DNA of 64,000 bases. Source: Streptomyces ferrugineus. Its GTDB lineage: Bacteria > Actinomycetota > Actinomycetes > Streptomycetales > Streptomycetaceae. The notes beneath the pieces are model-generated. The model did not search any database. It saw only the letters and a list, made by a program, of their open reading frames with translations, and was not told the DNA's origin. Position numbers and translations under genes: made by a program. Of the stretch, positions 1 to 64,000 are shown piece by piece (the first letter of the stretch is position 1; every line of letters begins with the position of its first letter). The stretch spans positions 8,717,001 through 8,781,000 of the forward strand of contig NZ_CP063373.1 of the NCBI RefSeq assembly GCF_015160855.1, in the 5' to 3' direction.

Positions 1-47
1 GCGCGAGAGCGTAGGTGGGCGACGGTGGTGTTGATCCAGTTGCTCAT
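1..47 (-). CDS. Partial Flp-type pilin-like protein (N-terminus only)
   Basis: Only the first 15 codons are in the window, reading MSNWINTTVAHLRSR from an ATG at 45-47. A purine-rich GAGGGGAA ribosome site lies just upstream on the minus strand. Short Flp/Fap prepilins of actinomycete Tad loci often begin with a similar leader of this kind. The position, just downstream of the Tad secretion genes on the same strand, fits a pilin that the machinery would process and assemble. The body of the gene, including the hydrophobic helix that would prove the call, is outside the window, so the assignment is inferred from the leader and the context. Confidence 0.5.
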   Translation of the reverse strand, partial: MSNWINTTVAHLRSR

Positions 48-180
48 GGTGTTCCCCTCTGGGCTCGCAAGTCCTGTGAGAAGTATCGGGAGAAACGTAA
101 GCGTGCATACCCCGAACACCAGAGGGTCCCCGGACCCAATTCCGGGCCTCGGCCGAAAACCATCGCTGTGTCATCGCCGG

Positions 181-894
181 TCAGCTCCGTCCTGGGTGTG
201 AACCCGGGGCCGTGCCCAGCCACTTGGCGGCGGCTTCGGCGCGGCTCGTGCTGTGGAGTTTGGCGAAGATCCGGTTGATGTGGTTCTTGACCGTCTTCTC
301 GCTGATGAAGCAGGTGGCGGCGATCTGCTGATTGTTCATGCCCGCTGCGATGAGGCCCATGATCTCCGCCTCCCTCCTGCTCAGCCGGAACCGCGACCTG
401 TACGACGAAGACTGTCCCACAGTTGGTTGCACTTGCGAAAGCGGTTCCGCTAAATTCCCTGCCTCAGTTACCACTTCGGCGTTTGCTTGCGCGAGGTAAG
501 CCTTCGCCGTAGGCGTGAAGCGGGACCTGCCCCGCCTGATGTCCCGTACGGCGTCCACGAGTTCGTCGGCCGTGAACTCACCGTGCACCAGGTACCCGGC
601 GGCCCCCCGGCGCAGCGCCTCCCGCACCGTCTCCGACTCCCCGCTGTACGTCAACATCATCACCGGGGCGATGCGGACGAGCCCCGGTAAGGCCTCTATG
701 CCGTCCATGCCCGGCATGCGAACGTCCAGAAGGATCACATCGGGGCGGTGCTGTCGGGCCGCCGTCTGGGCCTCGTGACCATCGGCCGCCTCCGCTGTGA
801 CGGTGATGTCCTCGTGGGTGGTGAGGAGCGCCGTGAGACCTGCTCGGACCACTGGGTTGTCGTCGGCCACGACGATCCGCAGAGGGGTGTTCAT
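181..894 (-). CDS. NarL/LuxR-type response regulator of the Tad locus
   Basis: 237 residues. An N-terminal receiver domain (about 1-120) has the acidic pair D11/D12 and the phospho-acceptor D57 in the LLDVRMPG motif. A C-terminal LuxR-type helix-turn-helix (about 165-225) contains LSRREAEIMGLIAAG. It is probably the DNA-binding partner of the histidine kinase just upstream: its ATG overlaps the kinase stop codon by 4 bases, so the pair is translationally coupled. One oddity is that the usual receiver lysine in the GYLLK motif reads YLVHG here, which may alter phosphorylation chemistry. It probably controls the pilus genes, but no target site could be identified. Confidence 0.9.
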   Translation of the reverse strand: MNTPLRIVVADDNPVVRAGLTALLTTHEDITVTAEAADGHEAQTAARQHRPDVILLDVRMPGMDGIEALPGLVRIAPVMMLTYSGESETVREALRRGAAGYLVHGEFTADELVDAVRDIRRGRSRFTPTAKAYLAQANAEVVTEAGNLAEPLSQVQPTVGQSSSYRSRFRLSRREAEIMGLIAAGMNNQQIAATCFISEKTVKNHINRIFAKLHSTSRAEAAAKWLGTAPGSHPGRS

Positions 895-2267
895 GAGGCC
901 GCCTTCGTCGTCAGGGCCGCCAGGGGCAGTTCCAGGCGGACCTCCGTGCCACGGGCGTGGGTGCCCTTGCCGAAGTGGATGCGGGCGCCTATCGAGGCGG
1001 CTCGTTCGGCCATGCCGAGCAGCCCGAAGTGGCCCGTTCGGCGCAGGTGTTCCAGGGTGGTGTCGGGGGGCAGGCCGCGGCCGTCGTCCGTGATCGTCAC
1101 GCACAGCACGTCGGCTCGGACCCCGGCCCGCACCTCCACCCGGGTCGCGTTCGCGTGGCGGTGGGCGTTCTCCATCGCCTCCGCCGTGATGGTGAGGAGC
1201 TGGCGGGCCACGGCGGGCGGGACCGGGGGTGCGGGGGCCTCGCCTTTCGCCTCGTCGCACGTCCCGTCGTACGTCGCCGGTAGGCCGGTCCGTTCTGTGA
1301 AGTCCCTCGCCTGGTCGGCCAGTTCCGGTGCCACGTCCGTCATGCTGTCGGGGTCCGACTCGCGGCGCAGGTCCGCCAGGAGCTCCCGGGACTCCGCCGC
1401 CGCTCTGCGGGCCGAGCGGGACACCAGTTCCGCCTGTCGGGCGATGCGGGCCGGGTCCATCGCGGTGGCCTTCGCCGAGATCGCCAGGCCGTCCGCCGCC
1501 AGGGCCACGCCGTGCAGTGTCTTCGCCACCGAGTCGTGCATCTCGCGGGCCAGCCGGGCCCGTTCCGCGCCGACCGCCTCGGTGACCGCGAGGCGCGCCT
1601 GGACCGTCGTCAGGGCCTGGGTGGCCGTGCCGAAGCGGAGCATGAGGTTGCGCAGGGACGAGCCCAGTGCCCCCGTGATGACGCACAGGCCCGGCAGGAG
1701 GAGCTTGTCCGCCAGGCTCGCCGACCTGGCGGCGTCCGTGTTGATCGCGTAGACCAGCAGCAGGATCAGGGACTGCACGCTCGCGAACACCGCCGCGCCC
1801 CGGTGGCCGTAGACGATGCCGGCCAGCAGCGGGGTGCAGACGCTGACGTAGGCCAGGGTGGTGTCGGGGCCTGCCGAGACGAGGAGGAGGGAGGTGAAGA
1901 CGGTGTCCGCCGCCAGGAGGGTGGGGTGGCGCAGGAGGAGGGGGCCGAAGCGTTCCCAGTCGCGGAACAGGGCGTACGAGACCATGAACGTGACGACCAC
2001 CGCCGCGCCGACCAGGCGGGCGCCGAGGCCGGGCGCCGCGTTGAGCAGGGCCGCGGGTGCCGCGAGGGCGATCATGGCCAGCCGGAAGCCGAAGACCTGG
2101 CGGCACATCGCCTGCAGGGCGTTGACCTGGAGCGGGATCTTCGCGGACCCGTCCACTTCCCCGGGTCCCCGCGACAGCCGGCGGCCGTGCGGCAGCAGGC
2201 GGCCGCGCAGAAGCCCGAGGCCGGCCCTCGCCGTCCCCGACCTCACCCTCAATGGCACGCCCGCCAC
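891..2267 (-). CDS. Membrane histidine kinase (HisKA_3/HATPase_c)
   Basis: 458 residues from a GTG at 2267 preceded by a GGGGAGGGG ribosome site; a shorter start is possible. The N-terminal half has five or six hydrophobic segments (about residues 60-205). A HisKA_3 dimerisation helix follows, with the phospho-acceptor H244 in LAREMHDSVAKTL, and then an ATPase domain with the DDGRGLPP G-box near residue 400. It overlaps the response regulator by 4 bases and follows tadC by 10 bases, so it belongs to the Tad operon. No separate extracellular sensor domain is visible; the signal may be sensed in the membrane. NarL-type kinase/regulator pairs are common in Streptomyces, but placement inside a pilus operon suggests a dedicated role. 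Confidence 0.88.
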   Translation of the reverse strand: MAGVPLRVRSGTARAGLGLLRGRLLPHGRRLSRGPGEVDGSAKIPLQVNALQAMCRQVFGFRLAMIALAAPAALLNAAPGLGARLVGAAVVVTFMVSYALFRDWERFGPLLLRHPTLLAADTVFTSLLLVSAGPDTTLAYVSVCTPLLAGIVYGHRGAAVFASVQSLILLLVYAINTDAARSASLADKLLLPGLCVITGALGSSLRNLMLRFGTATQALTTVQARLAVTEAVGAERARLAREMHDSVAKTLHGVALAADGLAISAKATAMDPARIARQAELVSRSARRAAAESRELLADLRRESDPDSMTDVAPELADQARDFTERTGLPATYDGTCDEAKGEAPAPPVPPAVARQLLTITAEAMENAHRHANATRVEVRAGVRADVLCVTITDDGRGLPPDTTLEHLRRTGHFGLLGMAERAASIGARIHFGKGTHARGTEVRLELPLAALTTKAAS

Positions 2268-2277
2268 GGCCCCTCCC

Positions 2278-3171
2278 CTACTCCCCCGTCAGCGACCCGA
2301 AGTCCGTCCCCGACCCCAGCAGCAGCCCCGCCCCCAGCAGGAGCATCGTCGCCGGGACCATGAACGTCGTGATCATCAGCGTGGCCCGGGGGACCGCCCT
2401 GGCCGCCTTCCTGCGCGCGTTCTGCGCATCCGTGCGGCGCATGTCCTTCGCCAGCGCCACCAGCGTGTCGACGATCGGCGCGCCCAGTTCCTCGCCCTGC
2501 TGGAGCGCCGTCACGAACATCGCGACCTGCTCGGAGTCGTTCCTGCGCCGCAGCTCCGCGAAGGCCTGGCGGCGGTTCATGCCGAGGTCCATCTGGCGCA
2601 GGGTGATGCGCAGTTCGTCGGCCCAGGGGCCCTCGTACTTCGAGGCGACCCGGTCCAGTGCCTGGCGGAAGCCGAGGCCGGCGCTGACCACGACCGCCAG
2701 GACGTCCAGGAAGTCCGGCAGGGTGCGCTCGATCTCGTTCTTCCTGATCCGGATCGCCGACCAGATGCCGACCTCCGTCCAGAAGGCGCCGAACGCCAGC
2801 AGCAGCAACGCCACCAGGAACTGTCCCCGCAGCAGGAAGACCAGGAAGCCGAGCGCGCCGAGGAAGCCGTACACCGCGCGCCGGGCCGCGTAGCGGTCGA
2901 TGGTCAGGCCGCCGGGGTTGCCCGCGAGGTCGATCCTGCGGCGGTACCTGGCGACCAGCTTGGGGCCCATCAGACGCAGTACGGCAGGGGCGTAGCGCAT
3001 GCCCATGCGGTCGATGAGGGAGTCCACGGCGCCGGTGCGGGTGGCGCCGATCTCCAGGGCCAGCGCGAGATCGCTGGGCAGCTTGGTCTCCGCGCGGTAC
3101 ATGCGGATGCCGGCGAAGACACCCCAGACGCTCAGGGCCATCACCGCCGCCAGCAGCAGTCCGATTCCCAT
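2278..3171 (-). CDS. tadC: TadC-like pilus assembly inner-membrane protein
   Basis: 297 residues with a type II secretion F (T2SSF) domain over roughly residues 130-260, flanked by hydrophobic helices near the N-terminus, around 100-130 and at the C-terminus. The LPDFLDVLAVVVSAGLGF stretch is typical of Tad platform proteins. It should form the inner-membrane platform together with TadB, on which the CpaF/TadA ATPase acts. It sits 16 bases after tadB and 10 bases before the histidine kinase on the same strand. The TadB/TadC distinction rests on gene order and on the domain being single and C-terminal. Confidence 0.9.
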   Translation of the reverse strand: MGIGLLLAAVMALSVWGVFAGIRMYRAETKLPSDLALALEIGATRTGAVDSLIDRMGMRYAPAVLRLMGPKLVARYRRRIDLAGNPGGLTIDRYAARRAVYGFLGALGFLVFLLRGQFLVALLLLAFGAFWTEVGIWSAIRIRKNEIERTLPDFLDVLAVVVSAGLGFRQALDRVASKYEGPWADELRITLRQMDLGMNRRQAFAELRRRNDSEQVAMFVTALQQGEELGAPIVDTLVALAKDMRRTDAQNARRKAARAVPRATLMITTFMVPATMLLLGAGLLLGSGTDFGSLTGE

Positions 3172-3187
3172 CAGTGCTCCCCGCCCC

Positions 3188-4135
3188 TCAGACGTCGATC
3201 CGCGACATACGCCGGATCAGCACGAAGCCCACCGCGTACAGGCCGAACGCGATCAGCACCGCGGCCTGCCCCAGCGGCGACCCCGTCATCCGGTCCAGGG
3301 CGCCGTCCTTCACCCCGTTCATCAGGAACAGCGACCCGATGCCGAGCACCGGGACCGCGTACGACGTCATGCTCACCTGGGACAACTGCGTACGGATCTC
3401 CCGTCGCGTCTCCTTGCGCTCCTCCAGCGTCTCCGTCAGGTTCCGCAGCGCGCTCACCACCTGGCCGCCGGCCCGGTTGGACAGCACCAGCGTGGTGACC
3501 AGGACGACCAGTTCGCGGGAGGGGAGGCGCTCGGCGAGTTCGCCCAGGGCGTCGTCCATCGAGGCGCCCAGGGCCAACTGGTTGGAGACGTTGGCCAGTT
3601 CCTCGCCCGCCGGGGCCTCCAGCTCCTCCGAGGCCATGCTGATCGCGGTGCGCAGGGCCAGGCCGGCGTGCGCGGCGTTGGCGAGGATGCGGGCCAGTTC
3701 GGGGAGTTGGTTGATGAACTTCTCGATGCGCTTCTGCCGCTGCCAGTTCAGGAACTGGACGGCGGCCCACACCCCCAGCAGTCCCGCGATCGGGCCGAAG
3801 AAGGGCGCGAGTGTCGCCTGGCCGATCAGCCACAGGCCCGCCACCGTCGCCAGCATGTAGACGAAGAACTCCCCCGGCGTGACGTCCAGGCCCGTCGCCA
3901 CCAGCCGCAGCTCCAGCCGCTTGCCGAGCTTCGTACGGCGCAGGCGGCGGTCCAGGTCGACGAAGCGGCGTCGGCGACCGCCCGCGCCGGTGATCTGGCC
4001 GGTGGCGGACAGGCGCTCGACGAGGGCCTGGCGCTGGGCCCGGCCGGCGCCGTAGGCGTGGACGCCCGCCACGGCCAGCGCGCAGGTCAGCAGTGCGATG
4101 CCGGTGGTGAGCGTGATGCGGGTCTGGAGGTCCAT
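3188..4135 (-). CDS. tadB: TadB-like pilus assembly inner-membrane protein
   Basis: 315 residues. An N-terminal membrane helix (about 8-28) is followed by a basic cytoplasmic stretch, a paired hydrophobic region (about 90-125), a T2SSF domain (about 145-270, with LPELARILANAAHAG) and a C-terminal hairpin of hydrophobic segments. This is the expected architecture and length for TadB. It follows the ATPase gene by 9 bases and precedes tadC by 16 bases, so the three genes make the ATPase plus membrane-platform module. Confidence 0.9.
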   Translation of the reverse strand: MDLQTRITLTTGIALLTCALAVAGVHAYGAGRAQRQALVERLSATGQITGAGGRRRRFVDLDRRLRRTKLGKRLELRLVATGLDVTPGEFFVYMLATVAGLWLIGQATLAPFFGPIAGLLGVWAAVQFLNWQRQKRIEKFINQLPELARILANAAHAGLALRTAISMASEELEAPAGEELANVSNQLALGASMDDALGELAERLPSRELVVLVTTLVLSNRAGGQVVSALRNLTETLEERKETRREIRTQLSQVSMTSYAVPVLGIGSLFLMNGVKDGALDRMTGSPLGQAAVLIAFGLYAVGFVLIRRMSRIDV

Positions 4136-4144
4136 GGGGGGGTC

Positions 4145-5482
4145 CTACCTGGCTTCTCGGGTGGCGAGCTCGAGCGGTGACTGGGCGACGCCGAAGGCCT
4201 GGGGTATCGGCTGGCTCGCCATGTACAGGCGGTCCGCGGTGCGGCGCGGGAGGGGGTGGTAGGCGAAGACGCCGTGGACGCGGCCGTCCGGCGTCATGGG
4301 CTGGGCGTTGAAGCGGGCCACCGTCGCCAGGCGGTACGGCTCCGCGCCGTGGCTGTCCAGGATCGCGATCTCGGTGATCCGGCGGGCGCCGTCCGGGAAC
4401 CGGGTCAGCTGGATGATCACGTCGACCGCGCTGTTGATCTGGTCGTGCAGCGCCTCGAAGGGGACCGTGACGTCGGCCATGGACGCGAGGGTCTTCAGCC
4501 GCATCAGGGCGTCCTCGGCGCTGTTGGCGTGCACGGTGGCCAGCGAGCCGTCGTGCCCGGTCGACATCGCCTGCAGCATGTCGAGGGACTCGCCGCCGCG
4601 GACCTCACCGACGACGATCCGGTCGGGGCGCATCCGCAGGGAGTTGCGGACCAGGTCGCGGATGGTGACCTGGCCCTTGCCCTCGACGTTGGGCGGGCGG
4701 GACTCCAGGCGGATGACGTGGGCCTGCTGGAGTTGGAGTTCGGCGGAGTCCTCGATGGTGATGATGCGCTCGGCCTCGGGGATCAGTCCGGACAGGGCGT
4801 TGAGCAGCGTCGTCTTTCCGGTGCCCGTGGCGCCCGAGACGATGACGTTGAACTTGGCCTGCACCAGTCCGGCCAGCAGATACACCATGGGCTCGTCGAG
4901 CGAGCCGAGGCCGGTCATCTCGTGCAGGGTGAAGGAGCGCGGGAAGCGGCGGATCGTCAGGGTCGCGCCGGTGAGCGACAGGGGCGGGATGATGACGTTC
5001 ACGCGCTCGCCGGACGGCAGTCGGGCGTCCACCATCGGGTTCGACTCGTCCACGCGCCGGTTCACCGTGGAGACGATCCGCTCGATGGTCTGCATCAGCT
5101 GGTCGTGGGAGGGGAAGCGGAGCGGCAACTGCTCCACCCGGCCGCCGCGTTCGACGAAGATCGCGTCCGGGCCGTTCACCATGATCTCGGTGATCGACGC
5201 GTCCTCGAGGAGTGGTTCCAGGATGCCGAGGCCGAGCGCCTCGTCGACGACCCGGCGGATCAGCTGCGAGCGCTCGACCGTCGACAGCACCGGGCCCTCG
5301 CGGCTGATGATGTGCCCGAGCACCCGCTCCAGGCGGGCCCGGCGCTCGGCGGCGGCCAGCGAGCTCATCTCGGCGAGGTCGATCTCCTCCAGCAGCTTGG
5401 CCCGGTAGGAGGCGACCAGATGGCCGTCCTCGCCCCGGCTGCCGTGCTCCTCGGGGGTGTTGATGCGTGACCTCAGGCTCAT
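4145..5482 (-). CDS. tadA: CpaF/TadA-family secretion ATPase
   Basis: 445 residues, the usual size for a CpaF-type hexameric ATPase that powers Tad pilus assembly at the cytoplasmic face of the membrane. The Walker A motif GATGTGKTT lies near residue 217, followed by the Asp box (IEDSAELQL), the MRPDRIVVGEVRGGE Walker B region and a His box (LATVHANSAED). An N-terminal domain of about 100 residues precedes the catalytic core. It is the third gene of the ATPase/TadB/TadC module and starts 12 bases after a TadE-like gene. Confidence 0.95.
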   Translation of the reverse strand: MSLRSRINTPEEHGSRGEDGHLVASYRAKLLEEIDLAEMSSLAAAERRARLERVLGHIISREGPVLSTVERSQLIRRVVDEALGLGILEPLLEDASITEIMVNGPDAIFVERGGRVEQLPLRFPSHDQLMQTIERIVSTVNRRVDESNPMVDARLPSGERVNVIIPPLSLTGATLTIRRFPRSFTLHEMTGLGSLDEPMVYLLAGLVQAKFNVIVSGATGTGKTTLLNALSGLIPEAERIITIEDSAELQLQQAHVIRLESRPPNVEGKGQVTIRDLVRNSLRMRPDRIVVGEVRGGESLDMLQAMSTGHDGSLATVHANSAEDALMRLKTLASMADVTVPFEALHDQINSAVDVIIQLTRFPDGARRITEIAILDSHGAEPYRLATVARFNAQPMTPDGRVHGVFAYHPLPRRTADRLYMASQPIPQAFGVAQSPLELATREAR

Positions 5483-5494
5483 GTGGATCCTCGT

Positions 5495-5872
5495 TCAGCG
5501 GTCGAGCGGCATGGTCGCGGTCTTCTGGGCGGGGTCGAAGTCCCAGCCGGGGACGATCGAGGGGATCTCGACGGTGGCGGTGACGGTGACCTCGTCGCCG
5601 CCCACCGCGGGGGCGCAGGTGACGGACAGCCAGTCGCTGATCGCACGGGCGCAGCCGTCCTGCGCGCTCTCCTCCAGCGAGGCCGCCCGCGCCCCCGCCC
5701 TGGCCGCCGTGCCGGCCTGCTGGGCGGTGTAGGCGATCAGCCCGATCTGTACGCCCGCCATGGCGACGAGGACGAGGATCGGGATGAACCCGAGGTACTC
5801 GATGGCGACCTGGCCACGGTCGCGGACCCGGCGAACCCTGCGCGCTCGGCGGACTTCGGCGTCGTACGACAT
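5495..5872 (-). CDS. TadE-like minor pseudopilin
   Basis: 125 residues. A short, very basic N-terminus is followed by DRGQVAIEYLGFIPI and one hydrophobic helix (about 20-45), the prepilin-like signature of TadE proteins, with the conserved glutamate five residues into the hydrophobic stretch. The remaining 80 residues are predicted to lie outside the membrane and contain two cysteines. The start at 5872 was chosen because it follows the neighbouring TadE stop by only one base; longer upstream starts would run through that gene. A second, different TadE-like gene lies directly upstream. Confidence 0.85.
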   Translation of the reverse strand: MSYDAEVRRARRVRRVRDRGQVAIEYLGFIPILVLVAMAGVQIGLIAYTAQQAGTAARAGARAASLEESAQDGCARAISDWLSVTCAPAVGGDEVTVTATVEIPSIVPGWDFDPAQKTATMPLDR

Positions 5873-5873
5873 C

Positions 5874-6248
5874 TCAGTCCTTCTCCTCCTGAACGGCCCC
5901 CGCGTGGCCGTCGACGGTGAACGGGAAGCCGATCGCGCCGGGGAAGAGCACGGGCACCTCCAGGTGCACGTCGGCCGTGACGTAGCCGCCGCTCGCCTGG
6001 CAGTCCACGCTCGCGCCGCCCTCCCACGAGCCCGGCAGATGCTCCAGTCCCGCCTCCTGGCAGGCCGCCTGCCCCTCGGAGGCCGCCCCCGCCCTGGCCG
6101 CCTCGTCCGCAGCATTCCCCGCGAGGGTGAACGTGTACCCCAGCAGCACGAACTGCCACAGCAGCACCAGGGTGATGATGATCAGCGGGGTCATGCCGAG
6201 GAACTCGACGGTCACCTGCCCCCGGTCGTCCCTGAGCCGCCCCCTCAC
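5874..6248 (-). CDS. TadE-like minor pseudopilin
   Basis: 124 residues with the leader DDRGQVTVEFLGMTPLI and a single hydrophobic helix (about residues 12-38), then a secreted domain with two cysteines. It resembles the next gene in layout but differs in sequence, so the two are probably distinct minor pilins rather than a recent duplicate. The start overlaps the end of the TadZ-like gene by 4 bases, indicating translational coupling. Known TadE/TadF pairs are needed for Flp pilus biogenesis; that role is inferred here from the locus. Confidence 0.87.
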   Translation of the reverse strand: MRGRLRDDRGQVTVEFLGMTPLIIITLVLLWQFVLLGYTFTLAGNAADEAARAGAASEGQAACQEAGLEHLPGSWEGGASVDCQASGGYVTADVHLEVPVLFPGAIGFPFTVDGHAGAVQEEKD

Positions 6249-7510
6249 CTCCCTATCTCCTTCCGCCTGCGGAACGTCAGCGCCGCCCGGTCCGCGCCCC
6301 GCGCCCTGCCGTTCCGGCGCTGCGGGACCGCCCCTTCCGTGCCCTTGACCAGCCCCAGCTCACCGGCGAGCGTCCAAAGGGCCTGCTTGACCGTGCTCTT
6401 GGCGTCCAGCTCGTGCACCCGGCCGGCGTCGACGGCGCCCTGGAGTTCCTTGAAGTTGGCGGGGATAGCGGTGGCCGCGATACCGGTGCCGGTGATGCGC
6501 TGGATCAGGGCGGGCTGGATCTCCGTACCGCGGGTGTGGCGGTTGACGACGATCATGGTCTCCTCCGCCTTGCGGATCTGCAGGCGGTCCCACATCCGCA
6601 CCGTGCGTTTGGCACCGCGCACGGCGACCACGTCCGGGGTGGTGACGAGGAGCGCGGTGTCGGCCATCTCCACGGCGGCCGCGCTCGCGCCCGACAGCTG
6701 GGCGCCGCAGTCGATGACGACGACCTCGTAGCGGGAGCGCAGGGCGCTGACGATGTGGCGGGCGGCGCGGTCGGTGACCTCCTCGCCGCGTTCGCCGTCG
6801 CCGGGGGCGAGCAGCAGCGCCACCCCGGTGTCGTGCCGGAACACCGCGTCGGCCAGCACGCGCGGCGTGATGTCGTTGATGGCGGCGAGGTCGACGATCG
6901 AGCGGCGGAACTGGATGTCCAGGTAGGACGCGATGTCGCCGGTCTGGAGGTCCATGTCGAGCAGGGCGGCGCCGCGGCCCGAGGCCTGGGCGGCGAGGGC
7001 GAGCTGGATGGCCGTGAGGGTCGCCCCCACGCCGCCCTTGGCGCCGCTGACCGTCACGACCGTGCCGCCGACGCCGCTGAACACATCGCCCCCGGCGCCC
7101 AGATGGCGCCGTACGCCCATGGACCACTGCGCCACCGCGTTGACGCGGCTGGCCAGCTCCTCGTAGCTCAGCGGCAGGGCGACCAGGCCCCGTGCGCCGT
7201 AGTCCATGGCGGCCTGGAAGAGGCCGGGGCCGGCGTCGGAGGTGACGAGTATGACGCCCACCGCCGGGAAGCGCAGGGCGACTTCGCGGATGAGTTCCAG
7301 GGCCGGGACGGGGCCGATGCGCTCGTGGACGACGACGACCTCGGGGAGTTCGTCGATGGACTCGGCGGCCAGCCGGGCGAGGGTGTCGACGAGCTGGGTG
7401 GAGTCGGTGACCGGGGCGACGGGCTCGGCGTCGGGGAGCTGGCTGAGCAGCGTCGTGAGGGACCGGACCGCGTCCGCGTCGCCGACGGCCGGGAGGATCC
7501 TCGTGGGCAT
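6245..7510 (-). CDS. TadZ/CpaE-like localisation ATPase
   Basis: 421 residues. The first 130 form an atypical receiver-like domain, followed by a ParA/MinD-type P-loop with the deviant Walker A SGAKGGVGATLTAI near residue 155 and an ALLDMDLQTGD Walker A' segment. CpaE/TadZ proteins position the pilus machinery at the membrane or cell pole. The C-terminal 30 residues are basic and low-complexity. The gene lies between cpaB (9 bases upstream) and the TadE genes (4-base overlap), the standard order in actinobacterial Tad loci. Confidence 0.92.
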   Translation of the reverse strand: MPTRILPAVGDADAVRSLTTLLSQLPDAEPVAPVTDSTQLVDTLARLAAESIDELPEVVVVHERIGPVPALELIREVALRFPAVGVILVTSDAGPGLFQAAMDYGARGLVALPLSYEELASRVNAVAQWSMGVRRHLGAGGDVFSGVGGTVVTVSGAKGGVGATLTAIQLALAAQASGRGAALLDMDLQTGDIASYLDIQFRRSIVDLAAINDITPRVLADAVFRHDTGVALLLAPGDGERGEEVTDRAARHIVSALRSRYEVVVIDCGAQLSGASAAAVEMADTALLVTTPDVVAVRGAKRTVRMWDRLQIRKAEETMIVVNRHTRGTEIQPALIQRITGTGIAATAIPANFKELQGAVDAGRVHELDAKSTVKQALWTLAGELGLVKGTEGAVPQRRNGRARGADRAALTFRRRKEIGR

Positions 7511-7519
7511 GGGGGCCTC

Positions 7520-8227
7520 TCACTTGTCCTTGGCGAGTTCGTAGGTGCGGTCCGCCGGGGAGACGGAGGAGTCGGCGCCGGGTGCCACCAGGGCGAGCCG
7601 GACCTCGTCGGCGAACGACTCGGCGTAGGTGATGCGCTGGGCGTCGAGGGGCTGCAGCGCGAAGGTGATCGGGACGGCGTCGGTGGGTTCGCGACGGCGG
7701 TCGTTGTCGTCGGGCTTGAGCGAGGTCTGCTCGCCCACGTCGATGACGCGGGCGTTCTCGACGATGAGCTTGGACTGGTCGGGGGCGCCGTCGCGCTCTC
7801 CCTCGAAGGTGGCGTAGACGTTGACGGTGGCGCCGGGAGTGATCTTGCCGGCCACACCGGTGGCCGCGTCGATCATGATGGCGAGTTCCTGCTCACCCTG
7901 CTGGAGGGCGGGCTGGTCGACGATCATGTCGCTCTGGAGCAGGGAGCCCTGCCTGAGGGTCGTGACGGCGATCTTGCCCTGGATCTCGCGGAGGCTGGTG
8001 ACGGCGTTCTTCGACAGCCAGCGCTCGGGCATCTCGATCTTCTCGAACTGGGCCGCGCTGAGCGGAGCGTAGGGGGCCACGTCCCGCTTGAGCCGGTACG
8101 CGGTGACCTCTGGCCCGACCTTGGACTTCACGTCGTTGATGACGGACAGGACGCCGGCGAAGGCGCCGAGGGCGCAGACGATCGACAGGAGCAGGAGTAT
8201 CACGCCGCGGCGCTGACGGGAGTTCAT
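7520..8227 (-). CDS. cpaB: CpaB/RcpC-like Flp pilus assembly protein with SAF domain
   Basis: 235 residues. An N-terminal membrane helix (about 8-30) is followed by an SAF domain (about 38-105) with the YAPLSAAQFEKIEMP segment, then a RcpC/CpaB-like beta domain (about 115-225). CpaB proteins are extracytoplasmic and thought to guide or stabilise the pilus. It is the first clear structural gene of the minus-strand Tad operon, with 84 bases separating it from the upstream zinc-ribbon gene. No recognisable promoter could be fixed in that gap. Confidence 0.88.
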   Translation of the reverse strand: MNSRQRRGVILLLLSIVCALGAFAGVLSVINDVKSKVGPEVTAYRLKRDVAPYAPLSAAQFEKIEMPERWLSKNAVTSLREIQGKIAVTTLRQGSLLQSDMIVDQPALQQGEQELAIMIDAATGVAGKITPGATVNVYATFEGERDGAPDQSKLIVENARVIDVGEQTSLKPDDNDRRREPTDAVPITFALQPLDAQRITYAESFADEVRLALVAPGADSSVSPADRTYELAKDK

Positions 8228-8311
8228 GAACCGTGCAACCTCATTGGGGGAATCGGTCGGGGGCGGTCGGTGGGGCGGTCAGGGGAGACCCTTTCGCGGC
8301 CGGGGGGCGGT

Positions 8312-9205
8312 TCAGCCCGCGCGGGCCGGTTGCTCGTGGGTGGGCGGGACGGCGGAGCAGAAGACGCAGCGGTCGCCGATGACGTCGATGCCGCACCAGT
8401 GGCAGGAGTTCTGCCGTACGGAGGTGACGAGCTGGTAAAGCACCGACAGGTCGGGCAGATAGGCGCAGAACTCGATGAGCTTGGCGGTGCCCCACCAGGT
8501 CGCCGACTCGGCGGGCAGCGCCACCTCTCTCAGGCCCTGCGGGCGCCACGACTTGGCCAGGGTGGCGGTGACCCAGTCGGACTGGAGCTGGCCCTGGGCG
8601 ACCAGCATCGAGGTGCCGAACTCCGGGCCGGGCAGGGTGACGCCGGGGGCGATGCGCACGAGCTGCGGGACCGGGTGGGCGAGGACGCCGAACTGGCTGC
8701 CGGGCATCCAGGACTTGGCGTGCGACTTGAGGTCGACGGGGACGCGGTCGAGCTTGGTGACGGAGCCGAGGAGCGCCCCGGCGTGGATGTAGTGGGTGAG
8801 CAGCCGGCCGGCCGAGGCGAGGACGCCGGGGCTGAGGTCGCAGGAGGCGAGCTGGCGCAGCTGGCGGGCCAGGACGGCGAGTCCGAGCGGGGGCAGTTCG
8901 GGCCGGAAGACGGCGATACGGTCGCTCTCCAGCAGCGACCGCACGGTGTGCAGCCGCTGCTGCGTGCCCCGGGGTGCGGCCTGCGAGCAGACGACGATGA
9001 CATGGCCGTGCTGCTCGATGAGCGTCTGCATGCCCGCCAACGACCGCTCCAGCGGCTCACGTTCGAGGTCCTGGAGCACGACGGCGGGCACGGTTCGCTC
9101 GTCCTGCGCCGACAGCGCCATGTCGGCGCTGGTCACGGCAATGGCAGTTGGCACGCGCAGCTCCCCGATGACTTCATTGCGTGACTGTCTGAGCACTGTA
9201 TCCAC
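8312..9205 (-). CDS. Conserved protein with C-terminal zinc ribbon, upstream of cpaB
   Basis: About 297 residues from a GTG at 9205; an alternative TTG at 9262 adds 19 residues, and neither has a convincing ribosome site. The C-terminus has paired cysteine knuckles, CHWCG and CVFC, ten residues apart, typical of a small zinc ribbon. The preceding 240 residues look soluble and mixed alpha/beta, and I do not recognise the fold. There is no signal peptide or membrane segment. Its position at the head of the Tad operon, divergent from the chitinase, suggests a cytoplasmic accessory or regulatory role, but this is contextual inference only. Confidence 0.7.
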   Translation of the reverse strand: MDTVLRQSRNEVIGELRVPTAIAVTSADMALSAQDERTVPAVVLQDLEREPLERSLAGMQTLIEQHGHVIVVCSQAAPRGTQQRLHTVRSLLESDRIAVFRPELPPLGLAVLARQLRQLASCDLSPGVLASAGRLLTHYIHAGALLGSVTKLDRVPVDLKSHAKSWMPGSQFGVLAHPVPQLVRIAPGVTLPGPEFGTSMLVAQGQLQSDWVTATLAKSWRPQGLREVALPAESATWWGTAKLIEFCAYLPDLSVLYQLVTSVRQNSCHWCGIDVIGDRCVFCSAVPPTHEQPARAG

Positions 9206-9316
9206 GGCGCTATGGCCGGAGAACAGCTTCTCTCCAGCCGAGAAGCAACTCACCTCACACAAGTCACGCCAAAACGGGGCAGGTTACGCACACAAATTCT
9301 CCACGCTCGGAATCCC

Positions 9317-9352
9317 TTGACATGTGAATTGGTCTGGACCAAGTTGTCCAGC
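9317..9352 (+). promoter_or_regulatory. Chitinase promoter with DasR-like operator (dre)
   Basis: A TTGACA -35 box (9317-9322) is followed after 17 bases by a weak -10 (CAAGTT, 9340-9345). Between them lies TTGGTCTGGACCAA (9329-9342), whose arms TTGGTC and GACCAA are perfectly inverted. This closely matches the DasR-responsive element consensus (ACTGGTCTAGACCAGT-like) found at Streptomyces chitinase and GlcNAc genes. DasR bound here would block the spacer and release when glucosamine-phosphate accumulates. The predicted transcription start falls at or next to the ATG at 9353. Confidence 0.8.
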
Positions 9353-11038
9353 ATGCCTCTTGTCATGTCCATACGCAGCGGATTCCGGGTGGTCGCGGTC
9401 ACCGCGGCCCTGGCTCTCGCCCTCCTCCCCGCGGGCCACGCCTCCGCCGCGGACGTCAACAACGCCAAGAACGCCGGCTTCGAGTCCGGCCTGACCAACT
9501 GGACCTGCTCCGCGAACAGCGGCACGACCGTCTCCTCCCCGGTGCACGGCGGCGCCACCGCCCTGAAGGCGACCCCGGCCGGCCAGGACAACGCCCGCTG
9601 CACCCAGACGGTTGCCGTCCGCCCCGGCTCGACGTACACCCTGAGCGCCTGGGTCCAGGGCGGCTACACCTACCTGGGCGTGACGGGCACCGGCACCACC
9701 GACGTGTCGACCTGGACGCCCGACTCGTCGTCCTGGAAGCAGCTCTCGACCACCTTCACCACCGGCGCCTCGACGACCTCCGTGACGGTGTACACGCACG
9801 GCTGGTACGGACAGGCGGCGTACTACGCGGACGACCTGTCGGTGTACGGCCCCGACGGCGGAGGCACCGACCCGTCCCCCACGATCCCCGGCACCCCGAG
9901 CGGCCTGTCCGTGTCCGCCACGACCTCGACCTCCGTCTCCCTGGCCTGGAACACGGTCTCGGGCGCGAGCGGCTACAACGTCTACCGCAACGGCACGAAG
10001 GTGACCGCGGTGACCGGCACCTCCGCGACCGTGACCGGGCTCGCGGCCTCGACGTCGTACTCCTTCCAGGTCACGGCGACCAACGCGGCCGGTGAGTCAC
10101 CGAAGTCGGCGGCGGTGACGGGCACGACCACGGCGACCCCGGCGGGCCCGTCCCTGCCCAAGCACGCGGTGACCGGCTACTGGCAGAACTTCGACAACGG
10201 AGCCACCGTCCAGAAGCTCGCCGACGTTCAGTCCCAGTACGACATCATCGCCGTCGCCTTCGCGGACGCGACCTCGACGCCGGGCGCGGTGACCTTCAAC
10301 CTGGACTCGGCCGGTCTCGGCGGCTACACGGTCGACCAGTTCAAGGCCGACATCAGGGCCAAGCAGGCCGCCGGGAAGAAGGTCATCGTCTCGGTGGGCG
10401 GCGAGCGCGGCACGGTGACGGTGAACGACTCGGCGTCGGCGACGAACTTCGCGAACTCCGTGTACTCCCTGATGCAGACGTACGGCTTCGACGGCGTCGA
10501 CATCGACCTGGAGAACGGCCTCAACGCGACGTACATGACGCAGGCGCTCCGCTCCCTGTCGGCGAAGGCCGGCTCGTCGCTCGTCCTGACGATGGCACCG
10601 CAGACGATCGACATGCAGTCGACGTCGAACGCCTACTTCCAGACCGCGCTGAACGTGAAGGACATCCTCACGGTCGTCAACATGCAGTACTACAACAGCG
10701 GATCGATGCTGGGCTGCGACGGCAAGGTCTACAGCCAGGGCTCGGTGGACTTCCTGACCGCCCTGGCCTGCATCCAACTGGAGGGCGGCCTGGCTCCGTC
10801 GCAAGTGGGGCTGGGGTTGCCGGCTTCGACGCGGGCTGCCGGCAGCGGGTACGTGGCCCCGTCGGTCGTCAACAGCGCCCTGGACTGCCTCACCAAGGGC
10901 ACGGGCTGCGGCTCCTTCAAGCCCTCGCGGACCTATCCGGACCTGCGCGGCGCGATGACCTGGTCGACGAACTGGGACGCGACGGCGGGCAACGCGTGGT
11001 CGAACGCGGTGGGGCCGCATGTGCACGGGCTGCCGTAG
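9353..11038 (+). CDS. Secreted GH18 chitinase with carbohydrate-binding and FnIII domains
   Basis: 561 residues. A Sec signal peptide (about 1-36, ending GHASA-AD) is followed by a carbohydrate-binding beta-sandwich module (about 38-165), a fibronectin type III domain (about 185-265) and a C-terminal GH18 TIM barrel (about 275-561). The barrel carries the catalytic motif DGVDIDLE, with acid/base glutamate near residue 387, and a KVIVSVGG strand motif. It should hydrolyse chitin outside the cell. No ribosome site precedes either ATG (9353 or 9365), and the promoter places transcription start at the first ATG, so the message may be leaderless. The domain order matches known Streptomyces modular chitinases. 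Confidence 0.95.
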   Translation: MPLVMSIRSGFRVVAVTAALALALLPAGHASAADVNNAKNAGFESGLTNWTCSANSGTTVSSPVHGGATALKATPAGQDNARCTQTVAVRPGSTYTLSAWVQGGYTYLGVTGTGTTDVSTWTPDSSSWKQLSTTFTTGASTTSVTVYTHGWYGQAAYYADDLSVYGPDGGGTDPSPTIPGTPSGLSVSATTSTSVSLAWNTVSGASGYNVYRNGTKVTAVTGTSATVTGLAASTSYSFQVTATNAAGESPKSAAVTGTTTATPAGPSLPKHAVTGYWQNFDNGATVQKLADVQSQYDIIAVAFADATSTPGAVTFNLDSAGLGGYTVDQFKADIRAKQAAGKKVIVSVGGERGTVTVNDSASATNFANSVYSLMQTYGFDGVDIDLENGLNATYMTQALRSLSAKAGSSLVLTMAPQTIDMQSTSNAYFQTALNVKDILTVVNMQYYNSGSMLGCDGKVYSQGSVDFLTALACIQLEGGLAPSQVGLGLPASTRAAGSGYVAPSVVNSALDCLTKGTGCGSFKPSRTYPDLRGAMTWSTNWDATAGNAWSNAVGPHVHGLP

Positions 11039-11061
11039 ACGCAGATGAAGCATTTGGGAAA

Positions 11062-11099
11062 TCGCCCCTGCTCACGGTTGGTTACATGGGCAGGGGCGA
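11062..11099 (+). terminator. Hairpin terminator after the chitinase gene
   Basis: A perfect 10-bp stem, TCGCCCCTGC (11062-11071) paired with GCAGGGGCGA (11090-11099), encloses an 18-base loop and begins 23 bases after the chitinase stop. It lacks a T-tract, as is usual for Streptomyces terminators. Confidence 0.7.
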
Positions 11100-11253
11100 G
11101 CGTGCACGTGAGTGGGCCGTCGGGCTCAACTGCCTTGATGAACGAAGACAGGGAGCCAGGGTCTGCCTGTTGAGTTCGCTCACCACGTCGATCACAGCAA
11201 TCTCTGTAGAGCCAGCCACAATTGCTGAACATCGTCGTCAGCGCTCCACCCTC

Positions 11254-11451
11254 TCAGCTCGCAAGCTTCGAGCAGAGACCGCCCACCCGCGCGGCGTCAG
11301 ATGAAAAATCGCCAACGTCCACACCAAACGAAGCGAAGTCCGGAACTCCCTTCATTACCAGATGGATCCCCGGAGCAGCGGGACACATGTCAACCGAGAT
11401 GGGCCCATCAAAGAACATCACTTGGGCCCATCTTTCCACCCGTAGCTTCAT
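11254..11451 (-). CDS. Possible small protein or decayed remnant in the immunity array
   Basis: A 65-residue frame from an ATG at 11451, beginning MKLRVERWAQVMFFDG, which reads like a genuine soluble protein fragment. It lies 33 bases downstream of the last SUKH gene on the same strand, in the same lower-G+C DNA. No clear ribosome site precedes it and I recognise no family. It could be a truncated immunity gene left from an earlier toxin cassette, or a chance frame. The rest of 11100-11484 holds nothing else I can support. Confidence 0.3.
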   Translation of the reverse strand: MKLRVERWAQVMFFDGPISVDMCPAAPGIHLVMKGVPDFASFGVDVGDFSSDAARVGGLCSKLAS

Positions 11452-11484
11452 TCGCAGACTACGCAAGAGCCAGGTTGCACGATT

Positions 11485-11922
11485 CTAAATTGAATACCAT
11501 CCCTCGCCGCCAGCAGAAAGATATCGCGTGACGAAATCTCGCAAGCCATTGGCAACCCAACATCTGCTGTCATTTTCATGCTGCCACACGAAGATATCCC
11601 TACAAGGAGGAGAAACGATGAACGCAAAAAGATCGCCACTGCCGCTATCACCGAAGAACAGCAGCGAATCAAACGGCATGTAGAGTTGACGAAATTCGAC
11701 AGTTCCTCTCATCTCCCGATTCCTCCGCACAATCTCACCGACCGGCCAGATGAAATCGCAGCCAAATCCATCGGAAACGCCGTCGGATTCAAACAGGAAA
11801 GATTTCAACTCTTCAGGAATGGGTTGACCAAGAGAAGATTCTGCCGAACAAAGGATTTCGCCGTCAGCAGGATTCGAGAAATCGAATTCGGTAGATAGGG
11901 ATGCAATAAGTTCACGCCACAC
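11485..11922 (-). CDS. SMI1/KNR4 (SUKH) family immunity-like protein
   Basis: 145 residues from a GTG at 11922 with a GGGAGAAAG ribosome site nine bases upstream; longer in-frame extensions lack this. The fold signature of SUKH proteins is visible: an N-terminal helix, then LGQPIPEELKSFLFESDGVSD (about 30-55), the segment that caps the family core, followed by a beta-rich half with IWPVGEIVRRNREM and FFGDSGSGDLFAF. SUKH proteins neutralise nuclease toxins by direct binding. Base composition is lower in G+C than the surroundings, as in the toxin tip. It is probably an orphan immunity gene protecting against a different toxin variant. Confidence 0.8.
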   Translation of the reverse strand: MWRELIASLSTEFDFSNPADGEILCSAESSLGQPIPEELKSFLFESDGVSDGFGCDFIWPVGEIVRRNREMRGTVEFRQLYMPFDSLLFFGDSGSGDLFAFIVSPPCRDIFVWQHENDSRCWVANGLRDFVTRYLSAGGEGWYSI

Positions 11923-12124
11923 TGCAAGCTTTCTCCCACCTTGCGGGCCAGCTATTACACTCCGGGACGCACAACAGCAAGAACCCGACCAGCAGGCGCA
12001 ATCAAACGAAGGCCGATTACAGGGCCTCGATACGCTGCCGTCAACGACTACCGTCAACAGCCTCTGATGTCCCACCGACAAGAGCTGACGAATTCACATA
12101 TGTACGGATTCCTGGATTCAGCGG

Positions 12125-12457
12125 CTAATTCTGCGTACGGATTGGCTTTAACGAACTCGGCAGCCCAGCAATCCAGACCGTCACATCGTAAGAGAGACCG
12201 GATGGTGAATCACCAATCACCACCCGATGCTCGCCTCGACTGGCGCAGCGATAGACGGTCTCGAACTCGCCACTATCGAGCAATGATATCGAAACATACC
12301 AGTCGACAGAAGCCAGTACCGGCTCCACAACGAAGGATCCATTATCGCGCAGGTTGAGTTCGCCAATGAACTCAAAGATCAAGTCCTCGGATGGATTGTC
12401 GTAACGGTCTCTGCGTTCATTTTCGATGAAGAAGTAAGCGCCGCCGAGAACAGACAC
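12125..12457 (-). CDS. Small unrecognised protein in the immunity array
   Basis: 110 residues from a GTG at 12457, seven bases after an AGAGGA ribosome site. The protein is rich in beta-prone and acidic stretches (for example DLIFEFIGELNLRDNG and EPVLASVDWYVSISLLDSG) with no signal peptide or membrane segment. I do not recognise the family. It lies between two SUKH genes on the same strand and shares their lower G+C, so a role as another immunity protein of the polymorphic-toxin locus is likely but inferred. The 202 bases between it and the next SUKH gene hold no feature I can support. Confidence 0.6.
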   Translation of the reverse strand: MSVLGGAYFFIENERRDRYDNPSEDLIFEFIGELNLRDNGSFVVEPVLASVDWYVSISLLDSGEFETVYRCASRGEHRVVIGDSPSGLSYDVTVWIAGLPSSLKPIRTQN

Positions 12458-12576
12458 TCAATCCTCTTTGCAGATTTCAACGTTTCAGAGCGGCATCCCG
12501 CCAGGCGGGCAAGCCCTCTATCAGAAGCCTCACCAGAAAGGCCTGGCGAGGCTTCCCGCTCCCGCGAATCTGAGCT

Positions 12577-13071
12577 TCAACCAGATTCTCGCCAGCGCGC
12601 CACAGCTCGCTGACAAAGATCAAAGGCGAAAGAGCCAAAATTTCTTCCAAGCCTCTCCATGCCCTCGCGGTCCGAGACTCCTGGATTCCACACGAGGACC
12701 GGATACTCGCCTTCCGGATCCGCCTGCGATGCATCTAGAACAACCAGTCCACCCATTCCGTCGAACATCGTAACAATCAGATCAGACGGCATTCCATACT
12801 GGCTGCGAGCATCCAGGGTTTCCGCTACGGAGCCCAACAGCTTCTGCCCCATAGCGGGCGTCTGGTACACACCGAGAAATTCTTCGCCGGCGACATCCCA
12901 GGTCCCGAACTCTTCGATCAGACGACGGTACGAGAGGGGGAACTCGACGCCTAGATCACGCTCGGCTGCGGTCATTGTCTCTGCGTCACAGCCCTCGGCA
13001 TGGTTCGCGATGTCATCGTTCTCATGGACCAGCTCGATCAGCCGTTCGCTTGCCTCAACAGCGTTCATCAT
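12577..13071 (-). CDS. SMI1/KNR4 (SUKH) immunity protein for the RHS-LHH toxin
   Basis: 164 residues starting ATGATG at 13071, with AGGA eight bases upstream. The first two codons overlap the TGA stop of the RHS toxin gene, the coupled arrangement expected for a cognate immunity gene. The SUKH signature is clear: ERDLGVEFPLSYRRLIEEFG (about 40-60), FLGVYQTP, then a beta segment MFDGMGGLVVLDASQ and EYPVLVWNPG. SUKH proteins typically bind and inhibit HNH/LHH nucleases, matching the toxin tip. It should act in the cytoplasm, protecting the producer and siblings. Confidence 0.88.
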   Translation of the reverse strand: MMNAVEASERLIELVHENDDIANHAEGCDAETMTAAERDLGVEFPLSYRRLIEEFGTWDVAGEEFLGVYQTPAMGQKLLGSVAETLDARSQYGMPSDLIVTMFDGMGGLVVLDASQADPEGEYPVLVWNPGVSDREGMERLGRNFGSFAFDLCQRAVARWRESG

Positions 13072-16000
13072 CCACCAAATCCTGCCGCTCTGTCCTTCCA
13101 ATACTGAGTTTTCCACTCGTTGAAGGCACCTCGATCGATCCCGCTGGGGATCTTGGTACCTGCCTTCCAGTGCAGTTGATTATAGTTCCCGAAGTGCATC
13201 GAGTGCGTCACCTCGGCAACCGGACCCTTCTGTGTCTGGAGCATGTGATGAAGATTCATCGGCTTGTCATCCGGGCCCATCGGGGCCAGGCCCTGCTTCA
13301 TTCTCTTGAGATTGCTTCGACCGTACTTGTCGGCAGATGAAACATACCCAGGATCCACAAGGTCATCTCTCTGATAAATGCGCTGACCTTTGTAGTCGGT
13401 TCGAGACCAGCGCGTAAGAGCAGTCGTGTTGGCTTTCGGCTTTGTGGTCGTAGGCTTGTGGGAGAAGATTGCGGCGATAGCGCTGGGAACGAGGTAGGCA
13501 TCGCTCCCCGGGTCGTAGCCTTGTTCAGCTGCCCATGCGTCGAACTGCTCCCCATAATCGCATCCCGGAGTTCCCGCCCCTCCGTTCAGGCAGTCGTCAT
13601 CGAAGGGCCACGCGAAATACTCGGCCAAGTAAGGGAAGTTCGAGACGAGACCGAAGATGAGATTCCCGACCGGTCCTGGGTCTGAGGGGCCGGGGTTGTA
13701 GTTGCATGAGCCGATGCCGTCTTTTCGAGAGCAGGTGTCGTTGACGTTGCCGGTGCTGTCTGTCTCGGCGGTGCCAGTCAGGGCGTCCCCGATGTGTGCC
13801 GTGCTGTTGGTCTTGTCGCGCTCGGGGTGGTACACCGAGTCGCTGTCCGGGACGCCGTTGTTGCAGCCGGTAATCACTCCGCTGTGGCATTCGGGGACGC
13901 CCATGCCGCTCGGGTCAGAGAGGCTGACGGGGTTGTTGTGGGCGTAGCTGTAGCCGTTGAGACTCTGGGGTTTGTCGGTTTCCAGCAGGGGGTCGACGCT
14001 GATGAACTGGCCGAGGGTGGGGTCGTATTGGCGGGCGCCGATGTGGGTGAGGCCGGTTACGGTGTCGCGGGTTTTGCCGAGGAAGGCCTTGTCGTCGGGC
14101 CAGGTGGTGGTGTCGCCGATGGGCTGGCCGCGGTCGGCGCCGAAGGGGGTGGCGAAGCGTTTGGTGTAGGCCTGGGCCGTGTCCGGGCCGATGGCCAGGG
14201 TGGATGTGTTGTGGTGGTCGCCGGCCAGGTAGGTGAGTTTGTTGGTGCCGGATTTGTTCGAGCGGACAGCGGCGGTGATGCCGCCTGCGGCGTAGTGGCG
14301 CTGGGCCCAGGTGGTGCCGTCGGCGCGCAGGTGGAGTTCCGTGGCGCCCGCGTACAGGACGCGCTCACCGCCGGTGGTGGCGCGGATCAGCAGCTGGCCG
14401 TCGGCGCCGTACAGGTAGTCGGTGGCCTTGCCCGCTTCGGTGAGCTTGGCCAGCCTGCCCTCGGCCGACCAGCTGAGGTCCTGTGTGCCGGAGGTGCCGG
14501 GCCGTTTGGTGGTGTTGCCGGTGGTGTCGTAGGTGTAGGAACGCTGGGGGCTGGCGCAGTCGGACTCGGTGGTGGTGCCGGTCAGGGTGTGCGGCTGTGC
14601 GGCGTTGCTGTAGCAGTAGGTCGTCTTCGTATTGCCGCTGCTCTTGTGGAGCGTTTCGCTGGTGCGCTGGCCGGCGTCGTTGTAGGTGTAGCCCGTCCAG
14701 TACGGGGCCGGGCCCGACAGGGCGGAGGCGCTGCGTGTGTCCGAGCAGTTCTGCGAGGTGGGGGTCCAGGCCTCGGTCAGGCGCTGGTGGCCGTCGTAGG
14801 CGAAGCACTGCGTCTCCGCCGCACTGGTACCGCCCAGCGTGGTCGGGTCGGAGATGGAGGTGACGTTCCCGGACTGGTCGTAGCCGTAGTTGAGGTCCTG
14901 CAGCATGTACGGGTGCGTCTGGTCCGTGACATGGCTACGCGTCAGGCGTCCTGTGCCCTCCTCGAAACGGTTCGTGACGTAGAAGCTCTTGTTGCCGCTG
15001 CCGCCCGTGCCCAGCGTGAGCTGCTGCGGTTGGGCGAGGGCCGAGTAGGAGACGTCGCGCAGGTAGCCCGTCGATCCGCCGATCGAGGTCAGGTTGCCCA
15101 GGCCGTCGTAGGTGAAGCCGATGATCTCCGAGGGCAGGCCGCCCATCGCGGGCTGGCGGTCGAACTGCTGGGTGCCGTCGATGTTGTAGTACGTCTCATA
15201 GGCCAGCGTCGATGGCTCGCCTGCCTGCACGAACGGGTCGCTGTCCGGGAGCTGGAGCTGGGTGCTGGTGGCTCGATCCAAGCTGTCGTAGGCGGTGACG
15301 GTCTGGGTGTAGGCCTGGCCTGTCTTGCCGCCTACGTAGCGGGTGGAGGAGGTGGGCTGGCCCTTGAGGAGTGTGTCGTAGGTGTAGCCGGTCTGCTGGT
15401 TGGCGTCCGTCTTCGAGCCTGTCCAGGTGCCCGTGGCGCGGCCCAGTTCGTCGTACGCAGTCAGGATCGACTTGCCGCGGGAGTCTGTGGACTTGATGAC
15501 CTGGTCGAGGGCGTTGTACTCGGTGGTCGTCGTGCCCTTGTCCGGGTCGTCGGTGCTGGTCTGCCGGCCGAACAGGTCGTAGCCGTAGGTCCACTTGGCG
15601 CCGTCGGGGCTCGTGATGGACTTCTGCTGGCCGTCCAGGGCGTACGTGAACCTGGTGGCCGCGAATGAGGCGCCGGGGCCGGTGCCGAAGTCGGCATCGG
15701 CCGGGCTTTCGCCCGCGTACTCGCGGGACTCCGTCGTCCGCCCCCGTACGTCGGTGATCGTGCGCTTGGCCGCGCCGCCCTGAAGTGCGGTCGTGGCCAC
15801 GGAGTCGCCGGTGTAGCTGGTGCTGGTGGACCACTTCTTGACGCCGTAGACATACAGGGTGCTGGACGTCGCACGTCCCGCCCCGTCGAAGACGGTCTGC
15901 GTCTGGGTCGGCGCCTCGCCGTACTCGGCACGCGTGTACGTGCCGTTGGGCGTGCTGGTGGTGTCGAAGATGTCGGCGTACGTCTCGTAGGCGAGACCGC

Positions 16001-19000
16001 GGGTGTCGTAGCGCGTGTCGGTCAGCAGCCGGCCGCCCTGCGGTGTCGGCGACTGGGTCTGCAGCGGGCGCAGGAGGGCGTCGTAGAGCGCGTAGCTGGT
16101 GTTGTAGGTGTCGCCGTCCTTCTTCAGGGTGGAGGTCGACACCCAGGACGGCTTGGTGCTGTCCAGGTGGTAGGCGAACTTGGTGTTCGGCGCCTGGCTG
16201 CCGCGGACCCGGTTCGGCAGCCACACCTCGGTCAGGCGGCCGAGCGCGTCGTAGTTCAGCTCGGTCTTCTTGAGGTTGATGTCGTAGCTGCGCAAGGTCA
16301 GACCGCGGCGCGGGTCGAGGAAGCTGACCGACCTGTACTGCTTGGGATCGGTGGTGATGGTCTTGGTCAGCGGGCCCGCCTCGGCGGGGGTGTACGCCGT
16401 GGACGTGGTGTTCCCTGCCGTGTCCGCAACGCTCAGCGGGCGGCCGAGCACGTCGTAGGTCGTCGCGGTGACTTTCTGCCACCCCGTCGGCATGCGATCG
16501 CCGTTGAGGTCCGCGGTGGTCGCGTAGCCGGTAGCACGACCGGTCCAGGTCGCCTCGCCCTTACTGGGCTTCTGGGCGGCCGACCAGCCTGTGGCCGTCG
16601 CGTTGTCGTAGGCGACAGCGGTGTCGGAAAGCACGTCTCCACGGGTGGCCGAGGTGGCGGGCAGGGACAGCGACGTGTCCACCGTCGCGCAGGTGCGGGC
16701 CACGGTGCGGGTACGGGAGACCAGGCTGGTGATGCCCAGGTCGGTGTTGCGGGCGTACCAGGTGCGGGTGCACGTCTCGTCGCCGCCCAGTCCGCGCTGC
16801 CCGTAGTCGTCGTAGCTGCTGACCATGCCCAGCGTGTCGTAGCGGGCCGTGGACACATGGGTGCGCCAGCTCGCGGAGCCGGTGAGATAGGTGCTGGTGT
16901 AGGTCGTGGTGTTGCGGACCCACTGGGCGATGTGGTCGGCGGCGTCAGGAACCGTCTGCGTCGCCGTCTGGCCGTAGGTGTAGCTCTTGAAGACACTGCT
17001 GATGGGTTGGCTGCCGTTGTACGTGACCTGCTGGCGCAGCACACCCTTCCAGCGGTCACTGTCAGAGGCGGCGCCGAAGTCCACGTCCGTGTCGAGCAGC
17101 GGGGCGACGGTCACGGACTTGGTGGTGCCGTCCTTGTTCCTGTCCCCGTGCATGCCCTGCATGTACAGCGAGACCGTCTTGGAGCGAGTCACCGCCGTCG
17201 CGCCGGTCCACGCGGTGACCTTCCGGTAGCCGCGCCAGTCCGACCATGTCCGCTCGTCCTTCGGCGTGAACGGGTCGTCGTTGTAGTGCCAGGCCGCGCC
17301 GCTGTAGGCATAGGCGTGCTCGACCGCTTCGTTGTTCGCGGCCGGGTCGGAAGCCAACACGGCGAGTACCCGGTACTTGTGGAACCAGTCGACGGACGCG
17401 TTCTCAGCACCGTTGATATGCCAGTACTGCGGGTAGCAGGAACGGGTGTTGGTGTCCTCGGCCGCCCCGATGACCTGGCTGCGCACGCACTCCGGCGACG
17501 ACAGCGTCACCGTGGTGATGGCCCCGGTCTCCGAGGTGACGGTGGAGATGCGGGGACGGGTCAGCGGCAGGATGTCGTCCGTGGCGTCGACCCGGTTGGG
17601 CCGCATCTGGTACGTGAACGAGATCGGGCTGAGCGCGATGCTCGTGTCGCCCGCCTTGCCGGTGCGCTTGAGTGACTTCAGCGTCAGCACCTGGTCGGAG
17701 CTGTCGCCGATGTCTCCGCCGTCCAGGTACTGCTGGGTCAGTGACCAGGAGTCCACGGGGTCGTAGGCGTCGCTCGTGGCGTTGTACGAGTACGTGCTGA
17801 TGCCGGTCACGCGCTTACGGGTAAAGAACGACGGGCCGGCCGCGTCGCACTCGGAGTCGTCCTTCGAGCAGATCGCGTCGAACGGCACGTCCGGCCAGTT
17901 GTCGGCGGTGTCCTTCGTCAGACTGGAGCAGTCGGAAGCGGTGCAGCGCTCGGCATAGCCGAAGGTGACCTTGGCGTCCGCCTTGTCGGTGAACAGGGCG
18001 CCCTTGCGCAGGCCGTACTCGATGCGGTTGAGGTACCCGCCCCGCGTGTAAGAGGCGTTCGCCGTCGTCGCCTTGTTCTTCTTGTAGTAGTTCGACTCCT
18101 TCGTGTACCAGTACGTGGCCGCGTTGCCGTGGGTGTCCTCGACATAGTCCAAGCCCCACCGCCACGCCTGGGTCACCGCCCGGTCGGCGAAAGCATCGCC
18201 GCCCGAGTAGCCAGGCTCGCCGGAGTCGTCGCCGAACACCGGTGCTGTCCAGGCGGAGTTGGTGCGCTGGGTGCCCGCACCGTCCAGCTTGTTCAGGCCG
18301 AACACGTACCTGGTGCCATCGCCGGTGATGACGGTCCAGTACTCGCCATTGTCGTCACCGTTGTCCGCCCCGGTGGAGCGCGTCACCTTCGAGGCATCGT
18401 CGTCCTCCAGGCGCCACTGGCCACTGTCGCCGTCCTTGACCAGACGGGTCGACTTGCCGTTCAGCACCAAGCGGGCGTTGTCGTACTTCCAGCACCGGTC
18501 GAAGACGTCCGCGTGACCGTCGTCGTCACAGGAGCCGTAGCTGCGTTCGATATAGGACTCGGTGAGTGTGAAGCCCTCGCCGACCGAGGTTCCCTGGTTG
18601 TTGGTCGTTGCGGTACGGCCGTCCACGCTGCCCGAGTCGTACGACAGCGACAGCGGCGGCGTGGGACCGGCCGCGGCGGGCGGCACCGTGAAGTCGTACG
18701 ACCAGGTGAAGGCCCCCGAGCTGCCGCCCGCCTGCCACGCGGAGGACGCCGACAACGGCGTCGCCGAGTAGTCCCCTGCCCCCTTGGGCGACTGACCGGA
18801 GCCACCGGCTGCGGCGGTGACCGCGAGAACCGTCGCGGACGAGGTGGCGCCGTCGGCGGAGCGAAGGAGTTGCGCGGACGTGCCGTCGGCCGTCTCCGCC
18901 AGAGTCACTTTCGCCGAGACCGACTGCTGCGCGACGTCGTTGTCCGACTCCAGCGGCTGTTGCTCGCGGCATTCGCGCTTGTGCGGAGTCGTCAGCGCGC

Positions 19001-19595
19001 ACGCGGGCAGCTGTACCAGACGCAGTCGTTGCGACCATCCGCCGCCGACGGCCGAGGCGAAGCCGCTGTAGTCGACGGTCACTTCGGCAGTACCCGCCGT
19101 GTCCGCCTCGGCAGTCAGCACGACACCCGTGATGCCCGCCTTACGGGCGGCCTTCTGGTCCAGCACGGTGATCCGCGCCTTGCCGCCCGCCACAGCCTTG
19201 TCCTTCGACGACGGGCTGACGGTGACCGGCACTCCGGCAGGCGAGGCCCTTCCCACTCTGCCGTCGGTGAGACCGAGTCTCGCTTCCCCTCGTCCGGGCC
19301 AGGCGGCCTTCTGCTCTGTCCGGGCTCGCCCCGCCTGGTTCGCGTTGGCCTTCTTGTCCCGGGCGACCTGCTGCCGCGCCTTCTTCGCGCCCGGCCCGTC
19401 GAAGGCCTTCACCTTGCTCACCCGGGACTTGGGCACGTCGGGCCGCCCCAGGCCGTCCGGCTCCCCGGCTTCGGCCACCTGCGCCAACCCCAGGGGCACC
19501 ACCAGAGCCAGAGCCAGCGACTGCACCAGCAGCCGGACGGTGCGACGCCGCGCGACCTCGCGACGTCTCTTTGAGGTGCCTATGCCAAAGGCCAT
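13068..19595 (-). CDS. Exported RHS/YD-repeat polymorphic toxin with C-terminal LHH nuclease
   Basis: 2175 residues from an ATG at 19595 (weak GGGACGAG ribosome site). A basic signal peptide (about 1-42, ending VAEAGEP) indicates Sec export. The central region (about 300-1895) is rich in YD/RHS repeats (YTYNDAGQRT, YGYDQSGNV) and ends with the RHS core LNGYSYAHNNPVSLSDPSG near residue 1897. After this junction the last 278 residues diverge. Their final 115 or so contain MNLHHMLQTQKGPVAEV with LHH near residue 2115, the signature of LHH-type nucleases in the HNH/EndoVII group. Base composition becomes more A+T-rich at the tip (about 13068-13700), as expected when toxin cassettes are swapped. 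The immunity gene overlaps its stop codon. Confidence 0.92.
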   Translation of the reverse strand: MAFGIGTSKRRREVARRRTVRLLVQSLALALVVPLGLAQVAEAGEPDGLGRPDVPKSRVSKVKAFDGPGAKKARQQVARDKKANANQAGRARTEQKAAWPGRGEARLGLTDGRVGRASPAGVPVTVSPSSKDKAVAGGKARITVLDQKAARKAGITGVVLTAEADTAGTAEVTVDYSGFASAVGGGWSQRLRLVQLPACALTTPHKRECREQQPLESDNDVAQQSVSAKVTLAETADGTSAQLLRSADGATSSATVLAVTAAAGGSGQSPKGAGDYSATPLSASSAWQAGGSSGAFTWSYDFTVPPAAAGPTPPLSLSYDSGSVDGRTATTNNQGTSVGEGFTLTESYIERSYGSCDDDGHADVFDRCWKYDNARLVLNGKSTRLVKDGDSGQWRLEDDDASKVTRSTGADNGDDNGEYWTVITGDGTRYVFGLNKLDGAGTQRTNSAWTAPVFGDDSGEPGYSGGDAFADRAVTQAWRWGLDYVEDTHGNAATYWYTKESNYYKKNKATTANASYTRGGYLNRIEYGLRKGALFTDKADAKVTFGYAERCTASDCSSLTKDTADNWPDVPFDAICSKDDSECDAAGPSFFTRKRVTGISTYSYNATSDAYDPVDSWSLTQQYLDGGDIGDSSDQVLTLKSLKRTGKAGDTSIALSPISFTYQMRPNRVDATDDILPLTRPRISTVTSETGAITTVTLSSPECVRSQVIGAAEDTNTRSCYPQYWHINGAENASVDWFHKYRVLAVLASDPAANNEAVEHAYAYSGAAWHYNDDPFTPKDERTWSDWRGYRKVTAWTGATAVTRSKTVSLYMQGMHGDRNKDGTTKSVTVAPLLDTDVDFGAASDSDRWKGVLRQQVTYNGSQPISSVFKSYTYGQTATQTVPDAADHIAQWVRNTTTYTSTYLTGSASWRTHVSTARYDTLGMVSSYDDYGQRGLGGDETCTRTWYARNTDLGITSLVSRTRTVARTCATVDTSLSLPATSATRGDVLSDTAVAYDNATATGWSAAQKPSKGEATWTGRATGYATTADLNGDRMPTGWQKVTATTYDVLGRPLSVADTAGNTTSTAYTPAEAGPLTKTITTDPKQYRSVSFLDPRRGLTLRSYDINLKKTELNYDALGRLTEVWLPNRVRGSQAPNTKFAYHLDSTKPSWVSTSTLKKDGDTYNTSYALYDALLRPLQTQSPTPQGGRLLTDTRYDTRGLAYETYADIFDTTSTPNGTYTRAEYGEAPTQTQTVFDGAGRATSSTLYVYGVKKWSTSTSYTGDSVATTALQGGAAKRTITDVRGRTTESREYAGESPADADFGTGPGASFAATRFTYALDGQQKSITSPDGAKWTYGYDLFGRQTSTDDPDKGTTTTEYNALDQVIKSTDSRGKSILTAYDELGRATGTWTGSKTDANQQTGYTYDTLLKGQPTSSTRYVGGKTGQAYTQTVTAYDSLDRATSTQLQLPDSDPFVQAGEPSTLAYETYYNIDGTQQFDRQPAMGGLPSEIIGFTYDGLGNLTSIGGSTGYLRDVSYSALAQPQQLTLGTGGSGNKSFYVTNRFEEGTGRLTRSHVTDQTHPYMLQDLNYGYDQSGNVTSISDPTTLGGTSAAETQCFAYDGHQRLTEAWTPTSQNCSDTRSASALSGPAPYWTGYTYNDAGQRTSETLHKSSGNTKTTYCYSNAAQPHTLTGTTTESDCASPQRSYTYDTTGNTTKRPGTSGTQDLSWSAEGRLAKLTEAGKATDYLYGADGQLLIRATTGGERVLYAGATELHLRADGTTWAQRHYAAGGITAAVRSNKSGTNKLTYLAGDHHNTSTLAIGPDTAQAYTKRFATPFGADRGQPIGDTTTWPDDKAFLGKTRDTVTGLTHIGARQYDPTLGQFISVDPLLETDKPQSLNGYSYAHNNPVSLSDPSGMGVPECHSGVITGCNNGVPDSDSVYHPERDKTNSTAHIGDALTGTAETDSTGNVNDTCSRKDGIGSCNYNPGPSDPGPVGNLIFGLVSNFPYLAEYFAWPFDDDCLNGGAGTPGCDYGEQFDAWAAEQGYDPGSDAYLVPSAIAAIFSHKPTTTKPKANTTALTRWSRTDYKGQRIYQRDDLVDPGYVSSADKYGRSNLKRMKQGLAPMGPDDKPMNLHHMLQTQKGPVAEVTHSMHFGNYNQLHWKAGTKIPSGIDRGAFNEWKTQYWKDRAAGFGG

Positions 19596-19676
19596 CGTTC
19601 TCGTCCCACCCAGTCCCGTGAAAAGAAGATCCGCAAGTCGCCCGCGGATACCCGCCGCGGCTGCTGTGTCCCGTGA

Positions 19677-19708
19677 GTGAGGACTGCCGTGCCAAGGGCA
19701 GTCCTCAC
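19677..19708 (-). terminator. Hairpin between the LamG exoprotein and RHS genes
   Basis: A perfect 12-bp inverted repeat, GTGAGGACTGCC (19677-19688) with GGCAGTCCTCAC (19697-19708) and an 8-base loop. It begins 13 bases downstream of the LamG gene stop on the minus strand, so it probably terminates or attenuates transcription before the RHS gene. Confidence 0.7.
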
Positions 19709-19720
19709 CGCTTCCGCCCG

Positions 19721-22700
19721 TCAGTCGCCCACGCGCTCGCCGACCTGCTCGCTGCTGGCCATGGCCCCGGCCCAGAGGCGCACCTCCGCGACCCGGCCCG
19801 GCAGGTAGTGCCGCCATGCGCCGCCGGTGAAGCCCGTGCCGACCGCGAACTCACGCGAGCCCAGTTTCGCCGTGAATGGGCGGGCATCGTCGTTCGGGTT
19901 GGCGCCCAGATAGAGGCTGATCGTGCTCTTCTGGGCATTGAAGACGCCGGTCAACCGGACCATGCCGTCCACCAGCGCGGTCTCTTCGGAAGACACGGCA
20001 CTGAACGTGCCGTCGGCGTTGAGCCGGCCGAAGCGCCAGAAACCGATGGGCACGGTCTTCTCTTCCAGCGTCTCCTCGTCCAGCACGGTCTGCTTGTCCG
20101 TCAGCTCGTACCAGAACCCCCACGCCGACCCGTCCGCCGACCGCTGGCCCACAACCTGCCCGGTGTAACCGACGTTCTTGCCCGCGAGTTTGTCCCCGTC
20201 GAGAGCGGCCAGCGTGGTGACCGTGAAGGATCCGGTGTCGTCCACCACCGGCCCCATCGTGGCGGCCGCGTCGTCCACACCGTCCAGCACGACCGCCTCA
20301 CCGTCCAGCGACGCCCCGCCGACCAGGGTCAGCGACTTGCCGTAGCCCGAGGTGGTGTCCGGGATGCTGGTGCCGCTGCCCCGGTCGGCCGACCAGTCGG
20401 CGATCAGCTCCACGCCCGCGTGCTTCTCCGAGATCAGCAGCCGCGCCTCGTCGGCGATCTCCTCGTTGGTCAGAGCCCGTTGCCAGACGGCGACTTCGTC
20501 GATCTGTCCGTCGAAGTGGTCGACGTTGTTGCCGGCCCACTTCACCCGGCCGATCTGCAGCGCTCCGGTGGCGGACCACGGAGTACCCGCGTCGGTCTCA
20601 GACTGCAGAACGCCGTTCACAAACAGGCGGACCTTGTTGGCACCGGCGTCGAAAGTGCCCGCTACATGGGTCCAGACGCCCTTTGCCCCGGGTCCCTTCG
20701 CCCGCGCCTTGTTCCACGTGTAGGAGGATTCGGTCTTGGAGAGCATGCGCAGACTCCAGTCCCCGAGTCCGTCGGCGTCGTACGACAGGTAGAACGGGCT
20801 GTAGCTGCCTCCGTCCTGACTCAGGACGGTCGCGGTTCCGGTGGCGTCCGGGTCCACTCGTACCCAGGCCGACACCGTGTACGACGACCGGGTCTCCAGC
20901 ACCGCGGCGCCCGTGGCCGCATGCCCCGTACCCCCGTCGAGCACGAGCCCCTTGTCCGTGACCGGCGCTGTCAGGGCGGCGCCGGTGGAATCGTGCGTCA
21001 TCAGACCCCGGCGCCCACGGCTGTCCCGCGCGGCACCGCCACTCAGGGTCAGGTCGTCCTTGCCGTCCCCGGTAGCCGCGTCCAGCGCCACGCCGCTGGC
21101 CTCACCGAAGTGGTAGTGGGCCACTGGCCCCGCTCCCGCCGCCACCAGGAAGTCCACCGCGTTCCACGCGCCGGGGCGACCCAGGTTGTCCTTGGCCCGC
21201 ACCCACAACGTGTGGGTGCCCGCATCTTGCGGCGTCACCGAAACGTTCGCCGTCGCGCCGCTCACCGTCGGCCAGGTGGACATACCCGAGAGGCCGTACT
21301 GGTACGAGACGACGTTGCTGTCACCGGTGTAGGGGGAAAAGCTGAAGGTGCCTTTCACGCCTGGTCCGCCGCCTGCTTGGCAGTCGTTGGGAGTGCACTC
21401 TTTGTACGGGGTACCTGTGGTGATCTTTGGAGCCTTCGGCGCGGACAGATCGACCTTGAAGTAGCACCAGCCGGTGGTGGAAGCGTTGGATGGTCCCGCC
21501 ACGTAGCTGTTGCCGTCGTTGTAGTAGGAGCGGACCCAAGCCCGGTATCGGTACAGGGTTCCCTCGGTCAGGGTCGACCAGAGAAGGTTCAGCTCCGTGT
21601 TGTCGCCGACGTAGCCGGTGGAGGGCCGCAGGTCGCCGTTGCCCGCCGGGGTGTCCGCCCACGTGCCGTCACTCTTCTTGTTGTCGACGTCGAAGTACAC
21701 GCGCAACTGCGCATCCTTCTCACCGCCCGGCTTGGTCTGCGCCGTCGCGGTCAGCCTCGGCTCGGACACGATCGCCGGGTCACTCTCGGAGTTCTCGCAC
21801 ACCGCGCTGTTCCCGGCGACCAGCCCGACCCCGGACGGCTTGTCCGGCAGCCCGACGAAATCCACGGCCAGCACCGCGTCATTCTTGAACCGCTTCCACG
21901 CCGACGTGTCCGACTCGTCGTGCGCCTTGATCATCAGTGTGAGCCGGGCGAACTTGCCCGCCGCGAAGTCCCGCACCGTCGGCGTCAGATTCTCGTTCGA
22001 CTCGTCCGGGTTGTCATTGAACTCGATCGGCGCATCCGGCGAGTCCGGATCACACAGCGAGCCCCGCCCGGCGGACACATGCCGGTCCACCATCAGGTCC
22101 AGATGCTTGGGGCGCGACGACCAGGTGGTGGACGAGGAGATGTTGCTCGTCCGCACCAGGTCCACCCAGCGCGGATCGCACTGGAACGCCCACGGCTCGG
22201 TCACCCGGAACGTGGCGTCCAGCACCTTCTTGCCCGTCAGGCTGGCTGGGGAGAACTCGAAGTACAGGCGCTGCACATAGCCGGGACCGCAGTAGTAGCC
22301 GTTCCAGGTCCCGCACTTGCCGGCGCCCTTGCCGGTGTCGTCGGACCCGTTGCCCCAGCCGTACGACTCGTAGCCGTCACTGCGCAGCAGGGTCCGCTCC
22401 GACTCGCCCCATGTCACGGTCGGATCGATGAACAGCGGAAACGCCGACTCCGGCGTCGTCGACAGCATCTCCGCGTCCGGTACGACCGTCAGCGAGTCCT
22501 TGGTGATATCCACGTCCATACGGGCCACCGCATCGCCCTGCCCCGGTTCCAGACCGGAACCCGAGGGGGCCGACTCCGAGGGATCGGACGGCTCGGTCAC
22601 CGTCGTGGAGTCGGCTTCTGCCGTGGACATTGATTTCGCCGCCGCCAACTGTGTCTGCGTCCCAGACGCAGCCTCGGCCTCTCCCGCCGAGTCCCACATC

Positions 22701-23317
22701 TGTGCGGGCGGCGCCTTGAACACCGTACGGCCGTCGCCGTCGACCGCCGCGAGGTTACCGGCCTGGCCTTCGTGGACCCGCAGCCCGTCGGACCGGAGTC
22801 CGAAGGTGAGTTTCTTCAACTCGGAGCTCGCGGCGGCCTCGGGAGTCCTCACCACGAAGACCGGCTGGAAGCTCTGGGGCGTAGCGGTCACTCTCAGATC
22901 CACGCCGGGCAGCACATCGGCGTAGAGGGCGCTGGTTCCGTCCAGTTGCGGAGCCGGCAGCGTGCCCGGCCAGTCGAGTTCAAGAGCGTTCCCGCGATCG
23001 GCGATCCGGGCCAGGGGCGTCTCCTTCCCGCCGCCCGAGAAGGACATTTCCACTGCGGCCGCCTTCGGAGCCACGGATCCGTCGGAACGTTTCACCAGGG
23101 CTGCGTCGGGAGCCTGCCATCCGCCGTCGGGCTTGGTGACACGTACCGGGACCGCCGACTCCTCGAGAGTGAAGGTGTAGCCGTCGGGGTTGGCGTAGAC
23201 GGAGGTCCGCTCGGTGCGTTCCCCCATCACCTCCACGCGTTGGCCGGACTCCTGCGCGTCCGCAAGTGCCCGCTGTCCCTCCGCCAGAGACGTTTCGTCA
23301 GCAGCAGCGGCTCGCAC
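19721..23317 (-). CDS. Large LamG/DNRLRE surface or secreted protein, signal peptide out of frame
   Basis: 1198 residues in this frame. The N-terminal 270 residues form an uncharacterised beta-rich region. A DNRLRE-type beta domain (about 290-430, with KCGTWNGYYCGPGYVQRLY and SSSTTWSSRP) and an Ig/fibronectin-like section (about 470-720) follow. The C-terminal part has two concanavalin-like LamG domains (about 725-950 and 960-1198). Such proteins accompany exported RHS toxins in Streptomyces and probably act outside the cell. The frame opens at a weak GTG with no ribosome site, while a convincing signal peptide (23298-23438) lies just upstream in another frame. The true gene is therefore probably 19721-23438 with a one-base frameshift near 23318. 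Confidence 0.85.
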   Translation of the reverse strand: MRAAAADETSLAEGQRALADAQESGQRVEVMGERTERTSVYANPDGYTFTLEESAVPVRVTKPDGGWQAPDAALVKRSDGSVAPKAAAVEMSFSGGGKETPLARIADRGNALELDWPGTLPAPQLDGTSALYADVLPGVDLRVTATPQSFQPVFVVRTPEAAASSELKKLTFGLRSDGLRVHEGQAGNLAAVDGDGRTVFKAPPAQMWDSAGEAEAASGTQTQLAAAKSMSTAEADSTTVTEPSDPSESAPSGSGLEPGQGDAVARMDVDITKDSLTVVPDAEMLSTTPESAFPLFIDPTVTWGESERTLLRSDGYESYGWGNGSDDTGKGAGKCGTWNGYYCGPGYVQRLYFEFSPASLTGKKVLDATFRVTEPWAFQCDPRWVDLVRTSNISSSTTWSSRPKHLDLMVDRHVSAGRGSLCDPDSPDAPIEFNDNPDESNENLTPTVRDFAAGKFARLTLMIKAHDESDTSAWKRFKNDAVLAVDFVGLPDKPSGVGLVAGNSAVCENSESDPAIVSEPRLTATAQTKPGGEKDAQLRVYFDVDNKKSDGTWADTPAGNGDLRPSTGYVGDNTELNLLWSTLTEGTLYRYRAWVRSYYNDGNSYVAGPSNASTTGWCYFKVDLSAPKAPKITTGTPYKECTPNDCQAGGGPGVKGTFSFSPYTGDSNVVSYQYGLSGMSTWPTVSGATANVSVTPQDAGTHTLWVRAKDNLGRPGAWNAVDFLVAAGAGPVAHYHFGEASGVALDAATGDGKDDLTLSGGAARDSRGRRGLMTHDSTGAALTAPVTDKGLVLDGGTGHAATGAAVLETRSSYTVSAWVRVDPDATGTATVLSQDGGSYSPFYLSYDADGLGDWSLRMLSKTESSYTWNKARAKGPGAKGVWTHVAGTFDAGANKVRLFVNGVLQSETDAGTPWSATGALQIGRVKWAGNNVDHFDGQIDEVAVWQRALTNEEIADEARLLISEKHAGVELIADWSADRGSGTSIPDTTSGYGKSLTLVGGASLDGEAVVLDGVDDAAATMGPVVDDTGSFTVTTLAALDGDKLAGKNVGYTGQVVGQRSADGSAWGFWYELTDKQTVLDEETLEEKTVPIGFWRFGRLNADGTFSAVSSEETALVDGMVRLTGVFNAQKSTISLYLGANPNDDARPFTAKLGSREFAVGTGFTGGAWRHYLPGRVAEVRLWAGAMASSEQVGERVGD

Positions 23318-23438
23318 CCGGATCAGCGGACAGCACAGGCAGAGCGGCGAGTAGCGCTGCCGCGGTGGTCACGCTGATCAGACGCCGACCCGGTCTACCG
23401 CCGTCGCCGTCGGCACGGCGACGCCCCCTCAACCTCAC
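23298..23438 (-). pseudogene. Out-of-frame signal-peptide segment of the LamG gene
   Basis: Reading from a GTG at 23438, seven bases after an AGGGG ribosome site, gives 46 codons: a basic start (RLRGRRRADGDGGRPGRR), then the hydrophobic core LISVTTAAALLAALPVLSAD. The frame then hits TGA at 23298, overlapping the start of the long LamG frame. Removing one G from the GGG at 23318-23320 would join the two frames as ADPVRAAAADETS, a sensible signal-peptide cleavage region. Either the gene is frameshifted, the base is a sequencing error in a homopolymer, or decoding is programmed. Confidence 0.75.
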
Positions 23439-23533
23439 AAGCCCACCCCTGAGTCACCGTCAAGTTGCCACGTGTGTCCGCACGAAACGGAGCGGAGTAA
23501 ACCGTGCACGAGGTGCAAGTGAAAGTGAAGGTC

Positions 23534-23552
23534 TTGTGATCACAATGTGATC
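23534..23552. promoter_or_regulatory. Palindromic operator-like site before the LamG gene
   Basis: TTGTGATCACAA (23534-23545) is a perfect 12-bp palindrome, directly followed by a repeat of its half, TGTGATC (23546-23552). It lies about 100 bases upstream of the LamG start and just past the DUF397 stop. It may bind a regulator of the toxin locus; the protein is unknown. Confidence 0.4.
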
Positions 23553-23560
23553 CCAGGGGG

Positions 23561-23734
23561 TCAGCTCAGCGCTGCCGTGAACTCGACCCAGGCCTGCGAG
23601 GTGAGACGGAGTATCGGGCCGTTGGAGTTCTTGGAGTCGCGTACGGCCACGGTGGTGGGGATGTTACGGGCGACTTCGACGCATTCGCCGCCCGAGCTGC
23701 TGTAGCTGGACTTCACGAAGTGAAACTCGGGCAC
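23561..23734 (-). CDS. DUF397 domain protein
   Basis: 57 residues from a GTG at 23734, with GGAGATC upstream. The sequence FVKSSYSSSGGECVEVA followed by VAVRDSKNSNGPILRL and AWVEFTAAL is the standard DUF397 pattern, a small family almost confined to actinomycetes. It begins three bases after the stop of the XRE regulator on the same strand, the normal arrangement in which DUF397 proteins modulate or are controlled by a partner XRE protein. Its biochemical activity is not known. Confidence 0.92.
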   Translation of the reverse strand: MPEFHFVKSSYSSSGGECVEVARNIPTTVAVRDSKNSNGPILRLTSQAWVEFTAALS

Positions 23735-23737
23735 GGA

Positions 23738-24616
23738 TCAGATCTCCTGGCGAATACGGTCAATGAGCAGGACTGCGTCGTGTTGCGCGAGGCTGAGACG
23801 AGCGGTTCGGTCGAAGAACGTGCTGTACGTGGCGCTTTCGGCCTCGTTCTCCACCCACACCGTAGACGCGATGGAGTCCACATGGACCACATCCACGGCC
23901 TCCGTCTCTGCGAACGAGATGATGCTGAACGGGCCGGTAATGCATGGATGGCCGCCGGTCCGGAACGGCAGTACCTGGAGGCGGACGTTGGGCAACTGCG
24001 CCACCTTCAACAACTGCTCAAGCTGGGCACGCATCACCTCGGGACCGCCCACCAACTGCCGTAGGGCCGCCTCCCAGATGACGGCGTACACCTGGAGGGG
24101 ATGCTCGCCTCGCAGGCGTTCCTGGCGGCGCATGCGCACCTCGACGATGCGATCGATGTCGTCGGGATCCTCCCACACGCCATCACTGACAGCCAGGGAC
24201 CGCGCGTACTCGGCTGTCTGGAACAGGCCTGGAATCAGGGACAGTTGCCAGGTGCGGACGCGATGGGCAACGTCCTCCATGGCAATGTACTCGGCGAGAG
24301 CGCCCGCATTGGGCGAGTGCTGCCACCACCCCTTGGCCTTGCGTCGCTCCCGGTCCAGCTTTGCCAACTCCAGTAGACGAGCGACGGCCTTGCGGTCGCC
24401 CAAGCCGTAGAACTCACACAGCACACGGATGTCCGGGTCCCGCATCGGCACCCAGCCCCGCTCCATCTTCACGATCTTTGAGTTGGTCGCGTTGATGACG
24501 TCGGCGGCCTGCTGTTGCGTCACGTCCGCGGCGTCGCGTAGGCGCAACAGTTCAGCACCGAGCCTGCGGCCCAGGACAGTTGAGGTCCGATTGCCCAGTT
24601 GTGCGTTAGGAGTCAC
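23738..24616 (-). CDS. XRE-family helix-turn-helix regulator (DUF5753 type)
   Basis: 292 residues. An N-terminal XRE helix-turn-helix (about 15-72, with RRLGAELLRLRDAADVTQQQAAD) is followed by a DUF5753 ligand or partner domain (about 100-285, with LIPGLFQTAEYARSL). These proteins act as DNA-binding developmental or antibiotic regulators in Streptomyces, typically with a DUF397 protein and a divergent ATP-binding protein, exactly as here. The palindrome at 24659-24672 in the divergent region is a plausible operator. Confidence 0.93.
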   Translation of the reverse strand: MTPNAQLGNRTSTVLGRRLGAELLRLRDAADVTQQQAADVINATNSKIVKMERGWVPMRDPDIRVLCEFYGLGDRKAVARLLELAKLDRERRKAKGWWQHSPNAGALAEYIAMEDVAHRVRTWQLSLIPGLFQTAEYARSLAVSDGVWEDPDDIDRIVEVRMRRQERLRGEHPLQVYAVIWEAALRQLVGGPEVMRAQLEQLLKVAQLPNVRLQVLPFRTGGHPCITGPFSIISFAETEAVDVVHVDSIASTVWVENEAESATYSTFFDRTARLSLAQHDAVLLIDRIRQEI

Positions 24617-24658
24617 GGATCAAGTCTCCCTTGAACCAACGCAGCAAGTCATCCGATG

Positions 24659-24672
24659 GAGACAATTGTCTC
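24659..24672. promoter_or_regulatory. Palindrome between the XRE regulator and ATP-binding gene
   Basis: GAGACAATTGTCTC is a perfect 14-bp palindrome 43 bases upstream of the XRE start and 105 bases upstream of the divergent ATP-binding gene. Its symmetry and position suggest an autoregulatory XRE operator; binding is inferred. Confidence 0.5.
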
Positions 24673-24777
24673 TGAATCACTTGCACCCAAGACGCACGGC
24701 TCATTACTGTCGGTGCACAACCACCCACCCGGCGAAGTCATCCGGCTGCGTCGACCGCACAGGGAGGTGCGTGCCTC

Positions 24778-25239
24778 ATGCCCGAACCCCACTCCTCGAC
24801 CGACCCCGTCCACCACGAAGACCAGCTCGACTACACGCCCGTCCCACGCAGCGTCTCCCTTGCCCGTCACCGCACGACCCGACTGGTCACCGCGTGGGGA
24901 TATCCACACCTCGCCTACGACGCCGCTCTGGTCGTCTCCGAGCTGATGACCAAGGCCCTGCTGCACGGCAGCCTGCGAGATCGGCTCATCCGGCTGCGGA
25001 TCAGCACCACGGCCGCCGCCCTTCGCGTCGACGTCAGCGACCCCCGCGCCGAGCGCCTGCCATGCCCGCGAGACGCGACGGGCGAGGATCAGTTCGGGCG
25101 CGGGCTAACGCTGGTCGGCGCACTTGCGGAGGACTGGGGTGCGGGGCCACGCATCGGGGTGGGCAAGACGGTCTGGGCGGAGTGGGGCCTCGCGCTCACC
25201 CTCTGCGGCAGCGATCCGGTCGCGCGCGCGAAGGAGTGA
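24778..25239 (+). CDS. RsbW-like ATP-binding regulatory protein
   Basis: 153 residues with a histidine-kinase-like ATPase fold of the anti-sigma type: an N-terminal strand, then VVSELMTKALLHG (N box region, about 60), a DVSDPRAERLP segment and GRGLTLVGALAEDWG (G box, about 105-120). The usual N-box asparagine (SELVTNAL) is lysine here (SELMTKAL), which could weaken Mg-ATP binding. The ATG follows a GGGAGG ribosome site. It is divergent from the XRE/DUF397 pair, a common Streptomyces trio. Confidence 0.87.
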   Translation: MPEPHSSTDPVHHEDQLDYTPVPRSVSLARHRTTRLVTAWGYPHLAYDAALVVSELMTKALLHGSLRDRLIRLRISTTAAALRVDVSDPRAERLPCPRDATGEDQFGRGLTLVGALAEDWGAGPRIGVGKTVWAEWGLALTLCGSDPVARAKE

Positions 25240-25301
25240 CGGGAATGGCGCTAGCGTGGGCACGTGCCGGTTTTGTGCTCGACAAGCGGAAGGGGCGGCC
25301 A

Positions 25302-25655
25302 ATGACCATGCCGTACGAGGACGGGAACGCTCCGCTCATTCCGCGGCCTGAGCTGTCGCTGCCGGCGCTCCGACAGGCCGTGGCCACGGTCGCCCCCTCC
25401 CGCCTGCCCGAGTTCTTCGAGGACCTGCAGAAGGCCTTCGTACGTGCCGGGGACGAGGACAGCGTCGTACCGATCCGGATGTTCTACCGGCAGTGGGGGG
25501 TCGTGGTGGAGATCGAGCGTCACCCCGAGACCGCGCGCCGTCTGCACGCCGCCGAGCAGGCCGTCAACGACCCGGATCCGGCCGTGCGGGAGCGCGCTAT
25601 CCGCGAGGCCGGGGAGATCGTGCGCGCGGCGCACCGCGAGGTCGCCGGTGGCTGA
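25302..25655 (+). CDS. DUF6247-like small protein, possible antitoxin
   Basis: 117 residues from an ATG at 25302, seven bases after AGGGG; an ATG at 25245 would add 19 residues and has a poorer site. The protein is mostly helical and acidic with LPALRQAVATVAPSRLPEFFEDLQKAF, a FYRQWGVVVEIERHPE strand region and a C-terminal helix. This matches actinobacterial DUF6247 proteins as I remember them. Its stop codon overlaps the start of a RelE-sized gene, so it may be an antitoxin. That role is inferred from gene order, not shown. Confidence 0.7.
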   Translation: MTMPYEDGNAPLIPRPELSLPALRQAVATVAPSRLPEFFEDLQKAFVRAGDEDSVVPIRMFYRQWGVVVEIERHPETARRLHAAEQAVNDPDPAVRERAIREAGEIVRAAHREVAGG

Positions 25656-25899
25656 CTGGCACTGGGAGCTGTTCCAGGACGACCTGCTGGACGGGCTCCC
25701 GGATGAGGCCCGTTTCGAGACCGAGCGGCTGGCCAATGAGATCGCGGTGCGCGAATCCATGGTCTTTCTGGAGGGCGCCGCCTTCACCGGGACCGGCCCC
25801 GGCATGCGCACCGAGAGCCGGGGGCTGCTCATGCTCACCTATCTGACGGATGTGCGTGGGGAGCGCATCGTGGTCGTGCAGGTGAGCTGGTTCGGCTGA
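25648..25899 (+). CDS. Small RelE/ParE-like protein, possible toxin partner
   Basis: 83 residues from a GTG at 25648, overlapping the upstream gene by 8 bases and therefore coupled to it. The N-terminal half is helical (LLDGLPDEARFETERLANEIAV). The C-terminal half ends in two strands, GLLMLTYLTDVRGERIVVVQVSWFG, which resemble the closing beta-hairpin of RelE/ParE-fold toxins. No catalytic residues can be assigned with certainty. With its partner it has the size and overlap of a type II toxin-antitoxin module. Confidence 0.6.
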   Translation: MADWHWELFQDDLLDGLPDEARFETERLANEIAVRESMVFLEGAAFTGTGPGMRTESRGLLMLTYLTDVRGERIVVVQVSWFG

Positions 25900-25917
25900 G
25901 GCACGGTGTGCTCGGCC

Positions 25918-26340
25918 TCACCCCGCCGGCCGGTAATGGCCGAGCACCCAGGCAAGCTGCGCGAACCACTCCCGCAGCCGTGCCCGGGGCTTGGCCTCCA
26001 CCCCGCACTCGTAGAACCGGCCGTCCATGTGGACCACGGCCACCATCAGGGCCCTGCCGTCGGGGCTCGCCTTGTAGTGGACGCCGCGGATCTCCGGCCA
26101 GCGGAACTCCAGGGTGTGGCCGGACAGCTCGAAGACGACGCCGGACGCGTCGACGACGACCGCGTTGCGCTTGTCGACGGCCAGGAACTCCGGGCCGGCC
26201 GGCACCGGCTGGGGCGGGGCCGGGGCGTACGCGGGCTGCGCGGGGGCGTACGGAGGTTGCGCTGGGGCGTTGGAGGGCGCGTACTGCGGTGGGGGTGGGC
26301 CGAAGCCCGGACCGGGTGGGGGTGGCGGCTGCTCGGTCAT
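25918..26340 (-). CDS. Proline-rich protein with a PH-like C-terminal domain
   Basis: 140 residues. The first 50 are a low-complexity proline/alanine/tyrosine-rich arm (PPYAPAQPAYAPAP) typical of disordered actinobacterial proteins. The remainder, about 52-140, is a compact domain (VVVDASGVVFELSG, LEFRWPEIRGVHYK, GRFYECGVEAKPRARLREWF). This domain resembles the C-terminus of the protein at 35930-36457, including the EFRW-EI core and the closing helix. There is no signal peptide. Its function is unknown. Confidence 0.75.
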   Translation of the reverse strand: MTEQPPPPPGPGFGPPPPQYAPSNAPAQPPYAPAQPAYAPAPPQPVPAGPEFLAVDKRNAVVVDASGVVFELSGHTLEFRWPEIRGVHYKASPDGRALMVAVVHMDGRFYECGVEAKPRARLREWFAQLAWVLGHYRPAG

Positions 26341-26494
26341 CCGTCGGGTCCTGGGTCCTGTTCCTCGTGCTCGCGGTGAACTTCTCGGTGTTGTGGTGAA
26401 ACATTCTCCCTGCCCCGCCGCATCAGTGAAGTGAGGGCCTCAGAGGACCTCATCGGCGGCCGGCAGGTCGGCGCACAGCACCAGGGGGGAACGC

Positions 26495-27001
26495 ATGAGA
26501 CAGGCCCGCGCGGACGACTACGCGCAGTTCGCGGTGGCCAGAGCCGGGCATCTGTACCGGTCGGCCTGTCTGCTGACCGCCGGGGACACGCATCTCGCCG
26601 AGGACCTGGTGCAGGAGACGCTGGGCCGGCTGTACGTCCACTGGGGGCGGGTCTCCCGGGTGGAGAACCCCGCCGGGTACGCGCAGACCGTGCTCACCCG
26701 GGCCTTCCTCGCCCATCAGCGGCGGCGCAGCAGCACCGAGCGGGCCACGGACGCGCTGCCGGACCGGGCGGCCGAGGGCGGTGACGTGTCGCTGCGGCTG
26801 ACCCTGCTCCAGGCGCTCGCCCGGCTGCCCGCCAAGGACCGGGCCGTGGTCGTCCTGCGCTACTGGGAGGACCGGTCCGTCGAGGAGACCGCCGCCGTGC
26901 TGAACGCCAGCTCCGCGGCCGTACGCACCCGGTGCACCCGCGCGCTCGGGCGGCTGCGCGAGTCGCTCGGCGAGGAACTGGGGGAGTACGCCGCCTCCTG
27001 A
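26495..27001 (+). CDS. SigE-family (ECF) RNA polymerase sigma factor
   Basis: 168 residues. Sigma region 2 (about 8-75, with LLTAGDTHLAEDLVQETLGRLY) and region 4 (about 105-160, with LPAKDRAVVVLRYWEDRSVEETAAVL) are both present, the minimal ECF layout of the Streptomyces SigE/M-like group. A GGGGGGAA ribosome site precedes the ATG. The next gene, 63 bases downstream, encodes a protein with a single membrane helix that may be its regulator. No promoter sequence for this sigma factor could be recognised nearby. Confidence 0.92.
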   Translation: MRQARADDYAQFAVARAGHLYRSACLLTAGDTHLAEDLVQETLGRLYVHWGRVSRVENPAGYAQTVLTRAFLAHQRRRSSTERATDALPDRAAEGGDVSLRLTLLQALARLPAKDRAVVVLRYWEDRSVEETAAVLNASSAAVRTRCTRALGRLRESLGEELGEYAAS

Positions 27002-27064
27002 CGCCACGCCTCTGCCCCTGACGACTTCTGTACGAACCCGACCTTGACGAACGGCGGTTTTGCC

Positions 27065-28312
27065 ATGCCTGTGGAACACGACGAGGACCACTTCCAGGAC
27101 CATTTCGAGGGGCGGCTCGGTCACGCCCTGCACAACGTCGGCGACCGCTTCGACGCCGACCGGGCCGCACTCGCCGCCGCCGGCCAGGCCCGCGGGCGCC
27201 GACTGCGGCTCAGGCGCCGGGCCGCCATGGCCGGGGGCGCCGCCGGGATCGCGCTGGTCGGTGTGGGCGGTGCGCTGCTGGTGCCCTGGGGCGGCACGTC
27301 CGGCACCAGTGTGGCCCAGCAGCCGTCCGCCACCCACGCCCCCGCTCCCGTCACCGGTGACCAGCTCATCAGCGCGCTGGAAGAGCTGCTGCCGCCGGGC
27401 AAGGTCAGCGAGCAAGCGGCGCAGGGCAGCACCGAGGACGCGATGGTGCCGCCGTTCGCGCGCCTCGTGTACGACGACGGCAAGGGGGCCGCGGCCATCG
27501 CTGTGTCCATGGAGCGGGTGCGGCCGGGGAGCGAGAGCGCCCGGGAGTGGACCAACTGCCCGGACAAAGCCCTTGTCCCGTACGACAACTGCGAGGTCGA
27601 GCGCACGTCCGACGGCTCCGTGATCATGAACTTCCAGGGCTACGCGTATCCGGACCGGCGCGTGGACACCAAGCACTGGTACGCCTCCCTCCTCACCGCC
27701 GAGGGCCACCACGTCACGATCAGCGAGTGGAACGCCGCGGCGGAGAAGGACGCGTCCATCACCCGGGAGGAACCGCCGCTGCGACCTGAGCTCATGAAGG
27801 CGATCATCACCAAGGGCCCGTGGCGGGATGCCATCGACGCGATCGCGGAGGATCCGAAGGCTCCGACGGCCGCGCCGAGCGACGCCCCCGCCGAGCCGAC
27901 CACCAAGGCGATCCTGGACACCCTGGTGCCGCTCCTGCCCAAGGACGCCGAGGTCGTCGAGCAGGGCCGCGACCACTCCTACGTCGTCCTGGACGACGGC
28001 AAGGGCCTCAGCTACGCCCAGATCAACGTCCAGCACGGCATGGACGACGTGGCGGACGAGCTGTTCGGAGACGACTCCGAGACCCTGCCGGACGGTACCC
28101 GGGTCCGCTTCCGGGACAGCGACGGCGACAAGGGTGTGGCGGGCTCCGTGATGTGGACCGTCGACACCCTGCGCACCGACGGCTTCCGGGTCGTGGTCAG
28201 CGCCTGCAACGCCGGGACCCAGCGCGACGCCCCCACCCGCGAGAAGCCCGCCCTGAGCGAGAAGCAGCTCCGCGAGATCGCCCTCAGCCCGCAGTGGGAC
28301 CGATTCCGCTAG
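27065..28312 (+). CDS. Single-pass membrane protein partnered with the sigma factor
   Basis: 415 residues from an ATG at 27065; a TTG at 27044 is less likely. The N-terminal 50 residues are cytoplasmic and acidic to basic (HDEDHFQDHFEG, then ARGRRLRLRRR), followed by one membrane helix (about 52-75). The large outer part contains two related repeats (about 95-235 and 280-410), each with a DGKG segment and a TRExP-LxxxxLxxI ending. Being directly downstream of the sigma factor it may be an anti-sigma factor or sensor, although no classical zinc anti-sigma motif is visible. Confidence 0.75.
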   Translation: MPVEHDEDHFQDHFEGRLGHALHNVGDRFDADRAALAAAGQARGRRLRLRRRAAMAGGAAGIALVGVGGALLVPWGGTSGTSVAQQPSATHAPAPVTGDQLISALEELLPPGKVSEQAAQGSTEDAMVPPFARLVYDDGKGAAAIAVSMERVRPGSESAREWTNCPDKALVPYDNCEVERTSDGSVIMNFQGYAYPDRRVDTKHWYASLLTAEGHHVTISEWNAAAEKDASITREEPPLRPELMKAIITKGPWRDAIDAIAEDPKAPTAAPSDAPAEPTTKAILDTLVPLLPKDAEVVEQGRDHSYVVLDDGKGLSYAQINVQHGMDDVADELFGDDSETLPDGTRVRFRDSDGDKGVAGSVMWTVDTLRTDGFRVVVSACNAGTQRDAPTREKPALSEKQLREIALSPQWDRFR

Positions 28313-28328
28313 GGAGCACCGGCCACGG

Positions 28329-29651
28329 TCAGAAGAAGTCCGACCACTGCTGGTCCCAGATCTGCTTCACGCACAGCACCAGGAACAGCAGCCCGGCGAT
28401 GGCGAGCATCGCGTTGCTCACCGGCCCGTTGCGCCATTCCCTCGGGGTGTGCGAGGAGTTGAGGAGCCAGATCAGGGTGCCGGCGAGGAACGGCAGGAAG
28501 GCCGCGCCCAGGACGCCGTAGACGATGATCAGGCGGAAGGGCTCGCCCTGGAAGAGCAGCACGATGGGCGGGAAGGTCAGCCACAGCAGGTAGGCGCGGA
28601 ACGGCCAGGACCGTTCGCGGGCGCCGGAGGCGACCTTCTCGCCCTTCTGCTCGCCCTCGCCGCGGAAGCGTGCGACGAAGTCCGCGAACATCAGGCTCAC
28701 GCCGTGCCAGACGCCGATCAGGGAGGAGTAGGAGGTGGCGAAGAAGCCGATCAGGAAGAACTTGGCCGTCACCGTGCCGTACTCGGCCTCCAGGATGTCG
28801 CCGAGCTGGAGCATGCCCTTGTCGCCGCCGGCGAGGGCGATGTTCGCCGAGTGCAGCAGCTCCGCGCCGACGAACAGCATCGCGATGACGAAGACACCGG
28901 TGGTGGCGTAGGCGACCCGGTTGTCGAGCCGCATGACCTTCATCCAGCCGGTGTTCGTCCAGCCCTTGGCGTTGACCCAGTAGCCGTACGCGGCGAGCGT
29001 GATGGTGCCGCCGACGCCGCCGATCAGTCCGAGGGTGTTGAGGATGGAGTCCTTCTCGTCGGGCAGGACCGGCAGCAGGCCGGCGAAGGCGTCGCCGAGG
29101 TTCGGCGTGACGCGGATCGCGAGATACACCGTCACCACGAACATGACGCCGACCAGGACCGTCATGACCTTCTCGAAGATCGCGTACTGGTTGAACCAGA
29201 CGAAGACCAGGCCCAGCAGACCGCAGCCGATGGCCCACCATTCCAGGTCCATCACGTTCGGGAACAGCGCCTGCAGCGGAAGCGCGCTGGACGACATCGC
29301 CGCGGCCCCGTAGACGAAGCCCCAGACCACCGCGTAGACGGCGAAGAACCAGGTGGTCCAGCGGCCGAGGCCGGCCCAGCCGTCGAACAGGGTGCGGCCG
29401 GTGGACAGATGCCAGCGTCCGGCCGCCTCGGCGAGGGAGATCTTCACCAGGCACCCGATGATCGCGGCCCAGAGCAGCGTGTACCCGAAGTTGCTGCCCG
29501 CGATGAGGGTGGCGACGAGGTCACCGGCCCCGACACCGGTAGCGGCGACGACGATGCCGGGACCGAGGTAGCGCCAACGGGATGTGCCGGGTGGGGGGTT
29601 GTTGCCGGAGGAGGCCTCAGTGGACGTGGGGTTTCCTGTGGTGTCCGCCAT
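28329..29651 (-). CDS. Divergent Nramp-family transporter lacking canonical metal motifs
   Basis: 440 residues with eleven or so hydrophobic helices in the Nramp/APC-fold order. The start at 29651 (MADTTGNPTS) gives a normal length; longer frames enter the neighbouring gene. Classical Nramp proteins bind metal through DPGN in helix 1 and MPH in helix 6. Here helix 1 reads GVGAGDLV (about residues 39-46) and the corresponding helix 6 region reads GGTITLAAYGYW. The substrate therefore may not be Mn/Fe. It sits 5 bases downstream of the ATP-binding regulator and is probably co-transcribed with it. Confidence 0.88.
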   Translation of the reverse strand: MADTTGNPTSTEASSGNNPPPGTSRWRYLGPGIVVAATGVGAGDLVATLIAGSNFGYTLLWAAIIGCLVKISLAEAAGRWHLSTGRTLFDGWAGLGRWTTWFFAVYAVVWGFVYGAAAMSSSALPLQALFPNVMDLEWWAIGCGLLGLVFVWFNQYAIFEKVMTVLVGVMFVVTVYLAIRVTPNLGDAFAGLLPVLPDEKDSILNTLGLIGGVGGTITLAAYGYWVNAKGWTNTGWMKVMRLDNRVAYATTGVFVIAMLFVGAELLHSANIALAGGDKGMLQLGDILEAEYGTVTAKFFLIGFFATSYSSLIGVWHGVSLMFADFVARFRGEGEQKGEKVASGARERSWPFRAYLLWLTFPPIVLLFQGEPFRLIIVYGVLGAAFLPFLAGTLIWLLNSSHTPREWRNGPVSNAMLAIAGLLFLVLCVKQIWDQQWSDFF

Positions 29652-29656
29652 GCAGA

Positions 29657-30115
29657 TCAAGAAAGCGCAATGACCGGGAACCGACAAGAGGGCGGGACGC
29701 ACTCGCAGGTACCGAGCTCGAACCACACGGTCTTGCCCGGCCCTTCCCGATGGCAGCCCCAGCGCCGGGCCAGCGTGTCCACCAGGAACATCCCTCTGCC
29801 GTTCTCCGCGTCGGACGCGTCCAGGACCGTCGGAACGCGACTGCCGCCGTCCCGGACCTCGCAGCGCAGGATCCCGTGCGCGGCGAAGAGGGTGAGCCGG
29901 AAGCGGCTTTCCGAGTGCAGCAGGGCGTTGGTGGCCAGCTCGCTCACCAGTAACTCGGCCACGTCCACCACGTCGTCGTGGTCCGCGAGCCCCCATCCCT
30001 CCAGGTGCCGGCGGACCTCCGCGCGGGCCTCGCCGACCGCGGAGGGACGGGGGTCGTACTCGACGCTCAGATGGCCTGCCCCCAGGGGCGGCTGGGGATA
30101 TGAGCCGTGCAGCAT
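29657..30115 (-). CDS. RsbW-like ATP-binding regulatory protein
   Basis: About 152 residues from an ATG at 30115; an upstream ATG at 30151 is possible and neither has a clear ribosome site. The anti-sigma-type ATPase fold is well preserved: LLVSELATNALLHS (N box, about 60), CEVRDGGSRVP and GRGMFLVDTLARRWG (G box, about 110-125), then GKTVWFEL. Unlike the copy at 24778, the N-box asparagine is intact. It lies between the MEDS regulator and the Nramp-like transporter on the same strand. Partner sigma or anti-anti-sigma factors are not in the window. Confidence 0.85.
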   Translation of the reverse strand: MLHGSYPQPPLGAGHLSVEYDPRPSAVGEARAEVRRHLEGWGLADHDDVVDVAELLVSELATNALLHSESRFRLTLFAAHGILRCEVRDGGSRVPTVLDASDAENGRGMFLVDTLARRWGCHREGPGKTVWFELGTCECVPPSCRFPVIALS

Positions 30116-30204
30116 GGGTCCAGGGTGACGGGTGCGCGGGTACGGCCGCATGGGGAGGAATACCCGATTCCATACCTGCGCCCGGGACCGTGCCGCCGAC
30201 CGTG

Positions 30205-31119
30205 CTACCCGTACTGGAGCCGTACGCTCGACCCGTCCCCCTCGGCGCGCACATCGACGTAAGCACACACCTGCCGGGCGAACCACAGCCCCTGCCCGGG
30301 CTCCAGTTCGGCACTCGGCGGCGGTACGAAGCCCGCCAGCGGGTCGTCCACGCGGCGCGCGACGCGCAGTTCGCAGACGCAGGCCGGGGCCTCGCCCCAC
30401 AGCAGGGCACCGTCGAGCGGGCCGAGCGCGGCGGCCGCCTCGGTGACGGCCGTGGCGAACAGCTCCGCGTCCGCTGCGGACAGCCCCTGGACGGTGGCCC
30501 AGGTGCGCACGGCGTCGGCGGTGGGGGCCGGCCCGGGAAGCCGCTCGGCGTCGGCGGGCGACGGCGGCAGCGGTACGGCGTCGAGTTCGGCGGCGAGCCG
30601 GACCGGGTCCTCGTACACGCCGGTGTCGGGGTGGGCCCGGCGGGCGGCGGCCACGATGGCGGGCCCGGCGACGCGGGTGTCGTAGGCGCACAGGGCGGTC
30701 GTGGCGAGCGGGGCGAAGAGGAGGTTGGCGAGGGCCTCGTAGCGGATCCACTCGGCGGTCTCACGCGGCGAGCGGCCCGCGCGCCCCGCCCAGACGGGTT
30801 CCATCAGCAGATGGACACGGCCGCCGGGCCCGGCGTTGGCGGCGAGATAACCGGCGCCCTGGGCGATGGCGTTGGCGGCGGAGCCGGTGTACCAGTCGGT
30901 GTGCGGGACGAGGCCGACGTCCTTCGCGTCGGGGCCGAGGGCGTCGCGCAGGAGGTCGAGGTTGCCGGGGGCGGCGATGGCCACGGGCGGGGGTTCGGCG
31001 GGGGCGGCGAGGGCTTCGGTGAGGAAGGGGAGGGCGGCGGCGAGGAACTCCTCGTCGGTGCGGAAGACCGCCATGCGGTGGTCGAAGTGGCGCTGCGGCG
31101 GGGCGGGTCGGGTGGTCAT
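30205..31119 (-). CDS. MEDS-domain / ATPase regulatory protein
   Basis: 304 residues. The N-terminal part (about 10-170) resembles MEDS sensor domains, with HRMAVFRTDEEFLAAALPFL at the start and VHLLMEPVWAGRAGRSPRETAEWIRYE in the middle. The C-terminal part (about 200-300) resembles an anti-sigma-type ATPase (ELFATAVTEAAAAL, GLWFARQVCAYVDV) but with degenerate nucleotide motifs. MEDS proteins are linked in actinomycetes to one-carbon or DNA-methylation-like signalling and sigma control. It follows the LuxR regulator by 69 bases on the same strand. Confidence 0.8.
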   Translation of the reverse strand: MTTRPAPPQRHFDHRMAVFRTDEEFLAAALPFLTEALAAPAEPPPVAIAAPGNLDLLRDALGPDAKDVGLVPHTDWYTGSAANAIAQGAGYLAANAGPGGRVHLLMEPVWAGRAGRSPRETAEWIRYEALANLLFAPLATTALCAYDTRVAGPAIVAAARRAHPDTGVYEDPVRLAAELDAVPLPPSPADAERLPGPAPTADAVRTWATVQGLSAADAELFATAVTEAAAALGPLDGALLWGEAPACVCELRVARRVDDPLAGFVPPPSAELEPGQGLWFARQVCAYVDVRAEGDGSSVRLQYG

Positions 31120-31188
31120 GGGGTGGGTGCTCTCCTCGGGGTGCGTCGGTGATGGGGAGGTGGGATGAGGTGGCGTCGGCCGTGGGTC

Positions 31189-34100
31189 TCAGCGCTGGGC
31201 CGCCACCCAGGCCGCGATCTGGCTGCGGTTGCTGAAGCCGAGCTTGCCGAGGATGCGTTCGACGTGGCCCTCGGCGGTGCGGCGGGAGATGACCAGGCGG
31301 TCGGCGATCTGCTGGTTGGCCAGCCCCTGGGCGACGAGTTCGGCGACCTCGCTCTCGCGGCGGGTGAGGCGGCAGCCGTGGGCGGGGGTGCGGCGGTCGT
31401 TCACCTTGCGGATGGCCGTGTCGTCGACGGCGTACTCGACGGCACGGGCGAGGTCGAGCGCGGCGCCGCTGTCGTACGCCCGCCCGTAGTCGGGTGGGCC
31501 GAGGGCCTGGCGCGCCCGGGTCTCGCTGTCGCGGCGGGTGGCCTTCAGGGACCGCGATCCCCAGCGGTCGCGGTCGACGGCGGTCCAGGTGCGGTCGGCG
31601 GCGCCGAGCAGCACGGCCGCGCGCTCGTGGGAACCGGTCTCGGTGGCGGTGCGGGCCAGCAGGTCGAGGGTGAGGGCGATGCCGGTGACGTCGTGCACGG
31701 CGAGCTTGAGGCGCAGGGCCTGGCGGGCGTGGTGTTCGGCCCGCTGCCAGTCGCCCCGCACGCTGTGGGCGAGGGCGAGCATCCGCAGGACGTAGGAGTG
31801 CACCCATTCCTCGCCGTGCCGTTCGCACATCCGGCGGGCCCGCTCGCAGACCTCGACGGCGCGCTCGGCCTCGCCCAGGAAGCCCAGGGCGCAGGCGAGT
31901 TCGACCTGGTCGAGGCCGTGCAGGCTGAGGTGCTGGCCGGGGACGGGGCCGCGGGCGACGGTGGCCTCGAAGTGCTTCAGCGCGGCCGGCAGGTCGTCCA
32001 TGAACAGGGTGATGACGCCGATGACGTACTCGGCGTGCGCGGCCTCCGCCGCGTCGCCGAGGTCCTGGGCCAGGAGGTGGGCCTCGCGGGCGAGGGCGAG
32101 GCCGACGGGGAGGGCGTGGGTGGCGGCGGCGAGGAGTCCGGCGATCCACAGGCCGCGGGCGCGTTCCCTGGTGGGTTCCGGATTGGCGGCCAGGGCGCGG
32201 TCGATCCAGTGGCGGCCCTCGCGCGGGGCGCCGCAGGCGTGCCAGTAGAACCACAGGGTGCCGGCCAGGCGCAGGCCGGTGAGGCGTTCGCCGGGGGTGG
32301 TGAGGCTGAAGTCGAGGGCGGTGCGCAGGTTGTCCTGGTCGGCGCGGAGCCGGGCCACGATCTCCCGCTGCCCCGGCCCGAACCAGGCCCGCTCGCAGCC
32401 GGTGGCCCGCCGCAGCATCCAGTCCCGCTGCCGGCACCGGGCGGCGGCCTCCTCGCCGGGCAGCCGGCGCAGCCGGTCCAGGCCGTAGTGGCGGAGGGTG
32501 TCGAGGAGGCGGTAGCGGGTGCCGTCGGGGCCGCACTCGCGGGAGAGGACGGACTTGTCGACGAGGCCCGCGACGGCGTCGAGTACGTCGTCAGGGTGGA
32601 TGCGGGGGGTGGGGGTCGTCTGGGTTTCCTCGCCCCCGCCGCCCCTACCCGTCCCATCCTCAAGGGGCTCCGCCCCTTCGACCCCGCCAGAGGGCTCCGC
32701 CCCCTGGACCCCCATCGGCCCTGAACGGGCCTCGTCCTCAAACGCCGGACGGGCTAGGTGAAGCCGACCGGCATCAAGAGGCGAAGCCCCCTCCGGGCGG
32801 GTGGGGGATGGGGACGGCGATGCCACGGCCTCAAACGCCGGACGGGCCAGGTGAAACCCACCCGCGTCAACAGACGAAGCCCCCTCCGGGCCAGTCAGGG
32901 ATGGAGACGGCCATGCCACAGCCTCAAACGCCGGACGGGCCAAATGAAACCCACCCCCGTCAACAGACGAAGCCCCCTCCGGGCCAGTCAGGGATGGAGA
33001 CGGCCATGCCACAGCCTCAAACGCCGGACGGGCCAAATGAAACCCACCCCCGTCAACAGACGAAGCCCCCTCCGGGCCAGTCAGGGATGGAGACGGCCAT
33101 GCCACAGCCTCAAACGCCGGACGGGCCAAATGAAACCCACCCCCGTCAACAGACGAAGCCCCCTCCGGGCCAGTCAGGGATGGAGACGGCCATGCCACAG
33201 CCTCAAACGCCGGACGGGCCAAATGAAACCCACCCGCGTCAACAGACGAAGCCCCATCCGGGCCGGTGAGGGATGAGGACGGCGATGCCGTGGCCTCGGA
33301 CGTCGGACGGGCTGAAGCCACCGCCTCCGCCGTCTCCAGATCGAAGCTGCCGGCCAGCACCGACAGCCGGGCCCACACCAACTGCTCGCGTTCGGTGCAC
33401 AGTTCGTGGCTCCAGTCGACCGCCGCGCGCAGGGTCTGGTGGCGGGGCAGGGCGGCGGGGCTGCCGCCGGTGAGCAGGCGGTAGCGGTCGTCGAGGCGGT
33501 CGAGGAGCCGGTCGACGTCGAGGACGCGCATGCGGACGGCGGCGAGTTCGATGGCGAGGGGCAGACCGTCGAGGCGTCGGCACAGGCGGGCGACGGCGGC
33601 GCGGTTGGCGGCGGTGAGGCGGAAGCCGGGGACGACCGCGGCGGCCCGGTCGGCGAAGAGGGCCAGGGCCGGATAGCCCTCGGGAGAGGACAGGTCGCCG
33701 TCGGGGTCGGGGACCGGCAGGGGCCGTACGTCCAGGAGGTGTTCCTCGGTCAGGCCCAGGCGGTGGCGGCTGGTGGCGAGGATGCGTACGCCGGTGGTGC
33801 CGTGCAGCAGGGCCGCGGCGAGTTCGGCGCAGGCCGGCAGCAGATGCTCGCAGTTGTCGATCAGCAGGAGCAGCCGACGGTCCCTCAGTTGCTCCACCAG
33901 CGCCTGGAGCGGCGGTCGCGCGGTGTGGTCGTGCAGGTCGAGCGCGTCGGCGACGGCGTGCGGGACGAGCGCCGGGTCGTCGAGACCGGAGAGGGGCGCG
34001 AAGCGCACGCCGTCGGGGAAGGTGCGCCGTACGCCGGCCGCGATGCGTGCGGCGAGGCGGGTCTTGCCGACGCCGCCTGGCCCGGTCAGCGTGACGAGCC

Positions 34101-34209
34101 GGGCCCTGGCCAACAGCTCGCGTCCGGCCGCGAGTTCGCCGCGCCGGTCGACGAAGCTGGTCGTCTCGACCGGCAGTCGCTGATCCCGTCGTGGCGCTGA
34201 TCCGCCCAT
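31189..34209 (-). CDS. AAA/NB-ARC LuxR-family regulator carrying an in-frame repeat array
   Basis: 1006 residues from an ATG at 34209, with GGAGG 11 bases upstream. The N-terminal NTPase (about 15-300) has Walker [12 protein letters not shown] and Walker [12 protein letters not shown] helical, TPR-like region (about 540-930) and a C-terminal LuxR helix-turn-helix (about 945-1003, [25 protein letters not shown]) follow. Family members are normally about 750-800 residues. The excess is a block at about residues 300-530 made of near-identical 31-residue units, placed between the NTPase and the helix [13 protein letters not shown]. The reading frame is kept throughout, so the protein is probably made. 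Its target genes are unknown. Confidence 0.87.
32628..33310. repeat. 93-bp tandem repeat array inside the LuxR regulator gene
   Basis: The string TCAAACGCCGGACGGGC recurs at 32739, 32831, 32924, 33017, 33110 and 33203, with a degenerate seventh copy near 33297. Spacing is 93 bp for the last four intervals and 92 for the first. Unit sequences are nearly identical in the centre and diverge at the ends. The outer 32628-32750 section (GGGGCTCCGCCCC, CTGAACGGGCCTCGTCCTC) matches a repeat type common between Streptomyces genes. On the coding strand each unit encodes [22 protein letters not shown] residues. Confidence 0.95.
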
Positions 34210-34467
34210 GCCCAGCCGTTCCTCCGGGGGTGTCGAGGGAACCGGGGAGCCGGGGAGGCGGCGGGTGCGCCGGTCCCCGCCTCGCCGCCGCTCCCACCGC
34301 TCCCCCCTTGCGCGGCTCACCACCCTTCCGCGGCCCCGCGCCGCCCCGCACGTCCGGATCACACCCCCGGGTGGACTTCACCGGCGACCGCTCCGCGCGC
34401 AGGCGCCCCGCGTACACTGCGCGGCTGATTTTCGGATGGTTCACGCCATCGACCATCCGGCCACCCT
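34210..34467. other. Gene-free region upstream of the carboxypeptidase
   Basis: The 355-base gap between the divergent regulator and carboxypeptidase genes shows no convincing coding frame. Besides the promoter at 34468-34496 it holds a 7-bp inverted repeat, CGGATGG (34433-34439) and CCATCCG (34454-34460), just upstream of the -35 box, which may be an operator. Confidence 0.4.
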
Positions 34468-34496
34468 TGACCGGTCCATGTCACAGCCGCAGGATG
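34468..34496 (+). promoter_or_regulatory. Vegetative-type promoter of the carboxypeptidase gene
   Basis: TTGACC (34468-34473) and CAGGAT (34491-34496) are separated by exactly 17 bases, a good match to Streptomyces HrdB-type promoters. Transcription would start near 34503, about 60 bases before the gene. Confidence 0.6.
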
Positions 34497-34564
34497 AGCG
34501 CCACACCCGCACCAAGTACGTACGTCGCACTGAACCCCACCCCCCACTCCCACAAGGAGAATTC

Positions 34565-35923
34565 ATGCGACTTCGGATACGCGGCTCAGGCGGCCGGAGC
34601 GGCAGACGCGGTGCCGCCCTCGCCACGCTGCTCGCCCTCGCCCTCGCCGCTCCCCTCTCGGCGAACGTGTCCGCGAACGCCGACAGCGCCGACGGCTCCG
34701 CCAAGGCGGCCTCCTCGGCCGACGACATCCGGCAGTACGAGGTCCACATGCACTCGACCGCCAAGGACCGCACGGCACTTCAGCGCACCGGCGTGACCGT
34801 CGACGAGGCCCACGGCCACGGTGTCGTCGTCTCCGGCCGCGCGGACCAGATCAAGAAGCTGAAGGCCCTCGGCTACGAGGTCACCCCGCTCGGCGCGGTT
34901 CCCGACCGGTCGGCCGGCGAGGACGACGTCCGGCTCTACGACTTCCCCTCCGGCGACTCGCGCTATCACAACTACGCGGAGATGACGAACGAGATCAACT
35001 CGATCGTCTCGGCCAACTCCTCGATCGCCAGCCGGCGCGTCATCGGCACGTCGTACCAGGGCCGGGACATCGTCGCGATCAAGATCAGCGACAACGTGGG
35101 GACGGACGAGGCCGAGCCGGAGGTCCTCTTCACCCACCACCAGCACGCCCGTGAGCACCTCACCGTCGAGATGGCGCTCTATCTGCTGCGCGAGCTGACC
35201 TCCGACTACGGCAGCGACTCCCGGGTCACCGGCCTGGTGAACAACCGCGAGATCTGGATCGTGCCCGACCTGAACCCGGACGGCGGCGAGTACGACATCG
35301 CCACCGGCTCCTACCGGTCCTGGCGCAAGAACCGGCAGCCCAACTCCGGTTCCTCGGCCGTCGGAACCGACCTCAACCGCAACTGGGACTACCGGTGGGG
35401 CTGCTGCGGCGGTTCGTCGGGGTCGACCTCGTCGCAGACGTACCGGGGCACGTCCCCCGAGTCGGCGCCCGAGGTGAAGGTGGTCGCGAACTTCGTGCGC
35501 AGCCGGGTCGTCGGCGGCGTGCAGCAGATCAAGGCCGGGATCGACTTCCACACCTACAGCGAGCTGGTGCTGTGGCCGTTCGGGTACACCTACTCCGACA
35601 CCACGACCGGCATGACCGCCGACGACCGCAACGCCTTCGCCACGGTCGGGCAGAAGATGGCGGCGAGCAACGGCTACACGCCGGAGCAGTCCAGCGACCT
35701 GTACATCACCGACGGGTCGATCGACGACTGGCTGTGGGGCAGCCAGAAGATCTTCGGGTACACCTTCGAGATGTACCCGAGGTCCGGCGGCGGGGGCTTC
35801 TACCCGCCCGACGAGGTGATCGAGCGGGAGACGTCGCGCAACCGGGACGCGGTCCTGCAGTTGCTGGAGAACGCCGACTGCATGTACCGGTCCATCGGCA
35901 AGGAGGACCAGTACTGCGGCTAG
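34565..35923 (+). CDS. Secreted zinc carboxypeptidase (M14)
   Basis: 452 residues with an ideal AAGGAGA ribosome site four bases before the ATG. A twin-basic signal peptide (about 1-38) and a propeptide-like region (about 50-125) precede an M14 metallopeptidase domain (about 130-440). The zinc ligands are H194 and E197 in HHQHAREH plus H329 in GIDFHTYSE. The catalytic glutamate is E402 in YTFEMYP, and the substrate-binding NRNW motif is at 271-274. It should remove C-terminal residues from peptides outside the cell. A paired CC at 280-281 and further cysteines near the C-terminus may form disulphides. Confidence 0.95.
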
Positions 35924-35929
35924 GACTCG

Positions 35930-36457
35930 CTACTCCTCGAAGTAGGCGTCCAGTACGGCGTCCAACTGCTCGTCCCACTCCTTGAAGTGGCTCCTGGCCG
36001 TCGCCTCGATCTCGATCGGGTACCAGCGGCGGTCAGGAGTGTGCACCGTGATGGTGAGCCTCTTGCCGAACCGCGGGACGTCCGTCTCGATGGCGCCGAT
36101 CTCGTCCCAGCGGAACTCGCACTCCTGGTCGTCCAGGGAGAGCCGTACGCCCTTGTGGTCGGCGACGATACGGGCCCGGCGGTCGGCGGCCTCGAACACG
36201 GGCCCGTCGGCAGGGGCGTCGTCCGCCGCCTCCGCGTCACCTTCCTCATCGGCCTCCTCGTCGGCCTCCGCGTCGACCTCCGCGTCGGGCTCGTCGGCGT
36301 CGTCGAGGGCCGACCCCGCCAAGTCGCCCTCCTCCTCCTTCGTCTTCTTCGCGTCCTCCGGCGCGGCGGACGCGGGTGAGGTGAGCCCGGGGATGAAGGC
36401 CGGGTCGAACCCGGCACCCTCCAGGGGCTGGCTGCCTGAACCTATGCGCTGCTCCAC
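35930..36457 (-). CDS. Acidic protein with a PH-like C-terminal domain
   Basis: About 175 residues from a GTG at 36457 (start uncertain, no strong ribosome site). Residues about 35-85 are a highly acidic low-complexity arm (DEPDAEVDAEADEEADEE). The C-terminal 95 residues form a compact domain (RIVADHKGVRLSL, ECEFRWDEIGAIETD, RRWYPIEIEATARSHFKEWDEQL) that resembles the end of the protein at 25918-26340. There is no signal peptide. It is convergent with the carboxypeptidase, leaving only six bases between stops. Function unknown. Confidence 0.75.
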   Translation of the reverse strand: MEQRIGSGSQPLEGAGFDPAFIPGLTSPASAAPEDAKKTKEEEGDLAGSALDDADEPDAEVDAEADEEADEEGDAEAADDAPADGPVFEAADRRARIVADHKGVRLSLDDQECEFRWDEIGAIETDVPRFGKRLTITVHTPDRRWYPIEIEATARSHFKEWDEQLDAVLDAYFEE

Positions 36458-36511
36458 AGCCGAGCAGTATGGTCGACAACCCTGTGTCCCGCACAACCAG
36501 CCCCCGCATCG

Positions 36512-37990
36512 TTATACGAACAGGCTCAACACCGCGGCCACCACGAACCCGGCCACCGACAGAACACTCTCCAGTACGGTCCACGTCTTCAACGTGTCAC
36601 GTTCGCTGATCCCGAAGTACTTGGCGACGATCCAGAAGCCGCCGTCGTTGACGTGCGAGGCGAAGATCGAGCCGGCCGAGATGGCCATGATGACGAGGGC
36701 GACGAAGGCCTGGGAGTGGTCGCCCCCGGTGAGCAGGGGGGCGACGATGCCGGCCGTCGTGACGATGGCGACCGTCGCCGAGCCCTGCGCCACCCGGAGC
36801 ACCACCGAGATCAGGTACGACAGCACGATGACCGGCAGACCGACGTCGTTGAAGGTGTCGGACAGGGCCTGCGCCACACCGCTGGCCTTGAGGACGGCGC
36901 CGAAGACACCGCCGGCGCCGACGACCAGGAGGATGTTGCCCACGGGCTTCAGCGACGACGTCGACACCGTCTCCAGGGACTTGCGGGACCAGCCCCGGCG
37001 GATGCCCAGCAGGTAGTAGGCGAGCAGCAGGGCGATCGTCAGGGCCACGAACGGGTTGCCGAAGAACTCGATGACCGAGCGGGTGGTGGAGGGGTCCAGC
37101 GCGATCGAGGAGAACGTCGCGGCCAGGATCAGCACCAGCGGCGTACCGATGATGCCGAGGACCGTGCCGAGCGGGACCGGCTTCTCCTGGGGCTCGACCC
37201 CGGCGGCCCGCTGCTCGTCGATGACCGACCGCTTCGCCTCGTCCGCCGCCTCGACCATGTCCTGCGGTACGGCGACGAAGATGCGCTTGCCGATCCAGGC
37301 GGAGAACACCCACGCGGCCAGCACCGCCGGGATGCCGCAGACGACGCCCATGAGGATGACCCAGCCCAGCTCGACGTGGAGCAGTCCGGCCGCGGCGACC
37401 GGGCCGGGGTGCGGGGGCAGGAAGGCGTGGGTCATCGACAGGCCCGCGAGCAGGGGCAGGCAGTACAGGAGCACGGACTTCCCGGAGCGCTTGGCGGCGG
37501 CGTACACGATCGGTGCGAGCACGAAGATGCCGACGTCGAAGAAGACCGGGATGCCGAAGATCAGGCCGGTCAGGCCCATCGCGAGGGGCGCTCTGCGCTC
37601 CCCGAAGAGGTGCAGCAGCCGGGAGGCCAGCACCTCGGCCCCGCCGCTGACTTCGAGGATCGCGCCGAGCATGGTGCCGAGTCCGATGATGATGGCGACA
37701 TGGCCGAGGATGCCGCCCATGCCGGACTCGATGGTGGACACGGCGTCGCTGCGCTGGACCGTGCCGAAGAGTTCGGTGACCGAGAGGCCGGCCATGAGGC
37801 CGACGGCTATGGAGACGGCGAGCAGGGCCACGAAGGGCTGCAGGCGCGTCTTGATGATGAGGAAGAGCAGCAGGGCGATACCGATGGCGGCGACGGTCAG
37901 GAGACCGGCCGTACCGTCGATCAGGAGGAGCAGTCCGCCGGTGTGGGGTGGGGTCTCGGGGGCGGCGGCCGCGGCGAGCGGATGGGACAT
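36512..37990 (-). CDS. GntP-family sugar-acid/H+ symporter
   Basis: 492 residues from an ATG at 37990, six bases after AGAGGA. About 12-14 hydrophobic helices are present, with family signatures HAFLPPHPGPVAAAGLL and a conserved C-terminal SATVAIVTTAGIVAPL segment. GntP transporters import gluconate and related sugar acids with protons. The gene is the last of a minus-strand run of PfkB kinase, IclR, RidA and GntP, suggesting that the imported compound is a gluconate-like acid, possibly an amino sugar acid. The actual substrate is inferred. Confidence 0.93.
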   Translation of the reverse strand: MSHPLAAAAAPETPPHTGGLLLLIDGTAGLLTVAAIGIALLLFLIIKTRLQPFVALLAVSIAVGLMAGLSVTELFGTVQRSDAVSTIESGMGGILGHVAIIIGLGTMLGAILEVSGGAEVLASRLLHLFGERRAPLAMGLTGLIFGIPVFFDVGIFVLAPIVYAAAKRSGKSVLLYCLPLLAGLSMTHAFLPPHPGPVAAAGLLHVELGWVILMGVVCGIPAVLAAWVFSAWIGKRIFVAVPQDMVEAADEAKRSVIDEQRAAGVEPQEKPVPLGTVLGIIGTPLVLILAATFSSIALDPSTTRSVIEFFGNPFVALTIALLLAYYLLGIRRGWSRKSLETVSTSSLKPVGNILLVVGAGGVFGAVLKASGVAQALSDTFNDVGLPVIVLSYLISVVLRVAQGSATVAIVTTAGIVAPLLTGGDHSQAFVALVIMAISAGSIFASHVNDGGFWIVAKYFGISERDTLKTWTVLESVLSVAGFVVAAVLSLFV

Positions 37991-38096
37991 AGGGGGTCCT
38001 CTGGGTAAGTACATCAAGCTTTCGGGCAGGGGGGATCGCGGCACGGCGCCCCGGTGGGCGCCGAGCCGTTGACGGCGTGCGGGAGTTGAGGAGGCG

Positions 38097-38507
38097 TCAG
38101 CCGAGTACGGCCAGCGCGTCGATCTCGATGAGCAGACCGGCGGGCAGACCGACGTACACGGTCGTGCGCGCGGCGGGCGGCTGGGTCAGCCCCTGCTCCT
38201 CGAAGTAGGTGTTGTAGATCTCGTTCATCTCGGCGAAGTGGGCGACGTCCGTCAGATAGACGCGGATCATCATCACGTCGTCCCAGGAGGCGCCGCCCTC
38301 CTCCAGGATCGCCTTGACGTTGGCGAGGGTCTGGAGGGTCTGCTCGCGCAGGGTGGGACCGGCGGGTGTCGGCGGCTGCCCCTCGACCGCCGGGAGGAAG
38401 CCGACCTGACCCGCGACCTGGAGGATGTTCCCCTTCTTCACTCCGTGCGAGAACTTGGCGGGCGGCGTGGTGTGGGTCTTCGGGGTGAGCGCGGTCTTCT
38501 CGGTCAT
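38097..38507 (-). CDS. ridA: RidA-family enamine/imine deaminase
   Basis: 136 residues, normal for the RidA/YjgF/UK114 family, with VAGQVGFLPAVEG, a TLQTLANVKAILEEGGASWDD helix and the C-terminal ARTTVYVGLPAGLLIEIDALA motif including the conserved arginine. RidA proteins hydrolyse reactive 2-aminoacrylate or imine intermediates released by PLP-dependent dehydratases. This fits the PLP deaminase encoded in the divergent half of the cluster. The gene overlaps the IclR stop by 4 bases. Confidence 0.93.
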   Translation of the reverse strand: MTEKTALTPKTHTTPPAKFSHGVKKGNILQVAGQVGFLPAVEGQPPTPAGPTLREQTLQTLANVKAILEEGGASWDDVMMIRVYLTDVAHFAEMNEIYNTYFEEQGLTQPPAARTTVYVGLPAGLLIEIDALAVLG

Positions 38508-39265
38508 TCGGTGCCCTTCGCTGAGGTTCTGCCGGAGTACTCGCCGCTGATGTCGTCCGCCGTACGGCGCACCAGCGGGAGCAGGGTGAGGAGTTCGTCG
38601 GCGGTGACGACGACGTTCGGCGCGGAGACCGACATCGCGGCGACGACGCGGCCGTCGGCGCCGCGGATCGGTGCGGCGACGCAGTTGATGGACTCCTCGT
38701 GGCCACCGAGGTCGGTGGCCCAGCCCTGTTCGCGCACCTTGTCCAACTCCTTCAGGAAAGCGGGTGCGTTGGGGGTGGAACGGGCCGTGTACATGGGGTA
38801 GTCGAGCTTGTCGGTGAGGGCGCGGCGCTCGTGCTCGGGCAGATCGGCGAGCAGCAGCTTGGCCACGGCGGCGACCGTGATGGCCACCGGTTTGCCGATC
38901 CGGGAGTACATCCGCACCGGGTAGCGGCTCTCGACCTTGTCGATGTACAGCACCTCGTCCTCCTCGTACACGGCGAGGTGCACGGTGTGTCCGCACTGCT
39001 CGTTGAGGCGTACGAGGTGGGGGTGGGCGATCTCGCGGATGTCGAGGTTCTCCATCGCCTCCTGGGCGAGGGCGATCAGGCGGGCGCCGAGGCGGTAGCG
39101 CTGGTCGGACTGGCGGTAGACCATGCCGTGCTCGTGCAGGGTGCGCAGCAGGCGCAGGGCCGTGGACTTGTGGACGCCCAGGCGGTCGGCGACCTGGCCC
39201 AGGTCGGCGGGGCCCTCGGCGAGCAGCGGCAGGATGCTGAGCGCGCGGTCGACGGTCTGGCTCAT
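38504..39265 (-). CDS. IclR-family transcriptional regulator
   Basis: 253 residues from an ATG at 39265 with a GGAGG ribosome site ten bases upstream. An N-terminal winged helix (about 1-60, LGQVADRLGVHKSTALRLLRTL) and a C-terminal effector domain (about 75-245, SINCVAAPIRGADGRVVAAMSVSAP) are intact. The start overlaps the PfkB stop by 4 bases and the end overlaps ridA by 4 bases, so the regulator is made with the enzymes. The palindrome at 40545-40561 in front of the divergent deaminase is a plausible target. Confidence 0.95.
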   Translation of the reverse strand: MSQTVDRALSILPLLAEGPADLGQVADRLGVHKSTALRLLRTLHEHGMVYRQSDQRYRLGARLIALAQEAMENLDIREIAHPHLVRLNEQCGHTVHLAVYEEDEVLYIDKVESRYPVRMYSRIGKPVAITVAAVAKLLLADLPEHERRALTDKLDYPMYTARSTPNAPAFLKELDKVREQGWATDLGGHEESINCVAAPIRGADGRVVAAMSVSAPNVVVTADELLTLLPLVRRTADDISGEYSGRTSAKGTE

Positions 39266-40446
39266 GGCGTACGTACCTCCTCGTCGGCCCGTTGTGCGGC
39301 TTGCGTCCAGCCGGGGCCGAGTCGAAGTTTCTCCCACCCGGCGTCGTCGAGGGCGGCCAGGCGGTCGGCGGTGTCGTGGGAGGGGGGTGCGGCGAGGTCG
39401 CCGGGGGCGGTGAGGGTGGCGGCGGCCCAGAGGTGGGCGTGGCGGAGGCGGTCCCGGATGGGCAGGGCGCGGAGGGTGGCGGAGAGGAAGCCTGCGGCGA
39501 AGGCGTCGCCTGCGCCGACGGTTGCTACGACATCTACGGTCAGGGCGGGGACGAAGGTACTCGACGCTTCGGCTGGGCGGGGGTGGGTGTCGCTCGCCCG
39601 CGCTGAGGGGGTGCCGCCTCTCTGTGGGACGGGTGCCGCCCCAGCGGCACGACTGCCCGCAGCTTGAGCTGGGCGGCTGGGCCGAACGCCACCCGCAGCC
39701 GACACAAACGCCGTAGCCCCCACTCCCCCCTGCTTCACCACCAGCACTCCCGGCTCGGGCAACGCCGCCCGCACCGCCTCCGGTCCCCCCGCAATCCCCC
39801 ACGCGTCCTCGGCCTCGTCCTCCCCCACGAACACGACATCAGCCCCGCGCGCCAGTTCCAGCAGCACCCCCGGCCCGTCGCCGTCTCCCCAGAGCCCCGC
39901 CCGGTAGTTGACGTCGAACGAGACCATCGGGCGCCCCGCCCCCGCCCCCGCCCCCGTCAGCTCCCGCATCAACCCCAGGCACCCTTCCGACAACGCCGCC
40001 GTGATCCCCGACAGATGCAGCACCCGACCCGAACGCGCCGCGCTCAGGTCCACGTCCTCCACGGACATCCCGGACGCCGCCGAACCCGCCCGGTAGTACG
40101 CCACCTCATGCGCGTCCGTGGCCCGGTCCCCGGCCGTGCGGAAGTACACCCCCGTCGGCCGTACCGGATCCCGCCGCACGGCCGAGACATCGACGCCGTA
40201 CCCCGCGATCGCCTCGACGAGATGGTCGCCGAACCCGTCGGTGCCGACGCGGCTGACCCACCTCGCGCGGTGGCCGGCGGCAGCCAGCGCGCACGCGACG
40301 TTGGATTCCGCGCCGCCGATCGCCCGCTCGAACGACGGCACATCGGCGAGGCGCCCGGGACGTGTGGGCAGGAACGTGACCATGGACTCGCCGAGCGCGA
40401 CAACGTCCACGACGTCGAGGGCATTGCAGGGTCCGGTGACAGTCAC
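39262..40446 (-). CDS. PfkB-family sugar kinase, 2-keto-3-deoxygluconate kinase-like, with repeat insertion
   Basis: 394 residues. The PfkB signatures are present: VDVVALGESMVTFLPTR at the start, the IGGAESNVACALAAAGH motif (about 42-60) and the C-terminal DVVATVGAGDAFAAGFL motif with catalytic Asp. Similarity is greatest to KDG kinases, which make KDPG. Relatives are about 310-340 residues. The excess is a low-complexity block at about residues 250-300 (SRPAQAAGSRAAGAAPVP) encoded by an intergenic-type repeat inserted just before the ATP-site motif. The frame is intact and the insertion probably sits in a surface loop. Confidence 0.9.
   Translation of the reverse strand: MTVTGPCNALDVVDVVALGESMVTFLPTRPGRLADVPSFERAIGGAESNVACALAAAGHRARWVSRVGTDGFGDHLVEAIAGYGVDVSAVRRDPVRPTGVYFRTAGDRATDAHEVAYYRAGSAASGMSVEDVDLSAARSGRVLHLSGITAALSEGCLGLMRELTGAGAGAGRPMVSFDVNYRAGLWGDGDGPGVLLELARGADVVFVGEDEAEDAWGIAGGPEAVRAALPEPGVLVVKQGGVGATAFVSAAGGVRPSRPAQAAGSRAAGAAPVPQRGGTPSARASDTHPRPAEASSTFVPALTVDVVATVGAGDAFAAGFLSATLRALPIRDRLRHAHLWAAATLTAPGDLAAPPSHDTADRLAALDDAGWEKLRLGPGWTQAAQRADEEVRTP
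39555..39690. repeat. Intergenic-type repeat inserted in the pfkB-like gene
   Basis: This stretch contains GGTGCCGCCCCAGCGGCAC (39633-39651), in which GTGCCGC and GCGGCAC form a hairpin, plus flanking GCTGAGGGGGTGCCGCC and CTGCCCGCAGCTTGAGCTG. From memory this resembles a repeat family frequent between genes in Streptomyces genomes. It corresponds exactly to the extra residues in the kinase. Confidence 0.65.
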
Positions 40447-40544
40447 GATCGTCGTAGCTCCTCGGCGCTTTCGCGGGCCGCGGCTTTCGTTGACCCGCGG
40501 TTGGCCGAGATGTTAGACAGCAGCAAGCGATATACGCAATGAGC

Positions 40545-40561
40545 GTTGCAGAAACTGCAAC
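40545..40561. promoter_or_regulatory. Palindrome in the divergent catabolic promoter, likely IclR operator
   Basis: GTTGCAGAAACTGCAAC has perfect 7-bp arms and a 3-base spacer, with an additional half-site GCAAT at 40536-40540. It lies 21 bases upstream of the deaminase ATG, between it and the kinase gene. Such T-G-C-A-rich palindromes are typical IclR-family sites. Confidence 0.6.
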
Positions 40562-40582
40562 CTCGCAGATCAGGGAGGTTCC

Positions 40583-41860
40583 ATGAGCAACGAGGCGCTC
40601 GCCCGCCTGGCCGAGGAACGCATCGACCACCGCTTCAAGGGCCTCCCCCCGGACGCCGACGGCCTGACCGTCGCCGAGCTGTCCGCCCAGCGCCGCAACC
40701 TTTTCACCGGCGGCTTCGCCACCCCCGTGCTCGCCCTCTCCGCCGAGCGCCTGGAGCACAACCTCGACCTCATGGAGACGTACGCCGCCCGCCACGGCCT
40801 CGCCTTCGCCCCGCACGGCAAGACGTCCATGGCCCCGCAGCTCTTCCAGCGGCAGATCGAGCACGGCGCGTGGGGCATCACGCTCGCGGTACCGCACCAG
40901 GTGCGGGTGGCACGGGCGTACGGCATCGAGCGCGTCTTCCTCGCGAACGAGCTCGTGGACGCCGCCGCCCTGCGGTGGATCGCCGGTGAGCTGGCGGCCG
41001 ACCCCGCCTTCCGTCTCGTCTGTTACGTCGACTCCGTGCGGGGCGTGGAGCTGATGGACGCCGCCCTGCGAGGCGCCGGCGCCACCCGGCCGCTGGACGT
41101 CGTCGTGGAGCTGGCCGGCGGCGAGGGCGCCCGCACCGGGGTCCGCACCGAGGCCGAGTGCGCCACCGTCGCGGACGCGGTGGCCGCCGTGCCGACGCTG
41201 CGGCTGGTCGGTGTCGCCGGGTACGAGGGCGAGGTGCCGCAGCCGAACCCCGAGCGGGTGCACGCCTATCTGCGGCGGCTCGTCGCGCTCGCCGCCGACT
41301 TCGACAAGGCGGGGCGGTTCGCGGGGCTCGGTCTCGACGAGATCATCGTCAGCGCCGGCGGCAGCGCCTGGTTCGACGCGGTGGCGGACGTCTTCGCCGA
41401 GATCCCCGAACTGTCCCTGCCCGTGCTGAAGTTGCTGCGCTCCGGCGCCTACGTCTCGCACGACGATGGCCACTACCGCAAGCTGACCCCCTTCAACCGG
41501 GTCCCGCAGGAGGGCGCCCTCGAACCCGCCTTCCGGCTGTGGGCCCAGGTCGTCTCCCGCCCCTCCCCCGAGCAGGCCTTCGTCAACGCGGGCAAGCGGG
41601 ACGCGGCCTACGACCTCGATCTGCCGTTCGCCCAGGTGGTCCGCCGGGACGGGGCCGAGCGCCCGGCCACCGGCGTCTCGGTGACCGCCCTGTCCGACCA
41701 GCACGCGTGGCTGGCGACGACCGGGGAGGCGGACCTGGAGGTCGGGGACTGGCTCGGGATGGGGTTGTCCCACCCGTGCACGTCGTTCGACAAGTGGCAG
41801 CTGATCCCGGTCACACAGGCGGACGGGACGGTCGTCGACTACATCCGCACGTACTTCTAG
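40583..41860 (+). CDS. PLP-dependent amino-acid deaminase / D-threonine-aldolase-fold enzyme
   Basis: 425 residues with an AGGGAGG ribosome site. An alanine-racemase-type barrel (about 45-290) carries the PLP lysine K80 in [13 protein letters not shown]-terminal beta domain contains [10 protein letters not shown], with H397 and C399 placed like the zinc ligands of eukaryotic-type D-serine dehydratase. Enzymes of this fold dehydrate or deaminate D-3-hydroxyamino acids; D-glucosaminate is a chemically similar substrate. Next to a KDG kinase, sugar-acid permease and RidA, conversion of an amino sugar acid to 2-keto-3-deoxygluconate is a reasonable reading, but substrate is not proved. Confidence 0.88.
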
Positions 41861-41876
41861 CCGAGGGGTGGCGGTC

Positions 41877-43508
41877 GTGGAAGAGCTTGTCATCCGGGAC
41901 GCGGAGGTCGTGGACGGCAGTGGTGGTCCGTCCTACCGCGCCGATGTGGTGGTGGACGGCGGCCGGATCGTGTCGATCGTGCGGGAGGCGGCCGCCGCCG
42001 GCTGCCAACGGCCGAAGGCGCGGCGCGAGTTGGACGCCGAGGGCCTCGTCCTGTCCCCCGGCTTCATCGACATGCACGCCCACAGCGATCTGGCGCTGCT
42101 GCGGGACCCCGACCACAGCGCGAAGGCCGCGCAGGGGGTCACCCTCGAAGTCATCGGCCAGGACGGGCTGTCGTACGCCCCCGTCGACGACCGCACCCTA
42201 GCCGAGGTGCGCCGCGCCATCACCGGCTGGAACGGCTCCGGCGACGACATCGACTTCGACTGGCGGACGGTGGGCGAGTACCTGGACCGTCTCGACGCCG
42301 GCTTCGAGGGCCGGGGCATCGCCGTGAACGCGGCGTACCTCATCCCGCAGGGCACGGTCCGCGCGCTCGCCGTGGGCTGGGAGGACCGGGAGGCCACGCC
42401 GGACGAGCTCGACCGGATGCGGCGGCTGGTCGCGGAGGGGCTCGAGCAGGGCGCGGTCGGACTGTCGTCGGGGCTGACGTACACGCCGGGCATGTACGCC
42501 AAGGACGCCGAGCTGACCGAGCTGTGCCGGGTGGTGGCGCGGTACGGCGGCTACTACTGCCCGCACCACCGCTCCTACGGGGCCGGGGCCCTGGAGGCGT
42601 ACGCGGAGATGGTGGCCCTGACCGGGGAGGCGGGCTGTGCGCTCCATCTGGCCCACGCCACCATGAACTTCGGCGTGAACAAGGGGCGGGCGCCGGAGCT
42701 GCTGTCCCTGCTGGACAAGGCGCTCGCCGAAGGGGCCGACATCAGCCTGGACACCTACCCCTACACCCCCGGCTGCACGACCCTGGTCGCCATGCTGCCG
42801 AGCTGGGCGAGCGAGGGCGGCCCCGAGGCGGTGCTGGCCCGGCTGGCGGACGACGACACCGCCGAGCGCATCCGGCACCACATGGAGGTCGTCGGCGCCG
42901 ACGGCTGCCACGGGGTGCCCATCGAGTGGGACACGATCGAGATCTCGGGCGTGAGCGACCCGGCGCTCGGGGACTTCGTCGGCCGTACGATCCGGCAGTC
43001 CGCGGACGCGCGGGGCGAGGCCCCCTGGGTGACCGCGCGCCGGCTGCTCCGTCAGGACCGGCTGGGCTCGACGATCCTCCAGCACGTCGGCCACGAGGAG
43101 AACGTCCGCACGATCATGCGGCACCGCGTCCACACGGGCGGCTCGGACGGCATCCTGCAGGGCACGAAGCCGCATCCGCGGGCGTACGGCACGTTCCCGC
43201 ACTACCTCGGCCGCTATGTACGGGAGTTGGGGGTGCTGTCCCTGGAGGAGTGCGTGGCCCATCTGACCTCGCGCCCGGCGGCGCGGCTGCGGCTGCCGGA
43301 CCGGGGGCTGGTGCGCGAGGGCTACCGGGCGGACCTGGTGCTGTTCGACCCGGAGACGGTAGCGGCGGGCTCCTCGTTCGAGCAGCCGCGCACGCTACCG
43401 ACAGGCGTCCCGTACGTCCTGATCGACGGCCGTTTCGTGATCGAGGACGGCCGCCGGACGGACGTGCTGGCGGGACGGGCGGTCCGCAGAACCGCGTATC
43501 CGGCGTAG
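41877..43508 (+). CDS. N-acyl-D-amino-acid deacylase family amidohydrolase
   Basis: 543 residues from a GTG at 41877, eight bases after GAGGGG; a GTG at 41868 lacks spacing for this site. The amidohydrolase metal motif [12 protein letters not shown] has H67 and H69. Downstream are HHRSYG and [11 protein letters not shown], plus [11 protein letters not shown] near the end supplying the catalytic aspartate. In characterised D-aminoacylases a cysteine in a GNCG motif binds zinc; here the equivalent is GQDG, so the metal site differs. It probably removes an N-acyl group before the deaminase acts; the two genes are 16 bases apart. Confidence 0.9.
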
Positions 43509-43512
43509 CCGG

Positions 43513-44442
43513 TTACGGCTTGGGCAGCACGCACCCGCTCGCGCTCAGGTCGAGCTTGTTGTCGACGCCGAAGCAGGCGGGGATCTGGTAGGTCTGCTGG
43601 GCGTAGTTGATGCCCTGGCGGACGGTGACGTCGCCGCTCTCGTCGACCTCGCACGGGTTGTTGAGCGTGCAGCGCCGGCCGTCCTCGTTGCCGGTGTTGT
43701 TGACGGCGACGACCTTGTTGGTGGCCTGGTCGATGACGGGGGAGCCGGAGGTGCCGCCGATGGTGTTGCAGGCGGAGGTGTAGCGGACCGAGTCCTTGAA
43801 GGTCCAGTCGCCTTCCTTGAGGCGGTACGCGAACCCGTCGATGTTGCAGTTGTACAGCCGCTTCCAGTAGCCGGAGGCGACCGTGATCGCCGTGCCCGCG
43901 ACCGGGTGGGTGTCGGCCATGGTCAGGGCGTCGATGCCGTACTGGCTCTTGATCTGGGCGTAGGTCGTGGTGAGCTGATAGATCGCCACGTCCGTGTCGG
44001 TCATCGTGCCGTAGGCGATCTTGCTGGCACGCAGGGTGCCGACCCGGCTCCCGGAGGCGTTGAGCAGACCGAAGGTACGGCTGGAGGCCCGGTCGACGAC
44101 GACCTCGCCGGGTCCCGGCATGCCGGTCTCCAGACAGTGGCCGTTGGACATCACGAGCGCCGGGTCGTTGTCCTCGGAGTCCGGGAGGCGGACGACCGAG
44201 CCGGAGCAGTTGCTGAGCGAGACGGTACCCGCGAAGTTGACGGCCTGGACCTTGGGGTTCAGGACCTGGGTGAGGCTCTCCGTGGCGGAGGTGACGGTGT
44301 CCCGGACCACCGAGGTGACCGTGTCCGTGTCGGCACCCTTGCCGAAGGACTGGGCCGTGTCCACGGGAGCCGCGGCCGCGGGTGCGGCGCCGGCCCCGGC
44401 TATCGCCAGGGCGAGGAGGGCAGCGCCGAGCGGTTTTCTCAT
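43513..44442 (-). CDS. Secreted trypsin-like serine protease (S1 fold)
   Basis: 309 residues with a Sec signal peptide (about 1-25, PAAAAP). The catalytic triad is visible: H102 in SNGHC, D151 in TDTDVAIYQL and S232 in GGTSGSPV. The GTSGSP form is typical of V8/glutamyl-endopeptidase-like S1 proteases. Residues about 30-65 may be a propeptide. Cysteines at 79, 103, 199 and 225 and two pairs near the C-terminus could form disulphides. It ends five bases from the convergent deacylase gene. Substrate unknown. Confidence 0.92.
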   Translation of the reverse strand: MRKPLGAALLALAIAGAGAAPAAAAPVDTAQSFGKGADTDTVTSVVRDTVTSATESLTQVLNPKVQAVNFAGTVSLSNCSGSVVRLPDSEDNDPALVMSNGHCLETGMPGPGEVVVDRASSRTFGLLNASGSRVGTLRASKIAYGTMTDTDVAIYQLTTTYAQIKSQYGIDALTMADTHPVAGTAITVASGYWKRLYNCNIDGFAYRLKEGDWTFKDSVRYTSACNTIGGTSGSPVIDQATNKVVAVNNTGNEDGRRCTLNNPCEVDESGDVTVRQGINYAQQTYQIPACFGVDNKLDLSASGCVLPKP

Positions 44443-44471
44443 GTGGGGGTCCCCTCATACGAGGAGGGTGA

Positions 44472-44486
44472 CCGGAGATTCTCCGG
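44472..44486. promoter_or_regulatory. Inverted repeat upstream of the serine protease gene
   Basis: CCGGAGATTCTCCGG, with 7-bp perfect arms and one central base, lies 30 bases upstream of the protease start. It may be an operator or part of the leader structure. The rest of the 284-base divergent region to 44726 shows no feature I can support. Confidence 0.35.
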
Positions 44487-44726
44487 CCACCCACGCTTTT
44501 GTCATGCGCATTGTCACGCACAAGGGGGATGCGGACAAGGAGTTGCTTACCCGTGAGTTCAGTCCGTAGATGACGAGGTCACGTCACCGGCACCGGGAAG
44601 CCGTGATATCTTCACATCCCTGTCGGCAAATCTCCCCGCAAATGGTGCATTACCGCACCCAATTGGCCAATCCATCAGCCATCCAGGAAAACGGGGTATG
44701 CCCCGCATTTCTTGGAGAACGTGACG

Positions 44727-46724
44727 ATGACTGGCCCTGCCGTCTCGGTGATTGTCGCCGCGTACAACGCAATGCCCTATCTGACCAGATGTGTCACTTC
44801 TGTCGCCGAGCAGAGCATCGGCCGGGACAGGCTGGAGATCATCGTCGTCGACGACGGCTCGACAGACGGCACGGCCAAGGAACTTGACCGGCTGGCCGAC
44901 GAGTACCCGCAGCTGTTGCGGATCTTCCGGCAGGAGAACTCCGGCGGCCCCTCCGCGCCGCGCAACCTGGGTCTCGACCACGCCCGCGGACGGTTCGTGT
45001 TCTTCCTGGACGCCGACGACCACCTGGGGCCCGAGGCCCTGGAGCGCATGGTGGCCATGGCGGAGGAGAACGGCACCGACGTCGTGCTGGGCAAGATGGT
45101 GGGCGTCGGCGGGCGAGGCGCGCCCACCTCGATGTTCAAGCGCGACCAGCCGCGGACCGACGTCTTCTCGTCCCGGGTGTACTGGACGCTCAACCCGATG
45201 AAGATGTTCCGCCGGGAGCTGCTGGAGCGGCTCCGGCTGCGGTTCCCGACCGACCTGTCCATAGGTGAGGACCAGCTCTTCGTCGGCCCCGCCTACCTGC
45301 ACGCCCGGGGCATCTCCGTACTGGCCTCCTACGACTGCCTGTACTGGGTGCGCCGGGAGGACGAGGGCAACATCACGCTGCGCACGGGCGGCACCGAACC
45401 CCGGCTGGCCTTCCTGCCGCGCATGGTCGACATGATCCTCGAGAACGTGCCGGCCGGCCCGGGCCGCGACCACCTGGCGCACCGCCACCTCACCGTCGAG
45501 GTCCGCCAGCTCCTCGACCATCTGATGCGCGAACCCCGCCCCGTGCAGGAGAAGGCCCTCGCCCGCCTCGCCGAGACGATCGCACCGCTCTGGCACGAGG
45601 GGCTCTCCGAGCAGCTCTCGGCCATGGCCCTGCTGCGGCTGCACCTCGTACGCCACCAGATGCTGGACGAGCTGCTCGACCTCGTGCGGTTCGAACGGGA
45701 GCTGGCCCGGAGCAAGGTGGCGACTCCCGTCCTCGTGGACGGCGGCCGGGCCCTCGCCCGCTACCCGTTCCTGCGCGACCCCGCCCGCGCCATCCCCGAC
45801 ATCTGCTACGACGTCACCGACCGGCTCGGCGTACGCCACCACGTCACCCGGGCCGACCTGCGCGGCACCGTGCTGCGCCTGGCCGGGCACGGCTACCTCC
45901 ACCGCGTCGAGACCCGCGACGTCAGCACCGAGCTGGTGCTGCGCGAGCGCGACAGCAAGACGGAGTTCCGGCTGCCCGTCACCCACACCCCGACTCCGCA
46001 CGCGGGCGCGCAGGAGGACAAGGGGCGGTTCACCTACGACCGGGCCGGCTTCGAGGCCACCGTCGACATCGCCACGGCCGCCGACGGCAGCCCGCTCGGC
46101 GACGGGCTGTGGGACATCTCCCTCGCCATCGGCGCCCAGGGGATCACGCGCGAGGTCCGCATCGGCAGCAAGCGGGCCGGCGACGTGTCCGGCGAGGCCA
46201 CCACGCACATCGTGGACACCGCCGGGGGCCTGCGTGCCGTCACCCTGTACACCACCGACCCGCACGGCAACTTCACGCTCGACCTCGGTGAGCGCAAGCA
46301 CCCGGTACGGCGCCGGCTCACCGCCCGTCCGACGGTGCGGTGGGCCGCCGACGCCCCCACCGAGCTGGAGCTCACCGGCCGGTGCGCGCTCGCCGGGCAC
46401 CCGCAGGGCGCCCTCACCGTGACCCTGGACGACGGAGAGGGCCGCACCGTCGTCCACCAGGTCTCCGGTGACTCCCACCGCGGCGGTGAGTTCACCGTCC
46501 GGATCCCCGTCACCGATCTCCCCGCCGGTGTCTGGCGCGGCTCACTCGGACTCGGCACCTGGTCGGCTCCCCTGCCCGCGCTGCCCAAGAAGCTCGGGGC
46601 GGCGAAGTGGCGGCGGACCCTGCCCTGGTACGCCAAGCCGGCGACGGGCGGCGGCGACGGATTCGCCCTCCAGGTCGCCAGGACCGATCTCGTCCGCGCG
46701 GTCGCCCGCCGGATCAAAGGCTGA
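44727..46724 (+). CDS. Family 2 glycosyltransferase with C-terminal beta domain
   Basis: 665 residues, ATG at 44727 with TTGGAGAA upstream. The GT-A domain (about 1-250) has VSVIVAAYNAMPYL, the nucleotide motif VVDDGSTDGT and the metal motif FFLDADD. A helical section (about 250-400) and a long beta-rich C-terminus (about 430-650) follow, a layout seen in polymer-forming GT2 enzymes such as wall teichoic acid or capsule transferases. No membrane helix is evident. Donor and acceptor are unknown. Confidence 0.9.
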   Translation: MTGPAVSVIVAAYNAMPYLTRCVTSVAEQSIGRDRLEIIVVDDGSTDGTAKELDRLADEYPQLLRIFRQENSGGPSAPRNLGLDHARGRFVFFLDADDHLGPEALERMVAMAEENGTDVVLGKMVGVGGRGAPTSMFKRDQPRTDVFSSRVYWTLNPMKMFRRELLERLRLRFPTDLSIGEDQLFVGPAYLHARGISVLASYDCLYWVRREDEGNITLRTGGTEPRLAFLPRMVDMILENVPAGPGRDHLAHRHLTVEVRQLLDHLMREPRPVQEKALARLAETIAPLWHEGLSEQLSAMALLRLHLVRHQMLDELLDLVRFERELARSKVATPVLVDGGRALARYPFLRDPARAIPDICYDVTDRLGVRHHVTRADLRGTVLRLAGHGYLHRVETRDVSTELVLRERDSKTEFRLPVTHTPTPHAGAQEDKGRFTYDRAGFEATVDIATAADGSPLGDGLWDISLAIGAQGITREVRIGSKRAGDVSGEATTHIVDTAGGLRAVTLYTTDPHGNFTLDLGERKHPVRRRLTARPTVRWAADAPTELELTGRCALAGHPQGALTVTLDDGEGRTVVHQVSGDSHRGGEFTVRIPVTDLPAGVWRGSLGLGTWSAPLPALPKKLGAAKWRRTLPWYAKPATGGGDGFALQVARTDLVRAVARRIKG

Positions 46725-46780
46725 GATCAAGGGCCGAGTCACACAGGCGTCGGCTTCGAGTGCCCGCCCGGGACCCGCGG

Positions 46781-47566
46781 CTACTTGGGCCTCTTGGGGT
46801 TCCCCTGTCCCCTGCCCGGCTTGTCGTCGGTCTCGGCCGGTGCCGGTGATGTCGTGGGGGCGGTCGGAGTGGGCGCGGTCGCCGTAGCGGGGCCGGGCGA
46901 GGACTCGGCCGGTTCGTCGTCGGAGTCCTCCGCCCCGGACGGGCTCGCCGACGCGTCCGGGGATCCCGGGCGCGCCGGATCGGTGCCGTCGGAGGAGCGG
47001 ACGGAGGCCGAGGGCCCTTCGGAAGGGCCCGTGAGGTCCGCCGGGTCCTTCGCCGTCGGGCTCGTACGGTCGTCCTCCCCCTGTGTCCCGCCCGCCGACG
47101 ACCCCGAGAGGGAGAAGCCGGCTATCAGCGCCGCCGCCGACACCGCCCCCACCGCGCCGGCCGCCATCGCCACGCGCCGCGAGCGCCAGGCACTGGGCTT
47201 GCGCCGCGAGCCCCGGCCCGCGCCGCCCACGCGTCGGCCGCGTTCCTGACGGAAGCCGTCGACCTCGCGATAACCCCCGGGCCCGGCCGTCCCGCCGGTC
47301 GCCGCGTCGGCCGCTCCATGGTCCTCGTCGACCACCGGCGGCAGCTTCGTCGTCTCGTCGTACGCGTTCTGCCAGCCGTGCGCGGTCGCCGGGTCGGCGT
47401 ACTCGTCGTACGACGGGGACACCTCGGGCTGGGGGTGGTACACGCGCGGGGGTACCTGTGGCCCGCCATCCTCCCGGTACGCACGGTGGACGTCGGGCGC
47501 GTCGGCCGCGTGGTCGGCGGCATCCGCTCCGTGCATCCCGTGTTCGTACTCTGGCGGCCTGGACAT
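46781..47566 (-). CDS. Low-complexity single-pass membrane protein
   Basis: 261 residues. An acidic, histidine/proline-rich cytoplasmic arm (about 1-120) and a basic patch (RRKPSAWRSRR) precede one membrane helix (about 131-155). The outer tail of about 105 residues is rich in Ser, Pro, Thr and Asp (SSPGPATATAPTPTAPT), typical of wall-spanning disordered segments, and ends in KPGRGQGNPKRPK. No catalytic domain is recognised. It is convergent with the glycosyltransferase and divergent from the aminotransferase. Confidence 0.7.
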   Translation of the reverse strand: MSRPPEYEHGMHGADAADHAADAPDVHRAYREDGGPQVPPRVYHPQPEVSPSYDEYADPATAHGWQNAYDETTKLPPVVDEDHGAADAATGGTAGPGGYREVDGFRQERGRRVGGAGRGSRRKPSAWRSRRVAMAAGAVGAVSAAALIAGFSLSGSSAGGTQGEDDRTSPTAKDPADLTGPSEGPSASVRSSDGTDPARPGSPDASASPSGAEDSDDEPAESSPGPATATAPTPTAPTTSPAPAETDDKPGRGQGNPKRPK

Positions 47567-47692
47567 GGCCGCGCATTGTAAGGGCGAGAGGGGCCGACGG
47601 GACAGTTACCCGCGATAACGACCCAAACCACCACGTCTCACGTGTCGGAAAACACGGCCCAAGGTGCGTTACCGGGCCGTAAGCTCCATGAC

Positions 47693-48904
47693 ATGCAGGT
47701 GATCCAGTCGACCAAGCTCGCCAACGTCTGTTACGAGATCCGGGGCCCGGTGCTCGAGGAGGCGATGCGGCTCGAGTCGGCAGGGCATCGGATCCTCAAG
47801 CTGAACACCGGCAACCCGGCCGCGTTCGGCTTCGAGTGCCCGCCCGAGATCCTGGAGGACATCCTCCGCAACGTCTCGACGTCCCACGGCTACGGCGACG
47901 CCAAGGGCCTGCTGGCCGCGCGCCGCGCGGTCGTGATGCACAACCAGACCCTCGGCATCGAGACCGACGTCGAGCACGTCTTCATCGGCAACGGCGCCTC
48001 CGAGCTGATCGTCATGGCCATGCAGGCGCTGCTCGACGACGGGGACGAGGTGCTCGTCCCGGCACCCGACTACCCCCTGTGGACCGCCGCCGTGTCCCTG
48101 TCCGGCGGCACCGCCGTGCACTACCGGTGCGACGAGCAGGCCGACTGGATGCCCGACCTCGCCGACATCGAGCGCAAGGTCACCGACCGCACCAAGGCCA
48201 TCGTCATCATCAACCCCAACAACCCGACGGGGGCCGTATACGACGAGGCCATGCTGCGCGGGCTGACGGACATCGCCCGGCGGCACAACCTCCTCGTCTG
48301 CTCCGACGAGATCTACGACAAGATCCTCTACGACGGCGCCACCCACACCCCGACCGCCGCCGTCGCCCCCGACCTGCTCACCCTCACCTTCAACGGCATG
48401 TCGAAGGCGTACCGCGTCGCCGGGTACCGGGTGGGATGGATGTCGATCTCGGGCCCGCGCGCCCACGCCGACTCCTATATCGAGGGCCTCACCATCCTCG
48501 CGAACATGCGGCTGTGCGCGAACATGCCCGGTCAGCACGGGGTGGTCGCCGCGCTCAGCGGGCGGCAGACCATCAACGACCTGGTGCTGCCCGGCGGGCG
48601 GCTGAAGGAGCAGATGGACGTCGCGTACGAGCTGCTGACGCAGATCCCCGGCGTGACGTGCGTACGGCCGAAGGGGGCGCTGTATCTCTTCCCTCGGCTC
48701 GACCCCAAGGTGTTCAAGATCAGGGACGACCGGCAGCTCGTCCTGGACCTGCTGCGCCGCGAGAAGATCATGGTCGTCCAGGGCTCGGGCTTCAACTGGC
48801 CGGAGTCGGACCACTTCCGGGTGGTGACCCTGCCGACGGTCACGGATCTGCGGGACGCGGTGGGGCGGATCGGGCGGTTCCTGGACGGGTACGGCCAGCC
48901 GTAG
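47693..48904 (+). CDS. Alanine/aspartate-type class I aminotransferase
   Basis: 403 residues from an ATG at 47693; a GTG at 47642 would add 17 residues and lacks support. The fold type I PLP enzyme motifs are present: INPNNPTGAVY, CSDEIYDKILYD and the PLP lysine motif GMSKAYRVAGYRVGWM near residue 245, with the substrate arginine in HFRVVTLP near 380. It is closest in feel to AlaA-type alanine-pyruvate aminotransferases of actinomycetes, acting in the cytoplasm on small 2-oxo acids. Confidence 0.92.
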   Translation: MQVIQSTKLANVCYEIRGPVLEEAMRLESAGHRILKLNTGNPAAFGFECPPEILEDILRNVSTSHGYGDAKGLLAARRAVVMHNQTLGIETDVEHVFIGNGASELIVMAMQALLDDGDEVLVPAPDYPLWTAAVSLSGGTAVHYRCDEQADWMPDLADIERKVTDRTKAIVIINPNNPTGAVYDEAMLRGLTDIARRHNLLVCSDEIYDKILYDGATHTPTAAVAPDLLTLTFNGMSKAYRVAGYRVGWMSISGPRAHADSYIEGLTILANMRLCANMPGQHGVVAALSGRQTINDLVLPGGRLKEQMDVAYELLTQIPGVTCVRPKGALYLFPRLDPKVFKIRDDRQLVLDLLRREKIMVVQGSGFNWPESDHFRVVTLPTVTDLRDAVGRIGRFLDGYGQP

Positions 48905-48925
48905 ATCTTTTAGACTCGCTCAACT

Positions 48926-48940
48926 TTAGACGGAATCTAA
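48926..48940. promoter_or_regulatory. A+T-rich palindrome before the small protein gene
   Basis: TTAGACGGAATCTAA has 5-bp arms, and TTAGAC recurs upstream at 48910-48915. A TAGGAT box at 48943-48948 could be a -10 element. This is an unusually A+T-rich patch and may be an operator for the gene at 48977. Confidence 0.35.
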
Positions 48941-48976
48941 GCTAGGATGGCTTCCTGACAGCACAGGAGGCCATCC

Positions 48977-49399
48977 ATGTACGAACCGATCCGCACCAAG
49001 TCGGTCCACAGCACGATGGCCGGCACGACTTCCGACTTTCCGCACCGCTCCCGCGAGGAGGAGCTGGACATCCAGCTCGCGGGGCACCTCGCGGCGCTGC
49101 TGGCCGTCACCGATGAGCTGCGCGCGCTCGAACCGTCCACCGACCTCGACGCGGCCGCCGAACGGCTCGCCGATCAGGTGGCCCGGCTGCGGGAGGGGCG
49201 AGTGCCGGCCCGTACGGCTGCCTCCGGCGGTGAGCCGAAGCTCGCGGCACTGCATCGTCGGGCGCATGCCCTCGCCGGACGGGCGCTGGTCGTCGCCGCG
49301 TCGCGGGCCGACACCGCGGCGGCCATTCTGGCCGCCGAGCGTATGGATGCGCATGCGGCCGCGCAGGCTGAGCCACAGGAGTTGACCGGCGTCGGCTGA
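48977..49399 (+). CDS. Small helical conserved protein of unknown function
   Basis: 140 residues with a strong ACAGGAGG ribosome site before the ATG. After a 25-residue leader (MYEPIRTKSVHSTMAG) the protein is almost wholly alpha-helical and alanine-rich, with heptad-like spacing (DIQLAGHLAALLAVTDELRAL and AAERLADQVARLREG). No signal peptide, membrane helix or cysteines are seen. I recognise no functional family. Its own leader contains the A+T-rich palindrome noted above. Confidence 0.75.
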   Translation: MYEPIRTKSVHSTMAGTTSDFPHRSREEELDIQLAGHLAALLAVTDELRALEPSTDLDAAAERLADQVARLREGRVPARTAASGGEPKLAALHRRAHALAGRALVVAASRADTAAAILAAERMDAHAAAQAEPQELTGVG

Positions 49400-49433
49400 C
49401 ACTTCACTGCGTTGGCTCTGGCCGACGTTCGCC

Positions 49434-49545
49434 TTGGCCGTGGGGGTTTCTGTCGTGCGGCGGCCACGGGTTGTCTGTGGCTGGTCGCGCCCACGCGGCG
49501 GAGCCGCATATCGATACAGCCCCGCGCCCCTAACGGGGCGCCCCT
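49434..49545. repeat. Streptomyces-type intergenic repeat
   Basis: The segment includes GTCTGTGGCTGGTCGCGCC, GCGGCGGAGCCGC and CAGCCCCGCGCCCC, strings that recur between genes in many Streptomyces genomes (from memory). It ends in a hairpin, GCGCCCC (49524-49530) with GGGGCGC (49535-49541), which could act as a terminator for the small protein gene. It is the in-place example of the repeat classes found inside two genes of this window. Confidence 0.7.
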
Positions 49546-49633
49546 CGGCCCCGTGTTGTAACGGGACCCGTACGACACCTCCCGTTCATCCCCCTCGACG
49601 GGGAACGTTGGATTCCGCGAGCACTCTCCCGGT

Positions 49634-50698
49634 GTGAGACGTATCGCAGGAATCGTCCTCGCGGTGTTGCTGATCGGTGGCGTGGTGGCCGCCGTCGTCG
49701 CGGGCCGCAGCGATGAGGACAAGGGCACGGCAACGAAGACCGTGCGCGCAGTGATCGGGTCGGAGAAGGCCGAGTTCTTCGCCGATCCCGACGTCGTGGA
49801 CGCCCTAGCCGCCAAGGGCTACACCGTGAAGGCCGAGACCTCCGGGTCCTGGGCCATGGAGGGGCTGGACCTCAAGGGCTACGACCTCGCGCTCCCGTCG
49901 AGCCAGGCGCCGGCCCGTGAGCTCGCCGCGAAGTACGAGGTGACGGGGACGCTGCCGCGGCCCTTCTACTCGCCCCTCGTCGTCGTGGCGCACAAGAACG
50001 CCGCCGAGGTGCTCGCGGCCAACGGGCTCGCCACGCTGGACGAGGCCCACCGCGGCACGCTGAAGATGGCCGCCTATCTGGGTGCCGCCCGCGCCGACCG
50101 TACCTGGCAGCAGCTCAAGGGGGCGCAGAAGTACGGGGAGTTGACGGGGACGCTGTACCTGTCCAGTACCGATCCCGAGACCTCGAACTCCGGCGCCCTC
50201 TACCTCGCCGCCGCCTCCTACGTCGAGAACGGCGCCAAGGTCGTCGCCACCGACGCCGAGGTCGGCCGTACCGCGCCGCTGCTGCGCAAGCTGGTCAGTG
50301 TGCAGGGCGCCCAGCAGTCCAGCAGTGACGCCGTCTTCCGGGACTTCGTCAGCGGTGCCGGCAATCCGCTCGTCGTGGTCTACGAGTCCCAGGTCGCCTC
50401 GCTATTGGCGCGAGGGCAGCAGCCGGAGGACCTGGTCGTCCTCTACCCGGACACCACGGTCAACAGCGACCACACGGTCGTATCGCTGACCGAGAACGGC
50501 AGGGCCGTCGCCGAACTCCTCTCCGACGATCCGAAGCTGCGCGAGCTGGAGGCCCGGCACGGGTTCCGTCCGCAGGGCGAGGCCGTCGAGTTCGCCTCGG
50601 ACACCACGTACCTCAAGCAGGAACTGACCGGCGTCCACCAGGCGGCCGTGCCCACCTCCGAGGTGCTGCACGAGCTGGCGCGGCGGGCGCGCGGATAG
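49634..50698 (+). CDS. Membrane-anchored solute-binding-like protein of the TelA/VWA operon
   Basis: 354 residues from a GTG at 49634. One N-terminal membrane helix (about 3-24) anchors a periplasmic-binding-protein-like domain (about 38-350), with FFADPDVVDALAAKGYTV and STDPETSNSGALYLAAASYV resembling ligand-loop regions of class II binding proteins. There is no lipobox. No ABC permease or ATPase is nearby, so it may sense rather than import. The next gene, telA, starts 14 bases after its stop. Confidence 0.8.
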   Translation: MRRIAGIVLAVLLIGGVVAAVVAGRSDEDKGTATKTVRAVIGSEKAEFFADPDVVDALAAKGYTVKAETSGSWAMEGLDLKGYDLALPSSQAPARELAAKYEVTGTLPRPFYSPLVVVAHKNAAEVLAANGLATLDEAHRGTLKMAAYLGAARADRTWQQLKGAQKYGELTGTLYLSSTDPETSNSGALYLAAASYVENGAKVVATDAEVGRTAPLLRKLVSVQGAQQSSSDAVFRDFVSGAGNPLVVVYESQVASLLARGQQPEDLVVLYPDTTVNSDHTVVSLTENGRAVAELLSDDPKLRELEARHGFRPQGEAVEFASDTTYLKQELTGVHQAAVPTSEVLHELARRARG

Positions 50699-50712
50699 GG
50701 GGACCACCGCAC

Positions 50713-51885
50713 ATGAACAACGACAACGACGACACCTTCGTCCTCACACCGCCAGAGCCCGTGGCCGCCGTGCCGCGCGAGAAGGCCGGCGGACTCGTCC
50801 CGGTCGACGACGGCGTCCGCGCCGGCATGGCCGACAAGGCCGCCGCCTATGTCGAGGGGCTCGCGGCGCTCGACGCCCGCTCCCCCGAGTTCGCCGGCAA
50901 GGTCGGTGAGATCACCGCGCTGGGTGCCGGTGACATGCGGGCCGCCGCCGCCCAGTCCAACCGGATGCTGGAGCGGACCGTCCGCAGCCTGCCCGACCGG
51001 GGCGGGGACGCCCAGTCGCAGGTCGCGGGCTCGCTCGTCGAGCTGCGGAGGGTGGTCGAGGACCTGGACCCGCGGGATCTGCCCGCCGCCAAGGGACGCA
51101 GGTTCCTCTCCAGGCTGCCCGGTGGCAACAGGCTGCGGGACCACGTCGCCAAGTACGCCTCCGCGCAGGGGACCCTCAACAAGATCGTGGGATCGCTGCG
51201 GGGCGGGCAGGACGAGCTGCGGCGGGACAACGCCGCCCTGCAGACCGAGCGGGTGCGGCTCTGGGAGACCATGGGCAAGCTCCAGGAGTACGTCGTGCTG
51301 ACCGAGGCCCTGGACACGGCCGTCGAGCAGCACATCGGCCGGGTCATGGACCCTCAGCAGGCCGACAGCCTGCGCGCCGACGTCCTCTTCCCGGTCCGGC
51401 AGAAGCACCAGGACCTGCTCACCCAGCTCGCGGTGTGCGCGCAGGGCTACCTCGCCATGGACGTCGTACGACGCAACAACGAGGAGCTGATCAAGGGCGT
51501 CGACCGGGCCGCGACCACCACCGTCTCCGCGCTGCGGATCTCCGTGATGCTGGCCTCCGCGCTCGACAACCAGAAGAAGGTCATCGAGCAGGTCAACGCC
51601 CTGCGCGGGACCACCGAGGACCTCATCCGGGGCAACGCGGAGATGCTGGCCACGCAGAGCGGCGAGATCCAGCGCATCGCCGCCGACCCGGCGGTGGGAG
51701 CGGAGACCCTGCGCGGCGCCTTCCAGCAGATCTACCGCACCCTCGACGCCATCGACAGCTACAAGGTCCAGGCGACCGAGGCGATGGCGGCGACGGTGGA
51801 GAGCCTGACCGCCGAACTGGAGCACGCGAGCGGCTACCTGGAGCGCAGCCGTGCGCAGGGCGCGCTGGAGGGCGGTCTCGGATGA
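50713..51885 (+). CDS. telA: TelA-like toxic-anion resistance protein
   Basis: 390 residues, soluble and largely helical, with the TelA family core from about 50 to 370 (ALDTAVEQHIGRVMDPQQADSL, then LDNQKKVIEQVNALRGTTEDLI). TelA proteins are linked to tellurite and other envelope stress resistance, but their chemistry is not established. Here the gene sits between a solute-binding-like protein and a VWA lipoprotein, overlapping the latter by 4 bases, so the three are probably made as a unit. Confidence 0.9.
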   Translation: MNNDNDDTFVLTPPEPVAAVPREKAGGLVPVDDGVRAGMADKAAAYVEGLAALDARSPEFAGKVGEITALGAGDMRAAAAQSNRMLERTVRSLPDRGGDAQSQVAGSLVELRRVVEDLDPRDLPAAKGRRFLSRLPGGNRLRDHVAKYASAQGTLNKIVGSLRGGQDELRRDNAALQTERVRLWETMGKLQEYVVLTEALDTAVEQHIGRVMDPQQADSLRADVLFPVRQKHQDLLTQLAVCAQGYLAMDVVRRNNEELIKGVDRAATTTVSALRISVMLASALDNQKKVIEQVNALRGTTEDLIRGNAEMLATQSGEIQRIAADPAVGAETLRGAFQQIYRTLDAIDSYKVQATEAMAATVESLTAELEHASGYLERSRAQGALEGGLG

Positions 51886-53432
51886 GAACACGACTGCTCG
51901 CCGCCGCGCTCGCCGCGGCGGCCCTGCTGACGACGGCCTCCTGCACCTCGCAGAAGACGGACGACAAGGCACGGAACGGCCCACGGCCCGGCACCCTCCG
52001 CGTCCTCGCCTCCAGCGAACTCAGCGACATGGCCCCGGTGCTCGACCGGATCGCCGACGACACCGGCGTCACGGTCCGGCCCACCTACATGGGCACCCTC
52101 GACGCCGTGGAGCTGCTGACCAAGGGCGAGGCGGACGGGCGGTACGACGCGCTGTGGCTGTCCTCCAACGACTATCTGCGGCTGCGGCCCGAGGCGGCGA
52201 AGAAGGTCGTGTCGGAGACCCCGGTGATGTCGAGCCCGGTCGCCATCGGCGTGCGGACCACGGCCCTCGGCACCCTGGGCTGGAAGCCGGACGACGTCAC
52301 CTGGTCGCAGATCGAGCGGGCCGTGCAGGACGGCCGGCTGACCTACGGCATGACCGACCCGGCCCGCTCCAACTCCGGCTTCGCCACCCTCGTCTCGGTC
52401 GCCTCGGCCCTGTCCGGCGCCCAGTCCGCGCTCACCGACGCCGACGTCGCGAAGGCCACGCCCAAGCTCAAGGAGTTCTTCACCGGGCAGAAGCTGACGT
52501 CGGGCTCTTCGGGCTGGCTGGCGGCGGCGTACGAGCGGCGCGGGAACGTCGACGCGCTGCTCAACTACGAGTCCGTCCTCAAGGGCATCCCGGGCCTGAC
52601 CGTGATCCGCCCCAAGGACGGCGTCGTCACCGCCGACTACCCGCTGTCCTCCCTCGCGTCGACGGACACCGCGGCCCGCGAGGACGTCCGCCGCCTGGCC
52701 GAGGCCCTGCGCACCGACGACATCCAGCGGCTGATCACCGAGCGCACCCATCGCCGCCCGGTCGTCGCCTCCGTCGACCCCGCGCCCGGCCTCGACACCG
52801 GCCGGCGGCGCGAACTGCCCTTCCCGGGCACCCGTTCCGTCGCCGACGGACTGCTCGACTCGTACGAGAACGAGCTGCGCCGCCCGTCCAGGACGGTCTA
52901 CGTCCTCGACACCTCGGGCTCCATGGAGGGCGACCGGCTGGCGAAGCTGAAGCGGGCACTCACCGACCTCACCGCCGACTTCCGGGAGCGCGAGGAGGTC
53001 ACTCTGATGCCGTTCGGATCGCAGGTGAAGAGCGTGCGCACGCATGTGGTGGAGCCGGCCGACCCCAGGTCCGGCCTGGAAGGGATCCGCGAGGACACCG
53101 AGGCGCTGTCCGCCGAGGGTGACACCGCGATCTACACCTCGCTGGAGAAGGCGTACGACCATCTCGGCGCCGGACGATCCCAGGACACGTTCACGTCGAT
53201 CGTGCTGATGACGGACGGCGAGAACACCACGGGCGCCGAGGCGCCGGACTTCGACTCCTTCTACGCCGGGCTGGACCGCGACCGGCGTGAGACGCCCGTC
53301 TTCCCCATCCTCTTCGGCGACTCCGACCAGTCCGAGCTGGAGCACATCGCCGAGCTGACCGGCGGCCGCCTCTTCGACGCCCAGGAGGGCTCACTGGACG
53401 GCGCCTTCGAGGAGATCCGTGGCTACCAGTAG
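51882..53432 (+). CDS. Lipoprotein with solute-binding-like and VWA domains
   Basis: 516 residues. The signal sequence ends at LTTASC, with lipid-modified C21. A binding-protein-like domain (about 35-310, TLRVLASSELSDMAPVLD, TDPARSNSGFATLVSV) is fused to a von Willebrand A domain (about 335-515) with an intact metal site: DTSGS near 342, a threonine in GDTAIYTS and MTDGEN. VWA domains mediate metal-dependent protein binding. The SNSG motif is shared with the protein encoded at 49634. It overlaps telA by 4 bases and the next gene by 14. Confidence 0.9.
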   Translation: MRTRLLAAALAAAALLTTASCTSQKTDDKARNGPRPGTLRVLASSELSDMAPVLDRIADDTGVTVRPTYMGTLDAVELLTKGEADGRYDALWLSSNDYLRLRPEAAKKVVSETPVMSSPVAIGVRTTALGTLGWKPDDVTWSQIERAVQDGRLTYGMTDPARSNSGFATLVSVASALSGAQSALTDADVAKATPKLKEFFTGQKLTSGSSGWLAAAYERRGNVDALLNYESVLKGIPGLTVIRPKDGVVTADYPLSSLASTDTAAREDVRRLAEALRTDDIQRLITERTHRRPVVASVDPAPGLDTGRRRELPFPGTRSVADGLLDSYENELRRPSRTVYVLDTSGSMEGDRLAKLKRALTDLTADFREREEVTLMPFGSQVKSVRTHVVEPADPRSGLEGIREDTEALSAEGDTAIYTSLEKAYDHLGAGRSQDTFTSIVLMTDGENTTGAEAPDFDSFYAGLDRDRRETPVFPILFGDSDQSELEHIAELTGGRLFDAQEGSLDGAFEEIRGYQ

Positions 53433-54030
53433 AGCTGTGGCGTACCTGGAGTCCCGCAAGAACATCGCCGGGAGCGCGTGCGGGCTGGCCGGCCTGACGC
53501 TGACCTTCACGGGGGTGGCGGGCCCGTACTGGCCGGTCGTGGTCGCGGGCCTGTACGGCGCGGGCGCCCTGATCGCCCCGCCGGAGCGGCCGGCGCTCCC
53601 CGAATTCCCGGACCCCTCGGCCCAACTGGACGAGCTGCGGGACGACTTCGAGAAGCTGCGCGGCTATCTGACGGACGTCGAACTGTCGGTCACGGCCGCG
53701 ACCCGACTGCGCGAACTCACCGAGCTACTGGCCGCGCTGCTCGACCGGGGTTGGGTGGCGGAGTTGCTCGCCCATGACCCGGAGGGCGTACATGTGCTCT
53801 CGCGCATCGTGCGGCGCGACCTTCCCGAGGCGGTCGACAGCTTCGTACGGACGCGGTGGTGGACGCGGATGTCGCCGGGCACGGAGTCTCCGGAACTGCA
53901 TCTGGAACGTCAGTTGGGCTTGCTGAAGAAGGACGCGGAGGGCCTGGCGGCCGGGCTGAGGGAGGGCGAGGCGCGCAGACAGGAGACCCACACCCGCTAC
54001 TTGGAAGACCGCTCACAGCAACGCCCCTAA
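53419..54030 (+). CDS. Membrane/coiled-coil protein ending the TelA/VWA operon
   Basis: 203 residues from a GTG at 53419 with GAGGAGATCC directly upstream, overlapping the VWA gene by 14 bases. Two short hydrophobic segments (about 15-35 and 36-55) form a likely membrane hairpin. The rest is a cytoplasmic helical domain (about 65-200) with long amphipathic helices (QLDELRDDFEKLRGYLTDVEL). No enzyme motif is seen. Its role is presumably to link the envelope complex to TelA. Confidence 0.8.
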   Translation: MATSRAVAYLESRKNIAGSACGLAGLTLTFTGVAGPYWPVVVAGLYGAGALIAPPERPALPEFPDPSAQLDELRDDFEKLRGYLTDVELSVTAATRLRELTELLAALLDRGWVAELLAHDPEGVHVLSRIVRRDLPEAVDSFVRTRWWTRMSPGTESPELHLERQLGLLKKDAEGLAAGLREGEARRQETHTRYLEDRSQQRP

Positions 54031-54057
54031 ATCGGCGAAGGCCTGCCGCTGCCGCAC

Positions 54058-54079
54058 TCCCCGTCGGGGCGGACGGGGA
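54058..54079. terminator. Hairpin between convergent genes
   Basis: TCCCCGTC (54058-54065) pairs perfectly with GACGGGGA (54072-54079) over a 6-base loop. It lies between the TelA/VWA operon and the convergent PEP carboxykinase gene and may stop transcription from the operon. Confidence 0.5.
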
Positions 54080-54209
54080 AGGCAGCGACAGGCCCAGGGC
54101 CACACACGCCGTTGTGCGCGGCCTCGCCGTACCGCACCGCGGCCGGCCGTGACGATGTTGCTGGTCAGGGCACACTCGGAGCCGGCCGCGGCGTCTGAGA
54201 GGGCTGGGT

Positions 54210-56033
54210 TCAGCCCAGGCGCCGCACCAGCGCGCGGTACTCGTCCCACAGCTCCTTCGGCGTGTGGTCGCCGAAGGTGTTGAGGTGGTCGGGGACGAGC
54301 GCGGCCTCCTCGCGCCAGACCTCCTTGTCGACGGTGAGGAGGAAGTCCAGGTCGGAGTCGGAAAGTTCGAGACCGTCCGTGTCCAGCGCGCCCTTGGCCG
54401 GCAGGATGCCGATGGGGGTCTCGACGCCCTCGGCCTTGCCGTCGAGGCGCTCGACGATCCACTTCAGGACGCGGCCGTTCTCGCCGAAGCCGGGCCAGAC
54501 GAACTTGCCCTCGTCGTTCTTGCGGAACCAGTTGACGTAGTAGATCTTCGGCAGCTTGGACTGGTCCTTGTCCTTGGCCACGTCGATCCAGTGGGCCATG
54601 TAGTCGCCCATGTTGTAGCCGCAGAACGGCAGCATCGCGAACGGGTCGCGGCGCAGCTCGCCGACCTTGCCCTCGGCGGCGGCGGTCTTCTCCGACGCGA
54701 CGTTCGCGCCGAGGAACACGCCGTGTTTCCAGTCGAAGGACTCCGTCACCAGCGGTACGGCGGTGGCGCGGCGGCCGCCGAAGAGGATCGCCGAGATCGG
54801 CACGCCCTTGGGGTCCTCCCACTCGGGCGCGATGATCGGGCACTGCGAGGCGGGGACCGTGAAGCGGGCGTTGGGGTGGGCGGCGGGGTCCGAGGACTCC
54901 GGCGTCCAGTCCCGGCCCTTCCAGTCCGTCAGGTGGGCCGGGGTCTCCTCCGTCATGCCCTCCCACCAGATGTCGCCGTCGTCGGTCAGCGCCACGTTGG
55001 TGAAGACCGAGTTGCCCCACAGCGTCTTCATCGCGTTGGCGTTGGTGTGCTCACCGGTGCCGGGCGCGACGCCGAAGAAGCCGGCCTCGGGGTTGATGGC
55101 GTACAGCCGGCCGTCCTCGCCGAAGCGCATCCAGGCGATGTCGTCGCCGATCGTCTCGACCGTCCAGCCGGAGATGGTGGGCTCCAGCATGGCGAGGTTG
55201 GTCTTGCCGCAGGCGGAGGGGAAGGCGGCGGCGACGTACTTGGACTCGCCGGTGGGCGGAGTGAGCTTCAGGATGAGCATGTGCTCGGCGAGCCAGCCCT
55301 CGTCGCGGGCCATCACCGACGCGATGCGCAGGGCGTAGCACTTCTTGCCGAGCAGGGCGTTGCCGCCGTAGCCGGAGCCGTAGGACCAGATCTCGCGGGT
55401 CTCCGGGAAGTGGGAGATGTACTTGGTCTGGTTGCAGGGCCAGGGGACGTCCTCCTGGCCTTCCTCCAGCGGGGCGCCGACGGAGTGCACGGCCTTCACG
55501 AAGAAGCCGTCGTCGCCCAGTTCGTCGAGGACGGCCTGGCCCATGCGGGTCATGGTGCGCATGGAGACGGCGACGTAGGCGGAGTCGGTGATCTCCACGC
55601 CGATCGCGGAGAGCCTGGAGCCGAGCGGGCCCATGCAGAACGGGACGACGTACATGGTCCGGCCGCGCATCGAGCCGCGGAAGACGCCCTTCTCACCGGA
55701 GAAGACCTCGCGCATCTCGGCGGGGTCCATCCAGTGGTTCGTCGGGCCCGCGTCCTCCTCCTTCTCGGAGCAGATGAAGGTCCGGTCCTCGACGCGGGCG
55801 ACGTCGGTCGGGTCGGAGGCCGCGTAGTACGAGTTGGGACGCTTGATCGGGTCGAGCTTCTTGAAGGTGCCCTTCGCGACGAGCTCCTCACTGAGCCGGT
55901 CGTACTCGGCCTCGGATCCGTCACACCAGACCACGTTGTCCGGCTGCGTCAGTTCGGCGATCTCGTTCACCCACGAGACCAGTTCGCGGTGGTTGGTGGG
56001 AACGACGGGGGGAGCCGCGTTGTCGCGCGCCAC
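54210..56033 (-). CDS. pckG: GTP-dependent phosphoenolpyruvate carboxykinase
   Basis: 607 residues, the normal size, from a GTG at 56033 with TAGGAGC eight bases upstream. Motifs of the GTP enzyme are present: [18 protein letters not shown], the PEPCK-specific kinase loop [15 protein letters not shown] and FFGVAPGTG for nucleotide and metal binding. It converts oxaloacetate to phosphoenolpyruvate in gluconeogenesis. There is no operon partner. Confidence 0.97.
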
Positions 56034-56362
56034 GGTTGCTCCTAAGTGAGGGATTTTGTCCTGAATATGCCCTTGTATGCCCCGTGGGGGCCGCGACCCG
56101 GATGCCGCGCCGAGCGATCTTTCGCGCTCATCCGGTGCCGACCGCACTCATTTGATCATCCGACGCGTCTGCGCATATGTCCAGAGGGCATCACAGGTGA
56201 GCGGCGTGAGCATCACCACTCATCCGGATGTTTTCGATGCGTCACCACGGCTTCACCCCGGGTGTGCCCCTGTCGGGTAGCCCATGAGACGATGGCCACT
56301 TTGCGGCGCTCATCTCGCCACTCTGACGCGTAACTTACGGTTCCGTAGGTACGATGCCCCCC
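56034..56362. other. Gene-free divergent region between pckG and hemolysin III
   Basis: No convincing gene is seen in these 329 bases. Near the right end, TACGGTTCCGTA (56336-56347) has 5-bp inverted arms and could be an operator for the hemolysin III-like gene, followed directly by TACGAT, a possible -10 box. Confidence 0.35.
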
Positions 56363-57109
56363 ATGACTGCGCCCGTCCCCGACGCGCCCACGGACACGCC
56401 GGCCGCCGGCCGCGGTTCCGCCGCGCCGTCCTTGCCGCACCAGATCGCGCACCACGCCCAGCAGCTCACGGGCGAGATCAAACCCAAGCTGCGCGGCTGG
56501 CTCCATCTCGGCATGTTCCCGGCGGTGCTGGTCGCGGGCCTGGTGCTCACGGCCCTCGCGGACTCATCCCGGGGACGCCTCGCCTGCGGGATCTACGCCC
56601 TGACCGCCTGCCTGCTGTTCGGTGTGAGCGCGCTGTACCACCGGGGCAACTGGAGCCGGCGGATGGACGGCATCCTGCGCCGCCTGGATCACGCCAACAT
56701 CTTCCTGATCATCGCGGGCACCTACACGCCGCTGACGATACTGCTCCTGCCGGAGGCCAAGGGCCAGTGGCTGCTGTGGGGCATCTGGGCGGCCGCGCTG
56801 GCCGGAATCGTCTTCCGGGTCTTCTGGGTGGGCGCCCCGCGCTGGCTCTACACGCCCTGCTACATCGCGATGGGCTGGGCGGCCGTCTTCTTCCTGCCGG
56901 ACTTCATGCGCACCGGCGGTATCGCGGTGCTGGTCCTGGTGATCGTCGGCGGCGTCCTCTACAGCGCGGGCGGCGTGATCTACGGCATCAAGCGCCCGAA
57001 CCCGTCACCGCGCTGGTTCGGCTTCCACGAGGTGTTCCACTCCTTCACCCTGGCGGCGTTCATCACGCACTACGTGGGGATCTCGCTGGTGGCGTACCAG
57101 CACGGGTAA
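56363..57109 (+). CDS. Hemolysin III / PAQR-family membrane protein
   Basis: 248 residues from the ATG at 56363; an ATG at 56354 would add three residues. Seven hydrophobic helices occur from about residue 45 to 245, with the family histidines in LYHRGNW, the LDHANIFLIIAGTYTP motif and WFGFHEVFHSFTLAAFITH. PAQR/HlyIII proteins are metal-site membrane hydrolases or receptors; despite the name, haemolysis is not implied. A TACGAT box just upstream suggests a short or absent leader. Confidence 0.92.
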   Translation: MTAPVPDAPTDTPAAGRGSAAPSLPHQIAHHAQQLTGEIKPKLRGWLHLGMFPAVLVAGLVLTALADSSRGRLACGIYALTACLLFGVSALYHRGNWSRRMDGILRRLDHANIFLIIAGTYTPLTILLLPEAKGQWLLWGIWAAALAGIVFRVFWVGAPRWLYTPCYIAMGWAAVFFLPDFMRTGGIAVLVLVIVGGVLYSAGGVIYGIKRPNPSPRWFGFHEVFHSFTLAAFITHYVGISLVAYQHG

Positions 57110-57129
57110 CCCACCGCACAGCTCCTCCA

Positions 57130-57159
57130 GGGCCACGGCTTGCGAGCCGTGGCCCTTTT
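57130..57159 (+). terminator. Rho-independent terminator after hemolysin III
   Basis: GGGCCACGGCT (57130-57140) and AGCCGTGGCCC (57145-57155) make an 11-bp perfect stem with a TGCG loop, followed by TTTT. This is the clearest intrinsic terminator in the window. Confidence 0.9.
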
Positions 57160-57186
57160 CGCGCGCCCGAAGACCGACGGCATCAA

Positions 57187-57219
57187 TTGACATCAACCTT
57201 CATTTGAGAGTTACTCTCA
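57187..57219 (+). promoter_or_regulatory. MFS promoter with TetR-type operator
   Basis: A consensus TTGACA -35 (57187-57192) is followed after 17 bases by a weak -10, GTTACT (57210-57215). Covering it is TGAGAGTTACTCTCA (57205-57219), with 6-bp perfect arms. A TetR repressor bound here would block RNA polymerase; the co-transcribed TetR gene is the likely ligand. Confidence 0.75.
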
Positions 57220-57223
57220 TTTC

Positions 57224-58789
57224 ATGGCTACTGTCACTTCAGCTGGTGTCGCTCCGGATCCTCGTCGCTGGTGGGCCCTGGGTGCCCTGGTCGCGAGCAT
57301 GCTGACCCTCGGCTTCGACATGACGATCCTCAATGTGGCGCTGCCGACGATGGCCGCCGACCTCGGCGCCAGTACCGGCGAGCAGCAGTGGATGGCGGAC
57401 GCGTACGTCGTCGTCTTCGCGGCGCTGATGCTCCCCGCGGGCCTGCTCGGCGACCGGTTCGGGCGGCGGCGGATGCTGATCACCGGGCTCGCCGTCTTCC
57501 TCGCCGGTTCACTGGCCGGCGCGCTGGCCGGCGAGGTGAACGCGGTGATCGCCGCCCGGGCCGCCATGGGCGTCGGCGCCGCTCTCGTCACCCCGCTCGC
57601 GCTCTCCGTGCTGCCCTCGCTCTTCGGCGCCGAGGAGCGCACCAAGGCCGTCGGCATCATCTCCGCCGCCTCCGCGCTCGGTCTGCCGCTCGGCCCGATC
57701 GTCGGCGGCTGGCTGCTGAACCACTTCTGGTGGGGCTCGGTCTTCCTGGTCAACGTGCCCATGGCCGCGATCGGCATCGCCGCCTGCGTCTTCCTGCTCC
57801 CCGAGACGAAGGACCCGGCCTCCCCCAAGGTCGACACCGTCTCGGCGGCACTCGCCGTGTCCGGCCTCGGCGCTCTCGTCTACGCCATCATCGAGGCGCC
57901 CACCCGCGGTTGGAGCGACCCCCTGGTGCTGGGCATGCTCACCGCGGCCGTCCTGCTGATCGCCGCCCTGGTGCTGCGCGAGCGCCGGGTCGAGCGCCCC
58001 ATGCTCGACATGGCCCTGCTCGCCCACCGCGGCTTCCTGTTCAACACCGTCGCCGCGACCCTGGTGACCTTCGTCCTGACCGGCCTGCTGTTCGTACTGC
58101 CGCCCTACCTCCAGGCCGTCCTCGGCCACGACGCCCTGGGCACCGGTGTGCGGCTGCTGCCGATGATGGGCGGACTGCTGGTCGCCTCCCGCCTCGCCGC
58201 GCAGGTCGTCGCCCGCTTCGGCGCGCGGGCCGCGGTGAGCGCGGGCCTGGTGGTGCTGGCCTTCGCCGGGCTGCTGGGCAGCCGTACGACGGTGGACTCC
58301 GGCTACGGCTTCGTCGCGCTGTGGCTGTCCATCACCGGTCTCGGCTTCGGTCTCTCGCTCATCCCCGCCATGAACGGCGGTCTGAGCGCCCTGCCCCGGG
58401 ACCGCGCCGGCAGCGGCTCCGGGCTGCTGATGACGATGCGCCAGGTCGGCGGCGCGATCGGCATCGCGGTGCTCGGCAGCGTGCTCGCCGGCGCCTTCCG
58501 GGACCGGCTCGACGTCACGGGGCTGCCCGAGCGGGCCGCCGACACCGCCGGGGAGTCCGTGGTCGCGGCGCACATCGTCGCCGGGGAGGCGGGCCCCGGC
58601 AGGGCGGCCGAGCTGGTGGCCTCCGCGAACGGCGCGTACGTCCACGGCATGGGCGTCGTGCTGCTGGCCTGCGGGATCGCGGCCCTCGTCTCCGCCCTGC
58701 TGGCGGCGGCGTTCCTGCCGAGCGCGCCCGCCGAGGAGGAGCCCGAGGCCCCGGACATGGCTGCCGAGCAGGCCGATGCCCGACAATGA
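57224..58789 (+). CDS. MFS drug/proton antiporter (14-helix DHA2 type)
   Basis: 521 residues with about 14 membrane helices. Motif A, GLLGDRFGRRRML, follows helix 2, and antiporter motif C, SALGLPLGPIVGGWL, lies in helix 5, as in EmrB/QacA exporters. No ribosome site precedes the ATG, and the promoter predicts transcription starting at about 57222, so the message may be leaderless. The stop overlaps the TetR start by 4 bases. It probably exports a toxic compound that also releases the repressor. Confidence 0.94.
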   Translation: MATVTSAGVAPDPRRWWALGALVASMLTLGFDMTILNVALPTMAADLGASTGEQQWMADAYVVVFAALMLPAGLLGDRFGRRRMLITGLAVFLAGSLAGALAGEVNAVIAARAAMGVGAALVTPLALSVLPSLFGAEERTKAVGIISAASALGLPLGPIVGGWLLNHFWWGSVFLVNVPMAAIGIAACVFLLPETKDPASPKVDTVSAALAVSGLGALVYAIIEAPTRGWSDPLVLGMLTAAVLLIAALVLRERRVERPMLDMALLAHRGFLFNTVAATLVTFVLTGLLFVLPPYLQAVLGHDALGTGVRLLPMMGGLLVASRLAAQVVARFGARAAVSAGLVVLAFAGLLGSRTTVDSGYGFVALWLSITGLGFGLSLIPAMNGGLSALPRDRAGSGSGLLMTMRQVGGAIGIAVLGSVLAGAFRDRLDVTGLPERAADTAGESVVAAHIVAGEAGPGRAAELVASANGAYVHGMGVVLLACGIAALVSALLAAAFLPSAPAEEEPEAPDMAAEQADARQ

Positions 58790-59424
58790 GCCCCATGACC
58801 TCCGCACACTCCTCTCCCCTGACCGACCGTCCCCAGCTGGGGCTTCGTGAGCGGAAGAAGATCAAGACCCGGACGGCGATCCGCGCCGCGACCTACGCGC
58901 TGATCAGGGAACAGGGCTACGACGCCACCACGATCGAGCAGATCGCGGAGCGCGCCGAGGTGTCGCCGTCCACGGTCTTCCGCTACTTCCCGACGAAGGA
59001 GGACATCGTCCTCACGGACGAGTACGACCCGATCCTGCTGGAGGAGCTGCGCAAGCGGCCGGCGGACGAGCCGTGGCTCGAGTCCCTGCGGTATGTCATG
59101 CGGCTGGCGATCAGCGCCGCGATGGCGGACGAGCCCGAGGCCATCCGGCTGCGGACGCATCTGCTGGTCCAGGTCCCGGCGGTGCGTTCCCGGATGCTGG
59201 AGAGCATGTCGGTCACCGGCCGGATGCTCGCCGACGCCGTCGCCGAGCGCACCGGCCTGGAGCAGGACAGCCTGGAGGCGCGGGTCTACACGATGTCCCT
59301 GATCGGCGGCCTCGCGGAGATCTCCGTGTACTGGGCCGAGAACGACTTCAAGGACGACCTCCTCGACCTCCTCGACCGCACGCTGGACGTCATCGAGCAC
59401 GGCCTCCCCACGAAGAAGACCTGA
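58786..59424 (+). CDS. TetR-family repressor of the MFS pump
   Basis: 212 residues from an ATG at 58786 that overlaps the MFS stop. The N-terminal helix-turn-helix (about 25-72, RAATYALIREQGYDATTIEQIAERAEVSPSTVFRYF split over the canonical helices) is intact. A helical ligand and dimer domain (about 90-205) follows. Coupled expression with the pump and the palindrome over the pump promoter make autoregulated repression the natural model. Confidence 0.94.
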   Translation: MSPMTSAHSSPLTDRPQLGLRERKKIKTRTAIRAATYALIREQGYDATTIEQIAERAEVSPSTVFRYFPTKEDIVLTDEYDPILLEELRKRPADEPWLESLRYVMRLAISAAMADEPEAIRLRTHLLVQVPAVRSRMLESMSVTGRMLADAVAERTGLEQDSLEARVYTMSLIGGLAEISVYWAENDFKDDLLDLLDRTLDVIEHGLPTKKT

Positions 59425-59457
59425 GGTACGAGGCCCGTGCCATGACATCCTGGCCGG

Positions 59458-60186
59458 GTGAACGGTCCCGAGATCCACGTCGAGTTCGCCCCCGAGCTGC
59501 GCCTGTTCCTGCCCAACGGACGGCGTGAGGGCGGTACCGCCCGGGTCGCCACCGACGGCGTCTCGACCCTCGGCCATGTCGTGGAGTCCCTCGGCGTCCC
59601 GCTGACCGAGGTCGGCCCCCTGGTCGTGGACGGACGCGAGGTGCCGGTGTCGCACATCCCGGCGGCGGCCGAATCCGTCTGCGTACGGCCCGTCGAGCGC
59701 CCCCAGCGGGTGCCCGGCGCCCCCCTGCGCTTCCTGCTCGACGTCCACCTCGGCACCCTCGCCCGCCGACTGCGGCTGCTCGGCGTGGACACGGCGTACG
59801 AGTCGACGGACATCGGCGACCCGGCCCTCGCGGCGCGCTCGGCCGCCGAGCGACGGGTCATGCTGAGCCGGGACCGGGGGCTGCTGCGACGCCGTGAACT
59901 GTGGGCCGGCGCGTATGTCTACAGCACGCGGTCCGACGACCAACTCCGCGACGTCCTGGACCGGTTCCGGCCCGAACTGCGCCCCTGGACGCGCTGCACC
60001 GCCTGCAACGGACTGCTGAGGGAGGCGACCAAGGAGGAGGTGTCGGACCAGCTGGAGGGCGGGACCCAGCGATCGTACGACGTGTTCGCGCAGTGCACCC
60101 GGTGCGGGCGGGCGTACTGGAAGGGCGCGCACCACGAACAGCTCGTCGCCATCGTGGAGCGCGCCCTCGCGGACTATGCGAGCTAA
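59458..60186 (+). CDS. Mut7-C ubiquitin-fold and PIN-like RNase domain protein
   Basis: 242 residues from a GTG at 59458. The first 80 residues form a ubiquitin-like Mut7-C domain, followed by the Mut7-C PIN-like RNase domain (about 90-235) with FLLDVHLGTLARRLRLLG, the acidic pair LSRDRGLL and a zinc ribbon made of CTACN and CTRCG. It should be a cytoplasmic nuclease or nucleic-acid-binding protein. Its stop codon overlaps that of the convergent oxidase gene by 3 bases. Confidence 0.93.
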   Translation: MNGPEIHVEFAPELRLFLPNGRREGGTARVATDGVSTLGHVVESLGVPLTEVGPLVVDGREVPVSHIPAAAESVCVRPVERPQRVPGAPLRFLLDVHLGTLARRLRLLGVDTAYESTDIGDPALAARSAAERRVMLSRDRGLLRRRELWAGAYVYSTRSDDQLRDVLDRFRPELRPWTRCTACNGLLREATKEEVSDQLEGGTQRSYDVFAQCTRCGRAYWKGAHHEQLVAIVERALADYAS

Positions 60187-62585
60187 CGTCGGGTCACATC
60201 ACCCTTCCCGCAGGCGATCCCGTCCCGGTTCGCGTCCAGCCGCAGCGGGTCGTCCTCGCCGTTGACCTCCATACGGCCGTAGTCGTTCCTCTTCAGCCAG
60301 TCGCAGCGGGACTTCGTCGTCGCCTTCACCGTCGGCGGGAAGTCGGTCGGGACGCAGACGTTGGCCGAGCCGTAGTGGCGGTCGCAGCCGGAGACGGTCG
60401 GGCCGACCTGCTGCGAGCCGCGCTTCTTGCCGGGGCCCGTGACCTTGCCGTCGAGGCTGTCGGCGAACTCGTGGACATGCGCCGTGGCGTCCGTCGCGCT
60501 CAGGGCCTGCGGGCCCTTCAGGTGCACCCACTTGGCCACCGACGGTACCCCGTTGGCGTCGACCGCGAAGAGCATGTACCAGCCGGGCGGGGCCAGGTTG
60601 GGGTTGCTCGTCACGTTCAGGTCGACGTTGTCGCCGTCCACCGACAGCGGCAGGTCGACGAAGCGCTGGTTGGGGTCGGAGGAGTGGGTGACGGCGGCCG
60701 GGCGGATCAGCTCGGCCTCGGCGATGGGCCGGTCGACGGTGATGCGCTGGGTGTCGCCGTAGGTCCACTCGGTGTCGATGACCGAAGTGATCGTCGGGCG
60801 CTCGCCCTTGAGGAGATAGGGCGGGGTGTAGATCGACACGTCGTGGTTCCAGCTGCCGTTGCCCGGGTTGTCGCCCGTCGCCATCACACGGCCGTCGGGC
60901 AGCAGGAACGCCGAGGAGTGGTAGCCGCGCTCCTCCGGGTCGGCCGCCACCGGGTCGAAGGTGTTGGTCGCCGGGTCGTAGAGCGAGGACTCGTACACCG
61001 GGTCGGCCCGGTTGTGCAGGGCGCCGCCCGTCTCCAGGACCTTGCCGTCGGGCAGGAGCACGGCGGAGACGTACATCTTGCCCTGGCCGCCGGTCTGCGG
61101 GACCTTGCCGGCGCCGAGGTCGACGGTGCCCTGCGGCAGCGGCGGGCCGGCGACGTAGGACGGGTTGGGCTGCTTGAGGTCGATGACGTCGGTGAGGCGG
61201 TTGGCGTCCGGGTTGGAGTCGATGTTGCCGCCGCCGATGGTGAGGACCTTCTGGTCCTGGGCCGGGGGCAGCAGCACGCTCGCGGACTGGTCGCGCTCGT
61301 CCTTGTTCCGCAGGCCGGGGACCTGGGTGACGGTGTTGGCGTCGTAGTCGTAGATCGCCGAACCGGTGCCCGGGATGTTGTTGCCGAAGACATGGCTGCC
61401 GGAGTAGAAGAGGCGGCCGTCCTGCATGAGGATCATCGACGGGTACAGGCCCCAGTACGACCAGGTCTGGTTGACCTTCCAGAGCTCCAGCCACTTCTGC
61501 TCGGCGTCCGACCACAGCTCGGCGGTGACCGAGCCGGTCGAGTCCTCCTTCAGACCGCCGAAGGAGATCACGTCACCGTTGCCGAGGATGGTGGCCGACG
61601 GGTACCAGTGGCCGTCGTTCATGTCGTTGGTCTTGCTGTAGGTCTCGGTGACCGGGTCGAAGACGTACGAGTCCTTGTAGCCCTGGTAGCCGATCGTGCC
61701 GTCGGCCGACGGATAGCCCTTGTTGCCGCTCATCACGAGCACCCGGCCGTCGTCGAGCTGGACGTGCCCGGCGCAGAACATGTCCTTCGGCGTGGGGATC
61801 GTCTTGTACGTGCCGTTCTCCGGGTCGTAGACCGCGCTGGTGAACGTGCCCGCCTCGAACATCTCCTCGCTGTTGCCGGAGCCGGCGATCAGCAGCACCT
61901 TGCCGTTGTTCAGGACGACCGAGTGCATCGAACGCACCGGGTTCTGGGTGGGCAGCACGTCCCAGCGGCCGTTCGCGCACTCCTCGGCGGTCCCCGTGCA
62001 CACCGGGTCCGGGACGGGGTCGGCGACCTGGTCCATCGTGTAGTCGTCGGTGGTGACGGAGCCGGTGCCGTAGACGGAGACGCCCCAGGAGATCCGGTCG
62101 GTGCCGGCGGGCACCTCGGGTGTGCGGACCGTGGCCTCGGTCCAGCCGGCCGCCATCTGGAGCGTCTTGAGGTCGGTCCAGTACTGCCAGCCCGCCGTGG
62201 GGTCGTGCCGGAAGAGAGTGACCGAGGTGTCGGGGGTGGTCGACTTGTACCAGAGCCCCAGGTCGTACTGCTTGCCCGGGGTGACGACCGGCGCGCACTC
62301 GGCGGACTCGGTGATCAGCGCCTTGCGGTCGCCGTCGAGGCGGCGGGTGAGCTCGACCTTCATGGCCTTGCCGCCGCTGTGGGCGTCGGCCACCGTCTCG
62401 AAGGTGAAGTCGTTGTCGCCCCAGCCGGACTTCTCCCAGCAGTAGGGCATGTCGTCGGTGCCGGCGGTCTCGAAGCCGGGGTTCTTGACGAGGTTGGCGG
62501 CGGAGGCGGACGGGGGTGCGGTCAGGAGCAGGGCCCCGGTGAGGCCCATGACGGCCAGGAGGGCCGTTCTCCGTCTGGATCTCAT
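60183..62585 (-). CDS. Secreted radical-copper (galactose-oxidase-like) oxidase with CBM and excalibur domains
   Basis: 800 residues. A signal peptide (about 1-29) is followed by a carbohydrate-binding-like module (about 30-185), a seven-bladed Kelch propeller (about 205-590), an Ig-like domain (about 595-690) and a C-terminal excalibur calcium motif (DANRDGIACG). Residues equivalent to galactose oxidase are all present: C271 (MFCAGH) and Y328 (HWYPSAT) for the Tyr-Cys cofactor, Y555-H556 (GYHSSAF) and H634 (VTHSSD) as copper ligands. It should oxidise a primary alcohol or aldehyde to give hydrogen peroxide. It overlaps the upstream glycosyltransferase by 4 bases. Confidence 0.93.
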   Translation of the reverse strand: MRSRRRTALLAVMGLTGALLLTAPPSASAANLVKNPGFETAGTDDMPYCWEKSGWGDNDFTFETVADAHSGGKAMKVELTRRLDGDRKALITESAECAPVVTPGKQYDLGLWYKSTTPDTSVTLFRHDPTAGWQYWTDLKTLQMAAGWTEATVRTPEVPAGTDRISWGVSVYGTGSVTTDDYTMDQVADPVPDPVCTGTAEECANGRWDVLPTQNPVRSMHSVVLNNGKVLLIAGSGNSEEMFEAGTFTSAVYDPENGTYKTIPTPKDMFCAGHVQLDDGRVLVMSGNKGYPSADGTIGYQGYKDSYVFDPVTETYSKTNDMNDGHWYPSATILGNGDVISFGGLKEDSTGSVTAELWSDAEQKWLELWKVNQTWSYWGLYPSMILMQDGRLFYSGSHVFGNNIPGTGSAIYDYDANTVTQVPGLRNKDERDQSASVLLPPAQDQKVLTIGGGNIDSNPDANRLTDVIDLKQPNPSYVAGPPLPQGTVDLGAGKVPQTGGQGKMYVSAVLLPDGKVLETGGALHNRADPVYESSLYDPATNTFDPVAADPEERGYHSSAFLLPDGRVMATGDNPGNGSWNHDVSIYTPPYLLKGERPTITSVIDTEWTYGDTQRITVDRPIAEAELIRPAAVTHSSDPNQRFVDLPLSVDGDNVDLNVTSNPNLAPPGWYMLFAVDANGVPSVAKWVHLKGPQALSATDATAHVHEFADSLDGKVTGPGKKRGSQQVGPTVSGCDRHYGSANVCVPTDFPPTVKATTKSRCDWLKRNDYGRMEVNGEDDPLRLDANRDGIACGKGDVTRR

Positions 62586-63763
62586 GCAGTACTCCTTGCT
62601 GTGCGGCTCCTGCGGGGCAGATAGACCAGCGCCTCGGTACCGACGAAGCGCAGGACGAAGGTGATGACCAGGGCCAGCGCGGTCGCGGGCAGCACGGCCA
62701 GCCCGAAGTGCCCGACCAGCAGCGCGATCAGCGGGATGCGCAGCACCAGGTCGGCGTTGGCGAGCAGCGCGAACCGCACGGTGCGGTCGGCCCAGTGGCG
62801 GTGCCGGCGGCGCTCGCGGAACAGCAGCTTCTCGATGAGCAGGAAGTTCCAGGCCACCCCGAACTGGTTGGCGATGATCTCCGCCGGGAGGTAGTGCAGC
62901 CCGGCCTGCGTCATCGCCCACAGCGCGGCCAGGTTCGGCACGAAGCCGGTCAGCCCGATCAGCCCGAACACCACCATCCGGGCCAGCGGGTCGGCCGTGC
63001 GCAGCCCGGCGAGGTGCCGCAGGAAGCGGCGTCCCTCGGCCGCGGTGGACTTGGACTCCCCCGCGAACCGCTCCTGGAACACGAACGGCACCTCGCTGAC
63101 CGCACGCGGGCGGCTGCGCACGGCCAGCTCCAGGAGGATCTTGTAGCCGAGGGGCCGCAGCGCCTCTGCCGCGATGTCGCCGCGGCGGATCGCGAAGAAG
63201 CCGCTCATCGGGTCGCTGATGCCGTGCAGCCGGCGCGGGAAGAGGGACTTGGTCAGCCAGGTCGCCGCCCGTGACACGGCCACGCGATAGCTGCCGGCGA
63301 GCCCGGCCCGGCTGCCGCCCTTGACGTACCGGGAGGCGACGACCAGTCCGGCGTTCGCGCGCTCGCCGGTGGCGACCAGGTCGGGGACCAGGGACGGCGG
63401 GTGCTGGCAGTCGCCGTCCATGACGACGATCCAGTCCGAACCGGCCGCCTTCATGCCCTCGACGACCGCGCCGCCGAGCCCGCCGACGGGTTCGTCGCGG
63501 TGGATGACGGTGACGGGGAACGGGCAGTCCTGCGCGGCCTCCTCGATGACCTGCGGGGTGTCGTCGGTGGAGTCGTCCACGAAGACGACCTCGCAGGGCA
63601 GCCGGGACGGCACCGACTCGGTGATCTGGTGCAGCAGCTGCCGTACGTTGGCGGACTCGTTGAAGGTCGGTACGACGATGGTGACCGCGGCCGGTTCGGG
63701 CACCTCCACGGCCTCGACGGTCGGCTCGCCCAGCTCCTGGGGGGCGGTGGATTCCTGGCTCAT
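62582..63763 (-). CDS. GT2 glycosyltransferase fused to a GtrA-like membrane domain
   Basis: 393 residues. The GT2 domain (about 25-245) has VTIVVPTFNESANV, FVDDSTDDT and the metal site VMDGDCQHPP, as in dolichol-phosphate-mannose or polyprenyl-phosphate sugar synthases. The C-terminal 130 residues contain four hydrophobic helices of a GtrA flippase-like domain. It probably makes a lipid-linked sugar and helps move it across the membrane. It overlaps the next upstream gene and the downstream oxidase by 4 bases each, so all three are coupled. Confidence 0.93.
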   Translation of the reverse strand: MSQESTAPQELGEPTVEAVEVPEPAAVTIVVPTFNESANVRQLLHQITESVPSRLPCEVVFVDDSTDDTPQVIEEAAQDCPFPVTVIHRDEPVGGLGGAVVEGMKAAGSDWIVVMDGDCQHPPSLVPDLVATGERANAGLVVASRYVKGGSRAGLAGSYRVAVSRAATWLTKSLFPRRLHGISDPMSGFFAIRRGDIAAEALRPLGYKILLELAVRSRPRAVSEVPFVFQERFAGESKSTAAEGRRFLRHLAGLRTADPLARMVVFGLIGLTGFVPNLAALWAMTQAGLHYLPAEIIANQFGVAWNFLLIEKLLFRERRRHRHWADRTVRFALLANADLVLRIPLIALLVGHFGLAVLPATALALVITFVLRFVGTEALVYLPRRSRTARSTA

Positions 63764-64000
63764 CGGACGCCTCCGGAGGCTGTCTGGATCTGGCGGATCT
63801 CGACGCGGTCCGCGCCGCTGCCGAAGACGGCGACCGGCTTCGAGTGCTCGATGGCCGCCCTGACGTTGGGCAGGTCGACCGCGTCACGGCGTACCGTCGG
63901 GGAGGCGACCACGTAGTCGAGGTCCTTCCAGCCGCGCGGCATCGTCCTGGTCACGGCCGGGTCGAGGTCGGCCTTGTAGAACCAGATGACGCCGAGCCCG
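63760..64000 (-). CDS. C-terminal end of a larger membrane-associated protein (partial)
   Basis: The frame enters from beyond the right edge and its last 79 codons are visible, reading GLGVIWFYKADLDP at the edge and ending IRQIQTASGGVR. The segment has ASPTVRRDAVDLPNVRAAIEHSKPVAVFGSG, resembling the extracytoplasmic C-terminus of ArnT/PMT-like (GT39/83) glycosyltransferases, which would fit a GT2 partner supplying lipid-linked sugar. It overlaps the GT2-GtrA gene by 4 bases. The family call is tentative. Confidence 0.6.
   Translation of the reverse strand, partial: GLGVIWFYKADLDPAVTRTMPRGWKDLDYVVASPTVRRDAVDLPNVRAAIEHSKPVAVFGSGADRVEIRQIQTASGGVR

Follow-up and report, generated by a model that had tools for sequence, protein, structure and literature searches.

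Streptomyces are classic soil chitin degraders, and a literature search, mostly at listing level, returned no account of the use of oxidised chitin ends by this genus. In Pseudoalteromonas, a catabolic route for N-acetylglucosaminate (GlcNAc1A) has been shown to proceed by deacetylation, deamination and phosphorylation, and the ong cluster of Pseudoalteromonas prydzensis ACAM 620 encodes OngB, OngC, OngD, KdgK and OngA (PMC9537276). The same 2022 paper reported the complete route in Gammaproteobacteria and one betaproteobacterium, and showed that OngC also accepts D-Ser and D-Thr (PMC9537276).

A six-gene cluster at positions 36512 to 43508 of a 64,000-nt window (the whole stretch of DNA that was analysed) of Streptomyces ferrugineus (NZ_CP063373.1, assembly GCF_015160855.1) very probably enables soil actinobacteria, Streptomyces among them, to feed on the oxidised sugar termini of cut chitin, by a route that seems to work like the marine one yet to have been put together separately. 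As described in the first-pass annotation, genes for a GntP permease, RidA, an IclR regulator and a KDG-kinase-like PfkB protein diverge from genes for a PLP dehydratase and a deacylase around one promoter region; all six products reach the Pfam gathering score. The features are:

36512–38044, minus strand: GntP-family sugar-acid:H+ symporter, probable importer (Pfam GntP_permease, 3.8e-130)
38097–38507, minus strand: RidA, imine/enamine deaminase family (Pfam Ribonuc_L-PSP, 2.8e-24)
38504–39265, minus strand: IclR-family regulator (Pfam IclR_C, 3.6e-44)
39262–40446, minus strand: PfkB-family kinase, probable 2-keto-3-deoxygluconate (KDG) kinase (Pfam PfkB, 1.6e-43)
40490–40519, plus strand: promoter-like pair TTGACC ... 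TTAGACA, 5′ of the dehydratase and deacylase genes, conserved in an alignment read by eye
40536–40561, plus strand: predicted IclR operator GCAATGAGCGTTGCAGAAACTGCAAC, with the core palindrome GTTGCA-N5-TGCAAC at 40545–40561
40583–41860, plus strand: fold-type III PLP dehydratase (D-serine-dehydratase type), probable D-glucosaminate dehydratase (Pfam D-ser_dehydrat, 3.2e-20)
41868–43508, plus strand: D-aminoacylase-fold amidohydrolase of the 'GQDG' subfamily, probable N-acetylglucosaminate deacetylase (Pfam Amidohydro_3, 1.3e-59)

The PfkB and IclR genes, and the IclR and RidA genes, overlap by 4 bases, and 7 bp separate the dehydratase and deacylase genes. By eye, the likely start of the GntP gene is an internal ATG near 37990. 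The window shares its gene order with eight further genomes of the genus (GntP lies within range in 7 of these 9), and 143 of 150 same-genus genomes have a deacylase match at 64% identity or more (3 of these partial), so the arrangement is not due to chance. Some deacylase match was found in 149 of the 150, and the gene order is also conserved across other actinobacteria. Nine same-genus intergenic regions were aligned and read by eye for the promoter-like pair; the predicted operator lies just downstream of this pair at the dehydratase gene.

The conserved operator, GCAAY-N4-GTTGC-N7-GCAAY, comprises three half-sites, and positions 15 and 21, which are free in this pattern, are also conserved. 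Its presence tracks the IclR gene: with at most one mismatch it was found in 36 of 39 loci with IclR (the exceptions being L051, L133 and L135) and 0 of 17 loci without (Fisher p = 1.2e-11, a value that overstates independence as the loci are related). Among the named loci, 49 of the 61 that have IclR carry exact sites (12 do not), as does 1 of the 19 that lack it, L295, a locus cut by a contig end. The S. ferrugineus genome has three sites with at most one mismatch, located upstream of the cluster, a KDPG aldolase gene and a lactonase gene; a reversed control pattern with one mismatch also gave three hits, so only the location of these sites is telling. Among 53 same-genus sites that were read and that do not adjoin a deacylase orthologue, 31 are upstream of a KDPG aldolase gene, 11 of a PF10282-type lactonase gene and 3 of a dehydratase gene, with 8 elsewhere. 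For the f3 family, 12 of the 32 listed operator sites are away from the cluster.

Consistent with the first-pass annotation, the window contains no KDPG aldolase. The genome encodes two PF01081 matches, both outside the cluster, one of which has a near-perfect operator; the KDPG aldolase passes the TIGR01182 (eda) cut-off (252.3 against 156.05) and does not reach that of the KDPGal model. In other actinobacteria the aldolase joins the cluster in 35 of 80 named loci and in 21 of 21 f3-family loci (picked as best deacylase hits); Pfam matches indicate a kinase-aldolase fusion in L051, and the same hits lie side by side in L133–L135. A GH20 match is present in 20 of the 80 loci. In 14 of the 80 (Microbacterium/Microbacteriaceae), and likewise in L053 (Pfam), a single reading frame joins the deacylase to a GH20 hexosaminidase; each of the 14 has a GGDE motif, with ROK-regulator, ROK-kinase and NagB matches beyond, and in two (L251 and L256) no dehydratase match was called. 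GH20 also adjoins loci with kinase and aldolase (L260, L263, L276 of Arthrobacter horti and L307 of A. psychrochitiniphilus). The nine same-genus loci have no LPMO or GH20 match, and none of the four LPMO_10 matches in the S. ferrugineus genome adjoins the cluster. The operator-linked lactonase belongs to PF10282 (Pfam, 7.2e-111), and the PF10282 lactonase of a relative matches the periplasmic gluconolactonase PpgL (6igb). By eye, the S. ferrugineus lactonase has a twin-arginine (Tat)-like start.

The dehydratase belongs with the D-serine-dehydratase-type PLP enzymes (PF14031) by Pfam score and residues: all 63 aligned rows retain the lysine of HGKT (K80) and the H397/C399 pair of SHPC. It matches 3gwq, labelled D-serine deaminase (2.3e-81, 277 bits), with which it shares the PLP lysine and His/Cys pair, although 3gwq sits with OngC on another branch of the tree. 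GntP passes TIGR00791 (NCBIfam, 392.2 against a cut-off of 292.75), and the DsdX and gluconate equivalog models score under their cut-offs. The top NCBIfam model for the kinase is KDG kinase, under its cut-off (166.6 against 400), and its best PDB relative is the KDG kinase 1v19 (4.5e-39); the top model for the IclR protein is KdgR, also under its cut-off. RidA is matched in 77 of the 80 named loci.

The AlphaFold model of the deacylase (pLDDT 93.5) has 3gip, 9g5m, 1m7j and 9kb1 as its closest folds. PMC12017989 describes K254, S291 and the metal ligands as invariant in OngB-like enzymes and in both of the D-aminoacylase-like types. Relative to PpOngB (9kb1), the window enzyme has C97 replaced by D99, K254 by T265, E226 by Y237, S290 by Gly, S291 by Cys and S292 by Thr, and a long extra loop after residue 294 leaves Q298 of OngB unalignable. 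It thus lacks both the zinc-ligand cysteine and the carboxylate-binding lysine, which are present in OngB, in the D-aminoacylase AfDam (1m7j) and, as stated in PMC12017989, in the N-acyl-D-glutamate deacylase BbDam (3gip). As the active site is unlike that of OngB and known D-aminoacylases, sequence by itself is no proof of the deacylase substrate, whose assignment rests on context; here too the enzyme differs from AfDam and BbDam, the operons of its relatives encoding KDG kinase and KDPG aldolase.

The cluster quite probably forms the catabolic centre of a regulon under IclR control that uses an N-acetylated amino-sugar acid, most likely GlcNAc1A from LPMO-oxidised chitin. In the route that we infer, from enzymatic steps and substrate to lactonase export, inducer and IclR-DNA binding, LPMO oxidation of chitin would supply GlcNAc1A, an exported lactonase encoded elsewhere would open the 1,5-lactone, and GntP would import the acid. 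The deacylase would then convert the acid to glucosaminate with release of acetate, and the PLP/metal dehydratase would turn glucosaminate into KDG by removing ammonia, with RidA disposing of the imine. PfkB would phosphorylate KDG to KDPG, which the distant KDPG aldolase would cleave into pyruvate and glyceraldehyde 3-phosphate. The IclR protein is predicted to bind GCAAY-N4-GTTGC-N7-GCAAY, most simply as a repressor relieved by KDG. The sequence of import, deacylation, deamination and phosphorylation proposed at first pass fits the genes and the aldolase, GH20/NagB/ROK-kinase and lactonase context.

The deacylase and dehydratase fall in D-amino-acid enzyme families, OngC itself takes D-Ser and D-Thr (PMC9537276), and kinase-free loci in which RidA and IclR accompany a dehydratase or deacylase adjoin amino-acid or peptide ABC genes (L165, L166 and L171), all of which would suit catabolism of N-acyl-D-amino acids, with D-serine or D-threonine freed and deaminated and the kinase unrelated. 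This is improbable, as such a pathway gives no obvious place to the KDG-type kinase and the KDPG aldolase, which nevertheless share the operon or operator. An amino-sugar acid is favoured because in relatives the aldolase joins the cluster or the deacylase is fused to GH20, and because the operator lies at both aldolase and lactonase genes. The sugar-acid logic would be identical for N-acetylgalactosaminate, another N-acyl glucosaminate, or a cell-wall or antibiotic-sugar acid not derived from chitin; some relatives (L124, L127 and L129) lie near SIS, RpiR, BadF-kinase, GH9 or fucosidase genes, and the deacylase substrate site is unlike that of OngB. Such a substrate is nevertheless unlikely, given an aldolase above the eda but not the KDPGal cut-off and GH20 and NagB neighbours that point to GlcNAc.

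The shared enzyme classes (deacylase, PLP deaminase, RidA and sugar kinase) could also reflect horizontal transfer of the marine ong cluster, which is barely conceivable given that identity to ong proteins is at most 35% (kinase about 24% and RidA about 27%, to L158/L159) and that the transporter and regulator belong to other families. Where the first-pass annotation proposed comparison with characterised enzymes, the trees placed the dehydratase outside the OngC clade (AU p = 1.9e-46 and 1.4e-4 against grouping, and 6.5e-5 with a widened group) and the deacylase outside the OngB clade (AU p = 8.2e-5, and 1.9e-43 with a widened group; long branches were flagged), the widened groups having been named after the trees had been seen. 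OngB lies closer to AfDam than to the window deacylase.

If GlcNAc1A is the substrate, the cluster, operator and regulon would form a complete and directly testable soil counterpart of the marine route. They would also provide a naturally occurring sensor of oxidised chitin and an example of D-amino-acid enzymes assembled convergently into a catabolic pathway. We lean towards the view that Actinobacteria evolved oxidised-chitin catabolism independently of ong, from a deacylase subfamily with aspartate replacing the zinc cysteine, and that a single IclR regulon with a three-half-site operator joins an exported aldonolactonase, the import, deacetylation, deamination and phosphorylation cluster and a distant KDPG aldolase, near-universally in Streptomyces and, in Microbacterium, with the deacetylase fused to a hexosaminidase that would feed it.

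The D-glucosaminate-6-phosphate (dga) route of Salmonella also ends at KDPG, with PTS uptake and phosphorylation coming first and an ammonia-lyase other than that of the window cluster. The resemblance to the marine chitin-oxidative pathway noted at first pass holds for enzyme classes and order: the inferred succession of deacetylation, deamination and phosphorylation, the RidA protein and the sugar kinase are shared with ong. It does not extend to ancestry, as the deaminase and deacylase lie on separate branches from OngC and OngB. The ong cluster has a GH20 hexosaminidase, found in only some relatives of the window cluster as a fusion or neighbour, and an RpiR regulator and SSS symporter in place of IclR and GntP, whereas the Streptomyces aldolase and lactonase sit elsewhere, tied to the cluster by the operator. 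The cluster is an analogue of the marine ong cluster and not a copy of it.

The six genes attributed to this cluster by the first-pass annotation were borne out at 36512-43508 by ORF calling and Pfam/NCBIfam scans:
minus strand: PfkB kinase, IclR regulator, RidA and GntP permease
plus strand: D-serine-dehydratase-type PLP enzyme, then an amidohydrolase (the deacylase) 7 bp on

The PfkB, IclR and RidA genes are joined by successive 4-base overlaps on the minus strand. This gene order is common to the window and eight other same-genus loci, in which the plus-strand enzyme pair shares 71-94% identity, and GntP is found nearby in seven of these nine loci (window counted). A deacylase match of at least 64% identity was present in 143 of 150 same-genus genomes, three of these being partial, and the identical arrangement was seen in named Streptomyces records (L280, L289 and others) and one Kitasatospora (L296). 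Elsewhere in the window, at 32736-33312, a 93-bp unit is repeated 6.2 times (93% match) within a regulator-like frame of 1057 aa (31189-34362, minus strand), so that the protein would hold a repeated 31-residue block.

Alignment of the nine same-genus intergenic regions revealed TTGACC, TTAGACA and a three-half-site element, GCAAY-N4-GTTGC-N7-GCAAY. Counting sites with at most one mismatch that lie no further than 450 bp from where the dehydratase or deacylase gene begins, the element was present in 36 of 39 loci with an IclR match vs 0 of 17 without (Fisher p 1.2e-11, the loci being phylogenetically related), and it was found at no other position in these loci. Of 80 organism-named loci, 61 have IclR, and 49 of these carry an exact site; of the 19 lacking IclR one does, a locus cut by a contig end. 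Genome-wide, 141/150 same-genus genomes carry an exact site vs 4/150 for a reversed control pattern. We infer that the IclR protein would bind this predicted operator and respond to a putative inducer.

The S. ferrugineus genome (9.96 Mb, single contig) contains exactly three sites with at most one mismatch:
site 1: this cluster, 0 mismatches
site 2: 31 bp upstream of a KDPG aldolase gene (2232174-2232803), 1 mismatch
site 3: 70 bp upstream of a lactonase gene with a twin-arginine-like start (by eye), 1 mismatch

The reversed control pattern likewise gave three matches in this genome, so the weight rests on the location of the sites. Of 53 listed sites inspected in same-genus genomes, none of them adjoining a deacylase orthologue (loci L181, L184-L195 and L198-L237), 31 lie 33-128 bp upstream of KDPG aldolase genes resembling the S. 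ferrugineus aldolase, 11 are upstream of PF10282-type lactonases (Pfam was run on three), three are dehydratase promoters and eight are elsewhere. At the aldolase and lactonase sites position 15 is a purine (42/42) and position 21 a pyrimidine (41/42), though the pattern leaves both free. At L202, L223 and L227 the pattern falls between regulator-like and aldehyde-dehydrogenase-like genes (by eye) with different letters at both positions; these sites may belong to a related regulator. The lactone in LPMO products is in equilibrium with the acid (main text of PMC12017989), and the pathway would therefore predict a co-regulated, exported lactonase. Export is predicted from the start of the protein, and one lactonase relative has a match to PpgL (6igb), a periplasmic gluconolactonase, ranked below 3hfq. 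In the f3 family of genomes, which carries the aldolase inside the cluster, sites were found in 30 of 201 genomes; of the 32 listed, 20 are at the cluster and 12 elsewhere (e.g. G652:C19:270872). Some of the latter look well formed and may mark further regulon members.

A KDPG aldolase match was found in all 21 f3-family loci (a set picked as best deacylase matches), in 10 of 23 loci of a second family, f8, and in 35 of the 80 named loci; the aldolase was verified by Pfam at L049, and L051 encodes a kinase-aldolase fusion (Pfam). Catabolism of N-acyl-D-amino acids, the alternative role for such a deacylase and dehydratase, is improbable, since kinase and aldolase would both be needless in such routes. 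The substrate of the cluster is instead predicted from gene context to be a sugar acid. The S. ferrugineus aldolase scores above the eda cut-off and not above the KDPGal aldolase cut-off, which favours the gluco series.

Other gene contexts were also observed. L124, L129 and L131 hold RidA-dehydratase-deacylase sets without kinase or aldolase matches, adjoining SIS-domain, RpiR, BadF-kinase or GH9 genes (Pfam run on L124 and L129), hinting at ties with other amino-sugar routes. In two f3-family genomes (L046, L047) a lone dehydratase, 50% and 47% identical to that of the window, is surrounded by housekeeping-like genes (by eye), and deacylase and kinase matches are absent from the locus. Haloarchaea carry deacylases of ~37-40% identity, on plasmids including L163 (Natrinema caseinilyticum), the one haloarchaeal locus read, where sugar kinase or dehydratase annotation is absent within 9 kb.

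The deacylase runs in frame into a GH20 hexosaminidase at L053 and in 14 of the 80 named loci, carriers including Microbacterium aerolatum, M. paraoxydans, M. maritypicum and M. oxydans; GH20 was assigned by Pfam in L053 (3.1e-90), whereas the remainder were recognised from sequence similarity together with a GGDE motif. A dehydratase match lies upstream of the fusion in 12 of the 14 (not L251 or L256), and past it are ROK regulator, ROK kinase and NagB matches; in L053 NagB is above its NCBIfam cut-off and the ROK kinase above none. At L127 the dehydratase has a fucosidase, a ROK kinase and a weaker GH20 (6.2e-8) nearby, and the full cluster is adjoined by GH20 and ABC matches in Arthrobacter horti (L276) and A. 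psychrochitiniphilus (L307). OngA, the GH20 enzyme of the marine pathway, releases N-acetylglucosaminate (GlcNAc1A) from GlcNAc-GlcNAc1A (main text of PMC9537276).

Reference ong clusters of that pathway were taken from Pseudoalteromonas (L158, L159) and checked against the characterised deacetylase PpOngB (822.9 bits). The window proteins are ~28% (deacylase), ~32% (dehydratase), ~24% (kinase) and ~27% (RidA) identical to theirs, and at most 35% identical to those of two further ong-like loci. In trees the deaminase and deacylase fall outside the OngC and OngB clades. The partners of OngC are 3gwq and an enzyme from Cupriavidus; those of OngB are 9g5m, AfDam and a deacylase from Cupriavidus; the actinobacterial enzymes branch separately from both groups. 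AU tests rejected their union with the ong enzymes in one clade for narrow and widened groups, the widened groups having been named after the trees were seen and long branches flagged. Active-site differences in the window deacylase are real evidence against naming it an OngB.

Some solved relatives may be mislabelled. The Klebsiella pneumoniae structures 9g5m/9gv8, named N-acyl-D-amino-acid deacylase, have the PpOngB residues S290, S291, S292 and Q298, and 9g5m clusters with OngB; the true function may thus be GlcNAc1A deacetylation instead of D-aminoacylase activity. The structure 3gwq, which bears the label D-serine deaminase, falls with OngC in the tree. Close to its sister at L164 (Cupriavidus campinensis) is a gene resembling OngB (53% identity), and 3gwq and this sister may both act as glucosaminate dehydratases.

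The complete pathway is reported in Gammaproteobacteria and one betaproteobacterium (main text of PMC9537276). By term search, neither PMC9537276 nor PMC12017989 names Actinobacteria or Streptomyces in its main text, and the titles and abstract openings returned by searches of open-access literature described no actinobacterial version. AfDam, a characterised D-aminoacylase, is closer to OngB than the window deacylase is, and so the simplest reading of the trees is that the ong and actinobacterial clusters would be two separate assemblies from a common toolkit.
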